IMG/VR virus record: IMGVR_UViG_3300028558_000018
Coordinates: 80,390-144,389 of that record
Source: a virus
Direction: 5' to 3' (one strand)
Length of the DNA: 64,000 nucleotides
Position 1 is the stretch's first letter. Each line of letters starts with the position of its first letter. The position numbers and the translations under genes were made by a program. This document shows positions 1 through 64,000 of this stretch, in pieces. A model generated the notes under the pieces. That model was not told the origin of the DNA. It did not search any database and was given only the letters and a program-made list of their open reading frames with translations.

Positions 1-295
1 GCTTATCAATCATGAGACTCCGATTATCAGTAGGTAAAATTCCAATATCATAACTATGACCCTGTAAATCCGCAAGATTCATTTCGCGAAGGAAGGCTTC
101 ATAAACTTTAATATCATTGGTTTTATATGTGCGGTCTTTCATTCCGCAAATTTCGTAAACGGTTTTATATTTGCCGTAAGGATTGGCGGCGGTAGGGTCA
201 AACGGAGCCGTGTCGATTAGCCCCGATGAATCAATTTTTGCCTGTCCATCGGCTGCGGTTAGTTCTTCAAATTTTACTTTAGATTTTTTAGCCAT
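1..295 (-). CDS. Partial gene after the capsid region, unknown function
   Basis: The 3' part runs off the left edge of the window; 98 codons are visible from ATG at 295. The start is Lys-rich (MAKKSKVKFEELTAADGQ) and the rest is mixed polar sequence. It follows the LAGLIDADG endonuclease with a 2-nt gap and continues the head/packaging gene order, so a head-completion or neck protein is possible, but I do not recognise the family. No Shine-Dalgarno (SD) sequence precedes it. Confidence 0.7.
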   Translation of the reverse strand, partial: MAKKSKVKFEELTAADGQAKIDSSGLIDTAPFDPTAANPYGKYKTVYEICGMKDRTYKTNDIKVYEAFLREMNLADLQGHSYDIGILPTDNRSLMIDK

Positions 296-297
296 AA

Positions 298-1455
298 TTA
301 GGTGTTGTTAAAGGAGAGTAACCCATTTTTGTTATATTGGGAAATTTTTTCTTCGAAAAGATGACGATTTTGAGTTATATAAGAGATATTTTTCTCTAAA
401 GACTCTTGGGTTAGCATATATTTTTCGATAGATTCTTGTTCTTTGATATAATTTCTTGCGTTATCCCATTTACGATTTAATAGGAGGATTTTATCTTGGA
501 GTTTGAGGACTTCTTGGGCGATGATTACGGCACGAGAACCGCCGATATGATAAGTAACCGCCGAACCTCTTTTCCCAGTTTCAGAAACAAAAATATTAGA
601 TAAGGCTTTCGAGCTATATGGGGCGATTAAATCACACATAAATTTAACCCACTCACAAATTTCTTTAGTCCCCGTAATATTTATATCTAAAAATTTTCCC
701 ATTTTAGACTTTGGAGATTTTAATAGGGATACACTTCCGTCCCCGTTAATCAATCCAGCAAGATATGCCAAGCATTGTTCATAGTTTTTTATATTTGGAC
801 ATTTTAAAATTAGACTTTTATTAGGAATAATATTCCAATTTTTAGAGAGAGGTTCGATATATTCGGGACAGGATACTTGAAGAATAGAATATTTTGCTAC
901 TCTAGCCGGATATTGATATTCGGGATGAACTTTTACTTCTATTACCCGATCAACAACGGAAATTGGCCCAGAATATCCAATGCTATCGCGTATTTTACAT
1001 AAAAAATCATGATCTTTATTAGCTAATTTTATAGTTAGCCTATTTTTATAAACGTTCCCATCAGCAGCAATAAACCCCGCAATAGAGCAATTTTCCAAAT
1101 TAGGCTCATCAAAATATTCTCGATTTTTGTTATATTCAATTTGTTTATATAGTCCCATTTTGTTTGCCTGAATAACAACTTGGCTACGGTGCCGCCCAGC
1201 TTTTAATAAATGAATAAAATCTTCCACTTTATCAGCTTTTTGATATTTTTCTTTAATAATATCTAATTCCCATTGTTCATAAGGAATATTTTTCGCTATT
1301 GTGATACCTAATTCAGCACGCTTCCTACTTAACTGTTCGATAGAATGCAAGGGAAAATGATCCTTTTGAATTTGGCTAATCTTTTTAGAATTACCAATTT
1401 GTTTAAGTAGTTCAATTTCGTTTTGGCTCCAATATATTTTGTGACCTGTTGGCAT
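298..1455 (-). CDS. LAGLIDADG homing endonuclease, free-standing
   Basis: The 385-aa protein carries two LAGLIDADG helices, IAGFIAADG at residues 125-133 and LAGLINGDG at 232-240, each ending in the metal-binding acidic residue. Two copies imply a monomeric pseudo-symmetric enzyme. The first 110 residues contain repeated helix-turn-helix-like segments rich in W, K and R, as in DNA-binding extensions of phage homing enzymes. Such enzymes cut a specific site and promote copying of their own gene. It lies outside the capsid operon, beyond a terminator, behind its own promoter (1464-1492) with the ATG 8 nt past the -10 box. No intron or intein boundary is visible in the neighbouring capsid gene. 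Confidence 0.9.
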   Translation of the reverse strand: MPTGHKIYWSQNEIELLKQIGNSKKISQIQKDHFPLHSIEQLSRKRAELGITIAKNIPYEQWELDIIKEKYQKADKVEDFIHLLKAGRHRSQVVIQANKMGLYKQIEYNKNREYFDEPNLENCSIAGFIAADGNVYKNRLTIKLANKDHDFLCKIRDSIGYSGPISVVDRVIEVKVHPEYQYPARVAKYSILQVSCPEYIEPLSKNWNIIPNKSLILKCPNIKNYEQCLAYLAGLINGDGSVSLLKSPKSKMGKFLDINITGTKEICEWVKFMCDLIAPYSSKALSNIFVSETGKRGSAVTYHIGGSRAVIIAQEVLKLQDKILLLNRKWDNARNYIKEQESIEKYMLTQESLEKNISYITQNRHLFEEKISQYNKNGLLSFNNT

Positions 1456-1463
1456 AGCAATAT

Positions 1464-1492
1464 ACTATACGCGATTTGGAGACTCATGTGAA
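1464..1492 (-). promoter_or_regulatory. Promoter of the homing endonuclease
   Basis: TTCACA (1487-1492), 17 nt, TATAGT (1464-1469). The ATG at 1455 follows the -10 box by 8 nt, so the transcript should have almost no leader. Confidence 0.6.
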
Positions 1493-1522
1493 CTATCGTG
1501 ACTACTATTTTAAGAGAAAAAT

Positions 1523-1554
1523 AAAAAACCCCGAAGATTTCTCCTCGGGGTTTT
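1523..1554 (-). terminator. Terminator after the capsid gene, probably bidirectional
   Basis: ACCCCGA/TCGGGGT stem with a 10-nt loop, followed by six T on the minus strand and four T on the plus strand. It sits 23 nt past the major capsid stop codon and should end the head operon. Confidence 0.85.
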
Positions 1555-1576
1555 GATTTACTTACCTAAGTTGTTC

Positions 1577-2698
1577 TTAGATAATCAGACCTGTAAGCTC
1601 TCTAGCGTCACTACAGACAAAACCTTCATTAACAGAGGCATAGAAGCCGATTTTCTTCTGACGTTCCGCGAAGGAATTATCGGGAGTAACAACAACTTCG
1701 GAGTTGGTGTCGCTATCGGTAGCAACGGGACGGAACAGACCTTCAATGTTAGCGTTAAAAGCAATGCTAATTTGCTCGGTAGCAGGATTGAAGGCGGTCG
1801 TGCCCGCGCCAGTAGCATCAGGGAACGCGGTAGAACCAGCAAGCGCGCCGAACAGAGTGTTGTATTTGTAACCAACACCAAGCTCTTGCATCTGCATGAT
1901 GTTCACTCCGTAGAAGCTAGGAACGCCAGCGGATTTGTAAACCTCTTGACGAAGGGCGTCATGAGCAGGGATATTCGTAACGGTGCCGATGGTGTTCATG
2001 GGCTGGAAGGCGAAACCACGCAGCTTGCGGACAATCTCAGGAGAAACCGCGAGGTCCGTAACGCTATCAGCAGACCAAGTAGGAGTGCCGCCAGCGAATG
2101 AACTCAGAATACGGGAGCTAAGATTGAACAGAGCAAGGAAGTCATCAAGAACAATCGTGCCAGCGGTGCCAGAACGAATAACGTGTTTCTTAGCGACACC
2201 GTTGACAGGGGTTGAAGCCTGAGCAAGAGCGGCAAGAAGAACAGTCGCGGCGTTGAATTCTTTCTTAACGAGGAATTCCTGAGCCATTTTGTTCAACGAA
2301 CGAGCGACAATATCAATACGACCCTGAGCGGCGAATTTCTTGAGGAAAGCAACCGCGCTGTAGAGGTCATAAGTGGTGAATTTCAACTCTTGGAAACCAT
2401 GCACTTCGTTAGTAGGCAGACCGCCGGGGGTTGACTGTGACCAAACGCGGACATAATCAGTATCGCGAATGTCATAGAAAAGGTCAAGCGGGATGGAGGG
2501 CATACCATACTCGGGGAAAGGCAGCGGGTTGAACATGTTAGAAACAACCGGAGCCTGATTAATCACCTGTTGGATGATCGGGCCGACTGAAGCGGCGAAA
2601 GCCTGTTGAGCTTGACCCGCTTTGATCGGGTCTTTAGAAGCCATTGCTTTGATAAGCTCGATTTGCTCAACATTATTTTCTAGAACGATTTTATTCAT
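1577..2698 (-). CDS. Major capsid protein
   Basis: 373 aa. Called from context and type: it is the last gene of a terminase-portal-protease/scaffold-decoration series and is followed by a strong terminator. The sequence is Ala/Val/Asn-rich with mixed alpha/beta character typical of HK97-fold shells; an early helical stretch (residues 10-50, MASKDPIKAGQAQQAFAAS) could be an N-arm. Its codons are clearly GC-richer than those of the small accessory genes, as expected for a very abundant protein adapted to host tRNAs. No SD precedes the ATG, only AT-rich sequence. No sequence motif proves the fold, so a second shell protein is the main alternative. Confidence 0.8.
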   Translation of the reverse strand: MNKIVLENNVEQIELIKAMASKDPIKAGQAQQAFAASVGPIIQQVINQAPVVSNMFNPLPFPEYGMPSIPLDLFYDIRDTDYVRVWSQSTPGGLPTNEVHGFQELKFTTYDLYSAVAFLKKFAAQGRIDIVARSLNKMAQEFLVKKEFNAATVLLAALAQASTPVNGVAKKHVIRSGTAGTIVLDDFLALFNLSSRILSSFAGGTPTWSADSVTDLAVSPEIVRKLRGFAFQPMNTIGTVTNIPAHDALRQEVYKSAGVPSFYGVNIMQMQELGVGYKYNTLFGALAGSTAFPDATGAGTTAFNPATEQISIAFNANIEGLFRPVATDSDTNSEVVVTPDNSFAERQKKIGFYASVNEGFVCSDARELTGLII

Positions 2699-2740
2699 AA
2701 TAATTATTTTTTAAAGGTTTTGTTAATAGTAAAAATCGTA

Positions 2741-3334
2741 TTAGAGTTCCAGTTTGAAGAAAGCGGAACCGCCAAGTTTGGAACCTGAGCTAGAGATAAA
2801 CTTACCAACGATTTGATTCGTGGCGTAACCAGTAGCAGCACCAGTGACTTGCGTAGGAGCGAGGGCGCGGATAATACCGTTGCCACCGTTATCAATTACG
2901 CCGACATAACCGGGGAGAGGAATGCCAACGTAAGCAGCGGAGGCGAGTTGGAGAATACCGCGAGTAAGGACCGGAACGGTTTGGCCGGAAACGATACAAT
3001 TAAGTTTCTCAATAAGCTGCGGGTGGAAAATCAGCTTTTCGCCGTTTTCGTCATACTCGCGAGTGTCCTTAAGAGTAATACCGAGAGCGGCATACTTGGT
3101 GTCGCCAGAGGCGGAAGGGGTAACGCGGGCAGTAGTGGCATAACGAACGCTATAAACATTCGGGTAAGTATTGCCGGGGGCGATATTGGTGTAACCGTCG
3201 CCAGAATCAGGCGCGAAGTTAACAATAGAAACAAGTTCGCCAGCTTGACCAGTATTAGAGTGGGCAAAAAGGGAGACTACATCGGTTTCGTTATATGAAC
3301 GATAAGGAAACAGTTTGTTGATAATAGTAGGCAT
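2741..3334 (-). CDS. Putative capsid decoration/stabilisation protein
   Basis: 197 aa, rich in G, T, V and A with little predicted helix, matching beta-rich head decoration proteins that sit just upstream of the capsid gene in many phages. It starts MPTIINKLFPYRS. It shares the GC-rich codon choice of the capsid gene, suggesting high expression. The leader between 3335 and 3383 carries a 14-nt motif also found upstream of the small membrane gene at 13455. The function is inferred from position and composition only. Confidence 0.55.
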   Translation of the reverse strand: MPTIINKLFPYRSYNETDVVSLFAHSNTGQAGELVSIVNFAPDSGDGYTNIAPGNTYPNVYSVRYATTARVTPSASGDTKYAALGITLKDTREYDENGEKLIFHPQLIEKLNCIVSGQTVPVLTRGILQLASAAYVGIPLPGYVGVIDNGGNGIIRALAPTQVTGAATGYATNQIVGKFISSSGSKLGGSAFFKLEL

Positions 3335-3370
3335 AGGAGGTAAGCTTTAGCTTATTTTGATTTTTGTTTT

Positions 3371-3384
3371 GTTAAGGTTAAAAT
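3371..3384 (-). promoter_or_regulatory. Shared 14-nt motif, possible late-promoter element, copy 1
   Basis: Plus-strand GTTAAGGTTAAAAT is identical to 13467-13480. This copy lies 36 nt before the decoration gene start. A role as a late-promoter element is a guess based on exact recurrence upstream of two late-type genes. Confidence 0.3.
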
Positions 3385-4079
3385 TATTTACGATTCGGCG
3401 CAGCGATTTTGATTCCCTTTGTGAAGGTTTCAGTCATACTAGCGAGAACGTTCTTATTAACGGAAAGTCCGTTGGTGAGAGTGATATTTTCGAGAGTTGC
3501 ACTTGCAAGTGCCTCTTCAGCAATTTGTTCGGGAGTTTTGCCATTCAGTTTTTCGGCAGAAGCAAGAGCAGAAGCGTGTTCTTTAAGGAACTCTTCTTTC
3601 ATTTTTTTCTTGGCTTCGTCTTTGTAAGCTTTGGATTTCTCCTTACACATAACAGCAAACTCTTTCTTAAATGAAGCGTAAGATTCATCATCGGCTTTAA
3701 TCTCTTTGATTTTTGAGGCCAAAACTTGGCGGTCATCGTCATCAAGATCATACTCAGAATCAATATCAGCCATACGCTCGTTATAAACTTCGGCCTTTAC
3801 TTTATTGAGTTTTTCGTTTTCGATATCTTGTAACTTAGCTTGAGTTTCGTTAAGTTGTTTTTGGACAGCTTGAACTTGCTCAAGGGCGGCTTTTGACTCG
3901 GTTTGGACTTTAGCAAGGGCTTCGTCTTTTTCAACCAGTTGCTTGCGCCATTGTTCGTCAGCGGCGCGAATACCACTTTTGAAAAGTTCGTCAATCTCGT
4001 TTTTAGCGGCAGTAGCTTCTAAAAGTTTGAAAGAGTCCCAATTAGCGGCGATATCTTCAATTTTAAGGATGGTAGGCAT
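3384..4079 (-). CDS. Possible nested scaffold made from an internal start
   Basis: The in-frame ATG at 4079 (MPTILKIEDI) opens exactly where the protease part ends and the coiled-coil scaffold begins, giving a 231-aa product. The protein start resembles that of the next gene (MPTII). Lambda C/Nu3 and related phages use the same nested layout. No SD is present, but few genes here have one. Confidence 0.45.
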   Translation of the reverse strand: MPTILKIEDIAANWDSFKLLEATAAKNEIDELFKSGIRAADEQWRKQLVEKDEALAKVQTESKAALEQVQAVQKQLNETQAKLQDIENEKLNKVKAEVYNERMADIDSEYDLDDDDRQVLASKIKEIKADDESYASFKKEFAVMCKEKSKAYKDEAKKKMKEEFLKEHASALASAEKLNGKTPEQIAEEALASATLENITLTNGLSVNKNVLASMTETFTKGIKIAAPNRK

Positions 4080-4964
4080 AATTTTATCTATTTTAGTATT
4101 TACAATTGTTTTTTGAGAATGTGAAATGAGAATTGCATTATTTTTCGCTGGTAATGAATTATTTAAACTTGCTTTAGCGGCGGCGTCATCAATAATTAAT
4201 GTATTATTCTCTACTTTTTTATCTAAAATAACCGCCACGCCTTCTACATCAGCGGCGGGATTTGTTACAAAAGAATAACCACCAATAATAACATCATCCC
4301 CAGTGATAACTCTATAAATTGGCTCGCCATCAACGAATCCGGGGCCACCTTTACATTTTAAAAAGGGTAAATATTTGACCTTTTCTTTTGGGTCGGAAAT
4401 TATTCTAGCGTTATTGATAATCTTAGAGCCAATCGCAATATCGAAGTCTTTAAAAAATATTTCCCAAGATAATGAAATTCTACCAAATGTTGGATGCGTA
4501 ACGTCCGAGGCATTGATTAGAACTTGAATTAGCTCTTTTTTAATTGCCTTCCAAACAACTCCGATAAGAGAAAGATTAAAAGTATCTAATTTACCCGCCT
4601 CTTCGGGAGTAATTAACTCATTGCTACCATAAGCAGATAAGCCGGGGTAAAGTAATGTTCCTATGACAATTTCCTTTTTATGGTCAACATTGATATATTT
4701 ATTTTTAGTAAATGGATAAAGTTCTAGAGCTTTTTCGACGGTGATTGAATCGCCATTAGAATTCGACATACCCGCAACTGCACCATTGGCCGCAAAATAT
4801 AATAAATCTGGATTCTCATCGGGGTCAACGCCTTCTGGAAGCAATGCTTTTAAATCGCTCAAAGAAGCTTTCGCTACCATTTCCTCTTTATCCGTAGGAG
4901 TGATAACATTTGCAAAACATTGGAACCTAGCGGAAAAAGGATATAAAGACGTGTCCAGAGGCAT
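3384..4964 (-). CDS. Prohead protease fused to scaffold
   Basis: 526 aa with two clear parts. Residues 1-260 resemble phage prohead serine proteases: a His in NVDHKKE, a Ser in RISLSWEIFF and a following GGYSFVTNPAADVEGV segment. Residues about 300-470 are charged, K/E/Q-rich coiled coil typical of scaffolds, with an acidic SEYDLDDDDRQ patch. The protease would mature the prohead and destroy the scaffold before DNA entry. It lies between the portal and decoration genes, the usual place. An in-frame ATG at 4079 would make the scaffold part alone. Catalytic residues are assigned by eye. Confidence 0.8.
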   Translation of the reverse strand: MPLDTSLYPFSARFQCFANVITPTDKEEMVAKASLSDLKALLPEGVDPDENPDLLYFAANGAVAGMSNSNGDSITVEKALELYPFTKNKYINVDHKKEIVIGTLLYPGLSAYGSNELITPEEAGKLDTFNLSLIGVVWKAIKKELIQVLINASDVTHPTFGRISLSWEIFFKDFDIAIGSKIINNARIISDPKEKVKYLPFLKCKGGPGFVDGEPIYRVITGDDVIIGGYSFVTNPAADVEGVAVILDKKVENNTLIIDDAAAKASLNNSLPAKNNAILISHSQKTIVNTKIDKIMPTILKIEDIAANWDSFKLLEATAAKNEIDELFKSGIRAADEQWRKQLVEKDEALAKVQTESKAALEQVQAVQKQLNETQAKLQDIENEKLNKVKAEVYNERMADIDSEYDLDDDDRQVLASKIKEIKADDESYASFKKEFAVMCKEKSKAYKDEAKKKMKEEFLKEHASALASAEKLNGKTPEQIAEEALASATLENITLTNGLSVNKNVLASMTETFTKGIKIAAPNRK

Positions 4965-4999
4965 AATTAATTATTACCCGAAATTATCTTAATTGGGAA

Positions 5000-6958
5000 T
5001 TACTCTTTGATTAAACCCTTAGAGTGGAGCATAATCGCCGCATTGTAAGAATCTAAATCAAATTCCTTCGCGATTAATTGAGCCGCGCTAATTACGGATT
5101 CGCTCTCGACAGGCTTTTCGTCATTAATAAACGAAGCGAGAGAAGTTTCCCATTGAGAAATTTCGTTCCCGCTCACAACTTGTTTAGTGATATTAAAAGC
5201 TACTTCTTTTTGCTCTTTATTTAATTTTTTAACGCTATATTTAGTCTTGAGTAATTTTTCCGCTGTAGCAGTTAAATTGCTAGATAATACATAGGTATCT
5301 TGAATAGCTTTTTGAGAATAAATATCACTAGCCTTGCCACTTTTGCTTTTCCCGCTCCCAATAGGTTTAATATTTTTAGTCGTCTGCGGAGCCTTACTTC
5401 CATCAGGACGACCATCATCTTTTTGACCTCCAATTAACGGCGCGTGTAATCCCTTGTCTTTCAAGTCTTTAAATTTCTCTTGGGATGATTCAACCGTATC
5501 AGGATCAGGGAGCAATCCAGTTTCCAATGTATCAAAAGTTTGCTCTGCGGTAAGTAACCCTAATTGGGCTAATTGAGTGATAACTTTAGCATACTGGATT
5601 TCATCTTTAAGGTCAATTTTTTCAAAAATAGGAATCGGGCAAGATTTAAACCCCATAGCTTCGGCAATATTGCGCATTTCAACCATTAAAAAGTTTCTAA
5701 GAAAAGCGTCTTGCCCCTCTTTAAGCCTTTCGATAAAGACTTTTGTTTTAATAAATTGATTAGCAAATTTTTCACTACCCATCAAAATATTCTGTAAGCC
5801 ATCTTGGATATCCTGATTGACAACCTCATATTTATCTTTACCTAAAATTTCGTGAATATCAGGGGTAATAAATTCTGCTTTAGTTGTATAATCAGAAACA
5901 ATTACGCGCCCCGCCGCACGATTTGCGAACAATTCTTGTAATGCTTTGATATTCTGATAGTTAATACCACCCTTTTCTTTTTCCGCGCCCATTGTCACTA
6001 ATAGAATAACGTTCTCAATAGTGCGAGTTAACGCCATGTCCATTTTCTTTAATTGCAATTTGTGTTCTATATCGTTCAACACGGGGAATCCCATTGGAAC
6101 GGCAAAAGGCTCATAGCTTTGTTTTTTATAAAACACATAAGAAAGTTTTTGCGGGTCGATACTTACATAAATTTCTTTCCACGCCGCGCCAACTGATGCG
6201 CGAATATATGATTTGGTTTCCTTGTCAAGGGAATCAAATACTGCTTTTTCTTCGCTGGTAACGGGTTGGCGTAAGCGTTCGATTTCAAAGCGCGATAACA
6301 TTCTTAAATATCTACCCGCGTAGCCAATACCACCTTCGATAGCAATGGATGCCGGATTAATGATAATATAACGAAGGGGAATTTTTTCCCTAGAAGCCCC
6401 CGCCGCCTGAAGTTTAATATAGTCGTTTTTGGAAAATTTACCATCAATTTTATAAAGAAAAACATTACCGCTACGATAATATTCACGGAAAAACTCTTCT
6501 TTAAGTTGACCTAAGTTAATCTTTTCATACCACTTATAAAAGAAACTGCGCGAGGCTTCGCTTCCACCGCGCAAATGAATTTTGGCAGTCGAAAACTCTG
6601 TCATTACGTCAATTGTATTTTTAAACACCGCGACATTGGCATAAGCTTTTTGGCAAAGAGTAATGCACTCGGTAATATTTAAATAGGCATTAGTATTCGC
6701 ATAAGGAAGCACGCCGCCATCTAAATTCGGAAATGCGTTATGAAAAATAGATTGGTCTACGAGAGAACTTTGCTGACGATATGTGCTACTATTGGACGCC
6801 TCCCCATACATATAAGAATCGCCGCCGTTGATTTCGTAATCAATTTTATCAGTTACATTAACGACTGGGACGGAAGGATTTCCACCAATAGCTTCTACCT
6901 GAGACTGCGCAGAACGTTGTTGCCAATAAGCGGATTTTTTATTATAAGAGCGGGCCAT
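5000..6958 (-). CDS. Portal protein
   Basis: 652 aa, directly after the large terminase and before the protease/scaffold, the standard portal position. Residues about 90-190 carry the typical portal opening: repeated short helices, then a LRGGSEASRSFFYKWYEK segment and FFREYYRSGNVFLYKIDG. The long middle is alpha/beta and the last 120 residues are charged with a GSGKSKSGK-rich linker. Portals form the 12-mer ring through which DNA is pumped. The start MARSYNKKSAYWQQRS is preceded by AT-rich sequence without an SD. Confidence 0.85.
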   Translation of the reverse strand: MARSYNKKSAYWQQRSAQSQVEAIGGNPSVPVVNVTDKIDYEINGGDSYMYGEASNSSTYRQQSSLVDQSIFHNAFPNLDGGVLPYANTNAYLNITECITLCQKAYANVAVFKNTIDVMTEFSTAKIHLRGGSEASRSFFYKWYEKINLGQLKEEFFREYYRSGNVFLYKIDGKFSKNDYIKLQAAGASREKIPLRYIIINPASIAIEGGIGYAGRYLRMLSRFEIERLRQPVTSEEKAVFDSLDKETKSYIRASVGAAWKEIYVSIDPQKLSYVFYKKQSYEPFAVPMGFPVLNDIEHKLQLKKMDMALTRTIENVILLVTMGAEKEKGGINYQNIKALQELFANRAAGRVIVSDYTTKAEFITPDIHEILGKDKYEVVNQDIQDGLQNILMGSEKFANQFIKTKVFIERLKEGQDAFLRNFLMVEMRNIAEAMGFKSCPIPIFEKIDLKDEIQYAKVITQLAQLGLLTAEQTFDTLETGLLPDPDTVESSQEKFKDLKDKGLHAPLIGGQKDDGRPDGSKAPQTTKNIKPIGSGKSKSGKASDIYSQKAIQDTYVLSSNLTATAEKLLKTKYSVKKLNKEQKEVAFNITKQVVSGNEISQWETSLASFINDEKPVESESVISAAQLIAKEFDLDSYNAAIMLHSKGLIKE

Positions 6959-7040
6959 AAATGTTAAATTGTGACTTCAAAGTGACTTTACAGAGGAGAA
7001 ATACCCAACAAATTGTGCTTTGTGAAATGCTACTTTTACT

Positions 7041-8909
7041 TTAAACCGCAAAGGGCGTGAATGTAGAAGGAACATCTTCGATTTTAATATCTTGGGATGC
7101 GAGGTAGTTCTTTAGACACCAATTGGCGAGCATGAGAGAGCTAAATGAGTCCTTCCTAGCGCGAGTTGGGGACTTTGAGCGGCGCAAACTTTGGGGAAGG
7201 TCAAACGATAAAATACCGCCAGCGGAAGTGGAAACCTCAATTAGCGCACATTCTTTCTTTGTCAAATCAATAAGAAAATCTTGATTAGATATAAAAGAAT
7301 CAGCCTGTTCGTCTTTAAATTCTTTATGTTCTTTTAATATTTCTGGATAATCACCCCTCATAGAGTCAACTACACCGTCAACTGCACATGCTTTCCCCGC
7401 AAAAAGAATACTAGAATGGTCTAGACAAGATTGTAAATACTCGCAAGACGATCTTTGGAAAGAACTATTAAAGTTTTGCTTTTGAACAATTCTGCCTCCA
7501 GTTTTGTTATAAGAAACCCTAATTTGCCCCGCAACCTCGCTTTGACTGTCTTTGCCGAAATCAGCCTCTATCCCATGAAGCTCTAAATTGGCATTTTTAA
7601 ATAATTTAGACTCATTTGCCGAAGTTGTAAATTCGTTGTTACCCTGCGTAGAGTCTACTCCAATATAAACGATATTAAAATGTGTTAATAAATAGTATAA
7701 ATACAAAATATGGTCTTTTAAGTCACCACCTGCCACAGCATAAGAGTGGACGAGCATACCTATACGCTTACCATCTTTGCGTTCAATGATTTTTAATAAA
7801 CTCATCGCGAAATGGTCACTATGTTCCGCACTTGAAAACGAAGGGTCGATACCCAGAACGTATTCAGCGGTTTTTTCTCCTATAATTTCTATTGTGGGGC
7901 GTTGACCGTCTTTGATAGTGCAAATATCCATTTTTTTTGCACTAAAATAGCCCGCGCTATCACTAACAAATTTTGCGCCATATTCGCGGTCAATAATTGC
8001 TTGGGAAAGATTCCCACCCTCTACGTCTTTAATTACGCCTTTATCAAGCAAGTCTTCTGGCACGGCCTTATAACTAATTTGAGTGACGCAATAGGAAGCT
8101 ATTTTAATATCAGATTCAGTATCTTTATCAATTCTTTCTAGATACTTTTGATATATTTTATATAAATCTTCCCATTGATATGATGCGGAACTCAATAAAA
8201 TCATTTTTGAAGCAGATGCGAATACTTCGCGGTCTTCTTCTTTTAACATACCTCTCTTTATCAATTTTTCCTCTAATTCGCGTAATTTTAGTTTTTGTTT
8301 AATGTCACCGGACGCCACAAGGAAAGGCTTCAAAATAGTTTCAATAATAGCTTCTGAGATAAGAACCGCCTCATCAATAATCAAAACCTGACAGCGCAAA
8401 CCACGTAAGCCATCACCGCCAGAAAGAGGCACAGCGGTCAATGTTGATCCATTATTAAATTCATATTTAAAAATATCGTTACGACGAGATAGCCCGCCTT
8501 TAGTGCATTGTTTAATTAAATAACCTTCTTTACTTTCGATAATTTTTTCAAGATTTTCCAAGATACGTCTACTCGATCTAAAGTTCTGGCTTACAATGAG
8601 AACCGCAACTTTTGGGTTGAATAAACAGTATAAAACCGAGAACCATCCTACGATTGAACTTTTGCCGCCGCCGCGTGACCATATAGCCATGTTATAGTTA
8701 TGATGGAACCAACTACGAAGTAAAATAGCTTGACGAGGGTGGAGTTTAATGCCAAATAAAATCTCAACTGTAAATTGAAGATTATAAGTAAGAAACTTGC
8801 CGAGCAGTATTCGCGCTTGTTCGTCCTCAAGAGTCCCCTTTAAATCAAGAATTTCTTGATTAAAATCACTAAAATTCTTTTCTTGCCATTTTGGTTCAAT
8901 CCATGCCAT
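7041..8909 (-). CDS. terL: Terminase large subunit
   Basis: 622 aa. The ATPase domain has Walker A SRGGGKSS (about 78-85) and Walker B VLIIDEA (175-181). The C-terminal RNase H-like nuclease is marked by LGIDPSFSS and GVDSTQGNNEF. Together these power DNA packaging and cut the concatemer. It starts MAWIEPKW with a weak SD (AAGGAT) upstream, and its first 14 nt overlap the end of the HNH gene, so the two are probably translationally coupled. Length and motif order fit the family. Confidence 0.95.
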   Translation of the reverse strand: MAWIEPKWQEKNFSDFNQEILDLKGTLEDEQARILLGKFLTYNLQFTVEILFGIKLHPRQAILLRSWFHHNYNMAIWSRGGGKSSIVGWFSVLYCLFNPKVAVLIVSQNFRSSRRILENLEKIIESKEGYLIKQCTKGGLSRRNDIFKYEFNNGSTLTAVPLSGGDGLRGLRCQVLIIDEAVLISEAIIETILKPFLVASGDIKQKLKLRELEEKLIKRGMLKEEDREVFASASKMILLSSASYQWEDLYKIYQKYLERIDKDTESDIKIASYCVTQISYKAVPEDLLDKGVIKDVEGGNLSQAIIDREYGAKFVSDSAGYFSAKKMDICTIKDGQRPTIEIIGEKTAEYVLGIDPSFSSAEHSDHFAMSLLKIIERKDGKRIGMLVHSYAVAGGDLKDHILYLYYLLTHFNIVYIGVDSTQGNNEFTTSANESKLFKNANLELHGIEADFGKDSQSEVAGQIRVSYNKTGGRIVQKQNFNSSFQRSSCEYLQSCLDHSSILFAGKACAVDGVVDSMRGDYPEILKEHKEFKDEQADSFISNQDFLIDLTKKECALIEVSTSAGGILSFDLPQSLRRSKSPTRARKDSFSSLMLANWCLKNYLASQDIKIEDVPSTFTPFAV

Positions 8910-9699
8910 TTTTATCCTTTTTGTTTTCTGGTTTCCAGTCTAGTTTATTCCACTTAGCCCTGTTATCTTTTCTCCAAAGCGGTTGTAAATTAGTATAATG
9001 AAAACATTTTTCCCAAGATTCCGGTTTAGAAAAATCAAAAGAATCAATAGGTAAAATATGGTCCAAATTCCACCCGTCCGGTTTATTATTCCAGTTCTCC
9101 CAATTCATTCCGTCCCGCCACCGAGAAGATATATGATCCCTAAAAAATTCGATAGTGCATCCTAATAGTTCTAAAGTTTTCTTAATTTTATATCCTTTTT
9201 TAGCAGCGCGAACGGTTTCCGATCTAAGAGAATGTATTAATCTATACAGAGGATCGTTTTTTCTTTTTTCTCGCAGTCTATTTCTAGCCTGTTCGTTAAA
9301 TTTTTCTCTATTTTTTAAAATATATGCCTTTCTGCGCTCTTTATTCTTTTTCTGATATTCTTTTGCGTATTCTTTTCTTTTATCCGTCCGTTGATATTTT
9401 AGATAATAATCCTTCAGTTTCTCCGAATTATCTTCTCGCCATTTATCGTGATACGCCTTCATCTTATCCTTGTTTTTGATCTGATATTCGGCATTTTTCT
9501 TATTTATCTCCCTTTTATTGTTAATATAATATCTTTCTCGCGAGGCTTTTACTTTTTCTTTGTTTTCTTCTCCGTATTTTTTAACTCTAATTTTAACACA
9601 TGCCTTGCATTTGTTTTGGCGAGTGTAATATTCGCAAATAGGTTTCTTTACTTTGCATTCGGGGCATATTTTTTCTGGCGTTTCGGGTATATTATTCAT
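8896..9699 (-). CDS. HNH homing-type endonuclease with zinc ribbon
   Basis: 267 aa from ATG 9699. The N-terminus has a zinc ribbon (CPEC...CKAC) and residues 50-150 are a Y/N/K-rich repeated helical array. The C-terminus has the HNH core WNLDHILPIDSF followed by NLQPLWRKDNRAKWN, as in many free-standing phage HNH enzymes. It is wedged between the ERCC4 nuclease (ATGA overlap) and the terminase (14-nt overlap). HNH enzymes beside terminases can be selfish elements or assist packaging cleavage; sequence alone cannot decide. Confidence 0.9.
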   Translation of the reverse strand: MNNIPETPEKICPECKVKKPICEYYTRQNKCKACVKIRVKKYGEENKEKVKASRERYYINNKREINKKNAEYQIKNKDKMKAYHDKWREDNSEKLKDYYLKYQRTDKRKEYAKEYQKKNKERRKAYILKNREKFNEQARNRLREKRKNDPLYRLIHSLRSETVRAAKKGYKIKKTLELLGCTIEFFRDHISSRWRDGMNWENWNNKPDGWNLDHILPIDSFDFSKPESWEKCFHYTNLQPLWRKDNRAKWNKLDWKPENKKDKNGMD

Positions 9700-10628
9700 A
9701 ATAATTTGCAATCTAGATTATATTGAAGATCAAAGTTTTTAACAAATTTACCCATTTGAAAAATCTTCAAAACAATTTCTTCAGCGCGTTCTTTATCTAT
9801 AAATAAAAATTGAACATTATTAAACTCTTTGATTATCTCTCTCACATTTCCAAAAACATAATCAGGAGAGACTTTCGCATACCGCGTCTCAAATTGATAA
9901 TCAAAACCCAAAGCTTTAGAAAATGGCTTCAGAACAAGCACAACCATATAGTGCCCCGCCTCTTTGCATCGTTCAAATTCACGGCGCAATCTTTGGTAGT
10001 CTTTTCCAAAAGAAGTTACGAAGTCTGAAATTGATTTCTTTTCAATAAATATACCACTATTATATGGTTCGTTTATTGAATAATCACCATATTTTAAAGT
10101 TTTTAATTCCGATTTTACTTTATTAAATTTGATAATTTGCTGTTCCCTTGTATCAAAATTTACAACAGCTTTATCCAAATTATTATATTCAAATTGCAAT
10201 TCTTTCGTATAATCAAATTGAGCTTTTAATCCCATGTCTTCACAAATTTTGTTATAATCCCCAAATTCTTGAAAAAATTTAATAGTCGGGCATGGCAAAG
10301 ATTTTAGTTCCACCTGATGAAAAGCCTTCCTAACACCCTTTCTCGCGACCCTTTCTTTTAAATAATTTATACCAAATTCCAAGCCTTTCGCCGGATCATT
10401 TAGACAATACTTTTTCATATTGTTTTTGTGGACGAAACAAGTTGAAAAATATTGATTATAATTCTTAAATTCAATTTTCGCCCCCGTTAATAAATCATGG
10501 CGCGGATAATAATATAGATAATACGCGGCTTGGGTAATTTTTAATTTCCTCAAATGAGAGTTTAGTTCATTTAAATTATTATGAATTGAATTATCTCGTA
10601 AACAAACAAAATCTTTTGGTGCATTCAT
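9696..10628 (-). CDS. ERCC4-fold (XPF/Mus81-type) nuclease
   Basis: 310 aa from ATG 10628, immediately after the upstream stop. The C-terminal half fits an ERCC4 nuclease: FDTREQQ near residue 159, KYGDYSI near 181, IEKKSISDF near 197 (the ERK motif as EKK), and RLRREFERCKEAG. These acidic and basic residues bind the metal and cut branched or flapped DNA. The N-terminal 150 residues are unrecognised. Its place inside the packaging operon suggests trimming of branched replication DNA before packaging, which is inference. Confidence 0.8.
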   Translation of the reverse strand: MNAPKDFVCLRDNSIHNNLNELNSHLRKLKITQAAYYLYYYPRHDLLTGAKIEFKNYNQYFSTCFVHKNNMKKYCLNDPAKGLEFGINYLKERVARKGVRKAFHQVELKSLPCPTIKFFQEFGDYNKICEDMGLKAQFDYTKELQFEYNNLDKAVVNFDTREQQIIKFNKVKSELKTLKYGDYSINEPYNSGIFIEKKSISDFVTSFGKDYQRLRREFERCKEAGHYMVVLVLKPFSKALGFDYQFETRYAKVSPDYVFGNVREIIKEFNNVQFLFIDKERAEEIVLKIFQMGKFVKNFDLQYNLDCKLL

Positions 10629-10629
10629 A

Positions 10630-11742
10630 TTAACCAAATTTAGCACGGTTTTTCCCAAATCCGGCGATAAGCCCCACAACGTCATCCATAGAGGCAAGTT
10701 CGTCCACTTCAAGAGCCTCTAATGTTCGTTGCTTTTGGGCGATAACCGCCAATTGTTTCCGTGACTCCTCGTGTTTAAAGGCTTCAAGAAGATGCAACAT
10801 AGTCGCATTTTCTTGTTTGCGCTGATCTTGCCGTTCGTTTCTTGCCCCCACCAAACCTTCTTTCAATTTTTCAACGTGCTTTTTAGATTCTTTTAAGCTC
10901 TCTCTCATTTTAGCTACTTGATCTAAATCCGCGTAATTCAATTTTTTCGCCCCTTCCTCGGTAAGATTTTCATGAATTTTATCGTTATAAAGTTGAATCA
11001 TTCTATCTAGTTGTGAGCAATTAACAATCTCCGCGCACAAAGAAATGTAGGAGTCTAATTCCTCTGGAAGTAAGTCGGGCTTATCATAAGTAAATGAAAT
11101 ATATTGACTTTCCATTAATTCCCTGTCAATATCCTTTACGAATCTATTTTGTTGCTGAATATATCTATAACTGCGAATATAGGTTAATAATGCTGTTAAA
11201 TTCCTTAATTCGTCCGGCTTGATATTCTCGGCGTCTAAGAATTTTTTATTCTCCTTTTCTTTGCTCATTACGTAAGTATTAACTCTCGGGATAAGCCTCG
11301 CAATAGAAGTCACAGGCTTATATTCCACATCACTAACGAGTTTATCTTCAGGAGCTATATAACAAGGATTAATTTCCACCAACGCATTGCACACCGCCCG
11401 ATACTCGTTACTAGCGAAAGTAATATTGATATTGGGCCAAATTAATTTCGCCAACTCCAGAGGCTTCGTGTCTGGATTATTTTTAATCAAAGTCCGCGCA
11501 TCTTTATCAATAAAAGGCAACCCCTTGGCATCTTTACTGGTTTTAATTTTCGCATCTGGATCAACATTATCGACTATCCATTTTTTAACCGCCCGCGCCT
11601 CGGCATTATGCCCATTAAGATTTGGATCGTTAAAAACTCGTTGAGTCAACGTTAATAAATCTAACCTATCCCAATGTTCGCGAATAGTTTGCTCTTGTTC
11701 GGGAGAGAACTTAATATGAGCCGATTTACTTGGTGTAGCCAT
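10630..11742 (-). CDS. Hypothetical protein, possible terminase small subunit
   Basis: 370 aa, mostly helical. Residues 10-60 (FSPEQEQTIREHW...) look like a DNA-binding helix-turn-helix, and residues 270-345 form a K/E/R/Q-rich coiled coil. A DNA-binding head plus oligomerising coiled coil, upstream of the large terminase, is compatible with a small terminase, but it is longer than usual and two nuclease genes intervene. I do not recognise the family. Confidence 0.45.
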   Translation of the reverse strand: MATPSKSAHIKFSPEQEQTIREHWDRLDLLTLTQRVFNDPNLNGHNAEARAVKKWIVDNVDPDAKIKTSKDAKGLPFIDKDARTLIKNNPDTKPLELAKLIWPNINITFASNEYRAVCNALVEINPCYIAPEDKLVSDVEYKPVTSIARLIPRVNTYVMSKEKENKKFLDAENIKPDELRNLTALLTYIRSYRYIQQQNRFVKDIDRELMESQYISFTYDKPDLLPEELDSYISLCAEIVNCSQLDRMIQLYNDKIHENLTEEGAKKLNYADLDQVAKMRESLKESKKHVEKLKEGLVGARNERQDQRKQENATMLHLLEAFKHEESRKQLAVIAQKQRTLEALEVDELASMDDVVGLIAGFGKNRAKFG

Positions 11743-11744
11743 TT

Positions 11745-11996
11745 TTATTTAATTAAGCCGTGATATCGGGCAGATTTTATAATTTCTGGATGCTCCCACG
11801 GCATACAACCGGAGCTATCATTAATATCGTGCCATTGTTTATCCCCAAAAATCGCAAATGCCTTATATTGGACTTCTCCGCCTCGACGGGAACGTAATAG
11901 ACAATACCAATCCGTTCTATCGGGTCTATATCCCGTTATTTCTTTCCAAACGTAAAAATGGAATTTATCAATAATATATTTCAAACAAAATTTCAT
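11745..11996 (-). CDS. Small hypothetical protein
   Basis: 83 aa, aromatic and basic (WKEITGYRPDRTDWYCLLRSRRGGE). It sits between the sigma factor and the 370-aa gene with 2-nt gaps on both sides, so it belongs to the same operon. Function unknown. Confidence 0.7.
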   Translation of the reverse strand: MKFCLKYIIDKFHFYVWKEITGYRPDRTDWYCLLRSRRGGEVQYKAFAIFGDKQWHDINDSSGCMPWEHPEIIKSARYHGLIK

Positions 11997-11998
11997 AA

Positions 11999-12676
11999 TT
12001 ATACTATATCTTCTTTGGTTAAAATCTTTTTAGCGGCTTCTAAAATAACGTCTTTATAATTCTTGATTTGACGATAGCCGGGTTTTCGCCCTTCTTCATT
12101 GGTTTTAAAATTCATTTTTTCCGCCACATATTCATCGGTTTGATTTTCAATATATAGCATCTTAAATACTTGATACTGTGAGTGGTTAAGAATCTTTTTA
12201 AGTTCAATCTCCAAAAGCACTTTCGCGCCCTCTATATCAAAGAACTTACTTGAAATATTGCTCACTTCGTCAGTGTGATTCTCAATACTCACCGGAAGTT
12301 TAATGTCAAATGCATGTTTTTTGCCCTTTGCCCAATTTTTAAACATTGGACACTCACTACATTGTTGATGAGAAGGAGTAAAACGACAAAACGTATCACC
12401 TTCATTGCCCGCGCACTTTACACAAGGTTTGGTTAAATTGGCATAAGAATCTCGAATGATATTGATCAGCGCCCGCGTAATTACTCTATTAACCCAAGGC
12501 GCGAAATCTCTTTGTTGGTCCCATTTAGAGAATTTTTTCCAAATATGGAGCCTAAGAGACTGCGAAACATCCTCAAATTCCAAATGGGTATATTTCCATT
12601 TATTGCGCCGCTTTCTTATTTCTCCATCGATGATTTTAGATAAGTCTTCATAGCGTTTGGGTAAAATGATTTCCAT
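11999..12676 (-). CDS. Sigma-70 family RNA polymerase sigma factor with a cysteine-rich insert
   Basis: 225 aa. Residues 10-80 resemble sigma region 2 (LEFEDVSQSLRLHIWKKF, then FAPWVNRVITRALINIIRD), and residues 165-215 fit a region 4 helix-turn-helix. Between them five cysteines (85, 88, 97, 106, 109) form a probable zinc-binding insert. Phage sigma factors redirect host polymerase to late promoters. It is the second gene of an operon behind a TTGACG/TAACAT promoter and upstream of the head genes, an obvious place for a late-gene switch. Confidence 0.8.
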   Translation of the reverse strand: MEIILPKRYEDLSKIIDGEIRKRRNKWKYTHLEFEDVSQSLRLHIWKKFSKWDQQRDFAPWVNRVITRALINIIRDSYANLTKPCVKCAGNEGDTFCRFTPSHQQCSECPMFKNWAKGKKHAFDIKLPVSIENHTDEVSNISSKFFDIEGAKVLLEIELKKILNHSQYQVFKMLYIENQTDEYVAEKMNFKTNEEGRKPGYRQIKNYKDVILEAAKKILTKEDIV

Positions 12677-12682
12677 ATAATA

Positions 12683-13153
12683 TTATTCGCCAACATCCGT
12701 TGCGATTTGTTTTCTCATACTTTGTTGAGCGTCGGCGAGAATTTTTTGCACGTCAAATTGCCCACCATTAGAACGTTCGCCCGCTTCTCTATCAACTGGC
12801 GCGGTTGCTAATTCTTCAAACTTCATCTTGCGAGAGCTACCTTGAATTGATGCTTTGATTTCGAAAACTTCTGGCACAACATAATCTTCATTTTCAATTG
12901 GTTCGCCAAATTCATCAAACATGGGGCGGCGAGTTCTCGGTTGCTGATAATATTGCGGGACAGACTTCGCTCTGGGGGTCTGTGTTTGGGGCTGAAAAAC
13001 TTGGGCGGGGGCATTTGGCGTAATGATTTTCGCCGCGACACCTTTAAATGCCGAATCAAAAGGTTCGCCGCAGTGAGAACAGAATTTGGGTTTCATCCCT
13101 TCATAAGAAGTCGCCTTGGCGCAAGAAGAATTAGAACAGAATAGCTTAGACAT
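12683..13153 (-). CDS. Zinc-ribbon protein, first gene of the sigma operon
   Basis: 156 aa. Cys 6, 11, 25 and 28 (KFCSHCGEPF) form an N-terminal zinc ribbon; a Pro/Gln-rich middle and a short charged tail follow. Six nt separate it from the sigma gene. A transcription partner of the sigma factor is a reasonable guess from linkage. Confidence 0.7.
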   Translation of the reverse strand: MSKLFCSNSSCAKATSYEGMKPKFCSHCGEPFDSAFKGVAAKIITPNAPAQVFQPQTQTPRAKSVPQYYQQPRTRRPMFDEFGEPIENEDYVVPEVFEIKASIQGSSRKMKFEELATAPVDREAGERSNGGQFDVQKILADAQQSMRKQIATDVGE

Positions 13154-13173
13154 AATAGAATTGGTTATAAACT

Positions 13174-13202
13174 ATGTTATAGAAATTTCATATAAGCGTC
13201 AA
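13174..13202 (-). promoter_or_regulatory. Host-type promoter of the zinc-ribbon/sigma operon
   Basis: TTGACG (13197-13202), 17 nt, TAACAT (13174-13179), 20 nt before the ATG at 13153. It is one of very few TTGAC promoters inside the virion-gene half. Confidence 0.65.
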
Positions 13203-13213
13203 AATTAAACGCG

Positions 13214-13245
13214 AAAAAGGTGTAGCCCAATAATAGAGCTACACC
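13214..13245 (-). terminator. Terminator after the small membrane gene
   Basis: GGTGTAGC/GCTACACC perfect 8-bp stem with an 11-nt loop and five T on the minus strand. It separates the fibre/lipoprotein transcript from the sigma operon. Confidence 0.85.
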
Positions 13246-13281
13246 AATTTTGATATAGTGTGAAACTTAACTACTTGATAA

Positions 13282-13455
13282 TTAGAGCTTTTTTACGCCG
13301 TCTGAGACAGATTTGGCGGCGGAAACCACCGAGCTAGTGACAGATTTTGCGGCGTCTAGCCCCGCGTTGATGCGTTTGGCATTTTTCTTTTCAACGAGAA
13401 TACCAGCAGCGAAAGCGGTAGCGAGGGCGAGAACTGAGATAATGAATAGAGTCAT
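13282..13455 (-). CDS. 57-aa single-pass membrane protein
   Basis: MTLFIISVLALATAFAAGIL forms one membrane helix, followed by a basic turn (VEKKNAKR) and an amphipathic Ala/Ser/Val tail with a repeated AAKSV motif. Size and topology would suit a holin or another small envelope protein, and a lipoprotein gene lies just upstream, but the lysozyme is 14 kb away. Its GC-rich codons suggest good expression. A terminator follows. Confidence 0.7.
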   Translation of the reverse strand: MTLFIISVLALATAFAAGILVEKKNAKRINAGLDAAKSVTSSVVSAAKSVSDGVKKL

Positions 13456-13466
13456 AGTAATATTGA

Positions 13467-13480
13467 GTTAAGGTTAAAAT
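13467..13480 (-). promoter_or_regulatory. Shared 14-nt motif, possible late-promoter element, copy 2
   Basis: GTTAAGGTTAAAAT, identical to 3371-3384, here 11 nt before the ATG at 13455. Confidence 0.3.
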
Positions 13481-13526
13481 GAGATAACCACGATGAAGCT
13501 CATTGTGAAATGTGACAAAATTGTAA

Positions 13527-14567
13527 TTATAGTGAATCAGTTTTTTTAAGCACGGCATCAATATGATCCATAGCTTTAACATCAGGAACAGTTGACCCGT
13601 CTTTCGTATACTTAGTTTGCCACTCGCTTAACACGGGTGCGACTTCTTTAAATACTTCAGGTTTATTAACTTTGATATCTTGAATAGCACGGTAAGTATT
13701 TGATGCGGCGCGATTTGCAACAACTATATCATAAGCGACCCAAATAATTAAAATTGTAAACAGAACACACGCAACAGTTGTTATAACCCATTGAGGAATT
13801 AACACTATGCCAATTGCGATTCCCAAACTAACCGCCGCGCCGATGCCGAATTGTTTTTTCAACACGGGGGCAAATATTGCGGCGATGCCAAGAGCGATTC
13901 CCACAAAAGTAAATATTCCAATTAACCACATACGCTCTTTGTTTCTTGCTTCTTTACTTTTTAAGTCTTCGTTTTGCTGAGAGATAATTTTCCCATTGGC
14001 GTCATTTAATTTAGATTGTGCGGCACTAATTTTTTCATCGTTTATTTTCTCAATATCTTGCTTATCTTTAATAACTTGAGTAACTTTTTTAGTTTTTTCA
14101 TCTAGCAATTTATGCGCGGCCCCAGCTTCATCCAGAGTAGCATTTAATCTTTTTTGTAAATCTTCATTAGTTACCTTCGCAATATCCAGTTCTTTTTTTA
14201 ACAATTCTTGTTGTTTTAACACTCCATCTACAGAAGGTTTAGGCCCAAATGCAGCGGCGGCAATGACATGAGTAGAAGCAATTTCTACGGGACGACTTTT
14301 AATAGTTTCTACTTCTAAAGCTATTTGCGCGCCATATAATTCATCAGCATTTTGTTGGAAATTTCCTTCTAATTGTTCCATTTCGGAATCTTTCGCGGCG
14401 AGAATTTTTTGATTAGCCAATTCTATATCATGTTGTTTCTTTTCAATGACCAAACTTAGTTCTTGCGCGGCTTTTGATTTTTCCACATAGCCCAATTTAG
14501 AACTAATAGAGTTACAACCGGAAAGAAGAACAAAAAAGCTAAATAAGATTATTTTTGATAAATTCAT
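13527..14567 (-). CDS. Lipoprotein with periplasmic coiled coil and three membrane helices
   Basis: 346 aa. The signal peptide ends in a lipobox (FFVLLSGC, Cys 18). Residues 25-200 are a long K/E/Q coiled coil and residues about 205-290 hold three strongly hydrophobic helices. The product would be tethered at both ends to membranes, which recalls spanins or superinfection-exclusion proteins but matches neither closely. It is transcribed after the fibre genes. Confidence 0.6.
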   Translation of the reverse strand: MNLSKIILFSFFVLLSGCNSISSKLGYVEKSKAAQELSLVIEKKQHDIELANQKILAAKDSEMEQLEGNFQQNADELYGAQIALEVETIKSRPVEIASTHVIAAAAFGPKPSVDGVLKQQELLKKELDIAKVTNEDLQKRLNATLDEAGAAHKLLDEKTKKVTQVIKDKQDIEKINDEKISAAQSKLNDANGKIISQQNEDLKSKEARNKERMWLIGIFTFVGIALGIAAIFAPVLKKQFGIGAAVSLGIAIGIVLIPQWVITTVACVLFTILIIWVAYDIVVANRAASNTYRAIQDIKVNKPEVFKEVAPVLSEWQTKYTKDGSTVPDVKAMDHIDAVLKKTDSL

Positions 14568-14578
14568 ATTATCAAATA

Positions 14579-15034
14579 TTAAACAATGGGCTTATCTGGT
14601 AAAACAGGTAATGCCGTAATATAATTCTCTAAAGTAGGCTCAACTAATCCATTTTCTACCTTCGTGCGAAAATTATCCGCCGCCGTCCATTCCGCAGAAC
14701 GAGCGTTGAAACCAGCGGTTCCCTCGGCGTTAAATCTTGGGTTTAAATCTCCTTTATAAGAAACTAATGAAACTATATCATCGTAGCCCCAAGATTTTGC
14801 TAAAGCATCTAAACGGTTTTGAGAGTAATTTTCGCACGTAATAACTAGCTGTCGCATGAAATCTTCAGATGATTGAACAACGGGGGCGGGCGTCCATCCT
14901 GCGGCAAGTTGAGTAGAAACCCATATTTTAACGTTTTCTTCTGTGCTAGGTTCGTAACCAGAAGGACACAAATTAGCATAAGTTTTTGCTATAAGCGTTT
15001 GTGGATTTGGGTTTTTTTGTATAAAAAGTGGCAT
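14579..15034 (-). CDS. Putative tail-fibre assembly or accessory protein
   Basis: 151 aa from ATG 15034, chosen because GGAGG lies 10 nt upstream, one of the clearest SD sequences in the window; the ATG follows the fibre stop by 4 nt. The sequence is acidic and helical (STEENVKIWVSTQLAAGW...). A small gene coupled to a fibre gene often encodes its chaperone, but I see no diagnostic motif. Confidence 0.6.
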   Translation of the reverse strand: MPLFIQKNPNPQTLIAKTYANLCPSGYEPSTEENVKIWVSTQLAAGWTPAPVVQSSEDFMRQLVITCENYSQNRLDALAKSWGYDDIVSLVSYKGDLNPRFNAEGTAGFNARSAEWTAADNFRTKVENGLVEPTLENYITALPVLPDKPIV

Positions 15035-15038
15035 AGGA

Positions 15039-16826
15039 TTAACCTCCAAGTATAAAGACATTACGGACTATTGATATACGATGTTGTGCAGCATCAGCGC
15101 CGTTAGTAATATTCAGAACAACGTTATTATCACCATTATTGCCTATAGTTGTGGGCGCTCCGGCTGCTCCGCTCCAAAGAAGTGTGTTAAATTTTCCATA
15201 AACCGAAACATTCCCACCACTTATTGTCATGTAAGCTCCAGACATATTGACGGTATCAACACCCGTATCAGTTTGTGTGAGTGTTGTTCCGTCGTGGGCA
15301 ACCACCCACATACGGGCATTTCTAAATTCAAGAACAACACCCCTAGTAGCGGGTTGCCCAAACCCCAGTGGTTTAATTCCTATTCTAAATATACCGTTTG
15401 CTGTCTGAAAAACGTAATACCAAGAGAAAAATAATGTTATAGGTTTGGTCCAATCAACACCTGAATTAGAACCCGCCCCCGCCACACTTGCATTTGTGAA
15501 TGAGACAAAGCTCATTCCCGTTGTGCTCGTAGAATTGGCCGTTGTTCCGCTTTGCAGGTTTATATCGCCCGCAACTCCAGCGCCACACGATGCGGTGCCA
15601 GTATTAGTGGGTGTGGGAAGAAGAAGATCACGAATGCGATATTGCTGTATCAAATCAATGAGCACAAGTGATGTAACAGCTTTGGTGTTATCGGAAAATC
15701 CACGGACGTCGGCTGACGTAGCAAGGCCAGCTACTTCTCCTTGGCTCCCCGTAGTAGCAATAGTATTTACGATTTTAGCAAAACTTACACTTGTAGTATC
15801 AATAGTAATCGCTCCAGTAGTATTAATTTTCCAAGTGGTTCCGCCCCCCGAAGTCCCGCTAGTTATAAAAATATTCGCCCCATAAAACGCTTGCCCAGTG
15901 TTGCCACTAGAATACCAATTTGGGCGAGTCCAATTACCGGAATTCGTTACCCACGGACCATTTTGCGCTCCGGTTGTTTGGGCGGTAAGTAATACACTAT
16001 CTATTCCCGTTCTTGGAGTCGCGCCATCATTAGAAGAAACACCCGAGCGAGAAACAACATTTCCAGTGTATACGCTTAAACAATTGTATGCGCCAAGATA
16101 AATTGCGCCGGAACTAATATTTGAAGCATAAGGAATCGAAGAAATGAACCCGCTAGGATTATTCCCTCCGTAATAGCGAGAGTCCCCGCTTGTTAACGGA
16201 ATATAACCGCTAGGATTACTAGATTTTGGATAATATCTTAAATCTGCATTTCCAGTAGAAATCAACCCACTAGAATTAATCAAATTGATTTCACCTTGTA
16301 AATAGCCAGAAGAGGAGGTTAGATCGCCGCTGGAAGAGTAATTATTAGGATTATATGAGGGGTAGAAATTACCCGTTTGAGAAGCTAATAAACGATTATT
16401 AATATCATTTTGTAAATTTCCACTTATTAAACTCAAATCTCCACTGGTTGAATAATGGGAGGGATTATCTTTGGTATAATAATTTCCCGTTTGCCCATTT
16501 AATTGAGCGATTTCATTTTGCAGCGTTTGCCCCGTTGACTCCAAAGAAGTTACGAGAGCGTAAGGTGTTAAACTCGAAGAACTTATATATCCAGAAGGAT
16601 TACTACGTAAATAATACTCGCCAGTTTGACTATTTAACAAATTAATTTCACTTTGCAAAAATCCACTTGTCCCCGTGCTATTATCAAAATAATATTTTAA
16701 CGTCGCGGGATTTATCGCCGCGTCTTCGATTAATCCAGAAATAACCTCTCCGGAAGTAGCAAAATGGATTACTCCCTCGGCAGTATAACTCGCAGTAGGA
16801 ATGGGCTGGAAAATCTTATAGGACAT
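15039..16826 (-). CDS. Tail fibre with tandem repeats
   Basis: 595 aa. Residues 1-35 (FQPIPTASYTAEGVIHFAT) match the start of the other fibre and resemble T-even-type fibre repeats, probably the attachment end. Residues 50-240 hold about seven imperfect repeats of the type LxSQTGxYYxxxNPSGY separated by short LQxEIN helices, typical of a slender trimeric shaft. The last 160 residues are beta-rich and could be the receptor-binding tip. Confidence 0.8.
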   Translation of the reverse strand: MSYKIFQPIPTASYTAEGVIHFATSGEVISGLIEDAAINPATLKYYFDNSTGTSGFLQSEINLLNSQTGEYYLRSNPSGYISSSSLTPYALVTSLESTGQTLQNEIAQLNGQTGNYYTKDNPSHYSTSGDLSLISGNLQNDINNRLLASQTGNFYPSYNPNNYSSSGDLTSSSGYLQGEINLINSSGLISTGNADLRYYPKSSNPSGYIPLTSGDSRYYGGNNPSGFISSIPYASNISSGAIYLGAYNCLSVYTGNVVSRSGVSSNDGATPRTGIDSVLLTAQTTGAQNGPWVTNSGNWTRPNWYSSGNTGQAFYGANIFITSGTSGGGTTWKINTTGAITIDTTSVSFAKIVNTIATTGSQGEVAGLATSADVRGFSDNTKAVTSLVLIDLIQQYRIRDLLLPTPTNTGTASCGAGVAGDINLQSGTTANSTSTTGMSFVSFTNASVAGAGSNSGVDWTKPITLFFSWYYVFQTANGIFRIGIKPLGFGQPATRGVVLEFRNARMWVVAHDGTTLTQTDTGVDTVNMSGAYMTISGGNVSVYGKFNTLLWSGAAGAPTTIGNNGDNNVVLNITNGADAAQHRISIVRNVFILGG

Positions 16827-16909
16827 TGGAGTTGAATATTAATTACCCATTACAGAGCGATAAGGGAAAGGGAAAATAATTGAATAATGTTAAAATTAAT
16901 ATAATAATA

Positions 16910-18115
16910 TTAATAAGTTGGAAATGATGATAAATCTACTTCGGTAAGCTGGTAGCCTCCACCAAGCGTAGTCATCATCGTGTTGATTGCGGCCTTCTGC
17001 GGCGGTAAGTCGGTGCCAGCTCCTCCACCAGATATTGTCGCAACGGCCAGTAAAATTAACGAGCTATTAATAATAAGAAAAGATGGGCTTCCACTATCTC
17101 CACCTATTAAAAATTCATCAAATTCTAATCTTTTAGAATCAATAGGGGAAACATTATTAGCTAATATATAGCCACTATTTGCCGTATATTGACCGAGCCA
17201 ATCTTTTATAAGAGCTTTTTTTTCTTGATCCGTGCTCATTATAGCTACTCGATACTGCGCGCTTTTGAAGTAGTTAGCATAGTTAGCGGGTAAAACTTTT
17301 GCGAAATTAACACCTGCGGGAACATCGCTATCTAATACCGCCACGCATAAATCTGGAAAATATGGAACGTAAGCAGGGTGAGTAAGTTTGGCCGTTATAG
17401 TGCGAGTTACAACCGTATTATCTGTTTTAACGAAACGCATAATTGTGCCCACCTCTGGTTGATAATGAGCCGCGAATAAAACATGCCGAGGACTAATAAG
17501 CACACCGGCGAAATTTGACCCGCCCTGAGAATTCCAAGGACTCATACAAGTTAAATCGATATCATAGGCCCAGCATGAGACGTTGCGCGTGTAAATTGAA
17601 TTAATATGATCTTGAGTTGTGTAAATTGGTTTCGCGGAAGATGCCGTTTTCCCTGCTATACGAGAATCAACTTGTGCCGAAGCATGGCTACATGCGCACC
17701 CGCTTACCCATGATACAAAAGACGTAGTTAGTTGACCACCTCGCGATGCAAAGTTAAGTGAAAATGGGACCGAGCGAACAGACGAAGCCACTGTAATAAT
17801 AGCTGTGCCATCAGAGGCATATTGAATATTTGACCCTGTTACCGTTGCTATCGCTTCATTAGATGACGTTATAGTAACAATTTGTGATTCCGATCTTACA
17901 TTATTGATAATGGATAAATTCCAATTGCGAACTTGAGTCGCCGTTGTATAAGACTGTATTACCGCATCATTTACTGTAGATTGTCCAGTCGAAGTTCCGG
18001 ATATTTGAACCCACGAAGGAGTTGGAGTGCTTACATCAAACCAAAATGGATGCAACGAAGCCCCCGTAAACTTGCGCGTCGGTGCGGGGGTTGCCGATCC
18101 TCCATTTAGTATCAT
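16910..18115 (-). CDS. Chymotrypsin-like serine protease with Ig-like domain
   Basis: 401 aa. The triad is readable: His217 in LFAAHYQ (TAAHC-like), Asp255 in FPDLCVAVL (NDIALL-like) and Ser341 in IGGDSGSPSF. Residues 75-120 (VTITSSNEAIATVTG) fit a Big-2 type bacterial Ig-like domain, common in surface-bound phage proteins. No signal peptide is visible. Being between two fibre genes, it is probably a virion-borne protease, either cutting host surface protein or maturing a fibre. Both roles are inference. Confidence 0.8.
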   Translation of the reverse strand: MILNGGSATPAPTRKFTGASLHPFWFDVSTPTPSWVQISGTSTGQSTVNDAVIQSYTTATQVRNWNLSIINNVRSESQIVTITSSNEAIATVTGSNIQYASDGTAIITVASSVRSVPFSLNFASRGGQLTTSFVSWVSGCACSHASAQVDSRIAGKTASSAKPIYTTQDHINSIYTRNVSCWAYDIDLTCMSPWNSQGGSNFAGVLISPRHVLFAAHYQPEVGTIMRFVKTDNTVVTRTITAKLTHPAYVPYFPDLCVAVLDSDVPAGVNFAKVLPANYANYFKSAQYRVAIMSTDQEKKALIKDWLGQYTANSGYILANNVSPIDSKRLEFDEFLIGGDSGSPSFLIINSSLILLAVATISGGGAGTDLPPQKAAINTMMTTLGGGYQLTEVDLSSFPTY

Positions 18116-18118
18116 AAT

Positions 18119-19465
18119 TTATTTCCCGACCCAGCCCGTATTACCCGCGCCAGATTCTTTAACATAAAGCGTAGTCGCCGCGCCACCATCAGTTCTTAAA
18201 AAAAGAGAGCCTACATTGGCCGTTACAACCGATTCGGGCGATCCTGTCCCCGTTTTAATAATGATTCCAGAGTTACTTATGTCTATCGCGCCGCCCGCCG
18301 CACTTGCGCCCGCAGAGGTGTTGATGGAGCCGCCTGCGCGGATGCCGTTGGCGGAAGTCGTGATGGAACCAGCGGCCCCGCCGACTGTATTTCCAGATGC
18401 AGCACCGCCGACCATCAAAAGAGACCCGCCAATGCCGCCTGCGCCTCCTATTGCGCCTCCCGTTCCTGCCGCGCCGTCTCCGCCGTTTGATACGATTTGA
18501 CCAGTGGCACCACCAGCCCCTCCGGTTTCGCCTGCGTTTCCGCCAGCACCCCCAGAACCGCCAACAATAGACAAAGCGCCGTTGGTAAGTTGGCCAACTA
18601 TACCGCCAGCACCACCAGCGGCAGACGGTCCTCCCGCTCCACCATTGCCACCCCGAACGGTTATTGCACGAGCATTCGCACCAGCACCGCCTGCTCCGCC
18701 TGCTCCGCCCGCTCCGCCCGTGCCACCCCTGATAGAAAACGTGCTTGTTGCTCCGCCCGCACCGCCGTTGGCACCGCTTCCGCCTGCGCCGCCATTTCCG
18801 CCATAGACCGCAAGAGGGACCGATGCGCCACCCCCGCCATTGCCGCCATTTCCGGTGCCGGTAGCGTGATTAGCTCCGCCATTGCCGCTACGAACATCAA
18901 CTGTTGGCGTGTTTGTCGATCCAACCGAACCAACCGTTCCAGAGCCACCTAGGTTTGCGCCAGCGACAGCCAGAGCGGTCTTCTGCACGACAAGCGAGTT
19001 AGCGGAAATAAGAACGCCACCGAGCGTCGCACCGTCGCCCATGTAAATGTATTTCGTGTCCGTCGCGTAGCCGAACTCACCCGAGGCCAGTGTAATGACC
19101 GCGAGTTCCGCCGCCGTTCCTTGGCGCACAATGACCTGAGCGGGGCCAGCGGGAGGCAGCACAACGTATCCGTTTTCGTTCGCGAGGTTCGCCAGATCGA
19201 CTATTACATAGTTGTTTCCCGTCGCCGTGACTTGGACCAGTTGGCCTATTTGGGAGGGAGGGGAAACGAGGGCGAAACGAACCGTATCGTCTGCAACCAC
19301 AGAAGCAATATTAATCTTTAAATCAAGCCCAGATTTTAACCCTTGCGGCGTAATAGCTTTAGTCGTATCGGTCCCTATTACGGCTTCTCCAGTTGTAGCC
19401 AGTTGAATAACCCCAATTTCAGTAATTGATGCATTAGGAATCGGTTCAAGAATATTATAGGGCAT
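18119..19465 (-). CDS. Gly-rich tail fibre/adhesin
   Basis: 448 aa. The N-terminus (EPIPNASITEIGVIQLATTG, then KAITPQGL) is a T-even-like fibre module shared with the second fibre. Residues 175-380 are extremely Gly-rich with about ten GGxGGAGG-type blocks separated by beta-strand-like stretches. This recalls polyglycine-II bundles of the S16 gp38 adhesin type, where variable loops bind the receptor. Codons are GC-rich. It probably forms, or caps, a receptor-binding fibre. Confidence 0.8.
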   Translation of the reverse strand: MPYNILEPIPNASITEIGVIQLATTGEAVIGTDTTKAITPQGLKSGLDLKINIASVVADDTVRFALVSPPSQIGQLVQVTATGNNYVIVDLANLANENGYVVLPPAGPAQVIVRQGTAAELAVITLASGEFGYATDTKYIYMGDGATLGGVLISANSLVVQKTALAVAGANLGGSGTVGSVGSTNTPTVDVRSGNGGANHATGTGNGGNGGGGASVPLAVYGGNGGAGGSGANGGAGGATSTFSIRGGTGGAGGAGGAGGAGANARAITVRGGNGGAGGPSAAGGAGGIVGQLTNGALSIVGGSGGAGGNAGETGGAGGATGQIVSNGGDGAAGTGGAIGGAGGIGGSLLMVGGAASGNTVGGAAGSITTSANGIRAGGSINTSAGASAAGGAIDISNSGIIIKTGTGSPESVVTANVGSLFLRTDGGAATTLYVKESGAGNTGWVGK

Positions 19466-19491
19466 GGGTGATGATATTTACACGATAAAAT

Positions 19492-19872
19492 TTAGCTTTT
19501 GAAATATCTATTAATGGTTTCTCGTGAAAATTCCCCATTTGTGAGTTCGCTAGGTATATAATCCACCCCGAATTGAAGTAGTTTTCTTTGTGCGTTTTTA
19601 TAAACTATTGTTAGATAGTTAATTACGTTTTCTTTTTGAGCAAACTTTTGTGGCGAACCTTCGCGCCAAAGTAAATATTCCTCATAAGCTGATGATAAAG
19701 AAAAACAACCATCGAGAGAATTTTTCAACGACGAATCAATGGTAATCTTAACATCATCGCGAAAATCCACAAAATAATTAACACTTAATTGGCGGTGAAT
19801 TATCTTTATGCCGTTGAATTTGATAAATTGCGCAATATCGGAATAAATTTTTTCGTAATCTTGCCGCACCAT
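19492..19872 (-). CDS. Hypothetical protein between fibre and PhoH
   Basis: 126 aa from ATG 19872 (MVRQDYEKIYSD). A TTG at 19974 would extend it by 34 residues into the phoH stop region. Residues 60-120 are mixed polar with several Lys and Tyr. No recognised domain. Confidence 0.6.
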   Translation of the reverse strand: MVRQDYEKIYSDIAQFIKFNGIKIIHRQLSVNYFVDFRDDVKITIDSSLKNSLDGCFSLSSAYEEYLLWREGSPQKFAQKENVINYLTIVYKNAQRKLLQFGVDYIPSELTNGEFSRETINRYFKS

Positions 19873-19933
19873 GTCAGTATTTACACAAATTTGGGGCGGC
19901 GAAGAAATTATTGTAGAATTAATAATAATTAAA

Positions 19934-20713
19934 TTATTTAATTGGCGGGTTATAGCAGCCCTCGATTTTGTCAAGGATGTAACTCAAGAAGGGGTGTCTC
20001 ACAATATCTTCGCTTTTAAAAGATAGAGAATATATCCCCCGTTCTTTACTTGACTCGTCATTGAATAAATCAAAATAACGCATAACTTCTACATTACCTT
20101 TAACATCGGCCTGCAAAGGATCAAAACAAAATATTAATTTGCTATATCGTCCGAATCTGCTAATAATTGTCTTTAGAGTGGTTGCATCAATATTTTGGGC
20201 CTCATCTACTATGATAAATTTGCCATTCCAAGATTGGCCGCGAATAAAATTCGGCACGGTTCCAACAATAGTTTCATTTTTAATTAATAAATCCGCTTCT
20301 GGACGAGGCAGCAATTCATCCAACTTGTCATAAAGCGGTGTTAGATAAACACTTTCCTTAGTAACTTTATCGCCTGCAAGAAATCCTAATGATTTTCCTA
20401 CCTCAATTGGCGGGCGCAGGAAAAGTATGTCTGAGTGAGTTTTGTTATTCACGCAAAGTAGTGCGGCATAAACAGATAGCCATGTTTTTGATGTCCCCGG
20501 TCTGCCTGATAACAGGACGATGTTCGTTTTCTTATCTAAAATAATATCTAAAAATTCTTTTTGACGCGGCGTTAATTCGTGCTTGGGTTGAATATTTAAT
20601 TTGAAATCTATTTTTTTATTTTGAAATACATGTTGGCTAGTATCTTTTTTCCTCCCCTCCTCATTTTTTAACTTAGCAATTTGGGCATTTTTTAAGCGTT
20701 TTGGCTTCGACAT
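19934..20713 (-). CDS. phoH: PhoH-like P-loop ATPase
   Basis: 259 aa. Walker A GRPGTSKTW and Walker B FIIVDEAQNID are clear, followed by the Arg-containing ISRFGRYSKLIFCFDP segment usual in PhoH proteins. The N-terminus is a basic extension. PhoH-like genes are common in large phages; an RNA-related role is proposed for the family but not settled. It diverges from clpP across a 168-nt intergenic region. Confidence 0.9.
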   Translation of the reverse strand: MSKPKRLKNAQIAKLKNEEGRKKDTSQHVFQNKKIDFKLNIQPKHELTPRQKEFLDIILDKKTNIVLLSGRPGTSKTWLSVYAALLCVNNKTHSDILFLRPPIEVGKSLGFLAGDKVTKESVYLTPLYDKLDELLPRPEADLLIKNETIVGTVPNFIRGQSWNGKFIIVDEAQNIDATTLKTIISRFGRYSKLIFCFDPLQADVKGNVEVMRYFDLFNDESSKERGIYSLSFKSEDIVRHPFLSYILDKIEGCYNPPIK

Positions 20714-20840
20714 AAATTTGATTTAATTGTTAAAAGAATGAACTGTCCCGTCACATAATATTACAAAGAATCTACTCATTTGCCCAATTTAGTTTTTAAA
20801 TTCAAAATTAACTTCCCAAGGCAGCGTATAAAGGTTAATC

Positions 20841-20869
20841 TTGACAAGTTCATTTCAACCAATTAACAT
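20841..20869 (+). promoter_or_regulatory. clpP promoter
   Basis: TTGACA (20841-20846), 17 nt, TAACAT (20864-20869), 12 nt before the ATG. It lies in the phoH/clpP divergent gap. Confidence 0.65.
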
Positions 20870-20881
20870 ATATTTGACTTT

Positions 20882-21568
20882 ATGATTATTCACTCTAACA
20901 TTCCCGCCAATTTAATTGAATTCCCAGAAGACGCCCCCGCCAGAATTGCACGACCTAAGTATATTACTATTAATGAGTTTGATGAATATAGCGCGTGTAA
21001 ATTTACCGATGCGTTTAATCAATTGATGGACGAACCCCAAGATAAAATCTTCATCCATATTTCTAGTCCGGGCGGTGCGATTAGTTCATTAATGGGTATG
21101 AATGATATTATTGCTTGTTCGCCAAAGCCCGTTGTTACGTTTACAAATTCTCTAAGTTGTTCTTGCGGCGCACTATTGCTAGCTCTTGGCACTAGAGGAT
21201 ATCGTTATGCCTCACCTAACGCAATGATTTTGGTTCATGAGGCAAGCACTTCATCGGAGGGGAAAACGTCTGATGTGCTAAATGAGGCGCGATATGTCGA
21301 GAAACTAAATGATAAATTATTGGAAATTCTCGCCCAACATTCCAATAAGTCCAAAGATTTTTATAAAAAAATGATTAAGAAGCAAAATAATGCTGATTTA
21401 TTTATTACTCCGGAAGACGCGAAACTTATGGGGATCATTGATCACGTTGGGGTGCCGAAACTTACAATGAATATTAAAGTTACTTATGATTTGGAAAATA
21501 TGTTACCTAAAAAACTTGACCGCGCCCCGAAGTCTATTGAGAAAGTAAATAAGAAAAATAAATCTTGA
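20882..21568 (+). CDS. clpP: ClpP-like serine protease
   Basis: 228 aa. Ser94 in LSCSCGALLLA, His119 in MILVHEAS and Asp172 in NNADLFITPEDA match the ClpP catalytic triad, and SSPGGAISS is the oxyanion segment. A basic tail (KKNKS) replaces the usual C-terminus, and no ClpX-docking motif is evident. No ClpX/ClpA gene is in the window, so it may work with host unfoldases or as a head maturation-type protease. It starts the plus-strand operon. Confidence 0.9.
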   Translation: MIIHSNIPANLIEFPEDAPARIARPKYITINEFDEYSACKFTDAFNQLMDEPQDKIFIHISSPGGAISSLMGMNDIIACSPKPVVTFTNSLSCSCGALLLALGTRGYRYASPNAMILVHEASTSSEGKTSDVLNEARYVEKLNDKLLEILAQHSNKSKDFYKKMIKKQNNADLFITPEDAKLMGIIDHVGVPKLTMNIKVTYDLENMLPKKLDRAPKSIEKVNKKNKS

Positions 21569-21590
21569 CCCAGTTAGCACAATCAAGATT
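21561..21590 (+). repeat. Inverted repeat overlapping the clpP stop codon
   Basis: AATCTTGA (21561-21568) and TCAAGATT (21583-21590) form a perfect 8-bp stem with a 14-nt loop. The left arm contains the clpP TGA and part of the next promoter's -35 box, so the hairpin could link termination with the next promoter. Confidence 0.55.
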
Positions 21591-21592
21591 CT
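21565..21592 (+). promoter_or_regulatory. Promoter of the 64-aa gene
   Basis: TTGACC (21565-21570), 16 nt, GATTCT (21587-21592); ATG 7 nt later. It partly overlaps the clpP 3' end. Confidence 0.45.
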
Positions 21593-21599
21593 TCCCCTC

Positions 21600-21794
21600 A
21601 TGAAGGTAACATCATTCTGTTGCGACGAACAAAACCACGAATATTCTATTGGATTGGCCAACGGGAAAGTTTTAACCGGACTATGGGCGACTCGCCTAAT
21701 TTATCTCAAACAACACGCGAAGAATTCCGCGCTAATCGAACCTCACGTTGATTTAGATCAAATTGTAGCTCCTTCTAAATATGCTAAAAGATAA
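21600..21794 (+). CDS. Small hypothetical protein
   Basis: 64 aa, mixed alpha/beta (KVTSFCCDEQNHEYSIGLANG). The start follows the -10 box by 7 nt and its end overlaps the next gene by 14 nt. Resembles short DUF2442-like beta proteins in pattern only. Confidence 0.7.
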   Translation: MKVTSFCCDEQNHEYSIGLANGKVLTGLWATRLIYLKQHAKNSALIEPHVDLDQIVAPSKYAKR

Positions 21795-21969
21795 ACTCAA
21801 TTCTTCTCAATGCTCTGTGCTTCAACAAGTTATGCTGCGCGAGCCAGTTAACGAGCGCGATATTATTTCTAAATTAGCGGGCGCGGAATTATACAGAATT
21901 GGGCTGTTGATTAAGGACGAAGAGGCGCGATACAAGGCTAATTGGGAAAAAGTTAAAAATTACGCTTAA
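21781..21969 (+). CDS. Small helical hypothetical protein
   Basis: 62 aa, mostly helical and charged, ATG inside the previous gene's end. Function unknown. Confidence 0.65.
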   Translation: MLKDKLNSSQCSVLQQVMLREPVNERDIISKLAGAELYRIGLLIKDEEARYKANWEKVKNYA

Positions 21970-21971
21970 TT

Positions 21972-22145
21972 ATGAATAAAGATAAATTAATAGAACTGCA
22001 AAAAGAATATATCGAATTTTTAGGGAAATATATTAGAGATACCTCCGCTTACTTGCATGTTCATGGCCAATGTTGTTCCAAAGAAATTGCGGACGAAGGA
22101 ATTAGGCTGCGCGCCGAAATTTTAAAAGCCGAAACTAATGAGTAA
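21972..22145 (+). CDS. Small helical hypothetical protein
   Basis: 57 aa (MNKDKLIELQKEYIEFLG...), two nt after the upstream stop and 8 nt overlapping the next gene. Strongly helical; contains adjacent Cys residues (QCCSK). Confidence 0.65.
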   Translation: MNKDKLIELQKEYIEFLGKYIRDTSAYLHVHGQCCSKEIADEGIRLRAEILKAETNE

Positions 22146-22305
22146 ATATACTTTAGAAGAACTTAATACTTTTCTTATTAAGAAAATTGCCGAGGCCGAA
22201 AAGAAAGCAAAATTTTGGGCGACACAAAAAGGCGAGAAGAACACTGTTAAAGAATTGCAAGTAGAAATTGACATGTTGAAGGATATTTGTTCTAGAATTA
22301 ATTAA
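22138..22305 (+). CDS. Small coiled-coil protein
   Basis: 55 aa, K/E-rich helix (IKKIAEAEKKAKFW), translationally coupled to the previous gene. Confidence 0.6.
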   Translation: MSKYTLEELNTFLIKKIAEAEKKAKFWATQKGEKNTVKELQVEIDMLKDICSRIN

Positions 22306-22306
22306 T

Positions 22307-22534
22307 ATGAGTTGGCCATATTTTAGACTTCCTTCATTTCAGGGTAATTACTCATTTCGCTACATTGCGCGGCGAGTTTTAACGGGGATAATTTATAACG
22401 AATTAACCCACTCTACTCGCGTGCAAATTAAATCAAAGCGGCCCAAAAAGATTGTCGGCATTAGGAAAAGTTATTCAGCCGGAACAAAATCCAATGGCGG
22501 TGTGCGCGGAAGTGGTGCTACAAAATGGCGTTAA
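22307..22534 (+). CDS. Small basic protein
   Basis: 75 aa with many Arg/Lys (KSKRPKKIVGIRK) and a Gly-rich tail. Nucleic-acid binding is plausible from charge only. One nt after the previous stop. Confidence 0.6.
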   Translation: MSWPYFRLPSFQGNYSFRYIARRVLTGIIYNELTHSTRVQIKSKRPKKIVGIRKSYSAGTKSNGGVRGSGATKWR

Positions 22535-22803
22535 CTCCACTTACAGTTCAATTACAGAAAAAGGAATTTGATCCTAATTGGAGAAAGAGCGCGGCGTGGT
22601 TGTCCATTAAAAAGATAACGCTGGCCGATTGCCTTAATAAAACGGGCGAAATAATCGCGGGCGAACCATTGAATAAAAAGGTATCTCAGGAAAAAGTATT
22701 CACCTTTGGTAAATATTCTGGGAGAACTTACAAATGGGTAGAACAGAATGACTCCAATTATTATAATTGGGCAAAAGAAAATATAAAGGGCTTTTCTCCT
22801 TAA
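22525..22803 (+). CDS. EXOSX-like small protein without a nuclease domain
   Basis: 92 aa. The last 35 residues (FTFGKYSGRTYKWVEQND...YYNWAKENIKGF) match the short C-terminal module found after exonuclease-X type domains. The catalytic DEDD part is absent. It overlaps the previous gene by 10 nt and ends 4 nt into the converging minus-strand gene. Confidence 0.65.
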   Translation: MALTPLTVQLQKKEFDPNWRKSAAWLSIKKITLADCLNKTGEIIAGEPLNKKVSQEKVFTFGKYSGRTYKWVEQNDSNYYNWAKENIKGFSP

Positions 22804-23237
22804 CCGAAATCTTTTTTCAGAATATACCCACCTTTAAATTCATAATCGGTTTCCCCGCCCATGAATTTAATAAAATCCGTGATCGTTTTTAGCTTTCTAA
22901 ATACGCCAAAAGTATTAATAACCTCTTCACGAGTCAACTCAAATCCTTCTTGTTCCGCATAGCGGAATCGATTGTGGTCCATGATAAGATAAACAACGTT
23001 GCCATTTTTTTCGCGCCCAACGTAACCATTTAATCCTAATTTTTGATTTTCAATAATATAAAAGAAAGTGGGGCAAGTATCTTGAGACGCGGTAGTGCGA
23101 TATTCTTCGATTACTATTTTGGATTGTTCGAATTTTTTAATTTCAATAATATTAGTGATAAATACGAGAATTAACTTGAATAGATACTTATCAATATCCT
23201 CGGATTCAAAGGTGTAACCGTAATAAGAATTTGGCAT
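22800..23237 (-). CDS. Hypothetical protein, isolated minus-strand gene
   Basis: 145 aa from MPNSYYGYTFESEDID. Its own promoter (23246-23274) puts the ATG 8 nt after the -10 box. It sits alone between plus-strand genes, convergent with the EXOSX-like gene. The C-terminal half (TREEVINTFGVFRKLKTITDFIKFM) looks helical. Family not recognised. Confidence 0.75.
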   Translation of the reverse strand: MPNSYYGYTFESEDIDKYLFKLILVFITNIIEIKKFEQSKIVIEEYRTTASQDTCPTFFYIIENQKLGLNGYVGREKNGNVVYLIMDHNRFRYAEQEGFELTREEVINTFGVFRKLKTITDFIKFMGGETDYEFKGGYILKKDFG

Positions 23238-23245
23238 CATTAATA

Positions 23246-23274
23246 ATGTTAATAACAATTACCCAAGTTGCCAA
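23246..23274 (-). promoter_or_regulatory. Promoter of the isolated minus-strand gene
   Basis: TTGGCA (23269-23274), 17 nt, TAACAT (23246-23251); ATG 8 nt later. Confidence 0.55.
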
Positions 23275-23331
23275 ATATTTTGAATAGCTAATTGTAAAAG
23301 AATAAAAATAAAAAACGCGGTGTGATTTCTC

Positions 23332-23360
23332 TTGACATAAGCGATTCTAAAAGAGAGCAT
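23332..23360 (+). promoter_or_regulatory. Promoter of the second plus-strand cluster
   Basis: TTGACA (23332-23337), 17 nt, GAGCAT; ATG at 23368 is 7 nt later, so a leaderless mRNA is likely. Confidence 0.5.
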
Positions 23361-23367
23361 CTTCTAT

Positions 23368-23847
23368 ATGAACAGCACAGATTATATTATTCTTCCCGAA
23401 GAGGGCGTCCCTGAAAATAAATGGATGAAAGTCGGACTTAATCAAGTGATTGCTATGAGGGAAGAATTGGCGCGGATAAAAGAAGGTATTAAACGCGCTG
23501 AGACAACAATGGTCGTAGATGGAAATGATATGATTGATTGGGGTTGGGCTAGACAGGAACATACCGTTTGCCGAGAGGAAGTAGAAGGAGCGAAAGCGAT
23601 TATTAAAATTTATAGCGAGCAATATGTTCATAAAAATGAACTCGCGGCGGCGAATAGCAAAATTGAATCATTAACCCGCCAATTAGAACATAAAACCAGC
23701 GAAATTGAAGATTACAAGGAAGTTAACGAAGATAAAAAACGATTGACGAAAGAGCTTGACGTTCTCCTTAACGGTTCCAGCGCGGCGAATCAAGCCTCGT
23801 TATGTGATATTGTTGCGCAGCTAAAATCAAAAAAGTGTTATGAATAA
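23368..23847 (+). CDS. Coiled-coil hypothetical protein
   Basis: 159 aa. N-terminal 55 residues carry Trp/Asp/Gly motifs (DWGWARQEHTVCREE); residues 85-140 are a coiled coil (LTRQLEHKTSEIEDYKEV). First gene behind the 23332 promoter, overlapping the next gene by 8 nt. Confidence 0.75.
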   Translation: MNSTDYIILPEEGVPENKWMKVGLNQVIAMREELARIKEGIKRAETTMVVDGNDMIDWGWARQEHTVCREEVEGAKAIIKIYSEQYVHKNELAAANSKIESLTRQLEHKTSEIEDYKEVNEDKKRLTKELDVLLNGSSAANQASLCDIVAQLKSKKCYE

Positions 23848-24034
23848 ACTAGAGCTAAAGATTAAAAAATTAGAAAAGCTTATTAAAATCAAAAATGAGG
23901 CATTAAAATATTGCGCGGGCCAATCTAATTGGCGCGATCAATTAGTAGGTATTGAGTCAGACAGTTATTTCGCGTGGATTAATGAACGGGCAAATCATGT
24001 GTTAAAGATTAGTCTTAGAAATATTAAGCTATGA
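23840..24034 (+). CDS. Small helical protein
   Basis: 64 aa, starting with a Lys/Leu coiled coil. Coupled to both neighbours by short overlaps. Confidence 0.65.
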   Translation: MNKLELKIKKLEKLIKIKNEALKYCAGQSNWRDQLVGIESDSYFAWINERANHVLKISLRNIKL

Positions 24035-24297
24035 GCGAATTATTCTCTATTAGAAATACTCATAAAGATTTAGTCCGCGCAATGAATCCCCATGAGTTAT
24101 CCAAATATTCTAATGAGGAATTTGATTATTGGCCTCAATGGGCGCAGCGTGATGTTGAACTAATTGCGCAATTTGAACAAACTTTATTAAATCCTCCCGA
24201 GAAGACCCCGAGAAAGAAAAGGCGCGGCGCGGCGCGAAAGTTCTCCATATCATTAACGGGGAAAAGCACTATGGGAGGGTGGTTTAATGCGTCATAA
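24031..24297 (+). CDS. Hypothetical protein with basic tail
   Basis: 88 aa; residues 55-75 are very basic (RKKRRGAARKFS). ATGA overlap with the previous gene. Function unknown. Confidence 0.6.
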   Translation: MSELFSIRNTHKDLVRAMNPHELSKYSNEEFDYWPQWAQRDVELIAQFEQTLLNPPEKTPRKKRRGAARKFSISLTGKSTMGGWFNAS

Positions 24298-24348
24298 GTG
24301 GCGTAGCGAACTTATTTTAACAATTTAACACGCCAAACACGACTTATT

Positions 24349-24591
24349 ATGGACCATCTAGAAATAGCAGCATTAAAAGAGCAAATCAGAGAATTAGAAT
24401 CACGGGCGAGAACATTAGAGAATGAGAATAAAAATTTGATGCAAATCAATATCGATGATTGCGAAACGGATTTAAATGTGAGAAAGTTGGCCGCGCAAGT
24501 TCTTTCTGAACGCGAAATCTGGGGCGATACTTTTTACGTGCCGACGTTGGAAGATATAGTTGAGAACATTTTGAAAAAAATAAAATTATGA
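24349..24591 (+). CDS. Small coiled-coil protein
   Basis: 80 aa, N-terminal heptads (LKEQIRELESRARTLENENK), then a segment common in small phage ORFs (REIWGDTFYVPTLEDI). Separated from the previous gene by 51 nt with no clear signal. Confidence 0.6.
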   Translation: MDHLEIAALKEQIRELESRARTLENENKNLMQINIDDCETDLNVRKLAAQVLSEREIWGDTFYVPTLEDIVENILKKIKL

Positions 24592-24776
24592 ATAAATTCA
24601 TCTTATGGTTATTAGTCCACCCTCATAAAAGCTGGCGCGGGACTAAATTGCAGTATGTAAAAGAGTGTTATGCGGAAGATTGTTTATTGGATAAAATATT
24701 TAATGAATATTATTTTTTAAAGCTTAATTATTGGAGAATGAGATTTGTTTTGTGGATTATTAAAATAGCTGGATAA
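24588..24776 (+). CDS. Small hypothetical, possibly membrane-associated
   Basis: 62 aa, many Leu/Trp/Phe residues at both ends (FILWLLV, LWIIKIAG). ATGA overlap upstream. Last plus-strand gene of the block. Confidence 0.55.
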   Translation: MNKFILWLLVHPHKSWRGTKLQYVKECYAEDCLLDKIFNEYYFLKLNYWRMRFVLWIIKIAG

Positions 24777-24821
24777 GGGGGTTCCTACAATATGTGTCCC
24801 TTAATTGAGGGAATCAGTTGG

Positions 24822-24848
24822 AAAATATTTTCACCCGTGGATTTTTTC
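24822..24848. repeat. Direct repeat, copy 1
   Basis: Core CCCGTGGATTTTTT preceded by an AAAATATTT-type tract; partner at 24931-24958. Spacing about 109 nt. Confidence 0.6.
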
Positions 24849-24930
24849 ACCCCTCCTGTTTAGTTTTAATAGAGTTTTATATAGGATAAACATAGGGGAA
24901 GGAATAATCTTATAAGGGAGATTTAAATTG

Positions 24931-24958
24931 AAAATAATTTACTCCCGTGGATTTTTTT
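24931..24958. repeat. Direct repeat, copy 2
   Basis: Same core CCCGTGGATTTTTT after AAAATAATTT. Too few copies for a standard iteron array. Confidence 0.6.
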
Positions 24959-25069
24959 AATCTTGTAAGTCGTTGTTTGAAATGAAAATGGGTGAGAATT
25001 TGATGCGCAATACCCCCGCCCGCCAGAAAATTTTTACGATTGTAAATTTTTTTATAAACAGGGTGCCTC

Positions 25070-25091
25070 GCTATATACAAATGTATATAGC
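25070..25091. repeat. Perfect 22-bp palindrome, operator-like
   Basis: GCTATATACA and TGTATATAGC separated by AA. The size fits a dimeric repressor site; the location between convergent blocks does not identify a target promoter. Confidence 0.6.
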
Positions 25092-25231
25092 CACTATATA
25101 GAGCCTATACACACAAGCACATAGCGAAACACGCAAGCTTAGACTATCACTAGCGGAATAATATAAAGGCGAGAACTAGCACTAGAGCAATGGCAATTTC
25201 CATTTGAGCGCATAAGGTCAGAGGGTTAATG

Positions 25232-25261
25232 AAAAAGGCGCAAGGGGTTAGCCTTGCGCCT
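25232..25261 (-). terminator. Terminator of the Ala-rich protein gene
   Basis: AGGCGCAAGG/CCTTGCGCCT, 10-bp perfect stem, 6-nt loop, five T on the minus strand; 23 nt past the stop codon. Confidence 0.9.
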
Positions 25262-25283
25262 ACGTTAACCTAACGCCTTGCGC

Positions 25284-25805
25284 TTACTCAACGTCAAGAG
25301 CCTTGCGCACGCTGGCAAGGTTGACGCCGGACTCTCCGCCAATCATGGCGGCAATCGCGGCGGCATCTTTGCCCTCCTTCTTCATGGCGCGCCCCTTTTC
25401 CTGCATGACCTGCGAAAGGTCGGAGAACGAGGGAAGCGAGGGGCGACCCGCGCCCGACTTGCCACCGAGGGAGAACGCGCCGACAATCTGACGGAACCCG
25501 TCGTCAAGCGCGGTTTTGACCTGCTGCGCGCCGTCACCGTGAGCGGCGTTGAAGGCCTTGCGCGCACCATCCAACGCGGCTGCGCGGTAAGCCTCGGGGA
25601 TGGCGTCGAACGGCTTGGAATCGAAGACGGGGACTTTGATACCTTCGACATGGGAAGCGAGGGCACGGAGGGCGGCGGCGGGCGTCTTGCTCGCGCTGGC
25701 ATTGTAAACGGTGCTGACAACGGCGGCAGGCTTGGCGGGCGTCTTCTTGACGGCGGCAGGCTTAGCGGCGGACTGAACAGGAGCGGACGAGGTGACATTT
25801 TCCAT
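25284..25805 (-). CDS. Ala/Lys/Pro-rich basic protein, GC-rich outlier gene
   Basis: 173 aa from ATG 25805, chosen because AAAGGGG lies 10 nt upstream; an in-frame start at 25844 lacks this. Residues 8-40 are A/K/P repeats like the tail of histone H1 or bacterial AlgP/Hc1 proteins. The rest is helical and Ala-rich, ending MIGGESGVNLASVRKALDVE. The gene is strikingly GC-rich, unlike everything around it. It could be an abundant DNA-binding or internal virion protein. It sits alone between a structured leader and a strong terminator. Confidence 0.8.
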   Translation of the reverse strand: MENVTSSAPVQSAAKPAAVKKTPAKPAAVVSTVYNASASKTPAAALRALASHVEGIKVPVFDSKPFDAIPEAYRAAALDGARKAFNAAHGDGAQQVKTALDDGFRQIVGAFSLGGKSGAGRPSLPSFSDLSQVMQEKGRAMKKEGKDAAAIAAMIGGESGVNLASVRKALDVE

Positions 25806-25856
25806 ATGATGAAAACCCCTTTTGGCGGGTAGGATTAAACCCAATTTTCTAACGGG

Positions 25857-25920
25857 TTAAGTTAAGACGCTGCAAACGCGCAGAGTCTTAAGCTAACCTC
25901 CCTCTTATGAGGGAAGGCTT
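25857..25920 (-). other. Structured leader between two minus-strand genes
   Basis: Two hairpins: AAGAC/GTCTT enclosing CTGC/GCAG, and CCTCCCTC/GAGGGAAGG. Together they precede the Ala-rich gene; attenuation or mRNA stabilisation is possible. Confidence 0.5.
25887..25896. repeat. Direct repeat CTTAAGCTAA, copy 1
   Basis: Identical to 26151-26160; each lies upstream of a minus-strand gene start, at 81 and 38 nt. Confidence 0.4.
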
Positions 25921-26112
25921 TCAGATTTTAACAGGCAAAGAAGTAATCAACAGTTGCGCTTGTTTCGCTTCTGTAAGGTTGAATTCCGCCGTTTCGATGT
26001 CTCCAAAGTGACAGGCTTTCTTCGCCTCTTTAAGGCAGTGTGATTTGTAAACCCGCAAAGCAGATTCCAAGGTTGACGCTTCTTCGTCGTTTAAGTGGTA
26101 AACGTGTTTCAT
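25921..26112 (-). CDS. Small helical protein
   Basis: 63 aa (HLNDEEASTLESALRVYKSHC...), helical with several Cys. It is the first clear gene after the TTGACT/TATATT promoter 500 nt upstream. Function unknown. Confidence 0.7.
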   Translation of the reverse strand: MKHVYHLNDEEASTLESALRVYKSHCLKEAKKACHFGDIETAEFNLTEAKQAQLLITSLPVKI

Positions 26113-26150
26113 GTGGATTAAATAAGCTGCTAAGGGTCATTCCATAGAAG

Positions 26151-26160
26151 CTTAAGCTAA
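26151..26160. repeat. Direct repeat CTTAAGCTAA, copy 2
   Basis: Part of the palindrome AGCTTAAGCT; partner at 25887-25896. Confidence 0.4.
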
Positions 26161-26162
26161 TC

Positions 26163-26195
26163 TCTCTTAAATCGGCATAGCCATAGATTAAGAGA
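26163..26195 (-). repeat. Inverted repeat in the leader
   Basis: TCTCTTAA/TTAAGAGA with a 17-nt loop, about 50-80 nt upstream of the 63-aa gene. Confidence 0.5.
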
Positions 26196-26624
26196 CTTTA
26201 ACTTTCTTTTCCTTGGCTCGCCTGCGCTGTTTCAGCCTAGCAGGGTCAAAGCGGGTAAATAGGTTTTTTGAAACCGTAAAAAAATATAGTGCGGTGCGGC
26301 GTGCCACCGAAAAGAACATCTAACCTTTCCCCACCTTAAGACATTGCTTTTTGAATTCAACTCAATTCTCGCTAATTCTTTTAGGCCTTTCCTAAGTGGT
26401 TGGCCTTTAAACAACTTACAATTGATTAATTTTCCCCTCTTTTCTGTTTTCCCTCTAGTTGAGCGCACCGCCTAGTTGATTAGCTCCCTAGTTAACCCCA
26501 CCACAAACAACGAAGCGCGGCGCGTGCGCGAATATAGGGAAATTCAATTTTGTCAAAATATATCTTTGTAAAATTTTTGTAAAAATCTGGGGCGGCTTTT
26601 TTGAAGTCAGTCCCCTACAGCTAA

Positions 26625-26654
26625 AATATAATAGGGCTATAAAAACAAAGTCAA
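26625..26654 (-). promoter_or_regulatory. Promoter of the leader/Ala-rich gene region
   Basis: TTGACT (26649-26654), 18 nt, TATATT (26625-26630). Near-consensus boxes. Confidence 0.6.
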
Positions 26655-26689
26655 TTTAAAAATAATTAATAAAAATAAAAAATAATTTG

Positions 26690-26950
26690 ACAAATGGGGA
26701 AAAATAATAAGCGAAAAATAAAAATCTAATAGCATATAAAAGTTTTTCTAATAGCATATAGGGCATAATATAAGGTGAATATACTAATTGTAAAAATCCT
26801 TATATAATATACTAAATTATATTAATTCCTTATATGATAATTGTAAAATAGTATAATTACCTCTATATAATAGTCTCGCGCCGGATATTGTCCTATTGAG
26901 AGCTTATACTACCTCTCATTACCTCTATATTAACGTTTATTTGGCTATAT
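26690..26950. repeat. AT-rich repeat region, origin candidate
   Basis: TCTAATAGCATATA occurs at 26725-26738 and 26747-26760 (22-nt period, two helical turns). TCCTTATAT, AATTGTAAAA and TACCTCTATAT each recur nearby. No ORF; the base composition is among the most AT-rich of the window. Confidence 0.45.
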
Positions 26951-26968
26951 TTTCTCATATTTGGACGC

Positions 26969-27000
26969 AAAAAATCCGCGAAGGAATTAACCCTCGCGGA
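26969..27000 (-). terminator. Lysozyme terminator
   Basis: TCCGCGAGGG/CCTTCGCGGA stem (one G-T pair), 6-nt loop, six T on the minus strand. Confidence 0.9.
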
Positions 27001-27025
27001 CTATTAAGTGTTTATTATTAACTAT

Positions 27026-27532
27026 TTAGAACTTATTAGCTAATATTTGAGAGAATTTTTCGGCGCGCCCCTTAACTTGAGAGTAATAACGAGAATTAAT
27101 TAGCTCTTTACTTGCCAATTTGTAATTAGAACTATTTATGGCGAGATTAAATTTCTTAAAGCCTTTCGCGCGGGTGATTCCCACATTGAAAACAAAATCC
27201 ACGAGCCTAATTTTTATTTCCTTGGGTAATTTGTTAAAATTCGGATAAAGAGTTTTCGCGCTATCAATTGCGATATTTAAATCTTGTGTGAAAAATTGAT
27301 TAATCTCATTAACACTATAAGAGGATTTCCCCTTATTAGTCAATTGGTGACCAATTCCTATAGTGAGATGGCCCATTGAATCAATATAGGGAATTGCTCT
27401 ATTTCCTTCATGATTCTCTATTAAAGCGCGGTAATCGGCTATTGATTGCGCTTTTATTGAGCAAGTTGCCGTGCAAATTGCGAAAAAGATGAACAATCCG
27501 GCGCGGAATTTGGCACTAATTGGGCTTTTCAT
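27026..27532 (-). CDS. GH24 (T4-type) lysozyme with N-terminal export signal
   Basis: 168 aa. Glu42, Asp51 and Thr57 fit the E-x8-D-x5-T catalytic pattern of T4 lysozyme (HEGNRAIPYIDSMGHLTIGIG). Residues 10-27 (AGLFIFFAICTATC) form a hydrophobic export or signal-anchor segment, so it reaches the periplasm by Sec without needing a holin pore. It cleaves peptidoglycan glycosidic bonds during lysis. A strong terminator follows. Holin and spanin genes are not adjacent. Confidence 0.9.
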   Translation of the reverse strand: MKSPISAKFRAGLFIFFAICTATCSIKAQSIADYRALIENHEGNRAIPYIDSMGHLTIGIGHQLTNKGKSSYSVNEINQFFTQDLNIAIDSAKTLYPNFNKLPKEIKIRLVDFVFNVGITRAKGFKKFNLAINSSNYKLASKELINSRYYSQVKGRAEKFSQILANKF

Positions 27533-27589
27533 AAGGTGAATTAACCTAAAAAGCGCGTAAATTGAGATTATTTATACATCTAATTATTG

Positions 27590-27826
27590 TTAAATAGCGG
27601 GAGAAATATAAATAATCTTGTGGCGCGAAGAGGTATTATCAATTTTCACAATATCCTTTTCGGTAAATATAATCGAATTGGCAAAATCAGGATTGTGCGA
27701 GTTGATTTTGTATTTACCACCATTTCCATATAATTCCACACGGCCAAACATAATGGCGCGGATATTTCCGGCATGGACAATAACTTCGGCGGAAATTCCG
27801 CTTGAAACGATTTCGTTGATATTCAT
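27590..27826 (-). CDS. Small beta-rich hypothetical protein
   Basis: 78 aa from ATG 27826. Hydrophobic/Gly pattern (VELYGNGGKYKINSHNPDFANSI) suggests a beta fold. A TTG at 27865 is an alternative start. Behind promoter 27894-27921. Confidence 0.65.
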   Translation of the reverse strand: MNINEIVSSGISAEVIVHAGNIRAIMFGRVELYGNGGKYKINSHNPDFANSIIFTEKDIVKIDNTSSRHKIIYISPAI

Positions 27827-27893
27827 GATAAACCTTAATTTATTGATATTTAAGTAATTGGCCAATCAAAATGATTAATCTATTACAATGAAG

Positions 27894-27921
27894 ACACTAA
27901 CAAATTGTTACGCTAGGTCAA
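27894..27921 (-). promoter_or_regulatory. TTGAC-family promoter
   Basis: TTGACC, 16 nt, TAGTGT; transcribes the small gene before the lysozyme. Confidence 0.6.
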
Positions 27922-27931
27922 TTTAATTATA

Positions 27932-28120
27932 TCAATAATAAATCGGCGCGGTGTTTCCAACCCATCGCGCATTTACCACAATAATTGCATGATTTAAAGT
28001 GAGATTACGAGATGATGCAATATATTGAATAATTTCCTCTTTGGAATAAAGCGATTTTCTCGCCCATTCAATAAATTCACTTAACCCATAAGTGGAAATG
28101 TCTATTAGAGATAGGGACAT
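27932..28120 (-). CDS. Small hypothetical protein
   Basis: 62 aa, helical (LSEFIEWARKSLYSKEEIIQYIA). Start 20 nt after the -10 box at 28141-28146. Confidence 0.7.
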   Translation of the reverse strand: MSLSLIDISTYGLSEFIEWARKSLYSKEEIIQYIASSRNLTLNHAIIVVNARWVGNTAPIYY

Positions 28121-28140
28121 AAAATAATTTGATTTAGCTC

Positions 28141-28168
28141 ACTTTAATAGATTGTCACATAATGTCAA
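28141..28168 (-). promoter_or_regulatory. TTGAC-family promoter
   Basis: TTGACA, 16 nt, TAAAGT. Confidence 0.6.
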
Positions 28169-28173
28169 TATCT

Positions 28174-28569
28174 TTAAATAGCAAAATATTTTTTAAATCC
28201 TTCGAAAGATTTAATATCAATATTGTCTTCAAAAGCATATTTACTAAATAAACATTGCTTTTCACCTTGGAATACTGAATAGGAGGGAATTTCTATAATT
28301 CGCAACGTCGCCCCGCCAATATCCAATAATTCCTCAACCGCTCCTATTGGAAACCAATTTAACAATTGTTCAAAAGAAGCAAACCCAAATAGAAAATTAT
28401 TATTACCAATTTTATTATAATGCGGGGTCATTCCTTTATCGTTCATTGGCGAAGGGGTGTTTGGAGAACGTATTAAATCAAAATTTTCCATTATTTGGTC
28501 AATATATTGATTTACACCCCTTGCTTGATAAATTCCCTGACTTTGATATTCAAAACGATAAATTTTCAT
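28174..28569 (-). CDS. Conserved phage hypothetical protein
   Basis: 131 aa. The pattern YRFEY...GIYQ...NDKGM and FGFASFEQLLNWF recurs in small phage proteins of unknown function; I recognise it only by pattern. Its ATG is 7 nt after the -10 box. Confidence 0.75.
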   Translation of the reverse strand: MKIYRFEYQSQGIYQARGVNQYIDQIMENFDLIRSPNTPSPMNDKGMTPHYNKIGNNNFLFGFASFEQLLNWFPIGAVEELLDIGGATLRIIEIPSYSVFQGEKQCLFSKYAFEDNIDIKSFEGFKKYFAI

Positions 28570-28576
28570 TTATTGA

Positions 28577-28604
28577 AATTTATCAAATTGTGGCGCGCCG
28601 TCAA
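28577..28604 (-). promoter_or_regulatory. TTGAC-family promoter, leaderless type
   Basis: TTGACG, 16 nt, TAAATT; ATG 7 nt later. Confidence 0.6.
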
Positions 28605-28748
28605 TTTAATTTTAACAAGTTTAAATCTAACTAATAACCCCCTATAATCCCCCTTAGTGTTATTACGAAAAAATTCGCGAGCAAATAAAGAATAAAATTA
28701 AATAAAAACTTATTGACTTAACTATTCAACTATGATTCATTATATTCA

Positions 28749-28854
28749 TGGTGAGTAAGGTTCAATCCTGAAAGCGATTTGCGGGTTAAAACCTTAGAGT
28801 GGGGCACCAAACCGTGCGCGGATTCCTAAAATCGGCCCGCGATTTAAGAACATT
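28749..28854 (-). ncRNA. Structured RNA candidate with perfect promoter
   Basis: No ORF. On the minus strand the predicted RNA has a GC hairpin (CGCGG/CCGCG, 28817-28841), a long-range 7-bp pairing TAAGGTT/AACCTTA (28790-28796 with 28756-28762) closed outside by GGTG/CACC, and an internal hairpin TTCA/TGAA. It starts just after the only TTGACA/TATAAT promoter of the window. The 3' end reads ACTCACCA, tRNA-like, but no tRNA cloverleaf fits and no riboswitch class was recognised. Confidence 0.55.
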
Positions 28855-28860
28855 TGGAAA

Positions 28861-28890
28861 ATTATAGCATAAAAATTAATATTGTGTCAA
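28861..28890 (-). promoter_or_regulatory. Consensus promoter of the RNA candidate
   Basis: TTGACA (28885-28890), 18 nt, TATAAT (28861-28866), both perfect. Confidence 0.75.
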
Positions 28891-28948
28891 TTTAAATCAA
28901 TTATTTTTAATTAAAATTAATTCACGTTAATTGATTAATTCCGCGCAC

Positions 28949-28977
28949 AAAAAAGCCGCAAAGAATAATCTCGCGGC
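28949..28977 (-). terminator. Terminator of the SHD1-like gene
   Basis: GCCGC/GCGGC stem extended by AGA/TCT, then six T on the minus strand; 18 nt past the stop. Confidence 0.75.
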
Positions 28978-28994
28978 GGATTAACTAAATTAAA

Positions 28995-29519
28995 TTACTT
29001 ATCGTTGACTTTAATTGATTTAACATTCCATGAGTCAATTAGGGGCTTAATTATCTTATTGAGGTAATTCTTTTGGAATTCATTCAATGGGGTCAAACTC
29101 GCGCCCAAATCTTCCCTCAATTGTTTATTTACTGCATCTAAATCGCCCTTAATAAACAATCCCCTATATTTAGCTCTTAATTCAACTAATTGTTTAAATT
29201 GTTTATTTGCGCCTAATCTATCGGTAATTAACGGATCATAGTCTAAATCATTACGAATAATCTTATTATAATATTCGCGTTTATAAGCATTTATTTTAAT
29301 TTTACTATTATCACCTAATTTATCAATCGGATAATGATATATCTGTTCATTAACCAAAATAGTAATAGAATCAATTTCAATTGAGAGCAATTTACCATTA
29401 ATTTTTTCACCTAATTGATTTTCCCAAGTGGAATTAGTTTTTGCGTCAACTATTTGCGGCGCAATATCTTGCGCGTGAATAATTCCGGCCAAAAACAAAA
29501 TTAAAAATGATTTTCTCAT
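28995..29519 (-). CDS. Secreted SHD1-like protein
   Basis: 174 aa. The signal peptide (MRKSFLILFLAGIIHAQ) ends near residue 17. Residues 30-80 (TWENQLGEKINGKLLSIEIDSITI...YPIDKLGDNSK) follow the SHD1 pattern, common in exported proteins of Planctomycetes and Verrucomicrobia. It would be exported to the periplasm, and with its own promoter and terminator it is a self-contained unit; a superinfection or envelope role is speculative. Confidence 0.65.
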   Translation of the reverse strand: MRKSFLILFLAGIIHAQDIAPQIVDAKTNSTWENQLGEKINGKLLSIEIDSITILVNEQIYHYPIDKLGDNSKIKINAYKREYYNKIIRNDLDYDPLITDRLGANKQFKQLVELRAKYRGLFIKGDLDAVNKQLREDLGASLTPLNEFQKNYLNKIIKPLIDSWNVKSIKVNDK

Positions 29520-29525
29520 ATAAGA

Positions 29526-29553
29526 AGACTACTCAATTGATTTAATAAGTCAA
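29526..29553 (-). promoter_or_regulatory. TTGAC-family promoter, leaderless type
   Basis: TTGACT, 16 nt, TAGTCT; ATG 6 nt later. Confidence 0.6.
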
Positions 29554-30233
29554 TAAAATTATAGAGGGATAAACACTAGGAAAGGATAACGAATAGATGA
29601 TTAATTTTTACAAACATTAGGTAAGACTAACATTTATAGGTAAGTAAAAGATTAATTGAGAAATGAAATAATTATTGAGGAATAAAAATATTTTTGAATA
29701 GATGAAAATTTTTGGGGGAAAATAAATATATGGGCACGAAATACCAAAATAATAACTTAATAATAAAATAGTAGTTAATCTTTCTCTTCATCCTCTCCTT
29801 ATTCTTCCCTTATCCATTCTTCTATGTTATCCCTATATATTAAACCATTACTTAATAAACAATTCCATAGTGGTAAACCACTATTAAATAGCTTATTAGC
29901 AATAACTTATCCAATAATTGATTAACTCTGTTTTAGTGCTTTTCTCAACTCTGTTTTTCAAGCTTTTCAACCTTACTTTTTTACGCTGTTTCTACCCTGT
30001 TTCCTTGGCGTTTAAAGCACTTTAAAACCTCACCCCTTGGCCTACCCTTACCAAGCGTTTCCCTCTCGTTTAAACGTGTTCTAACCATGCCTTGCGCGGT
30101 CGTTTTTAGATATAATTAGGGGATAATTGATTAATTGAGTGCAAATCCCTTTTAATGTGCTACTTATGGGGAAACAGAGCGCGGAATTGTTTGCAATTAG
30201 TTAATATTCAATAGGTTAAATGAATTTAAACAC
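29554..30233. other. Non-coding AT-rich stretch, then pyrimidine-rich block
   Basis: 29560-29930 is AT-rich with no ORF. 29935-30090 is pyrimidine-rich on the plus strand with repeated CTCTGTTTT/CTGTTT words. A 35-codon minus-strand ORF at about 29980-30088 has no support. The composition resembles the 26.2-26.5 kb leader. Confidence 0.4.
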
Positions 30234-30261
30234 AAAAAATCCGGCCAAATTAATGACCGGA
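30234..30261 (-). terminator. Terminator of the VWA/metallopeptidase gene
   Basis: TCCGG/CCGGA stem, 17-nt loop, six T on the minus strand. Confidence 0.75.
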
Positions 30262-30339
30262 CTTGGATTAGTTAAAATTTATTATCTATTTATAAGATAT
30301 TCGCCTTTTATATGGTTTATCGGCTAATTGCCAAATCAC

Positions 30340-31689
30340 TCAATAGTTATTGAATTTAAAGATTTCACCAAACGGAGGCTTAAATGTAGAATTGTCTTCG
30401 ATAAGTCCCCACAAAATCGGGTAATCAGGAGAAATCTCGCCAAAGCTATTGCAATACCCATCCGTTAAAATAATTGCGCCTTTAATATCTCCCAAATCAT
30501 TATTGGCGATATATTTAAAGATTTCTTTATAATCGGTGCCGCCGCCACCTTTAGGCAAGGGCTTAATATCGCTATTAGGTTCAAATACTTGAATATTTTG
30601 AATAATGGTGTCAAAATAAATTACGGTTAGCTCGTAATTATCTTTACTCACGTTTTCCAATATATTGACGGCCTCATTAACCATATTAGTCACGTCGCGC
30701 AAATTGACGCTCCCACTTGTATCTATTGCAATGACGATTTTCCCTAATTCCTGACTAAATAGTGTCGGCAAAATAATTCCGCGCCCCAAATGACGTTTAT
30801 TTACGTGACTAAATGAATAATCTTTAGCGCAATTTTCGCAAATAAAACGATTCAATATCTCTTGCCAATCAAATGAAGGCTTTTGACCATTTTTGATTAT
30901 CTCAATTAGTCCATTGCTAGGTAATTTGCCCGCCATTTTCGCTGCATTTTCCGCCAATTTAGATTGAACCTTGGTCAATTCCTCAATAGAATCATCAATG
31001 GGAGCTTTAATTTCACCAAATGTTTTTGGCTCGCCATCATTTGACTCATTTTCTTCACCATTATTAGATTCACTTGAATCGCCAGAATTATCGCCGGATT
31101 CGTCGCTATTTTCTCCCTTATCGCCCTTCGATTTATCTTGTTTATCGGATATATCAGATTTATCGCCTTTATCAGCTTTTTCATCCGATTTCTCGCCTTT
31201 GCCGTCTCCCTTTTCCTTGGATTTGTCACTCTTTTGTTTATTCTGGGAATTTTGCTTATTCTGCTCCTCTTTCTTTTTATCCTCTTCAATTCCCAAAAGA
31301 CGATAAATATCCTCTGCGGATTTGCCCGTATATTTAACATCAATTAGGACGCCTTTTGGGAGAATAAATCCTGCGCGAAGCAATTCACCATTAAGCGAAT
31401 AATCCGTGGCATAATTCCAACGCTTAATTTCTTTTCCCTTCATCCGCCCCAAATGATTTGCGCATAAATGACAAACTTCATGAGCGAGAACTCCTTTAAT
31501 TTCTTGAATAGTGAGGGAATCAGCAAATTCGCTATTGTAGAATAAATGTTTACCATCTACGCAAAAGGTAGGGTTATTCGTGGAATTGTCTTCAATAATC
31601 TGTTGCTGCAAAATCATTGAAGCAAAAAACGGATTATCGAAAATTAACGAATTAATTGCCGCCTTAACCTTTGGGTGATTAACATTCAT
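30340..31689 (-). CDS. Metallopeptidase-like protein with VWA domain
   Basis: 449 aa, three parts. Residues 60-130 hold an HEVCH zinc site (His70, Glu71, His74) of the DUF2201 N-terminal type. Residues 136-222 are a low-complexity K/D/E/S/N linker. The C-terminus (about 315-449) is a VWA fold with a MIDAS: DTSGS at 323-327, GGGGTD and ILTDGY. Such proteins often work with MoxR ATPases, one encoded next upstream. Its role in phages is unknown; CobT-type chelatase partners are the named relatives. Confidence 0.85.
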   Translation of the reverse strand: MNVNHPKVKAAINSLIFDNPFFASMILQQQIIEDNSTNNPTFCVDGKHLFYNSEFADSLTIQEIKGVLAHEVCHLCANHLGRMKGKEIKRWNYATDYSLNGELLRAGFILPKGVLIDVKYTGKSAEDIYRLLGIEEDKKKEEQNKQNSQNKQKSDKSKEKGDGKGEKSDEKADKGDKSDISDKQDKSKGDKGENSDESGDNSGDSSESNNGEENESNDGEPKTFGEIKAPIDDSIEELTKVQSKLAENAAKMAGKLPSNGLIEIIKNGQKPSFDWQEILNRFICENCAKDYSFSHVNKRHLGRGIILPTLFSQELGKIVIAIDTSGSVNLRDVTNMVNEAVNILENVSKDNYELTVIYFDTIIQNIQVFEPNSDIKPLPKGGGGTDYKEIFKYIANNDLGDIKGAIILTDGYCNSFGEISPDYPILWGLIEDNSTFKPPFGEIFKFNNY

Positions 31690-31702
31690 ATGCTATTTAT
31701 CC

Positions 31703-31730
31703 AAGCTAACAGAAAAACCCGCCGCGTCAA
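31703..31730 (-). promoter_or_regulatory. TTGAC-family promoter of the VWA gene
   Basis: TTGACG, 16 nt, TAGCTT; 13 nt before the ATG. Confidence 0.55.
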
Positions 31731-31781
31731 TTTAAAATTATTTAGATTTTAAAAATTAACGGGCGGGTAATTGGCTCTAAA

Positions 31782-32780
31782 TTATTGAATCACATCGGGA
31801 TTTTTAACAGCCCAGCGAACAAATGCCGCCGATTCTTTTAAATCAGGATTGCGGGTAATGATGCTATTAACCATAAATGCGCAATATTCTTGAGGAATGC
31901 GCTCGCCATATGCGAAAATATTATCAATATTCATTCTATTGCATTTAACTGAAAGGCAGGATAATACCGAATAAATAACATCCGGCGCGCTTGGAATATC
32001 GGCAGTCATTGGATTTGCGAGAATTTGCGCGGGCAAATTACCAATATTTTTAAATGTGCGATAAAATGCCATGAATTCTACGGCGAATCCCTCTCCGACC
32101 GTGCCTTTAAATACTTCCAAATCAATAATGCCGGCCTGAATCCACTTAGAAAGATTGTAAACTGTTCGCGGACAAGCGAAATTCTGAATTTCTTTTGACG
32201 CCGTGAATGTATTAAGGAGTGCGGGCTTGAAATTGATAAATGAAATCAATTCCATCGGCAATCCCTTGTTCATTGCCCAGCTAATCCAATCATTAGCGCA
32301 AATTTCCATTTCAAATATGCAAAAGCGGGAAATAAGCGGAGTAATTAGTGAACCAACGCCCGCATTATCTTTACGGGAATTTGTCGCGGCAATAAACGAA
32401 ACATAATCGGAAATTCTCTTCCCATTAATTTCTCGCGCTTGTATAAGTTGTTGACAGGCAGCTTGATTTGAAAGATTTGCCTGTCCCAAATCATCAATAA
32501 GGACAACTAATTCCTCTTTAGTTTCCATCATTTCACGCAAATCACCATAAGGAATAAAATCGGCGGTCAATTTACCATTAATTGTCCCGCTAACCGGCAA
32601 TCCCTTAAAATCAGTGGGATCGCTCATAACAGGATGCAAAATCATGAATTTATACCCCATTGATTTAACAATAGAGGCAATCATTTCTGATTTACCAATT
32701 CCGGGCGAACCAACTAGCAGAATATTGCTTTTATCTTTAATAGCAATAGGGAGAACTTTGGCCAGCATTGACGGTTTCAT
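31782..32780 (-). CDS. MoxR-type AAA+ ATPase
   Basis: 332 aa. Walker A GSPGIGKSEM, Walker B ELVVLIDDLGQ and sensor-1 FIAATNS are clear. The DDLGQA form and length fit the MoxR/CobS group, which remodels partner complexes holding VWA proteins. It lies between the DUF3150-like and VWA genes, each with its own promoter. Confidence 0.9.
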   Translation of the reverse strand: MKPSMLAKVLPIAIKDKSNILLVGSPGIGKSEMIASIVKSMGYKFMILHPVMSDPTDFKGLPVSGTINGKLTADFIPYGDLREMMETKEELVVLIDDLGQANLSNQAACQQLIQAREINGKRISDYVSFIAATNSRKDNAGVGSLITPLISRFCIFEMEICANDWISWAMNKGLPMELISFINFKPALLNTFTASKEIQNFACPRTVYNLSKWIQAGIIDLEVFKGTVGEGFAVEFMAFYRTFKNIGNLPAQILANPMTADIPSAPDVIYSVLSCLSVKCNRMNIDNIFAYGERIPQEYCAFMVNSIITRNPDLKESAAFVRWAVKNPDVIQ

Positions 32781-32817
32781 ATAATATTTAATAGTTAAGG
32801 TTTATCTAACTATTCAT

Positions 32818-32846
32818 AGCTTGCCACAAAATAAATCTTTCGTCAA
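32818..32846 (-). promoter_or_regulatory. TTGAC-family promoter of the AAA+ gene
   Basis: TTGACG, 17 nt, CAAGCT. 37 nt before the ATG. Confidence 0.45.
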
Positions 32847-32930
32847 CAAAATAAAATCTAAGTTTTTAAAAATTAAATAGGCAAAATAAAGGGGAATAGC
32901 TCACCATTTAGAACTATTCCCCTAAATCAA

Positions 32931-33872
32931 TTAGGCCATAAAATCCGCCATAAGCGAATTAATATCTTTCAACGCATCCTTCGCAGTAATCAGCGCGGAA
33001 TTACGAACCTTTTCGCTATCGCGGACACTTGCCGCGTCAATTGTGGAAATTTTCTTCGCAACGCTATTGAAAATCTCATCAATTTTCGCATTATCGAGAA
33101 TATTCAGTTCGCGAGACTGGTTGATTTCCTCAATAACGTTTTCCAAAGCCGAATTATGGAATTTACCATCGGAATCAATCAAACGATTAACCAAATGATT
33201 GAGCGATTCCCGCGCCCGCTCCATAATATCAATTTGCGTTTCTTTAATTGACGATTCAATTCGCGCCTCAATTTGCGAATTAATATCGGCCAAATCTTCT
33301 TTACTCAAATATCCGCTTCGATAATCGTTAGAAGGGACTGGCGAGACAACAATTTCCGCTTTAAATGAGTGGCGGAATTCGTCATAAGTGGGATAATCCG
33401 CCTTATTGAACAAACCCCCGAGCATTTGCCGCTCATTAGCATAATCACTGGCAATCGTATCGGCATATTCCTGAATTGAATCAGCAACGGCGATATAAAA
33501 GCTGCCAATTAGCTGTTCCAATTCCTGTTTTACCTTAATATAATTTTTGGTCGAGCAAATACGCTCACCATTATTATTCCACGGCGCGCTCAATTCATAT
33601 AAACGAAGGCGCAATTTCTGTGAAGCAGAGGAAACCGCACGATTCTTTTTGGATTTAAGCAGGGATTTCCAAACCCGAACATTGTTAATATCGCAATTTT
33701 CGTCTTTGGAAACGTCATTTGTCACGCGCTTATCTTTACGAGTGCCGGAAAATTGGCTAATTTGCACGCTAATTAGAATAGCCTTTTCGCAAAGGGTTTT
33801 TCCAATTCGGATATTATTCTCGGTAATATTTTGAGCAATTACCGGAATTTCGCTTTCAATTTGTTTGGTCAT
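32931..33872 (-). CDS. DUF3150-like protein, third partner of the AAA+/VWA module
   Basis: 313 aa, helical. Near residue 35 it reads VQISQFSGTRKDKRVTNDVSK, matching the S-x-W/F-S/G-x-R/K-x-D-K pattern that opens DUF3150 proteins. In other phages this family is encoded with a MoxR ATPase and a VWA protein, as here. The biochemical function is unknown. Confidence 0.75.
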   Translation of the reverse strand: MTKQIESEIPVIAQNITENNIRIGKTLCEKAILISVQISQFSGTRKDKRVTNDVSKDENCDINNVRVWKSLLKSKKNRAVSSASQKLRLRLYELSAPWNNNGERICSTKNYIKVKQELEQLIGSFYIAVADSIQEYADTIASDYANERQMLGGLFNKADYPTYDEFRHSFKAEIVVSPVPSNDYRSGYLSKEDLADINSQIEARIESSIKETQIDIMERARESLNHLVNRLIDSDGKFHNSALENVIEEINQSRELNILDNAKIDEIFNSVAKKISTIDAASVRDSEKVRNSALITAKDALKDINSLMADFMA

Positions 33873-33913
33873 TCGATGAATTAGTTAATGGTGATTTAAT
33901 CTTTACAATTTAG

Positions 33914-33941
33914 AATCTACCACAATTTAGCTCTTAGTCAA
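33914..33941 (-). promoter_or_regulatory. TTGAC-family promoter of the DUF3150-like gene
   Basis: TTGACT, 16 nt, TAGATT; 41-nt leader. Confidence 0.6.
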
Positions 33942-33998
33942 ATAAAAAATATTAAGTTTTTAAAAATCTTAAGCGATTAATTGCTGCTCAAATAATGT

Positions 33999-34247
33999 TT
34001 ACTCAAGATAAATTTCAACAAAAACAAAAGTCGCGTTATCTCTGGCGGCATATCCTTTAATTCGGATAATATCACCGAAAAACACTTTGGGTTCGTAAAT
34101 TGTAATAAGAGAAGACTCTTCGTTATTAACTTCCCAAATTTTCAAATAATTATCTTTTTCGGAATGAGTCGAGAAAATATCTTTTCCAACCATTCCGTCG
34201 AAAGAATTGTCTTGAGTAATAATATTGCGAATTTTATAGTTTTTCAT
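33999..34247 (-). CDS. Small beta-rich hypothetical protein
   Basis: 82 aa, hydrophobic-polar alternation (ATFVFVEIYLE) suggests a small beta barrel. 20 nt after the -10 box. Confidence 0.65.
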   Translation of the reverse strand: MKNYKIRNIITQDNSFDGMVGKDIFSTHSEKDNYLKIWEVNNEESSLITIYEPKVFFGDIIRIKGYAARDNATFVFVEIYLE

Positions 34248-34267
34248 GGTTAATTTGATTTAGCTCT

Positions 34268-34295
34268 ACCTTATAGATTAGTTGCGCGCCGTCAA
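34268..34295 (-). promoter_or_regulatory. TTGAC-family promoter
   Basis: TTGACG, 16 nt, TAAGGT. Confidence 0.6.
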
Positions 34296-34318
34296 CTTAA
34301 ATTTTAAAAACTTAATAA

Positions 34319-34507
34319 TTAAAATGGCAAAATCAATTCTTTAGCTTTATCAAAATTATTTTCTTCCACGCTAATTTCGTAATTAGTCCCGCCATATCCA
34401 TTGCCAATACTCAATGATTCATACCAAATTTGGTTTTTAATCAAAATATCGCCAATTTTCATGGCTTTATATGGATCATGAGTTACGAATAGAATTTTTG
34501 TTTTCAT
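34319..34507 (-). CDS. Small hypothetical protein
   Basis: 62 aa; starts inside the 3' end of the upstream gene (32-nt overlap). The opening MKTKILFVTHDPYKAM is Rossmann-like but too short to classify. Confidence 0.6.
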   Translation of the reverse strand: MKTKILFVTHDPYKAMKIGDILIKNQIWYESLSIGNGYGGTNYEISVEENNFDKAKELILPF

Positions 34508-34742
34508 AATAATTAAAATATCTCATCGCCCTTTCCAATAATTCAATATCTTTTTCCTTCAATACTAAATTAGCCGCGCAATCTTTAATTGTGGCAAATG
34601 TTACAGTGGAATTAACGGGGTGAATAATGCCCTGTTTGGGATTGTTTAAAGGTATTAACAAATTAAACAAATGCAACTTGGTTTTGAGAACCTCTTCAAA
34701 TGGCGGAATAAACCCAATATATTTTGCAATTGGCTTATTCAT
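34476..34742 (-). CDS. Small hypothetical protein
   Basis: 88 aa, C-terminal helix (LKEKDIELLERAMRYFNYYEN). Shares an ATGA with the upstream gene. Confidence 0.65.
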   Translation of the reverse strand: MNKPIAKYIGFIPPFEEVLKTKLHLFNLLIPLNNPKQGIIHPVNSTVTFATIKDCAANLVLKEKDIELLERAMRYFNYYENKNSIRNS

Positions 34743-34897
34743 ACTTGAAAATAAGCATATTTAGAACAGAGCGTAGAATTAAATATCTCGCGAACAATCC
34801 AATTCTCGTATTTAGATTCTTTTAGCTCAGGATTATCACAAGCAAATTTGAATTGCGCGTTATTTGGCACATTATCACAATCAAACGGTATTTGCAT
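34739..34897 (-). CDS. Very small hypothetical protein
   Basis: 52 aa, Asn/Phe/Cys-containing (MQIPFDCDNVPNNAQFKF). Its TGA overlaps the next ATG (ATGA). Confidence 0.55.
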   Translation of the reverse strand: MQIPFDCDNVPNNAQFKFACDNPELKESKYENWIVREIFNSTLCSKYAYFQV

Positions 34898-34912
34898 CGT
34901 GCCGCGGCGCAA

Positions 34913-35110
34913 TTATTTATTAGCTTCATAATCACACATTTCAATGGCCCGCTCTAATTGGTCAGAATCTTCATCTGGATTATCAAAATTCCCAATCACA
35001 ATTGCATGAGTTAACCCATTTTTGCGCACTTCATAATGGCCAATGCTAATTTTATAAACATAATGGGAATTATTAGCCGATTCGTGAACGATATTTGATT
35101 CTTTATTCAT
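34913..35110 (-). CDS. Small hypothetical protein
   Basis: 65 aa, beta-type pattern (HYVYKISIGHYEVRKNG) then an acidic helix. Three nt after the preceding stop. Confidence 0.65.
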   Translation of the reverse strand: MNKESNIVHESANNSHYVYKISIGHYEVRKNGLTHAIVIGNFDNPDEDSDQLERAIEMCDYEANK

Positions 35111-35113
35111 AAA

Positions 35114-35395
35114 TTAAAGTTTAATATCAGGAGTTTTAAACGGGTGCATAAATTGCGCAATAAACATCGGCATTATCCAATAGAGAAAATTTTCGCGGGT
35201 TTTCCCCACATAGTTCATACTTTGATGAATCAGTCCGTAATCATCGTCATATCCAATATAAAGCTGATAAGTAGAATGAAAATCTGGCGACGAATATAAA
35301 AATCCATTAAGCGTATCACGGGTTACATAACACAAATCATTATCAATTGTGAACCAATCGCCGCGTTTAAGATTTTTAATTTGAGTAATATTCAT
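35114..35395 (-). CDS. Small hypothetical protein
   Basis: 93 aa, aromatic; the opening LKRGDWFTIDNDLCYVTRD resembles short SH3-like modules. Six nt from the previous stop. Confidence 0.65.
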   Translation of the reverse strand: MNITQIKNLKRGDWFTIDNDLCYVTRDTLNGFLYSSPDFHSTYQLYIGYDDDYGLIHQSMNYVGKTRENFLYWIMPMFIAQFMHPFKTPDIKL

Positions 35396-35401
35396 AGTTA
35401 A

Positions 35402-35683
35402 TTAATGATTTGCGTAAAATTTGGCCGCGAGCAATAGCGCGCCGTAGAATTCGACTTTATCGCTGAATATTTGGAGAGTCAAATCCCCTTCGCAATATGT
35501 GAATATAGAGCTATCGCTAATATTAATCCACACTTTACGATAGGGATAATCACAAAAATCTCCTTCGATTACCCAATTGGGGTCGAGTTTAAATTCATTT
35601 TTCCAATTAAGAAAGCCACGATAAAATTTACAATTTTCGCGAGGTTCTTCTTTAAGCGAACCGAATTGTTCAAGAATATTCAT
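35402..35683 (-). CDS. Small hypothetical protein
   Basis: 93 aa, acidic and aromatic, ending in a helix (FYGALLLAAKFYANH). Unknown. Confidence 0.65.
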   Translation of the reverse strand: MNILEQFGSLKEEPRENCKFYRGFLNWKNEFKLDPNWVIEGDFCDYPYRKVWINISDSSIFTYCEGDLTLQIFSDKVEFYGALLLAAKFYANH

Positions 35684-35705
35684 AAATAGCTAAAATTCGT
35701 CCTAA

Positions 35706-35921
35706 TTAAGATTTATTCGCACAACGGGCAATCGCCCCTTCCAAATATTCCCGTTCCTTCAGAGATTTATTCAATTGCGCTTTAACCAACTCAATTTCCC
35801 CTGCCGGAACTTTATATCTACCTTTAGCAAAAACTGCCAAAGTTTGCTCGCAATCATTGATAATTTTGTTAAGTCGGACTAATTCGCCCAACGTGGTAGG
35901 TTCTGAATTGTGAATTTTCAT
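35706..35921 (-). CDS. Small helical protein
   Basis: 71 aa, helical hairpin pattern. Leader contains GAGGGAG 13 nt before the ATG, an SD-like sequence. Confidence 0.7.
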   Translation of the reverse strand: MKIHNSEPTTLGELVRLNKIINDCEQTLAVFAKGRYKVPAGEIELVKAQLNKSLKEREYLEGAIARCANKS

Positions 35922-35938
35922 ATATTTATTACTCCCTC

Positions 35939-35966
35939 AACCTATATTATTGCGCGGCGAAGTCAA
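35939..35966 (-). promoter_or_regulatory. TTGAC-family promoter
   Basis: TTGACT, 16 nt, TAGGTT; 17-nt leader. Confidence 0.6.
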
Positions 35967-35972
35967 ATTAAA

Positions 35973-36251
35973 TCAATTAAAAATTCTATCAATAGGTGCT
36001 AGTCCATAAGTAAATTTGCCCTCGCAAATTTCATCTTCTCCATCAAATTTCACATCACAAATATCGGGATAAATCCAATTCGTGTTATATTGTGAGCGAT
36101 AACCATAACGCCTAATTACCGTCGCGAGGCGCATTGTTTTGGCTAATGGGGTTTTAATATCATCAATATATTTGCGCGAATCAAATGCTTTGACGCGGCA
36201 ATTTGGGATAATTTTCCAATGCCAAGGCTTTAATAGGGATAATTCGTTCAT
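35973..36251 (-). CDS. Small hypothetical protein
   Basis: 92 aa, basic and aromatic (RLATVIRRYGYRSQYNTNWIYP). Three nt after the previous gene. Confidence 0.65.
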   Translation of the reverse strand: MNELSLLKPWHWKIIPNCRVKAFDSRKYIDDIKTPLAKTMRLATVIRRYGYRSQYNTNWIYPDICDVKFDGEDEICEGKFTYGLAPIDRIFN

Positions 36252-36254
36252 AAA

Positions 36255-36590
36255 TTAATGTTTCCTTAACTCAATCATTTTCAACCATTTATACGCCATT
36301 GCAGAGCGTTTTTCAGGGCCAATTACCGTCCCCGGATTTTGGCAAATTTGCATCAAATAATCTACTAAATCATTACGTTTTCTTGCTATTCTAACCAATT
36401 CAACGGTATTATGCACCGCGCAATCATTTTCCTTTGTGGGCATTCCATAATTACCATGAGGAATTAATGAATTAATATTTGGCTTAGTGTCTTTTTTAAA
36501 GGGTGTCACCTTATTGGATAGCATTTCCTTAATAAACTTCGGGGCGCGGTAATAAACCCAGAAATCAATATGTTGTTGGGTAATTTTCAT
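36255..36590 (-). CDS. Hypothetical protein
   Basis: 111 aa, helical; overlaps the Rmf-like gene by one nt (TAATG). Segment NDCAVHNTVELVRIARKRNDL suggests a helical repeat. Unknown. Confidence 0.65.
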   Translation of the reverse strand: MKITQQHIDFWVYYRAPKFIKEMLSNKVTPFKKDTKPNINSLIPHGNYGMPTKENDCAVHNTVELVRIARKRNDLVDYLMQICQNPGTVIGPEKRSAMAYKWLKMIELRKH

Positions 36591-36769
36591 TATTTACTAT
36601 TTTCGCGCTTAAATTCTTCCATGCCGCAATTAAATCCGTCCTGCCAATCATCATATTTGGATTTAGACGAGATAATATCATAAGGATTAGGGTAAATTTC
36701 GCCCTTAATTCCAAATTTATAACCGTTAAAATATGCCGTGGCGTTTACAACTTGTGATGCAGATTTCAT
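36590..36769 (-). CDS. Rmf-like (ribosome modulation factor family) small protein
   Basis: 59 aa, close to Rmf length. The spacing of motifs fits: TAYFNGYKFGIKGE, then NPYD, then DDWQDGFNCG, matching the G-Y-x2-G-x2-G, C/N-P-Y and W-x2-G-x3-G pattern of the family. Rmf silences ribosomes by dimerising them, so the phage version might act on host translation. AGGAG lies 11 nt upstream of the ATG, behind promoter 36786-36814. Confidence 0.7.
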   Translation of the reverse strand: MKSASQVVNATAYFNGYKFGIKGEIYPNPYDIISSKSKYDDWQDGFNCGMEEFKRENSK

Positions 36770-36785
36770 AAATTTGATTTCTCCT

Positions 36786-36814
36786 AGCTTGATTTAAAAG
36801 TCGCCCGCTGTCAA
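36786..36814 (-). promoter_or_regulatory. TTGAC-family promoter of the Rmf-like gene
   Basis: TTGACA, 17 nt, CAAGCT; same -10 as at 32818 and 62307. Confidence 0.5.
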
Positions 36815-36821
36815 ATTAAAT

Positions 36822-37127
36822 CTAATATAAAGATTCCGAATATAATGTTTTGGCACCACCAAAATTTTCAATTATTTGGTTATTCAATTCCGCGATAACA
36901 TAAGCCTCTTCGCGATTCAAAAATTTGCCAAATTGATCCACAAAACCCTGTTCTTTAACCCTCAAATGATAAGGTTTAATAATATAATGACCAAATATTT
37001 TCAATCCTCCACTGTAAATTCTCTTTAACGTCGCCCTCATTTCGGGACTATAATGCCGCACGCCTGTAATTATTGCGCCGTCATCCATTAGCATAGCAGC
37101 ACAAACGATTCTTTGGGGAGGTTTCAT
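36822..37127 (-). CDS. Conserved phage protein of unknown function
   Basis: 101 aa. IVCAAMLMDDG, GVRHYSPEMR, EQGFVDQFGKF and LNREEAYVIAELNNQI are shared with a widespread phage protein family lacking a known role. The ATG is 8 nt after the -10 box. Confidence 0.8.
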   Translation of the reverse strand: MKPPQRIVCAAMLMDDGAIITGVRHYSPEMRATLKRIYSGGLKIFGHYIIKPYHLRVKEQGFVDQFGKFLNREEAYVIAELNNQIIENFGGAKTLYSESLY

Positions 37128-37135
37128 TAACGAAA

Positions 37136-37163
37136 ACTCTAATCAAAAGTCGCGCCGAGTCAA
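37136..37163 (-). promoter_or_regulatory. TTGAC-family promoter, leaderless type
   Basis: TTGACT, 16 nt, TAGAGT; ATG 8 nt later. Confidence 0.6.
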
Positions 37164-37363
37164 TTTAATTCTACTTTATTAAATCCAAAAGCTAGAGCAT
37201 CTTGCGCGAGAATTATTTGAGTTAATGCTTTAATATAAAGGACTCCTTTATGGCTAATAAATTCGTAGTCTTTATTAAAGATAAACCCCGCGTTGCTAAA
37301 GAATTGGATGATTTCGGCTTCGGATTTGTTCTCGGGCAAGGAAATAACACTTTTAAGTTTCAT
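37160..37363 (-). CDS. Small hypothetical protein
   Basis: 67 aa. The last codons overlap the -35 box of the next promoter. Alpha/beta pattern; unknown. Confidence 0.6.
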   Translation of the reverse strand: MKLKSVISLPENKSEAEIIQFFSNAGFIFNKDYEFISHKGVLYIKALTQIILAQDALAFGFNKVELN

Positions 37364-37366
37364 AGA

Positions 37367-37579
37367 TTATTCCTCGGTTTGCTCGAAAATAATATTTTGT
37401 CCAGCGTGTTCTCTAAAATGCTCAAAATCCCTAAATCGCGGCAAATTATCATGCTCGCGCATATTATTGATTGTCCAGAGCAAATTTTCCTCTTTGGTTT
37501 CCATTTTATTCTCGTTTACATAAATAGGACTAATTGAACCCATTGAGGGAATAAAGGGAATATGGGCGATATAGTTCAT
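37367..37579 (-). CDS. Small hypothetical protein
   Basis: 70 aa, acidic and His/Arg-containing (LPRFRDFEHFREHAGQ). Packed 3 nt from both neighbours. Confidence 0.6.
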   Translation of the reverse strand: MNYIAHIPFIPSMGSISPIYVNENKMETKEENLLWTINNMREHDNLPRFRDFEHFREHAGQNIIFEQTEE

Positions 37580-37582
37580 AAA

Positions 37583-37792
37583 TTAATAAGCGCGGATAAA
37601 CAAAATTCCTTCCCAATCTTGAACCAAAGTTGCTTTTTCGATCTTATAATACTTATTCCCATCGGTAATCAAAATTGGCGTATTTGTAGAATAAAGTTGC
37701 AAAGCTTTGTGTCGGGTAATGCTTTTGACAAAAACCATAGGATATTCAATGAGAAATCCCGCATCCAAACAAATTTCAAGTTGTGTTTTCAT
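37583..37792 (-). CDS. Small hypothetical protein
   Basis: 69 aa, beta-like (LYSTNTPILITDGNKYYKI). Unknown. Confidence 0.6.
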   Translation of the reverse strand: MKTQLEICLDAGFLIEYPMVFVKSITRHKALQLYSTNTPILITDGNKYYKIEKATLVQDWEGILFIRAY

Positions 37793-37795
37793 AAA

Positions 37796-37987
37796 TTAAT
37801 CAATTTTTGTTAATTGGTGCGGCGAGTAATTTTCTTTGATATTCCCCAACCACCGTTTGATTATGTGAGTATCCTTACTATTATCTATTTCAACGACAAC
37901 TTCGCCCATAAAGGTAAATCCCTTAATCGTTCCGGTTTCACCTAGATGAGTTTTCACCCTATCTTTTTCTTTAAAATTGTGGTTCAT
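37796..37987 (-). CDS. Small SH3-like hypothetical protein
   Basis: 63 aa; the pattern DRVKTHLGETGTIKGFTFMG resembles small SH3-type beta barrels (KOW-like). 16 nt after the -10 box. Confidence 0.65.
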   Translation of the reverse strand: MNHNFKEKDRVKTHLGETGTIKGFTFMGEVVVEIDNSKDTHIIKRWLGNIKENYSPHQLTKID

Positions 37988-38003
37988 AATTTATTACGTT
38001 CTC

Positions 38004-38032
38004 ACTCTGTATTATTTGCGGCGCGTTGTCAA
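38004..38032 (-). promoter_or_regulatory. TTGAC-family promoter
   Basis: TTGACA, 17 nt, CAGAGT. Confidence 0.45.
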
Positions 38033-38037
38033 ATTAA

Positions 38038-38223
38038 TTAAACGTAAAATCTATTGTGAACTTTGGGGCGGCGAAACGATTCTTTAATAACCTTATTGCC
38101 CCAATAAGCGGCAATTTTATCCCAATAGCGTTTTCTACGTTTATTTTGCGCTCGTTGAAAATTATCCTCCGCGCAATAAAGCTTATTCATCAGCCTATTG
38201 AGGTTATTTTGTTTATTATTCAT
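38038..38223 (-). CDS. Small basic helical protein
   Basis: 61 aa from ATG 38223, right after the upstream stop. Very Asn/Lys/Arg-rich (AQNKRRKRYWDKIAAYW), possibly nucleic-acid binding. Confidence 0.6.
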   Translation of the reverse strand: MNNKQNNLNRLMNKLYCAEDNFQRAQNKRRKRYWDKIAAYWGNKVIKESFRRPKVHNRFYV

Positions 38224-38224
38224 A

Positions 38225-38701
38225 TTAAACGCTTTGAGAGAGAATTTTGTTAAAATATGCCTCATCCCGCCATTCACTCACTAATTTGAACTTATCGTAA
38301 AAATTGCGCGGCGAAAAATAAACAATTACGCCATGTTTATTAGGTTTGGCGCAGAAATAATCATGAGACTTAATAAAGCCTTTTTTAGTGTAAATCCCGC
38401 ACTCGATATTAAACTTATGGCGATAGGGTTTATCGTTAAGCAAACTAACACAATTAACCTTATTAAACTCTAATTCTACCAATCGGGAATCACTGGCATT
38501 TCCAACTATTCCAGAAGAACAACTGGATTCGGCGCAATATTTAAAATCCCAATAATATTTATCATTCGCCGTCCAATCCACAATAAGGAATAGCCAATTA
38601 TCGGGAGTTTTATGCAATGAATAATTGGTAAACTTAAACCCTGTTTTGAGAGCTTTATTTAGGCCCAAATTGGGAATAGAAGCGTATGGGAGAATTTTCA
38701 T
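38225..38701 (-). CDS. Hypothetical protein beside tRNA-Leu
   Basis: 158 aa, mixed alpha/beta with several Cys (CAESSCSSG). No recognised motif. Followed by a 1-nt gap to the next gene; tRNA-Leu lies just upstream. Confidence 0.7.
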   Translation of the reverse strand: MKILPYASIPNLGLNKALKTGFKFTNYSLHKTPDNWLFLIVDWTANDKYYWDFKYCAESSCSSGIVGNASDSRLVELEFNKVNCVSLLNDKPYRHKFNIECGIYTKKGFIKSHDYFCAKPNKHGVIVYFSPRNFYDKFKLVSEWRDEAYFNKILSQSV

Positions 38702-38711
38702 TATATTAAAG

Positions 38712-38802
38712 TGGTGCGCATTCTCGGACTTGAACCGAGACTTTATTTTTTAAGTAAAAATGGGGTTTAAACCCATCGTGTCTGCCATTCCACCAAATGC
38801 GC
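38712..38802 (-). tRNA. tRNA-Leu (UAA anticodon)
   Basis: 91 nt with encoded CCA. Acceptor GCGCATT/AATGCGC, anticodon arm ATGGG/CCCAT around TTTAAAC, long variable arm as in class II tRNAs, T arm CTCGG/CCGAG around TTCAAGT. Reads UUA (and UUG), frequent in this AT-rich genome. Confidence 0.95.
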
Positions 38803-38817
38803 AAAATTGTTTATTAA

Positions 38818-39000
38818 TTATTCTTTAATTGAATAATATTGAGTATGTGAGATTCGCCCCACGTCAAAATCATATTCCCAATTAGCTCTTACCGCGTCGT
38901 TCCATTTAAGAAATTGTCCACTAATAGAGCATTTAATTTTAATATTCGCAGATGGTTCATCTTCGTTAACTTGAAAAATCTTAATTGGTCGGCGGCTCAT
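38818..39000 (-). CDS. Small hypothetical protein
   Basis: 60 aa, ATG 8 nt after the -10 box; Cys, Trp and charged residues mixed. Unknown. Confidence 0.65.
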   Translation of the reverse strand: MSRRPIKIFQVNEDEPSANIKIKCSISGQFLKWNDAVRANWEYDFDVGRISHTQYYSIKE

Positions 39001-39008
39001 TAGGTAGG

Positions 39009-39036
39009 ACGATATTTAAACTTGGTTATTTGTCAA
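39009..39036 (-). promoter_or_regulatory. TTGAC-family promoter, leaderless type
   Basis: TTGACA, 16 nt, TATCGT; ATG 8 nt later. Confidence 0.55.
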
Positions 39037-39414
39037 ATTAATTTTATCCTGAGCCAATTTTTTATACCCTTCAGGCAAATCCAATAGCCATTGGAGTCTA
39101 AATTCTGCGCTAAATCTATCACTAATATAACTTAAATTACCTTCAATTTCTTCAATAGATTTATATCCATAAGTTTGCTCGCCCGTTCGATTATCTGGCT
39201 TATATTTTGGACCACCTTTCCAATCTTTATAAATAAGCTTTAAATCTTCGCGCAAATACTCAATATAATTCTTAATCACCCCTTTATACTTATTAATTCG
39301 AGAAATTGTTTCCTCAATAGGCCGCACGGCATAATTATTAAAAATACCAAATCGAAGAATAGCATGATAAGCTTTCGCTTTTTGCTTAAATTTATGGAAT
39401 TTTTGCTTTTTCAT
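39016..39414 (-). CDS. Helical hypothetical protein
   Basis: 132 aa; basic N-terminus (MKKQKFHKFKQKAKAYHA) and helical middle. The last codons overlap the next promoter. Unknown. Confidence 0.65.
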   Translation of the reverse strand: MKKQKFHKFKQKAKAYHAILRFGIFNNYAVRPIEETISRINKYKGVIKNYIEYLREDLKLIYKDWKGGPKYKPDNRTGEQTYGYKSIEEIEGNLSYISDRFSAEFRLQWLLDLPEGYKKLAQDKINLTNNQV

Positions 39415-39481
39415 ATAATTAACTTAATCTGCTAGAGGGCCAAACCGCGCTTTTATTTCCAATTGGATGCTTAACCGTAAT

Positions 39482-39610
39482 TCATTGATATTCAACTCCG
39501 TCAATATTCTTATAAATCTGCTCACTTATAAAGGTAATCTTACCCATATAAGGCTCCTCACCTCTATCGGCGGGGCAATTTACTAGCTGATTCAATTTAA
39601 ACTTTTTCAT
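39482..39610 (-). CDS. Very small hypothetical protein
   Basis: 42 aa (MKKFKLNQLVNCPADRGEEP...). Two nt downstream of the 55-aa gene; unknown. The 67 nt beyond it (39415-39481) show nothing. Confidence 0.5.
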   Translation of the reverse strand: MKKFKLNQLVNCPADRGEEPYMGKITFISEQIYKNIDGVEYQ

Positions 39611-39612
39611 AT

Positions 39613-39780
39613 TTAATCCTTATAAGGTAATTTAATCACGCCACGCTCTTTGCGAACTTCTAAAAAACAATTAAATAGAGTCTTCTCAAATTCGTCCTCG
39701 CTAAGATATTTGCCCACTAATTGGCGATACCAAAGTTTATTCCTTTCGGAATTGATAACGTAATAATAGAAAATTTCCAT
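39613..39780 (-). CDS. Small hypothetical protein with leaderless promoter
   Basis: 55 aa, aromatic (MEIFYYYVINSERNKLWYRQ). The ATG is 6 nt after TAACGT, so the transcript should begin at the start codon. Confidence 0.65.
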   Translation of the reverse strand: MEIFYYYVINSERNKLWYRQLVGKYLSEDEFEKTLFNCFLEVRKERGVIKLPYKD

Positions 39781-39786
39781 AAAAGA

Positions 39787-39814
39787 ACGTTAACAGAAAT
39801 AACTTCTATGTCAA
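39787..39814 (-). promoter_or_regulatory. TTGAC-family promoter, leaderless type
   Basis: TTGACA, 16 nt, TAACGT. Confidence 0.65.
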
Positions 39815-39831
39815 TAACTTTTAATTAAAAC

Positions 39832-40020
39832 TTAACAATCTCCCAAATTGCAAAATTGAAAATTTTCATTAATTTCATGGCATTCAATCGGATCGTTCGC
39901 CTCGTAATTAATTTTAAATTTCTTCATCTTTTCTCGCGCTGATTCTTCATTATGAGAAATAACAATAATGCAGCCACGCCAACCACAGTCTTGAGTGTAA
40001 ATATAAAGTTCTGGTTTCAT
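39832..40020 (-). CDS. Small hypothetical protein
   Basis: 62 aa, aromatic and acidic, beta-like N-terminus (ELYIYTQDCGWRGCIIVIS). Unknown. Confidence 0.65.
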   Translation of the reverse strand: MKPELYIYTQDCGWRGCIIVISHNEESAREKMKKFKINYEANDPIECHEINENFQFCNLGDC

Positions 40021-40023
40021 AAA

Positions 40024-40191
40024 TTAGCCCGCGAAAGAAGTGTCAATTTCAAGATTTTCCCCACCGACAATTACCGCGACGACGCCCTTTTTAGTGACGA
40101 ATTCCTGCGCGGCATTAATATTATCAAAATACTTGGCCCAAAGCATTTTACCAGTTTTATCGGACCAAATTACTGCATATTTGAAGTTCAT
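40024..40191 (-). CDS. Small hypothetical protein
   Basis: 55 aa (MNFKYAVIWSDKTGKMLWAK...). Three nt from each neighbour, same cluster. Confidence 0.6.
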   Translation of the reverse strand: MNFKYAVIWSDKTGKMLWAKYFDNINAAQEFVTKKGVVAVIVGGENLEIDTSFAG

Positions 40192-40194
40192 AAA

Positions 40195-40542
40195 TTAAAT
40201 ATTATATTCCGGTTGTTTGCCCAATTGAATCCGCAAATTCAATCTTTTCTGTAATTCTTTTAAATAATCAAGATATTGGTGAGGCCCATTAACAATATTA
40301 TATTCGCAATTTTTATCCAATTTAACGCACTCTAATACTTTAATTAGCGCGGCCTCAAATGAATCTTCGTAACCATTTGTGACATTATCGTTATCACTAG
40401 AAGAATCGCACAATACGCATTTCCACCACCATTTATTTTCCTGTTGTTCACTTGGCCGAATTGAGCCAAACCACCAGAGAGAACAATATAATTGCACGCC
40501 TCCGTCAACTAATCGCCATGCGGCTTTTTGAGTTTGTTTCAT
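40195..40542 (-). CDS. Hypothetical protein
   Basis: 115 aa; Trp/Gln-rich N-terminus (QKAAWRLVDGGVQLYCSLWW) and Leu/Arg-rich C-terminus. Unknown. Confidence 0.65.
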   Translation of the reverse strand: MKQTQKAAWRLVDGGVQLYCSLWWFGSIRPSEQQENKWWWKCVLCDSSSDNDNVTNGYEDSFEAALIKVLECVKLDKNCEYNIVNGPHQYLDYLKELQKRLNLRIQLGKQPEYNI

Positions 40543-40543
40543 A

Positions 40544-41131
40544 TTAGTCTTTTAGCTTAAAATAATCATTGATAAACCTCACACAAACCGGATGCGGCGG
40601 CATATTGCTGTGAAAATTATCCATGCATTGACCGATAATATAGCGAGCGAAGCAATTTTTGTTCTGATAAAATTCCTTTGGCTGATTTAGCCCATAATTA
40701 TGCACGAAATCATTATCCTCAAACCATTTAAGCAATTTTGCATAATCAATATTTAGCCCAATATGGTCGGCGATTTCAGCAAATTGCTTTAGCCAATGCA
40801 TGAGAAAGTCTGTTTCAAAATTCTTAGAGCCATAAATCACCTTCAATAGAAAATCTACTTCTTTTTGCGATTTATTCAACGATTCTTTGCGGTCATTTTC
40901 CGCTTTAATTCCTTCGGGCGAATTTGCGTAATCCTCGCGGGATTTATCTATTTTAACTTTCCACTCTTTATATATTGAATCGTTAGTGGATTGCGGAGTC
41001 GCAACCAATTTAATGCCATTAAAATCACTTTCGACATTGCAATTTTTATTAATCGCCATTTGGCAAATTACATCGCAAACATGGCTAATATGGTTGCCAC
41101 AATCGGATTTATATTGGATAGTTTTCATCAT
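40544..41131 (-). CDS. Hypothetical protein, helical
   Basis: 195 aa; Cys/His at the N-terminus (CGNHISHVCDVICQ) and charged helices after residue 60. Two possible ATGs at the start (41131 and 41128). No family recognised. Confidence 0.7.
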   Translation of the reverse strand: MMKTIQYKSDCGNHISHVCDVICQMAINKNCNVESDFNGIKLVATPQSTNDSIYKEWKVKIDKSREDYANSPEGIKAENDRKESLNKSQKEVDFLLKVIYGSKNFETDFLMHWLKQFAEIADHIGLNIDYAKLLKWFEDNDFVHNYGLNQPKEFYQNKNCFARYIIGQCMDNFHSNMPPHPVCVRFINDYFKLKD

Positions 41132-41159
41132 TGGGATAATCTATATTAGAATTGTTCTA

Positions 41160-41405
41160 TTAATCAATCAGTTTCGTCAAAACACTCAATGGAATGAATT
41201 TGGCAATATGAATGACTTCCGCGCCCATTTTGTGATTAATTGCGCCATAATCATCCACATAAGCAGTTTCATCGCCAGTAACCATTTTAATTAACGCTTT
41301 ATCAGAAGAATTCGCGCCGGATTTTTTGCATTTAAGCGCGGCGAGTTTAATACTCTCGCCCTTTCCCCAATAGCCCACCACCATTACGATAAATATATGT
41401 TTCAT
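41160..41405 (-). CDS. Small conserved-type hypothetical protein
   Basis: 81 aa from ATG 41405, after the upstream stop. MVVGYWGKGESIKLAALKCKKSGA resembles a short phage protein family I know only by pattern. Confidence 0.65.
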   Translation of the reverse strand: MKHIFIVMVVGYWGKGESIKLAALKCKKSGANSSDKALIKMVTGDETAYVDDYGAINHKMGAEVIHIAKFIPLSVLTKLID

Positions 41406-41416
41406 AGTTGATTTAA

Positions 41417-41836
41417 TTAAACTACCACACAATTAGCCTTGCGCTGTTCAAAATATTCGCGAAAACCAATAAGATATTTAGTTTCCGTTAGGCGCAGCCG
41501 TGAGCAAATCACCGCCAATACGCGATTGAAATATTTAACACTTTCATCAGATTCGTATAAATCGCGCTTATTCATCCCATATTTCCACGCATTATTAGGA
41601 GCGCAATCACGAATAAATTCCGCGACATGAAAATCATAAGTGCCCCGTGCAATAAGGAGTTGAATAACAATTGGCGAAAAATGATCCACCAAACATTCAG
41701 AGGTAACATCCTCCAAATCTAGCCCGCAACGTTCGGCCCAAATTTTGCGCACGCCTTCAATAGTGCTATTTTGGTCTTGTTTAACGTAAAATATTACGGC
41801 GTTATCCCATTTATCTAATTTTGGTAGATTATTCAT
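41417..41836 (-). CDS. Hypothetical protein
   Basis: 139 aa from ATG 41836; residues 90-139 are helical with paired Arg/Lys. No clear motif. One nt after the previous stop. Confidence 0.65.
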   Translation of the reverse strand: MNNLPKLDKWDNAVIFYVKQDQNSTIEGVRKIWAERCGLDLEDVTSECLVDHFSPIVIQLLIARGTYDFHVAEFIRDCAPNNAWKYGMNKRDLYESDESVKYFNRVLAVICSRLRLTETKYLIGFREYFEQRKANCVVV

Positions 41837-41837
41837 A

Positions 41838-42032
41838 TTATTTGGTTTCTTCAAAAATTCTCGCAATTGACCGCGCAAGGCCAATATTAGATTTAGTTCC
41901 CCAAGAAGTATTATAACGGGTTTGCCCGCCCTCTTGAATTGGATGCAAACTTAGCATTTCAATAATTTGCTCGCCAATTTTCGCATCGCGAATATTAATT
42001 GCTTCATAATCAGTTGAATCAATGATTTCCAT
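41838..42032 (-). CDS. Small hypothetical protein
   Basis: 64 aa, acidic N-terminus and RSIARIFEE tail. Unknown. Confidence 0.6.
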   Translation of the reverse strand: MEIIDSTDYEAINIRDAKIGEQIIEMLSLHPIQEGGQTRYNTSWGTKSNIGLARSIARIFEETK

Positions 42033-42054
42033 ATAGAAGGACGTTAGCAGATTT

Positions 42055-42234
42055 TTATCCTAAGTCGAGAAGATTTTGATTAAGATTAATTATTTTATAT
42101 CCCATTGATTGACACCATTTTATTGCGTTTTCTTTTCGGGAAAACTGATTCAAATGGGATTTATCAGCATTATCATAAATATCATAAAAAGGCTTATTAT
42201 TTTCGTCAATTGAATATATGATTATTACGTTCAT
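42055..42234 (-). CDS. Small hypothetical protein
   Basis: 59 aa (MNVIIIYSIDENNKPFYDIY...), alpha/beta. Three nt after the preceding stop. Confidence 0.65.
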   Translation of the reverse strand: MNVIIIYSIDENNKPFYDIYDNADKSHLNQFSRKENAIKWCQSMGYKIINLNQNLLDLG

Positions 42235-42237
42235 AAA

Positions 42238-42558
42238 TCATTCAATATTATTACTATTTTCATCCTGACACCTAATATCCACTGGATGATACCAATTTCC
42301 ATCCATATGATTAGAGCGAGGTTCATGTTCTCCAAATATTTCGCATTTATACTTCTCATTCCACCAAGGCAATCCGCTCATTTTCACAAAATATTGAGAA
42401 CACCGTTCACAAAGAAAAATATCTCCAGCAGGCTTATTTTTAGCTAATTTCCAAAAATCATGACCGCATGAAATCTTGCCGCCTTTTGCTTTATAGCGAA
42501 CAGCCTCGATAATTCTCTTCTTTTGTGCGATAGTTAAATTTTTAGGCTCGTGAATCAT
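42238..42558 (-). CDS. Hypothetical protein with zinc-finger-like Cys
   Basis: 106 aa; CGHDFWKL and LCERCSQYF form a probable zinc knuckle in the middle. Unknown role. Confidence 0.65.
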   Translation of the reverse strand: MIHEPKNLTIAQKKRIIEAVRYKAKGGKISCGHDFWKLAKNKPAGDIFLCERCSQYFVKMSGLPWWNEKYKCEIFGEHEPRSNHMDGNWYHPVDIRCQDENSNNIE

Positions 42559-42565
42559 GCTGTAA

Positions 42566-42703
42566 TTATTTTACTTCTTTAAAACTAGATAGCCACAAAT
42601 CAGAATGAATCTTTTTACATTCGCGGCAAACGTCTGGTTTAAGTGCTTTTACGGTAATATGCCCGCGTTTACATTCCCAGCGTTTGACTATTTGCTTATT
42701 CAT
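42566..42703 (-). CDS. Very small zinc-ribbon protein
   Basis: 45 aa with WECKRGH and VCRECKK, a compact C-H-C-C zinc site. ATGA overlap with its upstream neighbour. Confidence 0.6.
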   Translation of the reverse strand: MNKQIVKRWECKRGHITVKALKPDVCRECKKIHSDLWLSSFKEVK

Positions 42704-42915
42704 TTTTTATGGATATTGCCCAATTTAGCAATTTCCTTCCAAATCGGCCCATTGATCTTAACGGGGCGGGAAATTTGTTTATGGGGCAAAATTTGTTCAC
42801 AATTAAGCAATTCACCACTTGGCCCAAACCAAGCTGAAATTTTACCAGAAAAATCGCCGGTAATTTTGTGAATTACGAAACCGTGATTATAAAAATAGTG
42901 CTTTTGAATAGTCAT
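42700..42915 (-). CDS. Small hypothetical protein
   Basis: 71 aa, mixed alpha/beta (HGFVIHKITGDFSGKISAWFG). Unknown. Confidence 0.65.
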   Translation of the reverse strand: MTIQKHYFYNHGFVIHKITGDFSGKISAWFGPSGELLNCEQILPHKQISRPVKINGPIWKEIAKLGNIHKK

Positions 42916-42926
42916 ATTATTAAGAA

Positions 42927-43232
42927 TTAGTCCGCCATCAAATAAGCCTCGCCGCGAATATTCGCTTCTCTACGAAGAATTTCGTTGCGGTTAATTGCCT
43001 TAAGGGGTTTCTCTTCGGTCAATTTACGATAACGCTCGCTAAATTCATCCTCGCGCACAATTGGAATCAAATATTCCACAGCGGCGAAAATTGACCTAAA
43101 TTTATGGGGAATAATTTCATCACTACAAAATCCGCGAATACCTTTACGAATTAGTGTTCCCGTTTGCTCAATATAGGAATAATCATAATTTGAGAGAAGC
43201 ATCGCAAGTTGTTTGTGAATCGGTTGTTTCAT
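42927..43232 (-). CDS. Small hypothetical protein
   Basis: 101 aa from ATG 43232, 8 nt after the -10 box. Helical, R/E-rich C-terminus (LRREANIRGEAYLMAD). Unknown. Confidence 0.65.
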   Translation of the reverse strand: MKQPIHKQLAMLLSNYDYSYIEQTGTLIRKGIRGFCSDEIIPHKFRSIFAAVEYLIPIVREDEFSERYRKLTEEKPLKAINRNEILRREANIRGEAYLMAD

Positions 43233-43240
43233 CAATTAGG

Positions 43241-43268
43241 AGCCTACCACTGTGCCGCTCTAAGTCAA
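43241..43268 (-). promoter_or_regulatory. TTGAC-family promoter, leaderless type
   Basis: TTGACT, 16 nt, TAGGCT. Confidence 0.6.
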
Positions 43269-43580
43269 TTACTTTTTAATTTTATTATCAAATCTCAATC
43301 CAACAAAATTACACACTAAACTAGCCTTGGTTTCAATATATCGCGGCACAAATCCCTTTCCATTGCAATCATGACAATTCCAATAAGAATTATATTTGCT
43401 TCCGACTCCACTTCCGCCACAAATTGCGCAACGTTGATTATTATGCCAAGGCAGTAAAGTATAGTGCTTCCACTTATAGATTTTCTCCTTAATTTCGCAT
43501 TTCCAATGGTGATACCAATTTGTCCAAGTATTAGGGGTGAATCGCCAATAATTAGATTTAACCCAAATTAGAAATTTCAT
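43269..43580 (-). CDS. Zinc-finger protein, DnaJ-like CxxCxGxG motif
   Basis: 103 aa. Trp-rich first half, then CAICGGSGVG and CHDCNGKG, one DnaJ-type zinc repeat pair. Probably binds zinc; partner unknown. Confidence 0.7.
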   Translation of the reverse strand: MKFLIWVKSNYWRFTPNTWTNWYHHWKCEIKEKIYKWKHYTLLPWHNNQRCAICGGSGVGSKYNSYWNCHDCNGKGFVPRYIETKASLVCNFVGLRFDNKIKK

Positions 43581-43582
43581 AA

Positions 43583-44017
43583 TTAAAGAAATACCCTAAC
43601 AACCCAATGAGCATCGCTATATTCAATTCGTTTATATTGAATCCCGCAAGTCTCAATACATTCCTTAGCAACTTTCAATCCATCTTGAAATATGTTGCAA
43701 ACTGAAAATCCAAAAGTCGTTTCATAAGCGTTAAAATTACATATATTTTTATCCTTCAATGATTTCTGCATTGCCGCGATAATTGCTTTCCGGCGAATTT
43801 TCATATCCTCATTATTTTTCGCCTTTGATTCGATTTTATTAATTATCCATTCTGCGTCGAATTTCTTTGGGATTTTTGCGTCATTAAGCAATGGCTGCAT
43901 AGAATTCATATCTCTAATGCAAAATCCACTATAATCTTCGCTCACTTGGACTAAAATCGGCACGCCGAGAATTATTGATAGCTCTTTCTCTAAAGAAGTT
44001 GAAGGGTTATAGCTCAT
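43583..44017 (-). CDS. Hypothetical protein
   Basis: 144 aa from ATG 44017, right after the upstream stop. Alpha/beta pattern with Lys-rich helix (RRKAIIAAMQKSLKDKN). Unknown. Confidence 0.65.
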   Translation of the reverse strand: MSYNPSTSLEKELSIILGVPILVQVSEDYSGFCIRDMNSMQPLLNDAKIPKKFDAEWIINKIESKAKNNEDMKIRRKAIIAAMQKSLKDKNICNFNAYETTFGFSVCNIFQDGLKVAKECIETCGIQYKRIEYSDAHWVVRVFL

Positions 44018-44018
44018 T

Positions 44019-44207
44019 TTAAGTCCCGCAAATAAATCGCCCCACATCCTCGTATTTATACATTTGAAGTTTATAACCCTCAATAGAAGGGAATTTAAAT
44101 TGAAATTCTTTAAATAGAGCCAATGCTTTCTCGTTCTCTTGCAAACTCCGTTCATGAGTAGCAAATAGGTGAACTCCGTCTTTAGAAACATTAATTTCGT
44201 AGTGCAT
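44019..44207 (-). CDS. Small hypothetical protein
   Basis: 62 aa; HYEINVSKDGVHLFATHERSL fits a small beta sheet. It ends one nt before the next start. Confidence 0.65.
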   Translation of the reverse strand: MHYEINVSKDGVHLFATHERSLQENEKALALFKEFQFKFPSIEGYKLQMYKYEDVGRFICGT

Positions 44208-44209
44208 AA

Positions 44210-44488
44210 TTATTTAATCAAATAAGGCTTAACCTGTTCAAACGAGAATGTAAAACAATCAACGTCCTTTTCATCGCAAAATAGTGTCAATTCATTCTTT
44301 CTCACCGCAATTTTCTTATTATCGTCGCGCTCAAATGTAAATGTCCATTCTTGATTATCCTCTTCCCAGCTAATCATGATGGAATCACTTGGATTTTCAT
44401 AGATTTGAATAACTTTGTCGTCGGCTTTTACAATTAAATCGGCGCGGTTAATCAACTCAATAAATTTGCTCCAAGTAATAGTTTTCAT
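44210..44488 (-). CDS. Small beta-rich protein
   Basis: 92 aa from ATG 44488, 7 nt after TAACTT; a TTG 9 nt earlier is less likely. Acidic and beta-rich. Unknown. Confidence 0.7.
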   Translation of the reverse strand: MKTITWSKFIELINRADLIVKADDKVIQIYENPSDSIMISWEEDNQEWTFTFERDDNKKIAVRKNELTLFCDEKDVDCFTFSFEQVKPYLIK

Positions 44489-44495
44489 AGTTAAC

Positions 44496-44523
44496 AAGTT
44501 AATAGAACTTTGCGCTTTGTCAA
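44496..44523 (-). promoter_or_regulatory. TTGAC-family promoter, leaderless type
   Basis: TTGACA, 16 nt, TAACTT. Confidence 0.65.
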
Positions 44524-44529
44524 ATAGAT

Positions 44530-44727
44530 TTAAACATTTTCTAATTCTTTTTCAATCTCGTGCCAAATTTGTTTTTGAGTTAATCCCTCTATGTTGTTGG
44601 GATAATGTTTAATTAGCGAATTTTTGATATAAAGCATCCTATCGTAACGACTATGGGGTTTAGAACTTAGCGCAGTTAAGCTAATATGCCATAAATCGCT
44701 AATTAAGAGATTTAACGGGCGGATCAT
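44530..44727 (-). CDS. Small hypothetical protein
   Basis: 65 aa, helical (LTQKQIWHEIEKELENV). ATGA overlap with the upstream gene. Confidence 0.65.
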   Translation of the reverse strand: MIRPLNLLISDLWHISLTALSSKPHSRYDRMLYIKNSLIKHYPNNIEGLTQKQIWHEIEKELENV

Positions 44728-45533
44728 GATTTATTAGGAAACAATTCCTTAGCCTTTTCGTATTTAGCAGAATTCTCTTCTAAATCAATATATTCCATCA
44801 AATCCTTATAATATCCAGATGGATGATTAGTAATCTTTTGGCCCTTCTTCACGCTACCCCGCGCCGAATCTTTGTTTACTTCGGAAATCTTCTCATTGAA
44901 AAATCCCTTTGTGCGAATGGGAATATTGATGTTGTAAATCTTACATAGTTCTACTAATTCCGCGCCGCTAATTGGCTTATTAAGTTTAATTTGCTCTTTG
45001 ATGTGATTAATGCGGAGAATTTTGGCCTGTTTAAGATTTTCCTGATAGAGCGCATCGGTCTTTTCTTTTTCTAACCGCGCTATTTCGTTAATAGCCAATT
45101 GTTTAGCTTTTAATTTGGCGAGAACTTCATTGAATTCGACTTCGGTGATTGCATCGCCAAAAATAATCTTGAATTTCGTATAGCTTACTAAGTGATGCCG
45201 ATTTTGGACTAACTCGCCCGCGCACATTTTATCCCATAAATCAGTATAATAATTAGATTGTTTTTCCACCACCGATTCTTTGGATGGATATTGAGCAATA
45301 AATTTTTCTTTGAATTTACCTAATTCGCGCGCAATCTCATAAGGTTTATCGTAAATTGAATGCCCGCGCTCGTAAAGATTTCCGTTCGGAAAGGAAATTT
45401 CAAGATATAAATCTACGCCGGATTTATTATCCACCAAATAAATATTCATTCCGTAAACTTCTCCAGCTATTTGCGCCTGAATATTACGCTCCGTTTCATT
45501 GCTAAAAGCGGGAAAAATTTTAATAAGTGACAT
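44724..45533 (-). CDS. Hypothetical protein with coiled coil
   Basis: 269 aa; residues 130-190 form a K/E-rich coiled coil, and a basic segment (KKGQKITNHPSG) follows. The N-terminus is alpha/beta. No family recognised. Confidence 0.7.
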   Translation of the reverse strand: MSLIKIFPAFSNETERNIQAQIAGEVYGMNIYLVDNKSGVDLYLEISFPNGNLYERGHSIYDKPYEIARELGKFKEKFIAQYPSKESVVEKQSNYYTDLWDKMCAGELVQNRHHLVSYTKFKIIFGDAITEVEFNEVLAKLKAKQLAINEIARLEKEKTDALYQENLKQAKILRINHIKEQIKLNKPISGAELVELCKIYNINIPIRTKGFFNEKISEVNKDSARGSVKKGQKITNHPSGYYKDLMEYIDLEENSAKYEKAKELFPNKS

Positions 45534-45535
45534 AA

Positions 45536-45778
45536 TTATTTCTTTTTAGAATAAGCAATTAGATTCTTTACGGGAATATTTTCTTCATATAATTGACCCC
45601 AACAATCCCAACTTTGGCAATGCGCAATGCCTTTATTGTCAACGTAATGCACAGAATAAACCAACGCGCAGCTATTTTTTACCTCTTTACCATTAATCAT
45701 CTTTGTCCCGCGCATATGGGAGGGAGAATCTGCGGCGTTGTAAATTTGGCTATTGCGTTCTACTAATTTGATTTTCAT
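45536..45778 (-). CDS. Small hypothetical protein
   Basis: 80 aa, Cys/Trp-containing centre (HCQSWDCWGQLYEENI). ATG 8 nt after TAAAGT. Confidence 0.65.
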   Translation of the reverse strand: MKIKLVERNSQIYNAADSPSHMRGTKMINGKEVKNSCALVYSVHYVDNKGIAHCQSWDCWGQLYEENIPVKNLIAYSKKK

Positions 45779-45786
45779 ATGGGAGG

Positions 45787-45814
45787 ACTTTATATTAATG
45801 TCGCTCTAAGTCAA
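45787..45814 (-). promoter_or_regulatory. TTGAC-family promoter, leaderless type
   Basis: TTGACT, 16 nt, TAAAGT. Confidence 0.6.
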
Positions 45815-45820
45815 TTAAAA

Positions 45821-46738
45821 TCAATCGGAAAAACTTCCGAAATCAATAAAATTTTTATATTCTTTTTGGCGACTTGGCTTAAATTCAGACCAATCGAATA
45901 AGAAATTAAACTGTTTCTTAGTAGGTTTCTTAAATGAACAAATATGAATTCCCAATAATCCCTTCCCTAATTTAATCCACCCAGCCTTTTCCGCTTCATT
46001 TTCGGTTTTACCCAAACGATCAGCAAGCCAAATATGTTCCATCATGCCGCCTTCACAAGGATAAAATTTACCATTAGGCAATAACCAACCATTATCCCAA
46101 TCAAGATTAGTTGTAGGTTCGGGTGTTGGGCGGTCTTCCCGTTCAATCTGTTTGTTAATATAGGTTTCAATTGAAGGAATCCCCGCTCTTTCCATTATTT
46201 CGCGCCGCGCTTTATTTCCCGACATTACATCTTCAACTTCTTCTTGGTCAAAAGCAATTCTACGGGCATAGGGAATATCTACTTGTTTACGAATATCTTC
46301 GGGGAAATTATCCACTATTCCCCATAATTTACGCGCCCCTTCCATATCCCAACGTTCATAAGCCGCACGAATTTCATCTCCAATATCTTGTAAATCCGAT
46401 AATTGAACTTTTTCAATAAAATCATTATTTTCCAATGATTCCGTTGCCATTTTATACAAATCATCAGGGTCGGGATATTTACCATGTTGGCATAATGATA
46501 AATTCGGCACCCAATTATCGTCTTCTAGCATCCCATCAACCCCATCTTTCCCCTTGGGGTCTTGAATCATTTTCATTTTCCCGCGAATAACTTCTTCAAC
46601 ATGCTCTTTGTTTAATCCACAGGCAAGCCCATAATCAATGGCTTTTTTATATGAACCCTCGGCCCAAAAGTTTCGTAATTGACGGGTTAATCCATCGAAA
46701 TCAACGCGAAAATATAAATATTCGGTCGTAGCTTTCAT
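45821..46738 (-). CDS. Hypothetical protein
   Basis: 305 aa from ATG 46738, following the upstream stop. Residues 235-305 (NGWLLPNGKFYPCEGGMMEHIWLADRLGK, written here in part) resemble a recurring phage module of unknown role. The N-terminus is helical. Confidence 0.7.
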   Translation of the reverse strand: MKATTEYLYFRVDFDGLTRQLRNFWAEGSYKKAIDYGLACGLNKEHVEEVIRGKMKMIQDPKGKDGVDGMLEDDNWVPNLSLCQHGKYPDPDDLYKMATESLENNDFIEKVQLSDLQDIGDEIRAAYERWDMEGARKLWGIVDNFPEDIRKQVDIPYARRIAFDQEEVEDVMSGNKARREIMERAGIPSIETYINKQIEREDRPTPEPTTNLDWDNGWLLPNGKFYPCEGGMMEHIWLADRLGKTENEAEKAGWIKLGKGLLGIHICSFKKPTKKQFNFLFDWSEFKPSRQKEYKNFIDFGSFSD

Positions 46739-46739
46739 A

Positions 46740-46931
46740 TTATTTTTCAAAAGTCTTCCAGCTAATAACTCTAATGAACAAAATTTCCATCGCGGGGCAA
46801 TAATTCTTTCCGCCACTGAACATAAATAGTGAGCGCGGGCCAATTGAGAAAATTCTGATATCGAGTTCCCATTCACGACAAATCCACATTTCAATGTCGA
46901 ATAGAGTAAAGCCTAAGTGTTTCGGTTTCAT
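46740..46931 (-). CDS. Small hypothetical protein
   Basis: 63 aa from ATG 46931; hydrophobic and aromatic (MEILFIRVISWKTF). Unknown. Confidence 0.6.
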   Translation of the reverse strand: MKPKHLGFTLFDIEMWICREWELDIRIFSIGPRSLFMFSGGKNYCPAMEILFIRVISWKTFEK

Positions 46932-46944
46932 ATTGATAAAATTT

Positions 46945-47157
46945 TTAATCATTGAATTCTAATTGGCTCAATTCCTTTGCGTGGTTGCTATTCTCAATCG
47001 CATACACCAAAACATTCCAGCCATTGCGAAGATAATAATCTTGTTCGTCTTTATCAAGTGATTCTAAATAGTTAGCAAATAGGGGATAAATTAGCTCGTA
47101 ATTGCGATATTTAGACGATAAATATTGTTTGAGATGATTTTTAGTAAAGTCGTCCAT
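46945..47157 (-). CDS. Small acidic helical protein
   Basis: 70 aa, acidic helices (LESLDKDEQDYYLRNG). Unknown. Confidence 0.65.
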   Translation of the reverse strand: MDDFTKNHLKQYLSSKYRNYELIYPLFANYLESLDKDEQDYYLRNGWNVLVYAIENSNHAKELSQLEFND

Positions 47158-47159
47158 GA

Positions 47160-47279
47160 TTATAAGAGAATTAGCGCGGCGATAAATAAAAATATAACAG
47201 TTTCCAAATTGACGAAGTTTTTATAAAATCGTTCGTTTATGGCTAAAATAAGATTTAAAAATACATTGGCAAGAGACAA
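47160..47279 (-). pseudogene. Remnant of a small membrane-protein gene, frameshifted
   Basis: The open frame encodes a hydrophobic 39-aa segment (NVFLNLILAI... VIFLFIAALILL). An ATG at 47320 encodes an overlapping hydrophobic start but in another frame, so one base change in the AAAC tract at 47278-47281 would join them into a 53-aa two-helix protein. Real decay or sequencing error. Confidence 0.45.
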
Positions 47280-47388
47280 AACGGCAATAAATAGCCACAA
47301 AATATGTAAAAATTTATCCATATTGATTGAAATTTTATTAATAGATTAAACGATATTTGAACTATTGATTAAAATTCAAACTGCGCCT

Positions 47389-47760
47389 TCATTTGTGCGA
47401 CTTTTTGTTCTGGCACCCATGAGTGTTTGAGAATTGCTGGTTGAGAATGATTTCGGTGACATTAAAGTTATTAAGTCTCGCATATTCAACGTAATGCGAA
47501 AAATGTTTGATAAAAATGTTAGTGTTGCTTTGCACTATATTGCCGTTATTGGCGCGAATACAATCACAAAAATAATCAAACGCTTTATTATGGTTAATTC
47601 CGAGAAGTTTCGGGTCAAATTTATATTCCCCATCAACGTAAAAGAATTTATCAGTTTCCACCCAATATTTACACAGCTTACTATCCATAAATTGTTGTGC
47701 CAGAGTGCTTTTACCCGCGCCCGATTGTGCCCGCAAAATATAGACTGTAAATTGATTCAT
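47389..47760 (-). CDS. P-loop kinase of the PNK/N4BP2-like family, C-terminus frameshifted
   Basis: 123 aa in this frame. Walker A RAQSGAGKST (10-19), D/F-rich ETDKFFYVDG, and NTNIFIKHFSHYVEYA match small phage kinases. The last 18 residues look wrong; in the next frame the sequence reads HSWVPEQKVAQMKAQFEF and stops at 47369, as expected for the family. ATTCTCAA occurs twice, 14 nt apart, just at the break. ATG is 6 nt after CAACCT. Confidence 0.7.
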   Translation of the reverse strand: MNQFTVYILRAQSGAGKSTLAQQFMDSKLCKYWVETDKFFYVDGEYKFDPKLLGINHNKAFDYFCDCIRANNGNIVQSNTNIFIKHFSHYVEYARLNNFNVTEIILNQQFSNTHGCQNKKSHK

Positions 47761-47766
47761 AATTAG

Positions 47767-47795
47767 AGGTTGAACTAAAATGGTTGCCCTGTCAA
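47767..47795 (-). promoter_or_regulatory. TTGAC-family promoter, leaderless type
   Basis: TTGACA, 17 nt, CAACCT; ATG 6 nt later. Confidence 0.5.
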
Positions 47796-47998
47796 TTACT
47801 TTCTGAATAATCTAATTCTTTAATTTTCTCCGCGATTTCTTCCAGCATTCTCGCGGTTAAAGATGTATGCGAAGGATAATAAACAAATTGATTATGATAT
47901 TTGGTAAGATATCCCACATATACATTCGAATGGGTTTCGTGAATATTGTATCTTTGAGACAACTTATCGATTAATTTAAATTCAAGTAGATTATCCAT
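47792..47998 (-). CDS. Small hypothetical protein
   Basis: 68 aa, helical tail (LTARMLEEIAEKIKELDYSE). The stop lies at the next promoter. Unknown. Confidence 0.65.
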   Translation of the reverse strand: MDNLLEFKLIDKLSQRYNIHETHSNVYVGYLTKYHNQFVYYPSHTSLTARMLEEIAEKIKELDYSESN

Positions 47999-48001
47999 AA
48001 A

Positions 48002-48160
48002 TTATTTGCTGTTGAAATTGATTTGTTCGTCCAGCTTATCTACCAATTTCTTAATATCGCTTTCGTGAACCATAACAATTCTATGGGCGGATAATTTCGT
48101 CGCGCAAGCAATTTGGCGCAGTTCGTTCCAAATGAGCGTAGTTAATTCTTTTTTATCCAT
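48002..48160 (-). CDS. Very small helical protein
   Basis: 52 aa (MDKKELTTLIWNELRQIACA...). ATG 6 nt after CACGCT; 3 nt to the next gene. Confidence 0.6.
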   Translation of the reverse strand: MDKKELTTLIWNELRQIACATKLSAHRIVMVHESDIKKLVDKLDEQINFNSK

Positions 48161-48166
48161 TGAGAA

Positions 48167-48195
48167 AGCGTGAATTAAGATTCGTTCTTTGTCAA
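48167..48195 (-). promoter_or_regulatory. TTGAC-family promoter, leaderless type
   Basis: TTGACA, 17 nt, CACGCT. Confidence 0.45.
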
Positions 48196-48318
48196 ATTAA
48201 ATATCGCAATGATAAAAGTTTGGCCCATTGGGTTATTCTTTTCGGCAACAATTTCGCAATCGCCACGAGGATTTAGCGATGATTTAAATCTAACGGAATA
48301 TCTATTATAATTTTTCAA
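48175..48318 (-). CDS. Very small hypothetical protein, TTG start
   Basis: 47 aa, starts TTG 2 nt after the previous stop; overlaps the promoter above. Polar, mixed alpha/beta. Confidence 0.45.
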   Translation of the reverse strand: MKNYNRYSVRFKSSLNPRGDCEIVAEKNNPMGQTFIIAIFNLTKNES

Positions 48319-48320
48319 AA

Positions 48321-48494
48321 TTAAATTTTCGCCCAAACTTCTTGCGTCTCAATATATACGCCGCAAGGTAATTTCACCGTATAAGTATGCTTTTCTAATT
48401 TAGTCGTCCAGTCTTGAGTCGTTACTTTAAACATAATTATTCCGCCAAAATAAAAATTCCCCAGCTTGCCATTTATTAAATCACCCTTATTCAT
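48321..48494 (-). CDS. Very small hypothetical protein
   Basis: 57 aa from ATG 48494, overlapping the previous stop. Beta-like (TYTVKLPCGVYIETQEVW). Confidence 0.6.
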   Translation of the reverse strand: MNKGDLINGKLGNFYFGGIIMFKVTTQDWTTKLEKHTYTVKLPCGVYIETQEVWAKI

Positions 48495-48991
48495 AATTTA
48501 TCTCCCAAATAGAACTTTTCGCCTTTGAATTCGCAAATCAGTTTGCCCGTATTAACGCACCGAGTAATTATCCCTTTATTTTGCCTCGCCCGTAATTTCT
48601 TCAATTCTGCTTGGTCTTCGCTATATTGTTTTCTCCAAGTGCCAACGGCATCTTTATAACGAATTAAATCTTTTTCTTGATTAGAATTCCTTTCCAGTAA
48701 ATCTTTGATAAACTCGCCTTTGTCAGTCGTATATTCTTCGATAATCAACTTTAGCTTAACAACTTCCGCCTCCCAATTCTCATTATTAGTCTCTTCTTCT
48801 TTAAGCTTTGTCTCTAAATCCTTAACCGTTCCATTTAAATCTTCAATTTCGCTTTTTAATCCTTCAATTTCTTCTTTATCGCAATAAAACACCGCATCAG
48901 TTCCCCATAGCTGCACGCTTTCAATATTCGTCGCCGCGTAATCATGGGCGCGGAAACCAATAATAAGTGCTTTTAAATCTTTAAATAGCAT
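48491..48991 (-). CDS. Coiled-coil hypothetical protein
   Basis: 166 aa; residues 35-125 are a long E/K/L coiled coil; the C-terminus (ITRCVNTGKLICEFKGEKF) is beta-like. ATG 6 nt after the -10 box. Unknown. Confidence 0.75.
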   Translation of the reverse strand: MLFKDLKALIIGFRAHDYAATNIESVQLWGTDAVFYCDKEEIEGLKSEIEDLNGTVKDLETKLKEEETNNENWEAEVVKLKLIIEEYTTDKGEFIKDLLERNSNQEKDLIRYKDAVGTWRKQYSEDQAELKKLRARQNKGIITRCVNTGKLICEFKGEKFYLGDKL

Positions 48992-48997
48992 AGCTGT

Positions 48998-49025
48998 ATA
49001 ATGATTAAAATACTCCTATTGTCAA
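48998..49025 (-). promoter_or_regulatory. TTGAC-family promoter, leaderless type
   Basis: TTGACA, 16 nt, CATTAT. Confidence 0.5.
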
Positions 49026-49032
49026 GTTGATT

Positions 49033-49386
49033 TTAATTAAAAATTTCCGCATAATCTCTTGGGGTCATGCGTTCAAATTTTTCAAAAGAGCGAATTAGCT
49101 CATCATTAGACGCAAAACCCACGAGTGAGTAAATTTTGTGATAATGCTTGCCCATTACAATAAGTTCTCGCGCTTTTGCCACTCTAATTTTAAATAAATA
49201 TTCCAACATATCCTCGCCGATAATTTTCACAAAATAATAATTTAGTCTAGAATAATCCATCGAAGCTAACTCGCAAAGGTCATTTTTCTTAACTTTTTTA
49301 CCAATATTATTCTCCATATAAAACTTGACCGAGTAAATCGTCTCGCGAATTACCGGCGTCATTTGTTCGTAATGATGACTACTCAT
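49033..49386 (-). CDS. AraC-type DNA-binding protein
   Basis: 117 aa from ATG 49386. Two helix-turn-helix units of an AraC/XylS DNA-binding domain fill the protein: DLCELASMDYSRLNYYF and IYSLVGFASNDELIRSFEKFERMTPRDY. The usual N-terminal effector domain is absent, so it is a bare regulator. A phage-encoded AraC domain is uncommon. Confidence 0.8.
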   Translation of the reverse strand: MSSHHYEQMTPVIRETIYSVKFYMENNIGKKVKKNDLCELASMDYSRLNYYFVKIIGEDMLEYLFKIRVAKARELIVMGKHYHKIYSLVGFASNDELIRSFEKFERMTPRDYAEIFN

Positions 49387-49390
49387 AAAT

Positions 49391-49759
49391 TTATCCCCCG
49401 AAGCCCGCCCCAATTAAATCGTTTACCGCAATATGTAAATCTTTAATAGGAATATTATCCATAATTTGTAATTCAGAGGAATCCTTTGGGTAATATTGTA
49501 ATCTAAAATGCGTTTTACCCTTATTAATAACAATCATCGCGAGTTCTTTGGTGACGCTCTCGTTATGAATGTCATTTCGATTCTTGGAATTTACACGCCA
49601 AAACTCGTATATAGTCCCAACTAATGTGTATTGCACTCGATAAGGTGTGAGTTTCTTGATTATAATCCCGCTAGGAGTTAATTGATTATTCGGCGCGCTT
49701 TCCCAATTATTTAACGGCGCGGGGTTAATATATTGGCTAATTAGTTCCGAATTATTCAT
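49391..49759 (-). CDS. Hypothetical protein
   Basis: 122 aa, beta-rich with a helical end; overlaps the upstream gene by 8 nt. Unknown. Confidence 0.65.
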   Translation of the reverse strand: MNNSELISQYINPAPLNNWESAPNNQLTPSGIIIKKLTPYRVQYTLVGTIYEFWRVNSKNRNDIHNESVTKELAMIVINKGKTHFRLQYYPKDSSELQIMDNIPIKDLHIAVNDLIGAGFGG

Positions 49760-50003
49760 TTCGCGATTTAATTGAAATAGCGTTAATAGTTGTGAAAAGC
49801 TTTTCTTTCAATTCTTCAATTGAGCCAAATTCACAGGGATGCGGCAAATCTTGAATAGTTAGTTCTCTGAAAGAACCGTCCGCCAATTTAAATTTGTGCG
49901 GCGCGAAAATTCCCTCCCTAATATGTCCAATGGGCATACCAGAATAATAAATATCTGTTTGATTAGGATGGAAACAGAATAGAAAGGAGAAATAATTATT
50001 CAT
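49752..50003 (-). CDS. Small hypothetical protein
   Basis: 83 aa from ATG 50003. Aromatic N-terminus (MNNYFSFLFCFHPNQTD). Unknown. Confidence 0.65.
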   Translation of the reverse strand: MNNYFSFLFCFHPNQTDIYYSGMPIGHIREGIFAPHKFKLADGSFRELTIQDLPHPCEFGSIEELKEKLFTTINAISIKSRNE

Positions 50004-50004
50004 A

Positions 50005-50220
50005 TTATTCAATCGTGCAATAATAAGCCATTAAAAGGTCTTCTGGATTGTCAAAAGTAGCCCCCAACGTAAAATCTTCGCCCATCAAACCGTATTGAGA
50101 AATAATCCCATTATTATACAGCCCAACAAGCCTAAATGCATGTTTATGATCATCGAAGAGAATTTCATCGCCCACTTGAAATTTCTTCCCAATAATATCT
50201 TTAGGCGTTTTAATAACCAT
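50005..50220 (-). CDS. Small SH3-like hypothetical protein
   Basis: 71 aa; the pattern GKKFQVGDEILFDDHKHAF suggests a small beta barrel. Unknown. Confidence 0.65.
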   Translation of the reverse strand: MVIKTPKDIIGKKFQVGDEILFDDHKHAFRLVGLYNNGIISQYGLMGEDFTLGATFDNPEDLLMAYYCTIE

Positions 50221-50224
50221 AATA

Positions 50225-50437
50225 TTAGATATTTTTAAGTTCTAGGTTGAATTCTGCGTTGAAATAATCCACCGCGTCACCATAACAATCAAAATTACTC
50301 ACCAAATTGGGCTTATGGTCGGGGCTTAATTCGATTAACATATATTTACCCGTTTCCGTTTTATCAATAATATAGCGATTATATTGAGAATCTTCGCGAT
50401 TAAATACCGATTTGAAGAATAAATATTGAGAGTTCAC
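50225..50437 (-). CDS. Small hypothetical protein
   Basis: 70 aa, polar alpha/beta; ATGA overlap with the upstream YopX-like gene. Confidence 0.65.
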   Translation of the reverse strand: MNSQYLFFKSVFNREDSQYNRYIIDKTETGKYMLIELSPDHKPNLVSNFDCYGDAVDYFNAEFNLELKNI

Positions 50438-50790
50438 GGAAGAAGATTAGGATTTTCAAAAATATTACCAATTACTTCAACATGGCCATTTTGCCCCTTT
50501 TCTGCGGCGAGAATCAGGGAAAATTTGTTATCTTCGTCGTTATAAAAATAACCATTATGGAAACAAACTTTAGATTTGTGAATATATGTTTCCCCGCCGA
50601 TAAATTCTTCATCTATGTAATATTCTTGAGCAAGAATGTCGCCCTCAAAAATCTCTTTTCCATTTTTATCCTTCAACCCAGTGAATTGAGTGATGGAATA
50701 TTCGGGATTATTGAGTGATTTGGCCTCAAATTCTCCGACCCAATGATGCCATTTATTATCCCACACGCGGAATTTAATTTCTCGGTTCAT
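50434..50790 (-). CDS. YopX-like protein 1
   Basis: 118 aa. REIKFRVWDNKW, ITQFTGLKDKNGKEIFEGDIL and VIGNIFENPNLL are the YopX family signature. Its role in phages is not known. Three further copies lie at 62.9-64 kb. Confidence 0.85.
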   Translation of the reverse strand: MNREIKFRVWDNKWHHWVGEFEAKSLNNPEYSITQFTGLKDKNGKEIFEGDILAQEYYIDEEFIGGETYIHKSKVCFHNGYFYNDEDNKFSLILAAEKGQNGHVEVIGNIFENPNLLP

Positions 50791-50791
50791 A

Positions 50792-51025
50792 TTAATTACT
50801 TATAGTTTGATAATGAGTGGCAAACACAAATCCATTTTTGACTTCTTCTACGTCAGAATAAGAAATCTTAGAAACGTCAATATCACTATTTTGACGCAAT
50901 TGTGCGCTAAATATTTTCTTGGCCGCAATGCTATTTTGACCGTCATTCACTAATACCGTGCCGAAAAACGATTGTTTGTCGCGAATTTCATCAATGGCGA
51001 TGCCTCTAAGTTTAAATAGCTTCAT
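50792..51025 (-). CDS. Small hypothetical protein
   Basis: 77 aa, charged alpha/beta. One nt after the YopX-like start. Unknown. Confidence 0.65.
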   Translation of the reverse strand: MKLFKLRGIAIDEIRDKQSFFGTVLVNDGQNSIAAKKIFSAQLRQNSDIDVSKISYSDVEEVKNGFVFATHYQTISN

Positions 51026-51029
51026 AATT

Positions 51030-51317
51030 TTATAGTTTCGTAGGATGATTAGGAATCAAATCTTTCAGCGCGGCGCAATATTGTTTAGTAATGTTATCGC
51101 GGTCAATAAGATAATTGGCGCGTAATTCTTCCAATCGTTTAATAATTGGCAAAGCGTTTTCCTCATCAAGTGTCAAAAATGGCCGAAAAAATCCTTGATA
51201 GGACGGAACATAAACTAGCGTTTCCGGCGAATAAGAGTGGCGACGAGTATAATCAATTTCTCCCCAAAGAGTGAATGGGTAAATATCATATGGCCAAAAT
51301 GCGATTTGTGTTTTCAT
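51030..51317 (-). CDS. Hypothetical protein
   Basis: 95 aa from ATG 51317, following the upstream stop. Aromatic N-terminus, helical C-terminus. Unknown. Confidence 0.65.
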   Translation of the reverse strand: MKTQIAFWPYDIYPFTLWGEIDYTRRHSYSPETLVYVPSYQGFFRPFLTLDEENALPIIKRLEELRANYLIDRDNITKQYCAALKDLIPNHPTKL

Positions 51318-51318
51318 A

Positions 51319-51645
51319 TTAAATAAAGTTCCAATTATAAGACTTTTTGCAATCGTGATTAATCGCAATACGTTTCCCATCACTTACAACCAAAGTCCCG
51401 TCGCCATCCCAATTATATGCCATCCATTCATGATTCATCCCTCGGAAATAATAACATTTCGACTCTATATCCCCAAAATAGGCTTCTATTTGGGATTCGG
51501 TCAAATAGTCTGCCCGTAGGAAAGGTTCGACTTCAAAATTCTCATAACAACCATAGCCCTTATTCTTGGTGAAGAAATATTTACGCAAAGTCTCGCCAAA
51601 TTCATTCGCGGCATTGATATTTTCAGTGTCTATAGTAATTTTCAT
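51319..51645 (-). CDS. Hypothetical protein
   Basis: 108 aa, ATG 7 nt after TAGTGT. Acidic and aromatic (CYYFRGMNHEWMAYNWDGDG). Unknown. Confidence 0.65.
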   Translation of the reverse strand: MKITIDTENINAANEFGETLRKYFFTKNKGYGCYENFEVEPFLRADYLTESQIEAYFGDIESKCYYFRGMNHEWMAYNWDGDGTLVVSDGKRIAINHDCKKSYNWNFI

Positions 51646-51652
51646 AATTTAA

Positions 51653-51680
51653 ACACTACCAGAAATTTTCTCTCAGTCAA
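51653..51680 (-). promoter_or_regulatory. TTGAC-family promoter, leaderless type
   Basis: TTGACT, 16 nt, TAGTGT; ATG 7 nt later. Confidence 0.6.
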
Positions 51681-51688
51681 TAACTTTT

Positions 51689-51867
51689 TTAAAAATAAAT
51701 TCGGGGCCAATTAACTATCTCAATATCGTTATTAAAAAAACCAGTATAATAATGATAATGAATTCCATAACTGGGAATATCATAGGGTTTTGCCCCATGA
51801 CTTTCAACTAAAATCTGCCCGAGCCCTTAACATTTTCCCAAATTACCCACTTGACAGAATAATTCAA
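51689..51867 (-). pseudogene. Frameshifted small gene
   Basis: The frame from TTG 51867 reads NYSVKWVIWENVKG, then a shift near GGGCTCGGGCAG leads into a second frame, ILVESHGAKPYDIPSYGI..., ending at 51689. The total of 179 nt is one short of a codon multiple, so a single-base indel splits a 59-aa protein. The gene fits the gap between its neighbours. Confidence 0.6.
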
Positions 51868-51881
51868 CGCCGCCGAACTAA

Positions 51882-52073
51882 TTAAGCCTTGATTTCGATA
51901 TAATCCTCGCCTAGAGTTGCCCCGTAAAGGTCAATGTCATCATAATCAAGGTCAAATTCTTCGCCAATTTCCGCGTCATAATCCGAATATTCGCGCCAAG
52001 AGCAACATTCGTCTGCACAAAATACCAAAGTGCCTTTGACGATTCTTGAAGGACGAATAAATTTAATTACCAT
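51882..52073 (-). CDS. Small acidic hypothetical protein
   Basis: 63 aa from ATG 52073 (MVIKFIRPSRIVKG). Acidic C-terminus (DAEIGEEFDLDYDDIDL). Overlaps the upstream gene by 11 nt. Confidence 0.65.
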   Translation of the reverse strand: MVIKFIRPSRIVKGTLVFCADECCSWREYSDYDAEIGEEFDLDYDDIDLYGATLGEDYIEIKA

Positions 52074-52239
52074 AATCTTTTGCAAAAGGTAGCGATTTTA
52101 CCAATTTCTTAGCATTATCATATGGACGAAGATTGCCCCTTCCATTCGCTTGACGTTGGGCCAATGCGTGAATAATTTCGGCCAATTCAATGCTATTAAT
52201 AGAACAAAGCCAAAGAAAGGTGATAATTCGCTTAATCAT
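52063..52239 (-). CDS. Small protein with signal-like N-terminus
   Basis: 58 aa (MIKRIITFLWLCSINSIELA...), a possible short export signal followed by a basic segment. Coupled to its neighbours by overlaps. Confidence 0.55.
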   Translation of the reverse strand: MIKRIITFLWLCSINSIELAEIIHALAQRQANGRGNLRPYDNAKKLVKSLPFAKDYGN

Positions 52240-52712
52240 TTAATAATTAGAATATTGTCAAGGGCAACATTCACGAGAATTCTCGCCTCATTTCCACCCA
52301 ATTCGCTACCTACGCAAAATTCCTCAATTGCTTGAATATTGGACTCGTTGCCATTTATGAAAAAGCGCGTTGTAAATTGATTGTTATGCACGGGGTATAA
52401 TCTAGCGTAGAGTTTGCCCTCTTTATTGCGCAAAATAAAGGGGAAAATTTCCCATTCTAATCCCATTAAAGGCTGTGGGGTTTCAGGTAATTGCCCATTT
52501 TCGCGACCCTCTTTTATTATTGCTTTATTTTCGTAATTCTGCCCCACAAAGAACTGCCCAGAGGTAATTTTCTCGCCAAAATAGCCTAATTTAGCATATG
52601 CGGCGCGAAATTTCAAATCACGACGATAGCTAATTGTGCGAATTACGCCCTTTTTGGCGCACAATTGGTCAATAAGGTCTTGGCGCGGGAGAATTTGGGT
52701 GAGAGTATTCAT
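52236..52712 (-). CDS. Hypothetical protein
   Basis: 158 aa from ATG 52712, ATGA overlap upstream. N-terminus PRQDLIDQLCAKKGVIRTISYRRDLKFRA is basic; the middle is alpha/beta. Unknown. Confidence 0.7.
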   Translation of the reverse strand: MNTLTQILPRQDLIDQLCAKKGVIRTISYRRDLKFRAAYAKLGYFGEKITSGQFFVGQNYENKAIIKEGRENGQLPETPQPLMGLEWEIFPFILRNKEGKLYARLYPVHNNQFTTRFFINGNESNIQAIEEFCVGSELGGNEARILVNVALDNILIIK

Positions 52713-52900
52713 CGGCCCCAAGTGAATCGCGCCCCGCCATCTTTGTCAATAGAATAATGAGCCGCGTTGTTAATTATTGCTTGGCGCTGGATTTCTCTAA
52801 TTTGATGCTTAAGTTCACTTTTATCCATATAGCCAAACAAAGTTTGGACCGCTAAAAATCCAACCAAAAACCAAGCTATTCTTTCGGAGTTTATTTTCAT
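52709..52900 (-). CDS. Small single-pass membrane protein
   Basis: 63 aa from ATG 52900. One membrane helix (IAWFLVGFLAVQTLFGY) followed by a charged helix. Confidence 0.65.
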   Translation of the reverse strand: MKINSERIAWFLVGFLAVQTLFGYMDKSELKHQIREIQRQAIINNAAHYSIDKDGGARFTWGR

Positions 52901-52904
52901 AATA

Positions 52905-53195
52905 TTACATTTCAAAGTTCTTTTCTTCAATAACCCGTTCAATTCTACTGGGTTTGCTCTCGCCAATTGCCGAATCTCCATCGGGTAGCACAAAATATTT
53001 ATCTCTATTATCTTCGCCCTCTTTAATTATCTCACTCTTAGAAAACAATTTCCGCGCCTCATTTGCCGCGACTTCGCTAAAAAATGCAAAGCGAGAATCT
53101 TTTAGGACGAATCTCTTGCCAGTGAGTTTAATTTGCGCGGCATCATTTTTATGCACGAATTGATTGCCCACTTGAACGTAATATTTAATTGACAT
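52905..53195 (-). CDS. Hypothetical protein
   Basis: 96 aa, beta/alpha, charged C-terminus. Leader of 55 nt after promoter 53251-53278. Unknown. Confidence 0.65.
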   Translation of the reverse strand: MSIKYYVQVGNQFVHKNDAAQIKLTGKRFVLKDSRFAFFSEVAANEARKLFSKSEIIKEGEDNRDKYFVLPDGDSAIGESKPSRIERVIEEKNFEM

Positions 53196-53250
53196 ATTCT
53201 AACTTTTTCTCTGAATTTGGTTTGGATTATTGGTTGTTCTAACAAAAATA

Positions 53251-53278
53251 ACTATGGAGAAATTTTGCCCCACGTCAA
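53251..53278 (-). promoter_or_regulatory. TTGAC-family promoter
   Basis: TTGACG, 16 nt, CATAGT; 55-nt leader. Confidence 0.5.
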
Positions 53279-53294
53279 ATTAATTTTAATTGAT

Positions 53295-53498
53295 TTAATC
53301 AAGGGAAATTTTCATCGCAGCGCGGGCCAATAAATCTTTGTCTTTATTTGGTTTAATCAAATTAACTCGGCTATCAGGATCAATAGAATCTACTATGCAC
53401 CAATTGTCCGTAGAATCGTCAAAATAAAGATGAATATTCCACCGCTCTAAATACTTGTAAATTTCTTCTATTGAGGGATAAGTTTCAAAAGGTGCCAT
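53295..53498 (-). CDS. Small hypothetical protein
   Basis: 67 aa, aromatic N-terminus (YPSIEEIYKYLERWNIHLYF). Unknown. Confidence 0.65.
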   Translation of the reverse strand: MAPFETYPSIEEIYKYLERWNIHLYFDDSTDNWCIVDSIDPDSRVNLIKPNKDKDLLARAAMKISLD

Positions 53499-53500
53499 AA

Positions 53501-53644
53501 TTATAGTGATTTTTCTAATTTAATAATTTCCATCCAGTCGGGGATATTTTTCACCGCGTCGGCGTAATCGGTAGCTAGCACTTCAATTTTTTCAATTTTA
53601 CCCTCGATTAAAAAACTAACGAGATATTTATTTAAATTTTTCAT
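53501..53644 (-). CDS. Very small hypothetical protein
   Basis: 47 aa (MKNLNKYLVSFLIEGKIEK...). Overlaps the upstream gene by 17 nt. Confidence 0.55.
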   Translation of the reverse strand: MKNLNKYLVSFLIEGKIEKIEVLATDYADAVKNIPDWMEIIKLEKSL

Positions 53645-53774
53645 AATATTGAGCAATAAACGCTCGGCTTAAGCTAAAATAACTAGAATTGTCGTAGGTA
53701 AACATAAGCTCGTTCTCGTTGTTTAGTCCGCAAAATATGATAATATCAGATGAATATTTATTTTTATACCTCAT
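53628..53774 (-). CDS. Very small hypothetical protein
   Basis: 48 aa (MRYKNKYSSDIIIFCGLNNE...). ATGA overlap with its upstream gene; part of the cluster. Confidence 0.55.
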   Translation of the reverse strand: MRYKNKYSSDIIIFCGLNNENELMFTYDNSSYFSLSRAFIAQYYEKFK

Positions 53775-53968
53775 GGGAGCTTAATAATCATAAATTTATC
53801 ATTCTTATAATAATTTAAACAAAAATCGGGACGATGATAACTGTGCGTTTCTATTTGCGCCCCGCCAGAATTTATCAATAGCAAATAACCCTTGGGTAGA
53901 TTCCCTTCGGGCCAAGTGGCGGCAATTTCCGCGCCATACCAAATATAAGGTTTGAAAAACATTTTCAT
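53771..53968 (-). CDS. Small hypothetical protein
   Basis: 65 aa, aromatic and Gly-containing (WYGAEIAATWPEGNLPKGY). Unknown. Confidence 0.65.
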   Translation of the reverse strand: MKMFFKPYIWYGAEIAATWPEGNLPKGYLLLINSGGAQIETHSYHRPDFCLNYYKNDKFMIIKLP

Positions 53969-53971
53969 AAT

Positions 53972-54247
53972 TTATTTCCATTCGGCTTTTTCAAATTTCA
54001 TCCAATAATCAGGATTCCCGCGCCCTAGTTCTAATATTAAGGACTCGTAAAACTGATTATTCTCAATAGTTGCGCCATTTTTATCCTTAATAACCATTTT
54101 TTGAATAGAATAAGGCACAAGGGCAAAAATATCTTGATTAACAACTTTATCTTGAACTTGCTTCGCGAGAGAATTTACCACTTTGCGTTCGTAGAGAAAT
54201 TCGGCCTCTATTTCGAAATCTTGATAATAAAATGTGTTAACTCGCAT
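53972..54247 (-). CDS. Small hypothetical protein
   Basis: 91 aa, beta-rich with repeated V/I patterns. Unknown. Confidence 0.65.
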   Translation of the reverse strand: MRVNTFYYQDFEIEAEFLYERKVVNSLAKQVQDKVVNQDIFALVPYSIQKMVIKDKNGATIENNQFYESLILELGRGNPDYWMKFEKAEWK

Positions 54248-54248
54248 A

Positions 54249-54422
54249 TTATGAGTGTTTATCCATCAAATCATCCATAGTAATTATCGAATTCCCGCCC
54301 ATTACTTGAAATTGGTAAACCCTTGGGTCGTCGTAATAACCATAATCCACGGTAATTGTTACTCCGTGTCGATAAAGTAGGGAATGCAATTCGTCTAGAA
54401 ATTTATTTTCGTTGTCTGTCAT
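54249..54422 (-). CDS. Small hypothetical protein with leaderless promoter
   Basis: 57 aa (MTDNENKFLDELHSLLYRHG...). ATG 6 nt after TAGAGT. Unknown. Confidence 0.65.
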   Translation of the reverse strand: MTDNENKFLDELHSLLYRHGVTITVDYGYYDDPRVYQFQVMGGNSIITMDDLMDKHS

Positions 54423-54428
54423 AATGTG

Positions 54429-54456
54429 ACTCTAATAAGTTCTCCCTTTATGTCAA
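54429..54456 (-). promoter_or_regulatory. TTGAC-family promoter, leaderless type
   Basis: TTGACA, 16 nt, TAGAGT. Confidence 0.65.
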
Positions 54457-54466
54457 TTAAAAAGAA

Positions 54467-54721
54467 TTAAAGTTCACTAAATTGGCGAATTTCTTCCGCC
54501 GTAACATTAAATGCATTGCTGCGCCCCGTATAAACTCCGCTTTGATAAGCATGTGCCTCGTTTATCATCGCTGTTGTGTGGCAAATACTCGCAGTTTTAT
54601 TTAGCCAGAGCGGATAATCACTCGGTACACAAATATAGCCAGCCCGAAAAGCTAATTTGCGCACGAATTTGCGAAATAGTGTGTCGCCGCTAAGTTTTTG
54701 ATAATGTTGAACGGGATTCAT
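54467..54721 (-). CDS. Small hypothetical protein
   Basis: 84 aa, helical, ending NVTAEEIRQFSEL. Follows a tRNA-like element. Unknown. Confidence 0.65.
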   Translation of the reverse strand: MNPVQHYQKLSGDTLFRKFVRKLAFRAGYICVPSDYPLWLNKTASICHTTAMINEAHAYQSGVYTGRSNAFNVTAEEIRQFSEL

Positions 54722-54743
54722 AAGTTGTTGGTTATTAAGTAAT

Positions 54744-54822
54744 TGGTCCTACCTGCCATCGGAGCCTATGGCGAAGGGCGATTATAAATCGCCTATTATT
54801 AGCTGCGCTTAATTAAAGTAGG
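54744..54822 (-). tRNA. Degenerate tRNA-Ile-like gene (UAU anticodon)
   Basis: Acceptor CCTACTT/AGGTAGG with encoded ACCA, and a good anticodon arm GGCGA/TCGCC around TTTATAA (anticodon TAT, reading AUA). The T stem GCCAT/ATGGC closes an 8-nt loop AGGCTCCG without the conserved TTC, and the D arm lacks the usual GG. It is either a decaying tRNA or an unusual tRNA-like element. Confidence 0.6.
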
Positions 54823-54842
54823 GGAAAATGTTATGTAATTAT

Positions 54843-55076
54843 TTAAATAAATTCCGCGCTCCAAATCAGCACATCAAAATCGCCTCTAATTAGCTCTCCT
54901 TTCACGAATTTCCCATCACAATTGAATTTTGCATAACGAAAGCATCGGCGCATAGGCTTTCCGTCTGAGTTAACAAAATCCTGATAAACCTTGCCATTTT
55001 GCTCATAACAAGATGTTTCCAAATGTCGCTTAGGAAAATCAGGATCGGATAAAATTCTTTTGATTAACTCGCTCAT
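54843..55076 (-). CDS. Small hypothetical protein
   Basis: 77 aa; ATGA overlap with the upstream membrane protein gene. Unknown. Confidence 0.65.
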   Translation of the reverse strand: MSELIKRILSDPDFPKRHLETSCYEQNGKVYQDFVNSDGKPMRRCFRYAKFNCDGKFVKGELIRGDFDVLIWSAEFI

Positions 55077-55447
55077 GATTTATCTCCAATATTTTCCTTG
55101 ATTTGCTGTAACAATTTAACCCATCGGGTAGTCCCTTCCATATTAAGCGCGGTAACTTTCCAATCTGGTAGTGATTTGTAATCAATGAGTCGGCGTAATA
55201 ATTGTGTGTCGTCCAATTTTTTAATATCACTGATATAATTATCCACCATACATTGTCTTTCGTGATGACGTTCTTTGCGATCAATTTCCGAAAGAGAAAT
55301 TCCGCCGCCCATGATTAATCCAACAGTGGCAAATACAAAAGGGATAATAACCCAAGGATTTACACTTCTTACATAAATTCCTCCAGTAATTAAAAGCGCA
55401 ACGCCAAGGGCGATAGAAAGATAACTGAGAGATTTTTGAGTTAACAT
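55073..55447 (-). CDS. Two-pass membrane protein
   Basis: 124 aa with two hydrophobic helices (LSIALGVALLITGGIYV and WVIIPFVFATVGLIMGG) then a charged C-terminal helix rich in R/K/D. Phage inner-membrane protein of unknown role. ATG 6 nt after CACTCT. Confidence 0.7.
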   Translation of the reverse strand: MLTQKSLSYLSIALGVALLITGGIYVRSVNPWVIIPFVFATVGLIMGGGISLSEIDRKERHHERQCMVDNYISDIKKLDDTQLLRRLIDYKSLPDWKVTALNMEGTTRWVKLLQQIKENIGDKS

Positions 55448-55453
55448 AATAGT

Positions 55454-55482
55454 AGAGTGCGTTAAAATGAGTTCGCTGTCAA
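55454..55482 (-). promoter_or_regulatory. TTGAC-family promoter, leaderless type
   Basis: TTGACA, 17 nt, CACTCT; ATG 6 nt later. Confidence 0.45.
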
Positions 55483-55665
55483 TTAAATTTTATTCCAAAG
55501 TGCGAAAATTTGTTCCGTGATGATTAATACCGCAAATGGCAACATAAAATAGCGATAGACTTTATTCTTAAACTGCCAAGGAGCAAAAGCTAATCACGCG
55601 CCGTAAATTGCAATATTGAGAAAATTAATATAAATTGAATTGCCAAATTGTTGAATAATATTCAT
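55483..55665 (-). pseudogene. Membrane-protein gene with an in-frame TGA
   Basis: The frame from ATG 55665 reads IQQFGNSIYINFLNIAIYGA, then TGA, then continues in the same frame LAFAPWQFKNKVYRYFMLPF... to the stop at 55483. TGG in place of TGA would give a continuous hydrophobic protein of 60 aa. TGA is a normal stop elsewhere in this genome. Confidence 0.65.
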
Positions 55666-55826
55666 TTTTTATAAATTTTTTCAGCATAATTGACTAGTGC
55701 TGCGAGAACTTCCGGCTCAAGAACGATTTGATTAGTCGTCATTACACCATTTTCGGTCGTTAAAACGATGCTATAACCATCGAATTTTGCATATACACCG
55801 TCACCGAGATATTGTTTATTCATCAT
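55662..55826 (-). CDS. Conserved small phage protein
   Basis: 54 aa. YLGDGVYAKFDGYSIVLTTENG, then NQIVLEPEVLAALV, is a recurring phage protein family; the function is unknown. ATGA overlap with the next gene. Confidence 0.8.
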   Translation of the reverse strand: MMNKQYLGDGVYAKFDGYSIVLTTENGVMTTNQIVLEPEVLAALVNYAEKIYKK

Positions 55827-55827
55827 A

Positions 55828-56253
55828 TTAATTAATTTTAACTTGCGGGCATTTATCTGGATTTATTGCAAAATAAGGCTGCTGCCATTCACGATATTTA
55901 TCGTCAATACACATAAATCGGTAATGAAGTTTCCCAATAGGAGAATTACTATCATCAATAATTCTCCCAATTACGCCCATTGGATGAATTTCCTCGCTAG
56001 AAGCATTCGCCCAATTAAAACTTTTAAATAATGGCCGCGCTAATTCAATGGTTTCCTTCCAAGCAGCTTTAACACTAGAGGCTTCGTGTTGGAAATAGCC
56101 TTTATTAGATTCTACGCTAGGATGTTGTTTGCGCCCCAAATATCTATCAAGAATATATTCGACTTTATCTAATAATTGTTCGTGTTTAGCACAAGAGGAT
56201 TCATCAGAGAACTCTCTTCCGTCTTTAGCTTGATATTTTGCGATTAGTTGCAT
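55828..56253 (-). CDS. Hypothetical protein
   Basis: 141 aa; N-terminus YQAKDGREFSDESSCAKHEQL resembles short phage proteins that begin with a zinc-like KxxDG..C motif. Helical middle. Unknown. Confidence 0.7.
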   Translation of the reverse strand: MQLIAKYQAKDGREFSDESSCAKHEQLLDKVEYILDRYLGRKQHPSVESNKGYFQHEASSVKAAWKETIELARPLFKSFNWANASSEEIHPMGVIGRIIDDSNSPIGKLHYRFMCIDDKYREWQQPYFAINPDKCPQVKIN

Positions 56254-56272
56254 AAGTTGTTTATTATCAAAG

Positions 56273-56347
56273 TGGTAAGTCGGGAGGTATTCGAAACCCC
56301 ATAAGCCAAATTAGAATTTTGGTGCATATCCATTCTGCCACCGACTC
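56273..56347 (-). tRNA. tRNA-Arg (UCU anticodon)
   Basis: 75 nt with encoded CCA. Acceptor GAGTCGG/CCGACTT, D arm GCA/TGC, anticodon arm CCAAA/TTTGG around ATTCTAA, T arm GGGGT/ACCTC with loop TTCGAAT. Reads AGA/AGG. Confidence 0.95.
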
Positions 56348-56368
56348 ATAAATTACTTCTATATCCAA

Positions 56369-56518
56369 TCAGGCCAAATCCCCTAAGTCAAGAGCGGAAT
56401 CATCCCGTTGAATTAATTTTTTATTTTTAAATATCCTAGTAGGTTTCGGTAATTGCTTACGAATTTTCGCAAGTGTGTCCCGTTGAGTAATCACCTTTTT
56501 ATTTGCCTTCTTTTTCAC
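56369..56518 (-). CDS. Small basic peptide, GTG start
   Basis: 49 aa, very basic (MKKKANKKVITQRDT...). Starts GTG 20 nt inside the upstream gene. Confidence 0.5.
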   Translation of the reverse strand: MKKKANKKVITQRDTLAKIRKQLPKPTRIFKNKKLIQRDDSALDLGDLA

Positions 56519-56798
56519 GAAAATAAATTTTTAAAGTCTGCTCAACTTGCGGACAACTCTCAATTACTTGCCCGATAAAATTCATCCCAACATTTGTCCC
56601 CAACCATTGAATTATTGTCGCGGCTACAATTTGGTCGCGCTCCGAAGGATTGTTGATTAGATATTCTAGTAATTGCGCGGAATATCCTGATTGACGTTCA
56701 TTTTCGTCGGTCCACTGTTTCGCAAACGCAATTTCGCGTTGCGATAACTCTGTTTCTTTGAGTCTATTAGCGTGTAATCCTGTCGTGATAATTTCCAT
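56499..56798 (-). CDS. Small helical protein
   Basis: 99 aa from ATG 56798; the TTG 27 nt earlier is less likely. Helical, R/E-rich. Unknown. Confidence 0.65.
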   Translation of the reverse strand: MEIITTGLHANRLKETELSQREIAFAKQWTDENERQSGYSAQLLEYLINNPSERDQIVAATIIQWLGTNVGMNFIGQVIESCPQVEQTLKIYFREKEGK

Positions 56799-56800
56799 AA

Positions 56801-56920
56801 TTAATAAGGTTTTCCCAACTCCCAATAACAGAATTGTCTCGCCTCTGCGCAGGACATGTTTCCATCCTTAATGCATTTCCAGAACAATTTAGTAAATTCC
56901 TCGCGATATTTCACACTCAT
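56801..56920 (-). CDS. Very small hypothetical protein
   Basis: 39 aa (MSVKYREEFTKLFWKCIKDGN...), ATGA overlap upstream. Confidence 0.55.
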   Translation of the reverse strand: MSVKYREEFTKLFWKCIKDGNMSCAEARQFCYWELGKPY

Positions 56921-57123
56921 AAATCAATCCAAAGACGATATACTACGCCGACTCCCACTTTATCAAAAACAACCTCAACGATAATGATTAAAAGAACAAA
57001 TAGCATATTATACTGCTCGCTGATTCCTCTTAACCAGTTTGCTAACAAATTTTCATCCTTAACTTGTTCATCATTGAGGAATAAAAAGAATTGATGCCGC
57101 GTAAATCCTTTTGTTAGCTCCAT
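56917..57123 (-). CDS. Small membrane protein
   Basis: 68 aa with a C-terminal hydrophobic helix (LFVLLIIIVEVVF). A terminator-like hairpin precedes it. Confidence 0.65.
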   Translation of the reverse strand: MELTKGFTRHQFFLFLNDEQVKDENLLANWLRGISEQYNMLFVLLIIIVEVVFDKVGVGVVYRLWIDL

Positions 57124-57133
57124 TTGAGAAAAT

Positions 57134-57163
57134 TTCCCGTGAGATTAAGTTCTCCCACGGGAA
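57134..57163 (-). terminator. Terminator-like hairpin
   Basis: TTCCCGTG/CACGGGAA, 8 bp, 14-nt loop, weak T tract on the minus strand. It follows the 116-aa gene. Confidence 0.55.
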
Positions 57164-57173
57164 TTATCGTTAA

Positions 57174-57524
57174 TTACTGCGCGGGGAATACGAATTTGAA
57201 GGTATTCTTCTCTAGCAGATTCTTCGCCTCGGCATTAAATAGCTCATTCTGCGAAAGAATAAAGCTAACGGTGCGCTCCTTTTCGTCAATTACAGGAGTA
57301 ATATTAACATTCTCATGTTTTTTAACTAGGCGCGTCAATTGGTTCTTGATGCCCCGCGCCGTAGTAGGAGCAATGACCTTCGCGGGACGCTCTACTTTAA
57401 ATTGCGTAAGAATCCCCTTAACGGCGGCATTAATAACGTCCTCGGGGACATTCTTTTTAGCAAGTTTAGCTTTAACAGCCTCAATTTCAGAAGCCGGAAT
57501 TAGTGTTTTTTGTGTTGTGCTCAT
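57174..57524 (-). CDS. Hypothetical protein
   Basis: 116 aa, helical N-terminus (EIEAVKAKLAKKNVPEDVI) and beta-like end. GC-richer codons than its neighbours. Unknown. Confidence 0.7.
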   Translation of the reverse strand: MSTTQKTLIPASEIEAVKAKLAKKNVPEDVINAAVKGILTQFKVERPAKVIAPTTARGIKNQLTRLVKKHENVNITPVIDEKERTVSFILSQNELFNAEAKNLLEKNTFKFVFPAQ

Positions 57525-57551
57525 ATTTTTGTTTGTTTATTTCTAACGAAA

Positions 57552-57791
57552 TTACTTCTTATTATTGGAATTTTCCCGCTCAATAGGAAGATCAAGCCAA
57601 ATAATGCTATTTTTCTCTTCGCGAGTCGGCAGACGATTTTTGGAATTCAGCGTATAAGTCTTTAGCTGCTCGATTCCATCCTTGATTTTCTTTTGGCGCG
57701 CCTCCGAATTATGATATTTTGGACGATTTGAAGGGGTAAACTTGTCGCCCTTTTTCTTCGTGGAAGTTGTAACTGATTCAATTTTAGCCAT
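57552..57791 (-). CDS. Small basic protein
   Basis: 79 aa, many Lys/Arg/Asn (STKKKGDKFTPSNRPK). ATG 6 nt after AACAAT. May bind nucleic acid. Confidence 0.65.
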   Translation of the reverse strand: MAKIESVTTSTKKKGDKFTPSNRPKYHNSEARQKKIKDGIEQLKTYTLNSKNRLPTREEKNSIIWLDLPIERENSNNKK

Positions 57792-57797
57792 AATGAT

Positions 57798-57826
57798 ATT
57801 GTTGTTTATTGTTTTCTCTCTGTCAA
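57798..57826 (-). promoter_or_regulatory. TTGAC-family promoter, leaderless type
   Basis: TTGACA, 17 nt, AACAAT. Confidence 0.5.
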
Positions 57827-57832
57827 ATTAAT

Positions 57833-58279
57833 TTATTCGGATTCTTCGCTTTTTTCGATTTGCGATTCGGAGTAAGTCGCTTGATATTCGCCCACTTTAT
57901 TCAAAATATTGTCCTTGGCAAGCTTATTTTCGAAAAAATCATTCGCAAGTTCAATTGCTTGGCGCTCAATAACTTGTAAATCATAACTAATGTCCCACCC
58001 ATCTTCAGTCATTGTCGAAATAGGTTGCGCGGCCATGAGTTCGTTACGAAAATTATCCAATAAAGCTTTCTTTAGACGCTCTAAGGGTGTTAAACAATAT
58101 CGTGTTGATTCATCAAATGTGTAAAAATCCCCCTTGCCATTTATGCCATAGTTTATACAAAAATTTTCAATTCGTTCCAAAAAGGAAGCATCGCCGCTGA
58201 ACATAAATGCATCATATTGCCCATAATTGGATAAGATAAATTTTCCTGTTTCATTATTTAAAGAGTTAATTTTGATCAT
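57833..58279 (-). CDS. Hypothetical protein
   Basis: 148 aa, alpha/beta N-terminus and acidic end (ESQIEKSEESE). Ends at the next promoter. Unknown. Confidence 0.7.
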   Translation of the reverse strand: MIKINSLNNETGKFILSNYGQYDAFMFSGDASFLERIENFCINYGINGKGDFYTFDESTRYCLTPLERLKKALLDNFRNELMAAQPISTMTEDGWDISYDLQVIERQAIELANDFFENKLAKDNILNKVGEYQATYSESQIEKSEESE

Positions 58280-58300
58280 ATTTGGGGTTAAATTAGAGTA

Positions 58301-58480
58301 TTATTTTCCGCGATTATCATACCAACGGGAATATTTAGGATAAAATTCGGATAATATAAACCCAATAATGAATCCATAAATAAAATGACACCAAAGATTA
58401 TTTCCAAACGGGGGAATAAATGCCTGAATAATCATTGCGCTCAACCATATGAGACTGTAAAGTATATTTTTTGAATTCAT
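58301..58480 (-). CDS. Small two-pass membrane protein
   Basis: 59 aa (MNSKNILYSLIWLSAMIIQA and FIYGFIIGFILSEFY are two hydrophobic segments). Unknown. Confidence 0.65.
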   Translation of the reverse strand: MNSKNILYSLIWLSAMIIQAFIPPFGNNLWCHFIYGFIIGFILSEFYPKYSRWYDNRGK

Positions 58481-58485
58481 ATTAA

Positions 58486-58683
58486 TTAGAGTAAACTTTG
58501 GGCCTTTAATGCGCTGGCATAAGTATAATATAAAGATTCCTCGCTATGTTCATGAGTCCAGCCCACTAATGAATAACCATTGTTATTAGCTCTAATGAGG
58601 ACGAATTCAACTGTTGTGCAAATGATTGTTTTATTATCCAATACGAAATAAACTTTGTCATTGGGAGAAAATTTTGGTTTCAT
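58486..58683 (-). CDS. Small SH3-like protein
   Basis: 65 aa; FSPNDKVYFVLDNKTIICT fits a small beta barrel. Its ATG overlaps the rIIB stop. Confidence 0.7.
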   Translation of the reverse strand: MKPKFSPNDKVYFVLDNKTIICTTVEFVLIRANNNGYSLVGWTHEHSEESLYYTYASALKAQSLL

Positions 58684-59834
58684 TATTCAACTACCTCCCA
58701 ATTTGAATGTTTGCGGAAAAATCTACGGGGATAATCCATATTGGGGTTAATAATAATTCGCCCAGATTTAACGGTTTTCCCCTCGCAATAGAATTGATAA
58801 GCCTTATTTTTCCCAATATATTTTTTATCCTTGGGAGAATTATCAATTTTCAGCACATGAATTACCCAGCCCTTACCTTTATTTGTTCTAAAATACCAAC
58901 GGGGCTTATTCGAAGTCGGGCCGACAACAATTCCCTCTTGATTATCCATAATTTGGCCATTTTTAGCCATTTCGTAAGCGACATTTGCGCCATAAATCTT
59001 AATATCATTAATTCCTTCATTTTCCCTCGCACTAATATCATCTTGAGAAACAATCCCCACTTGTTCATCAACTTCGATATCTTCTCCTTGAACGGTCGCG
59101 GGCGCATAATTGCAACTAAAATCAGTAATATTCTTAACCGGACCAAGATTCTTTAATACTTCATATTTGCACACTACAATTTTTTGATAACAAGCGTGTT
59201 CTGGAATCCGAACAACATCAGTGGGGTTAAATTTGGTCAAAATAGCAATATCATCGTCATTTCCGTAATCACGGACAAACGAAAACCACCCATGATGGAG
59301 GCCGGGTCCGGCTGCGACATTTTTATCATCAGAAATTTCCCCGCGAGGCATTTCCGGTTTTTGCCCCACTGAGTTATCAATTTTCCCCGTCCATTTATCG
59401 CGGAATTTAGAAGTTACCGCCTTCATCGCCATTACATCGCCATTATCGTCAATTGGCATCTGGTAGCGTTCAATATATTCGAATAGCTGATTGCGGCTAT
59501 TCTCACTGGGGTTTTCCATTAGCTTATTCAAAAATAGAATAATCGGCTCAAATGGATATCCATTTTGGATATATTCAAAAATTCGATTAACAATCGCTCC
59601 GTGGACTTGTTTACCGGCATAGGTAATAACATTATCGTAAACATTTACCTTCCCTAGACTAAATTTAGCAATTACCTTGGGTAAGGTAAGAACATTTTCA
59701 AGCTCTGGCCAATTTTTAGATTTAATCGCCGCGAGGACAGAACTAAAGCGAATATCACCCGAATCAATAGTAGTCGGGCCATTAGCACCAACTACGGTTA
59801 CGAAATTTGAGTGGATTAAGAATGCAGGATTCAT
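58683..59834 (-). CDS. rIIB: rIIB-like protein
   Basis: 383 aa. NRIFEYIQNGYPFEPIILFL, LMENPSENSRNQLFEYIERY, DNGDVMAMKAVTSKFRDKW, GPGLHHGWFSFV and CKYEVL match the T4 rIIB core. The last 130 residues are an added domain. In T4, rIIA and rIIB protect against RexAB-type exclusion and affect lysis timing. rIIA lies two genes upstream. Confidence 0.9.
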   Translation of the reverse strand: MNPAFLIHSNFVTVVGANGPTTIDSGDIRFSSVLAAIKSKNWPELENVLTLPKVIAKFSLGKVNVYDNVITYAGKQVHGAIVNRIFEYIQNGYPFEPIILFLNKLMENPSENSRNQLFEYIERYQMPIDDNGDVMAMKAVTSKFRDKWTGKIDNSVGQKPEMPRGEISDDKNVAAGPGLHHGWFSFVRDYGNDDDIAILTKFNPTDVVRIPEHACYQKIVVCKYEVLKNLGPVKNITDFSCNYAPATVQGEDIEVDEQVGIVSQDDISARENEGINDIKIYGANVAYEMAKNGQIMDNQEGIVVGPTSNKPRWYFRTNKGKGWVIHVLKIDNSPKDKKYIGKNKAYQFYCEGKTVKSGRIIINPNMDYPRRFFRKHSNWEVVE

Positions 59835-59858
59835 ATATTTTAGATTAATTTTTATTGT

Positions 59859-60092
59859 TTACTTGGAGGGGTTAAATTTCATCCCATATTGGACACGATT
59901 AGAGAGAAAAAACGAAGAAAACAATCCAATTGGACCTGCCAGCCCCGATATTATCGCTGCGAACATATCGCCTTTGCGATCTTCGAAAGCTAAAGTAGGC
60001 CATTTATTTTGAAAATAACCAAATGTAATTCCGTAGGCGAAAATCCCGCAAATTAGATGCGCGATGAGATAACCAATTATTAGTGTGTTCAT
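59859..60092 (-). CDS. Two-pass membrane protein between rIIB and rIIA
   Basis: 77 aa with two hydrophobic helices (LIIGYLIAHLICGIFAYGI and GLAGPIGLFSSFFL). Position suggests a co-regulated envelope function. Unknown. Confidence 0.7.
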   Translation of the reverse strand: MNTLIIGYLIAHLICGIFAYGITFGYFQNKWPTLAFEDRKGDMFAAIISGLAGPIGLFSSFFLSNRVQYGMKFNPSK

Positions 60093-60101
60093 ATTTAATC
60101 T

Positions 60102-62285
60102 TTAGCTAGTTTGTGTGAGTTCTTCTTGAGTGTCAAATTCTTTTTGCGCTTTTTCTTTCAAAATCAATTTTGCATAATTAATAAAATCTTTTCTAAATTT
60201 AGTCTCTTGATAATAGGCCGTCGAAATATGAGTTAGTAGAGGAAATTGCGACTTAATTTGTTCTAATTCGTCATTGAGTAATTTTAACTCCGTTTCGTCA
60301 ATTTCAATTGCTTCGGGAGGGGTGATCCCCACATTGAGCGCGATATATTTATAGGGGTCATCACGGCTAACTTTTTGGTTAAATTTAACCTTAGAAATAA
60401 AATTATTAATTACGTCATCATTTAGCACTTTATGGGCATAATATAATAGATTTGCAAATTCTCCACTATTTAAATCTATTGAATAAATTTGCAGCGCGGT
60501 TGTTTTCGTATAGTGAATTTTCAATAATGCGGCGAGATGTAAATCAATACGTTTCCATTGGTCGCCAAGTTTTTTCGCTTTAGCTTCTGTAAAAGTATAA
60601 ATTAATGGGGATTTTTTAAAATTAGAATCCAAATTCATTAAATGACTATGAATAGAGGAAATGCTCGGGCAAAGTTTCCCGCTTTCATAATAATAATCAT
60701 TATAATTGCGAATTAGATAATATCCTCCTTCGTGCTCGTTTAAATCAATATTAGCGTGCGCGAGATTCTTTTTCTCATCAAAATATTCATAATCGTCGTC
60801 TTCTAATTCGCTATTTGGGTCATAAATACGGCAATTAGTTGAGGGGATTTTATCTTTTGGAGTATTTGCGCGAACTTTCTTAGGGATTACTACCTCCACA
60901 TTAATATCTTTGAAACAGCTAAGAGGAATTCCCTTGTCAATGCAAATTTGTGTTAATTGCTCAATAGATTCAGGTTGAATTACCCAAATAGGATCATCTT
61001 CTTCGATTTTCTCCCTCTCAAAATAAAACCTCGCAAGATTCCTAATTTTTCCCTTTCCGCATTGAGTCAAATCATAAAATAAATTTTGAAAAGCGCGATT
61101 ACCTTGAACAATGGGCCAGCCTTCGTAACTGGGCAATTCACTCGCCTTAGTTCTCTGTTTACCTGTTCTATCACGATAAAGTTTCGCAATATAGCCTTCA
61201 AATAATGAAGTATCAAAATTTACCTTAGTAATGGCAATATTGCCAAATTTAATCTCGATATGGGTTTTGAATAGTTCGGCTAGTGCGCCAAATTGACCTT
61301 GAGTGTTGAACAAATCATAATAAAGTTGTCGCGCTCCATATTCGGTAGTAACCGCCGCTTGTTTTTGAGCTACCTCGGCGCGGATTTCATCCTCAATGGT
61401 TTTGAGTTTCGATTTAACAAAATTAATGGTTTTATTTGTATAAGCGCAAAGTTCCCGCGATGCACTAATTGAAATATCTCCAATATCCGCAAAAATTACA
61501 AGGTTTTTCTCAAGAATTTTAGTCTGAAGGTTCGTAATATCGGGAATTTGCGCCGCGTCTAATTTGTAAAAGATTCCGCCCATTACCACTCCGCTAGAGC
61601 TAATTCTATTAGATTTTAAAAATCCCCAAGAATCATCGCGCAAAAGGGAATATTCTGGAACAATTTTCTTAAAAGAATCATTCCCCTCTACATTAGGATA
61701 AACCTTCCAAAATTGGAATAATTCTTGAGCATCACTTAATACGGTATTAATATCCCGTTGATTAATATTAATTTGAATTTCCACCCCCGATTCTTCATCA
61801 GTTTTAGAGCTAATCAAAAGGGCTAACTTCCCGCAATCAGATTCATCAAGGTATGCGTTATAAATTGATTTAATTCCTTTATGGATAGAAGTAATTTGGA
61901 ACGACGAAGAGTAAGCGAATCCCACCTTGGCCCCGATTCCAAAATGGCCACAAGTATCATTATCTTCGGTTTTAGTGGACTCACCATAAACACAAAAGAT
62001 TTTCCACATATCCTTTTGGCTTAATCCCTCACCGAAATCACGAATTTTCAATACTGGGTTAAGAATCTGGGGTAGGGTAACATTAATCGGCTTATCTTGT
62101 TTATTAGCAACGAAATGAGAGTCCACTCCATTAATTCCATACTCTCTGAGAATCGCAAGTATTTTGCGAGAATAGAGGGAATCGCGCAAAATTTTGAAAA
62201 TTCCCGCCGACGATTTGATTGAAAAGCTATTTTCTTTAAATGGCTCGGATTTAGTGACTTCGTAAACGTTGGATTCGGTAAGCAT
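60102..62285 (-). CDS. rIIA: rIIA-like GHKL ATPase
   Basis: 727 aa. The N-terminus has the GHKL ATP-binding boxes: LREYGINGVDSH (N box), KIRDFGEGLS (G1, DxGxG) and TCGHFGIGAKVGFAYSS (G2). This is the T4 rIIA arrangement. A long C-terminal part with acidic PNSELEDDDYEYF sequence follows. It probably works with rIIB at the membrane. The ATG is 21 nt after CAAGCT. Confidence 0.9.
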   Translation of the reverse strand: MLTESNVYEVTKSEPFKENSFSIKSSAGIFKILRDSLYSRKILAILREYGINGVDSHFVANKQDKPINVTLPQILNPVLKIRDFGEGLSQKDMWKIFCVYGESTKTEDNDTCGHFGIGAKVGFAYSSSFQITSIHKGIKSIYNAYLDESDCGKLALLISSKTDEESGVEIQININQRDINTVLSDAQELFQFWKVYPNVEGNDSFKKIVPEYSLLRDDSWGFLKSNRISSSGVVMGGIFYKLDAAQIPDITNLQTKILEKNLVIFADIGDISISASRELCAYTNKTINFVKSKLKTIEDEIRAEVAQKQAAVTTEYGARQLYYDLFNTQGQFGALAELFKTHIEIKFGNIAITKVNFDTSLFEGYIAKLYRDRTGKQRTKASELPSYEGWPIVQGNRAFQNLFYDLTQCGKGKIRNLARFYFEREKIEEDDPIWVIQPESIEQLTQICIDKGIPLSCFKDINVEVVIPKKVRANTPKDKIPSTNCRIYDPNSELEDDDYEYFDEKKNLAHANIDLNEHEGGYYLIRNYNDYYYESGKLCPSISSIHSHLMNLDSNFKKSPLIYTFTEAKAKKLGDQWKRIDLHLAALLKIHYTKTTALQIYSIDLNSGEFANLLYYAHKVLNDDVINNFISKVKFNQKVSRDDPYKYIALNVGITPPEAIEIDETELKLLNDELEQIKSQFPLLTHISTAYYQETKFRKDFINYAKLILKEKAQKEFDTQEELTQTS

Positions 62286-62306
62286 AATTCGTTTTTAACA
62301 ATTCGG

Positions 62307-62335
62307 AGCTTGATAGAGATTCGGCGCGCCGTCAA
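62307..62335 (-). promoter_or_regulatory. TTGAC-family promoter of rIIA
   Basis: TTGACG, 17 nt, CAAGCT; 21-nt leader. Confidence 0.5.
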
Positions 62336-62352
62336 ATTCTTTTTTAATTAAT

Positions 62353-62574
62353 TTATTCGAAAGTTTTCTCGACAAATTTAACATGAATAGGGGTATCTTC
62401 ATCAATAGACAATCTCATCCCAGAATAATCCCCACCAGAAGGAACATCAAAATAAACGCCCCAATGCGAAGTTTCTTCTGGAATCATTTTGGCGATTTTT
62501 AACGCTTTCATAATATCATGTTCGTCAAATGTATATGAAATTTCTTTAGTAATTGTTGTTTTAATTGTTTTCAT
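62353..62574 (-). CDS. Small hypothetical protein
   Basis: 73 aa, beta-rich with Gly (VPSGGDYSGMRLSIDED). ATGA overlap with the DUF3307 gene. Confidence 0.7.
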   Translation of the reverse strand: MKTIKTTITKEISYTFDEHDIMKALKIAKMIPEETSHWGVYFDVPSGGDYSGMRLSIDEDTPIHVKFVEKTFE

Positions 62575-62942
62575 AAAGAGGAAAAATAAACATAAGTCGT
62601 TAATAGAGCAATATAATGTGAAAGTTGGTCCGCGCCGACATAAACGAAAAAGTTATGATAATCCTTAACCGCAAATCTTTTCGCGCTCGCCCTAGAGGTG
62701 AAATAATCAGTGATGAAATGTATCACGCCATTAACCGCCGCCCAAATTAATCCCAATAAATGATTTGCCTCAAATAAAATAAATCCAGAAAAAGATAACG
62801 CCACCGTGTATGTTATCACATGGGCCGACAATGCCCAATTATCTTTACTTTTATTGCTCGCCATCCAATGGCTCTGGAGGATAAAATCAGCCACATAATG
62901 GGTGATTAATATTGAGATTATTACTAATAGATCAATTTTCAT
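62571..62942 (-). CDS. DUF3307-like membrane protein
   Basis: 123 aa, four hydrophobic segments. HYVADFILQSHWMASNKSK, AVNGVIHFITDYFTSR and GADQLSHYIAL are the DUF3307 family pattern. Function unknown; ATGA overlap with the YopX-like gene. Confidence 0.85.
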   Translation of the reverse strand: MKIDLLVIISILITHYVADFILQSHWMASNKSKDNWALSAHVITYTVALSFSGFILFEANHLLGLIWAAVNGVIHFITDYFTSRASAKRFAVKDYHNFFVYVGADQLSHYIALLTTYVYFSSL

Positions 62943-63310
62943 GGGAGTAAATCTTTATTTTCAAATATATTACCAATTACTTCTCTATTTTCAACTTTTG
63001 TTGGAATATTATACCAACCATCCACTCCCCACTCGCCAGTATCAGTTGATATCCATTCGATAGCTTTATTACGAGGCTTGGAATAATAAAGAGAGGAATC
63101 TTTTACAATATCGCCCTCGTAAATATCTTTTCCATTTTTATCCACTAATCCCGTGGCGCGCTGAATAACATGATTGTTGAGATTAAGAGGAGTCATTCCC
63201 GATTTTGGGCCAATATGATAAATATAACCTCTATTAGAGATTATCACTTCATCTTTTTCCCATTCATTGAAATTCTTACACCAAACACGGAATTTAATTG
63301 GATTGCTCAT
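62939..63310 (-). CDS. YopX-like protein 2
   Basis: 123 aa with IKFRVWCKNFNEWEKDE, RATGLVDKNGKDIYEGDIV and VIGNIFENKDLL. Tandem with two more copies, ATGA overlaps between them. Confidence 0.85.
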   Translation of the reverse strand: MSNPIKFRVWCKNFNEWEKDEVIISNRGYIYHIGPKSGMTPLNLNNHVIQRATGLVDKNGKDIYEGDIVKDSSLYYSKPRNKAIEWISTDTGEWGVDGWYNIPTKVENREVIGNIFENKDLLP

Positions 63311-63636
63311 TTTAATAAAAGTTCTGAATTTTGATAAATATTACCGATAACTTCATACGAATGACATTTGCCGACCGACAAACCAAAACTACAATTTTGT
63401 TCATGCCATTTACAGACAAACATGTTAGCGACTTTATTTTGGTGACTATTTTCGTTATATATTTTAAGTAGGATATCACCCTCATAAATTTCCACATTAT
63501 TTTTGTCTTTTAATCCGGTAAATTCCATCAAAACCATACCTTTCGGCACAACTAATTGTCCCGTAGAATTATTATAAGATATCCCACAAGTAGTAATCCT
63601 TAGCCCGTCCCACGCTCGAAATTGAATATCTCTCAT
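63307..63636 (-). CDS. YopX-like protein 3
   Basis: 109 aa with IQFRAWDGLRI, EFTGLKDKNNVEIYEGDILL and VIGNIYQNSELL. Confidence 0.85.
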   Translation of the reverse strand: MRDIQFRAWDGLRITTCGISYNNSTGQLVVPKGMVLMEFTGLKDKNNVEIYEGDILLKIYNENSHQNKVANMFVCKWHEQNCSFGLSVGKCHSYEVIGNIYQNSELLLK

Positions 63637-64000
63637 GATGTTAATAAATTTGAATGTTCATATATGTTGCCCACTACTTCATAGTTCTCTCCCTCAAAAA
63701 GCAAGCCCGAAATCGCACCGTTTTTAGAAATTTTAGAATATTTAAGGATAAAACTCGGCGGCGAATATTCTACTTCTCCAATCGCAATAATAATATCTTT
63801 TAACGCAGTTTTGGGCAAATCCCGCCGCTCAAAATAAATATTTTCTTCTAATTTTTCCTTTTGATAAGTAGAAGGATACCAAGAAAGAATGTCTCCTTCG
63901 TAAATATTACGATTATTAATGTCTTTTAGGCCGGTAAATTGTTGTAGAATTAATTTTTCATGATATAATTCCCGATTATATTTGGGAACGATATATCCCT
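63633..64000 (-). CDS. YopX-like protein 4, partial
   Basis: The 5' end lies beyond the window; 122 codons are visible. LQQFTGLKDINNRNIYEGDIL and VVGNIYEHSNLL identify the family. Confidence 0.8.
   Translation of the reverse strand, partial: GYIVPKYNRELYHEKLILQQFTGLKDINNRNIYEGDILSWYPSTYQKEKLEENIYFERRDLPKTALKDIIIAIGEVEYSPPSFILKYSKISKNGAISGLLFEGENYEVVGNIYEHSNLLTS

Follow-up and report, generated by a model that had tools for sequence, protein, structure and literature searches.

Sequence comparison supports a real, conserved and self-contained phage element with a strong promoter and a structured RNA. The element is conserved in three phages, two of its hairpins carry compensatory changes, and promoter-like sequences lie at both of its ends. 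The best explanation, to which we give a little less than an even chance, is a mutually cis-encoded antisense pair, in which two complementary RNAs would be produced from facing promoters and would control each other.

The host phage and copies of the element

The window, i.e. the whole stretch of DNA analyzed (64,000 nucleotides), comprises positions 80390-144389 of G000, a virus record of 144,389 bases with a GC content of approximately 36%. G000 is an uncultured tailed phage (terminase, PhoH, rIIA, and lysozyme genes) for which no close relatives were detected in the phage collection searched. Shine-Dalgarno use in its longer ORFs was 9/120 vs 9/120 in the shuffled control, and TTGACA was observed approximately 35 nt ahead of the ATG at several genes across the whole record. 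Elsewhere in the window, a peptidase-like ORF in the tail-fibre region adjoins a GC-rich ORF carrying numerous GGxGG-type repeats (16910-19465), and a VWA/metallopeptidase-like protein (30340-31689) is labelled HNH endonuclease by PHROGs and several GenBank records; it contains HEVCH and DTSGS motifs and does not have the look of an HNH endonuclease.

Terminase relatives were found at 54-65% identity, among them G005, an uncultured phage of 71.7 kb in which the MoxR/VWA/lysozyme neighbourhood is kept. A MoxR search yielded a second phage, G008 (L116, 172 kb), with the same MoxR/VWA/lysozyme genes. Six homologous copies of the element were identified in these three genomes, with one in the window, three in G005, and two in G008 (Table 1). 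Among the terminase relatives, L093:9776-10001 and the matching part of L101/L102 contain a terminase gene seemingly interrupted by an intein-like insertion, which ends ...NGFINHNS directly ahead of the conserved part.

Table 1. Coordinates of the element, its parts and its homologous copies (window positions unless a locus is named).
Feature	Coordinates	Strand	Basis or remark
Conserved core between both promoters	28747-28855	plus (inferred folded RNA), minus (complementary RNA)	covariance model, shuffle test
Putative facing promoter, TTGACT...TTCATT or TTAACT-17-TATATT	28713-28746	plus	9/12 match at best; degenerate in window copy
Long-range 7-bp stem TAAGGTT/AACCTTA	28756-28762 with 28790-28796		57% of cells paired
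Predicted hairpin H-A, AGG-UUCAAU-CCU	28758-28769	plus	compensatory changes; weak here (3 bp), 5-7 bp in most other copies
Predicted hairpin H-B, GGG-UUAAAA-CCU	28783-28794	plus	compensatory stem changes, loop kept
Hairpin H-C, GCAC-CAAACC-GUGC	28804-28817	plus	seen in sequence
GC hairpin CGCGG...CCGCG	28817-28841	plus	seen in sequence; one-base overlap with H-C
TTTCCAAA block behind the -10, around the inferred minus-transcript start	28853-28860	minus	TCCAAA identical in 6/6 copies
Minus-strand promoter	28861-28890	minus	TTGACA, 18 nt, TG-C-TATAAT; 12/12 match, extended -10 TG
Downstream gene, 131 aa, phrog_1106, own promoter-like site	28174-28569	minus	co-directional with the minus-strand promoter
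G005 copies	L113:11174-10994, 8187-8035, 6300-6148	all minus	promoter and TTTCCAAA start, near lysozyme gene
G008 copies	L116:16562-16715, 17394-17558	plus	promoter and TTTCCAAA start, near lysozyme gene

A covariance model trained on three copies, with the window copy left out, recovered the two left-out G005/G008 copies at E 8e-16 and 4e-10 and found the window copy as the sole match in the G000 record (28.7 bits, E 0.0046-0.008); these E values are rough because the calibration was short. The window's E value under a second model, trained with the window copy included, was discarded as circular. Of the six, the window copy diverges most, and its core, compared with the other five copies with the promoter and CCAAA block left out, scored 318.5 vs 198.0 for dinucleotide shuffles (sd 14.6, z ~8, 0/2000), while the reverse complement of the core scored at background. 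The element is conserved, and chance similarity is excluded by the model search, the shuffle test, and the pairing test presented below.

In DNA-pattern scans of viral and bacterial collections, true matches were obtained only in G005 and G008; five bacterial matches, including two Crocosphaera-type loci, were attributed to chance. The covariance model found nothing in the surroundings of other VWA or MoxR genes from phages (82 loci, best E 0.32) and nothing convincing in records of more distant terminase relatives (best E 0.15).

Hairpins, strand and identity of the RNA

The sequence-only reading had proposed a structured RNA on the minus strand with a GC hairpin, a long-range 7-bp stem closed by GGTG/CACC pairs, and a CACCA end. 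The GC hairpin is present; its counterpart in each of the other five copies is a 26-nt segment, to which the window copy adds 11 bases. The CACCA end and the GGTG/CACC pairs are also literally there, but the CACCA end is particular to the window copy. The 7-bp stem can likewise be read in the window, where single-sequence folding prefers it as a competing fold, but it is broken in relatives, and the compensatory changes that had been named as its check were found nowhere among the copies, no pair having changed on both sides. It is furthermore mutually exclusive with H-A and H-B, the two predicted hairpins in which compensatory changes across the copies are present. A structured RNA with pairings conserved in relatives was thus upheld, but in other hairpins than the stem originally named.

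The H-B stem varies across copies as CCG/CGG, CGG/CCG, GGG/CCC, and GGAG/CUCC, with its A/U-rich loop kept. When H-A and H-B were examined together in a structure-fitted alignment, 93% of cells were paired vs 67% in shuffles, and 6/8 pairs had changed on both sides. An alignment not fitted to structure, consisting of four sequences with the window copy among them, gave 90% vs 70%, falling to 55% after a one-column slide. The independent compensatory events are few, since the six copies come from only three genomes and several are paralogs. H-C has a counterpart in the form of a 6-bp stem in both G008 copies, although its pairing is not kept position by position, and the block around it is near-identical between copies within one genome and different from genome to genome. 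On energy alone the window stretch is not special relative to dinucleotide shuffles (z of -0.17 and -0.43 for the minus and plus strands, respectively); z values for the six copies ranged from +0.7 to -2.2, with at most perhaps one copy folding clearly better than its shuffles.

Consensus folding energy was better for the plus strand, opposite the perfect promoter, in 5/5 alignments and clearly so in four. Values were -25.7 vs -11.5 kcal/mol (plus vs minus) for alignment A11, a gain derived partly from promoter sequence outside the predicted transcript, and -10.9 vs -4.5 for A15; the poorly aligned A14 yielded hardly any consensus structure on either strand. The G-U pair in H-B on the plus strand corresponds to A.C on the minus strand, and in total three plus-strand G-U pairs are A.C on the minus strand with none reversed. 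Single-sequence free energy was lower on the plus strand in 5/6 copies. Because consensus folds, G-U pairs, and single-sequence energies agree, the plus strand of the window is the probable source of the folded RNA, as judged by comparison over a modest number of events. The minus strand assigned to it earlier, with the opposite strand left unconsidered, is therefore probably the wrong one.

With respect to identity, ARAGORN detected no tRNA at the element, and Rfam at the gathering score returned no match there and only a tRNA in the window, in agreement with the earlier statement that no tRNA or riboswitch class fits. The covariance search that had been suggested was also informative, with no Rfam match at the gathering score and with our own model finding both the related-phage copies and the window copy. 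A tRNA/tmRNA fold was recognised by neither ARAGORN nor Rfam; the likeness raised by GGGTCGAATCCC, a T-arm-like sequence found only in both copies of the 172-kb phage, was rejected as missed by both programs and confined to one genome. A permissive search matched Rfam Avashort_thermometer (RF02699) to window 28757-28818 (+) at 29 bits, where the cut-off is 88 bits (local E 0.0014), including a GCGA tetraloop hairpin. Its fold includes the 7-bp stem, a pairing not preserved in the other copies, and the match, though unusually good, is probably due to chance. Likeness to a CRISPR repeat (E 6.4) was equally attributed to chance, and RNA I of ColE1 was found neither at the gathering score nor among the permissive local Rfam matches. 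The predicted RNA is a new family with no Rfam match.

Promoters at both ends and genomic setting

The perfect TTGACA/TATAAT pair was reported as the only one seen in the window. This holds for the entire 144-kb record, in which a perfect pair with a 15-18 nt spacer occurs once and in the reversed control not at all. The -35/-10 layout, with TG ahead of the -10, is kept in 6/6 copies, and the start site of the minus transcript was placed from promoter spacing.

A second, facing promoter had been missed. When the covariance model was refined, it picked fragments elsewhere that are reverse complements of ordinary phage promoters, and the kept far-end block AAGATAGCA-N16-ACAAGCTTTTTTT is the reverse complement of AAAAAAAGCTTGT-N16-TGCTATCTT. 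The far-end block being the reverse complement of gene promoters, two putative promoters face each other in each element. In the window, the facing promoter aligns with TTGTTT-N16-TGCTATCTT of the other copies, a gene-promoter type in these phages. Sites of the form TTG...TGNTATCTT number seven in G008 vs one in the reversed control, and 5/6 of the non-element sites lie 21-48 nt ahead of an ORF. Promoter-like sequences at both ends are clear in five copies; in the window the plus-strand one is degenerate. The plus-strand RNA would be transcribed from this facing promoter, and the perfect minus-strand promoter would then produce the complementary RNA. In the region L113:11220-11800 (-) of G005 (~53.2-53.8 kb), a row of further TTGACA promoters was observed whose predicted transcripts are G-rich at the start (e.g. 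CCGGGGTGGGGCTGGGGCGG), together with close face-to-face promoter pairs lacking the core.

The element sits between two minus-strand genes (28174-28569 and 28995-29519). As the sequence-only reading had placed it, a terminator-like hairpin lies upstream of the perfect promoter (28955-28977) and a promoter-like site downstream (28604-28577, 9/12 match). The gene adjoining the element differs from copy to copy, so that the same downstream gene does not accompany the RNA as it would an mRNA leader; no gene follows L116:17394-17558 in the direction of that copy, and at the other copies the closest genes downstream carry promoter-like sequences of their own. For these reasons the element appears self-contained, consistent with the proposal that it forms its own transcription unit.

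The roughly 100 nt past the promoter had been described as lacking an ORF, and no real gene was found there. No start codon or frame is common to the six copies, as would be expected of a small protein or leader peptide. Four copies have ACG or ACT in place of the start-block ATG and two lack the far-end ATG, and consequently both a leaderless ORF from AAATG and a tiny far-end ORF (ATG-xxx-AAA-AGR-TAG) were rejected. A 62-aa frame opens through one copy, opposite the perfect-type promoter (L116:17278-17466, minus strand); the other copies are without it.

Competing explanations and known systems

As an antisense pair, the element would be a phage locus of ~200 bp in which a core of ~100-130 bp is flanked by two inward-facing sigma70-type promoters. 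A structured plus-strand RNA and a minus-strand RNA from the perfect promoter, overlapping and complementary, would act on each other through hairpin-loop pairing and colliding transcription, and the balance of the two promoters would set the level of active RNA. We infer that both strands are transcribed, that the folded product comes from the plus strand, and that the two RNAs regulate each other. Should only the structured plus-strand RNA matter, whether as a decoy or as a small phage RNA acting in trans, with a minus promoter that tunes or interferes, the folding and G-U preference for the plus strand and the occurrence of up to three copies per genome would be accounted for, and the genome-specific block around H-C would likewise be consistent with a segment that recognises targets in trans. 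We regard this as unlikely, however, as, of the two promoters in the window copy, that on the minus strand is the stronger, and its layout is retained in every copy. The original proposal of a trans-acting small RNA from the minus strand can draw on the perfect promoter with its extended -10, the conserved start block TTTCCAAA, and an A-tract/U-tract hairpin predicted by RNAalifold at the far end. It is decidedly unlikely, given that folding and the G-U pattern favour the opposite strand, that the A-tract of the facing promoter accounts for the U-tract end, and that the named 7-bp stem is not conserved. The suggestion that a C-rich minus strand is aimed at Shine-Dalgarno sites was a mere idea and was dropped, phage Shine-Dalgarno use not being above control.

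More doubtful still is a multi-copy face-to-face promoter cassette whose complementary RNAs, as duplexes or decoys, would act on the host; if true, the phage might for example escape host regulation or a defence system, with the genome-specific block aimed at the host. A DNA or RNA site controlling replication or transcription, e.g. a transcript-primed origin, is very improbable. The face-to-face promoters have an RNA I/II-like geometry, and in G000 and the 172-kb phage the cumulative GC skew turns locally at the element, but that turn follows a change of gene orientation, which removes it as an origin mark; moreover, one phage has three copies within 5 kb, and none of the adjoining genes is recognised as a replication gene. 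The lowest probability is given to a mere 5' UTR leader of the 131-aa gene or a chance similarity. In the window the element does precede a gene of the same orientation, but its varying neighbours, the copy without one, and the promoter-like sequences of downstream genes argue against a leader, and the model search, shuffle and pairing tests exclude chance.

Few families of phage non-coding RNA are known. The family described here is backed by comparative evidence, has promoter-like sequences at either end, occurs in several copies per genome, and contains a genome-variable block, and these properties make its synthesis and testing feasible. If the antisense-pair explanation is true, it would represent a compact natural convergent-promoter RNA pair carried by a phage.

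SdsR/RyeA of Escherichia coli comprises opposite small RNAs with convergent promoters and transcriptional interference; it forms a toxin/antitoxin pair, is encoded on the chromosome, and uses sigmaS and sigma70 promoters (PMC6610125). The phage element resembles it in layout, in that opposite RNAs are predicted from facing promoters on opposite strands of one short locus; in contrast, it is multi-copy and phage-borne, and both of its promoters look sigma70-like. The promoters of ColE1 RNA I and RNA II lie approximately 110 bp apart, given the position of the RNA II start. The facing promoters of the phage element are also ~110 bp apart, with predicted hairpins in the overlap. RNA I and RNA II run in opposite directions and carry stem-loops where they overlap (PMC11012335). 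The phage element differs in having no Rfam RNA I match, and while ColE1 RNA II primes replication at a downstream origin, the likeness seen here is one of geometry, the GC-skew turn being no more than suggestive. Antisense RNAs are also made by phages, sar of P22 being of the same kind as lambda OOP. Such RNAs, e.g. lambda OOP, are short and are made against neighbouring transcription (review PMC5415839). The lambda and P22 RNAs lie opposite a protein-coding target, whereas the overlap in the phage element is non-coding and is present up to three times per genome.
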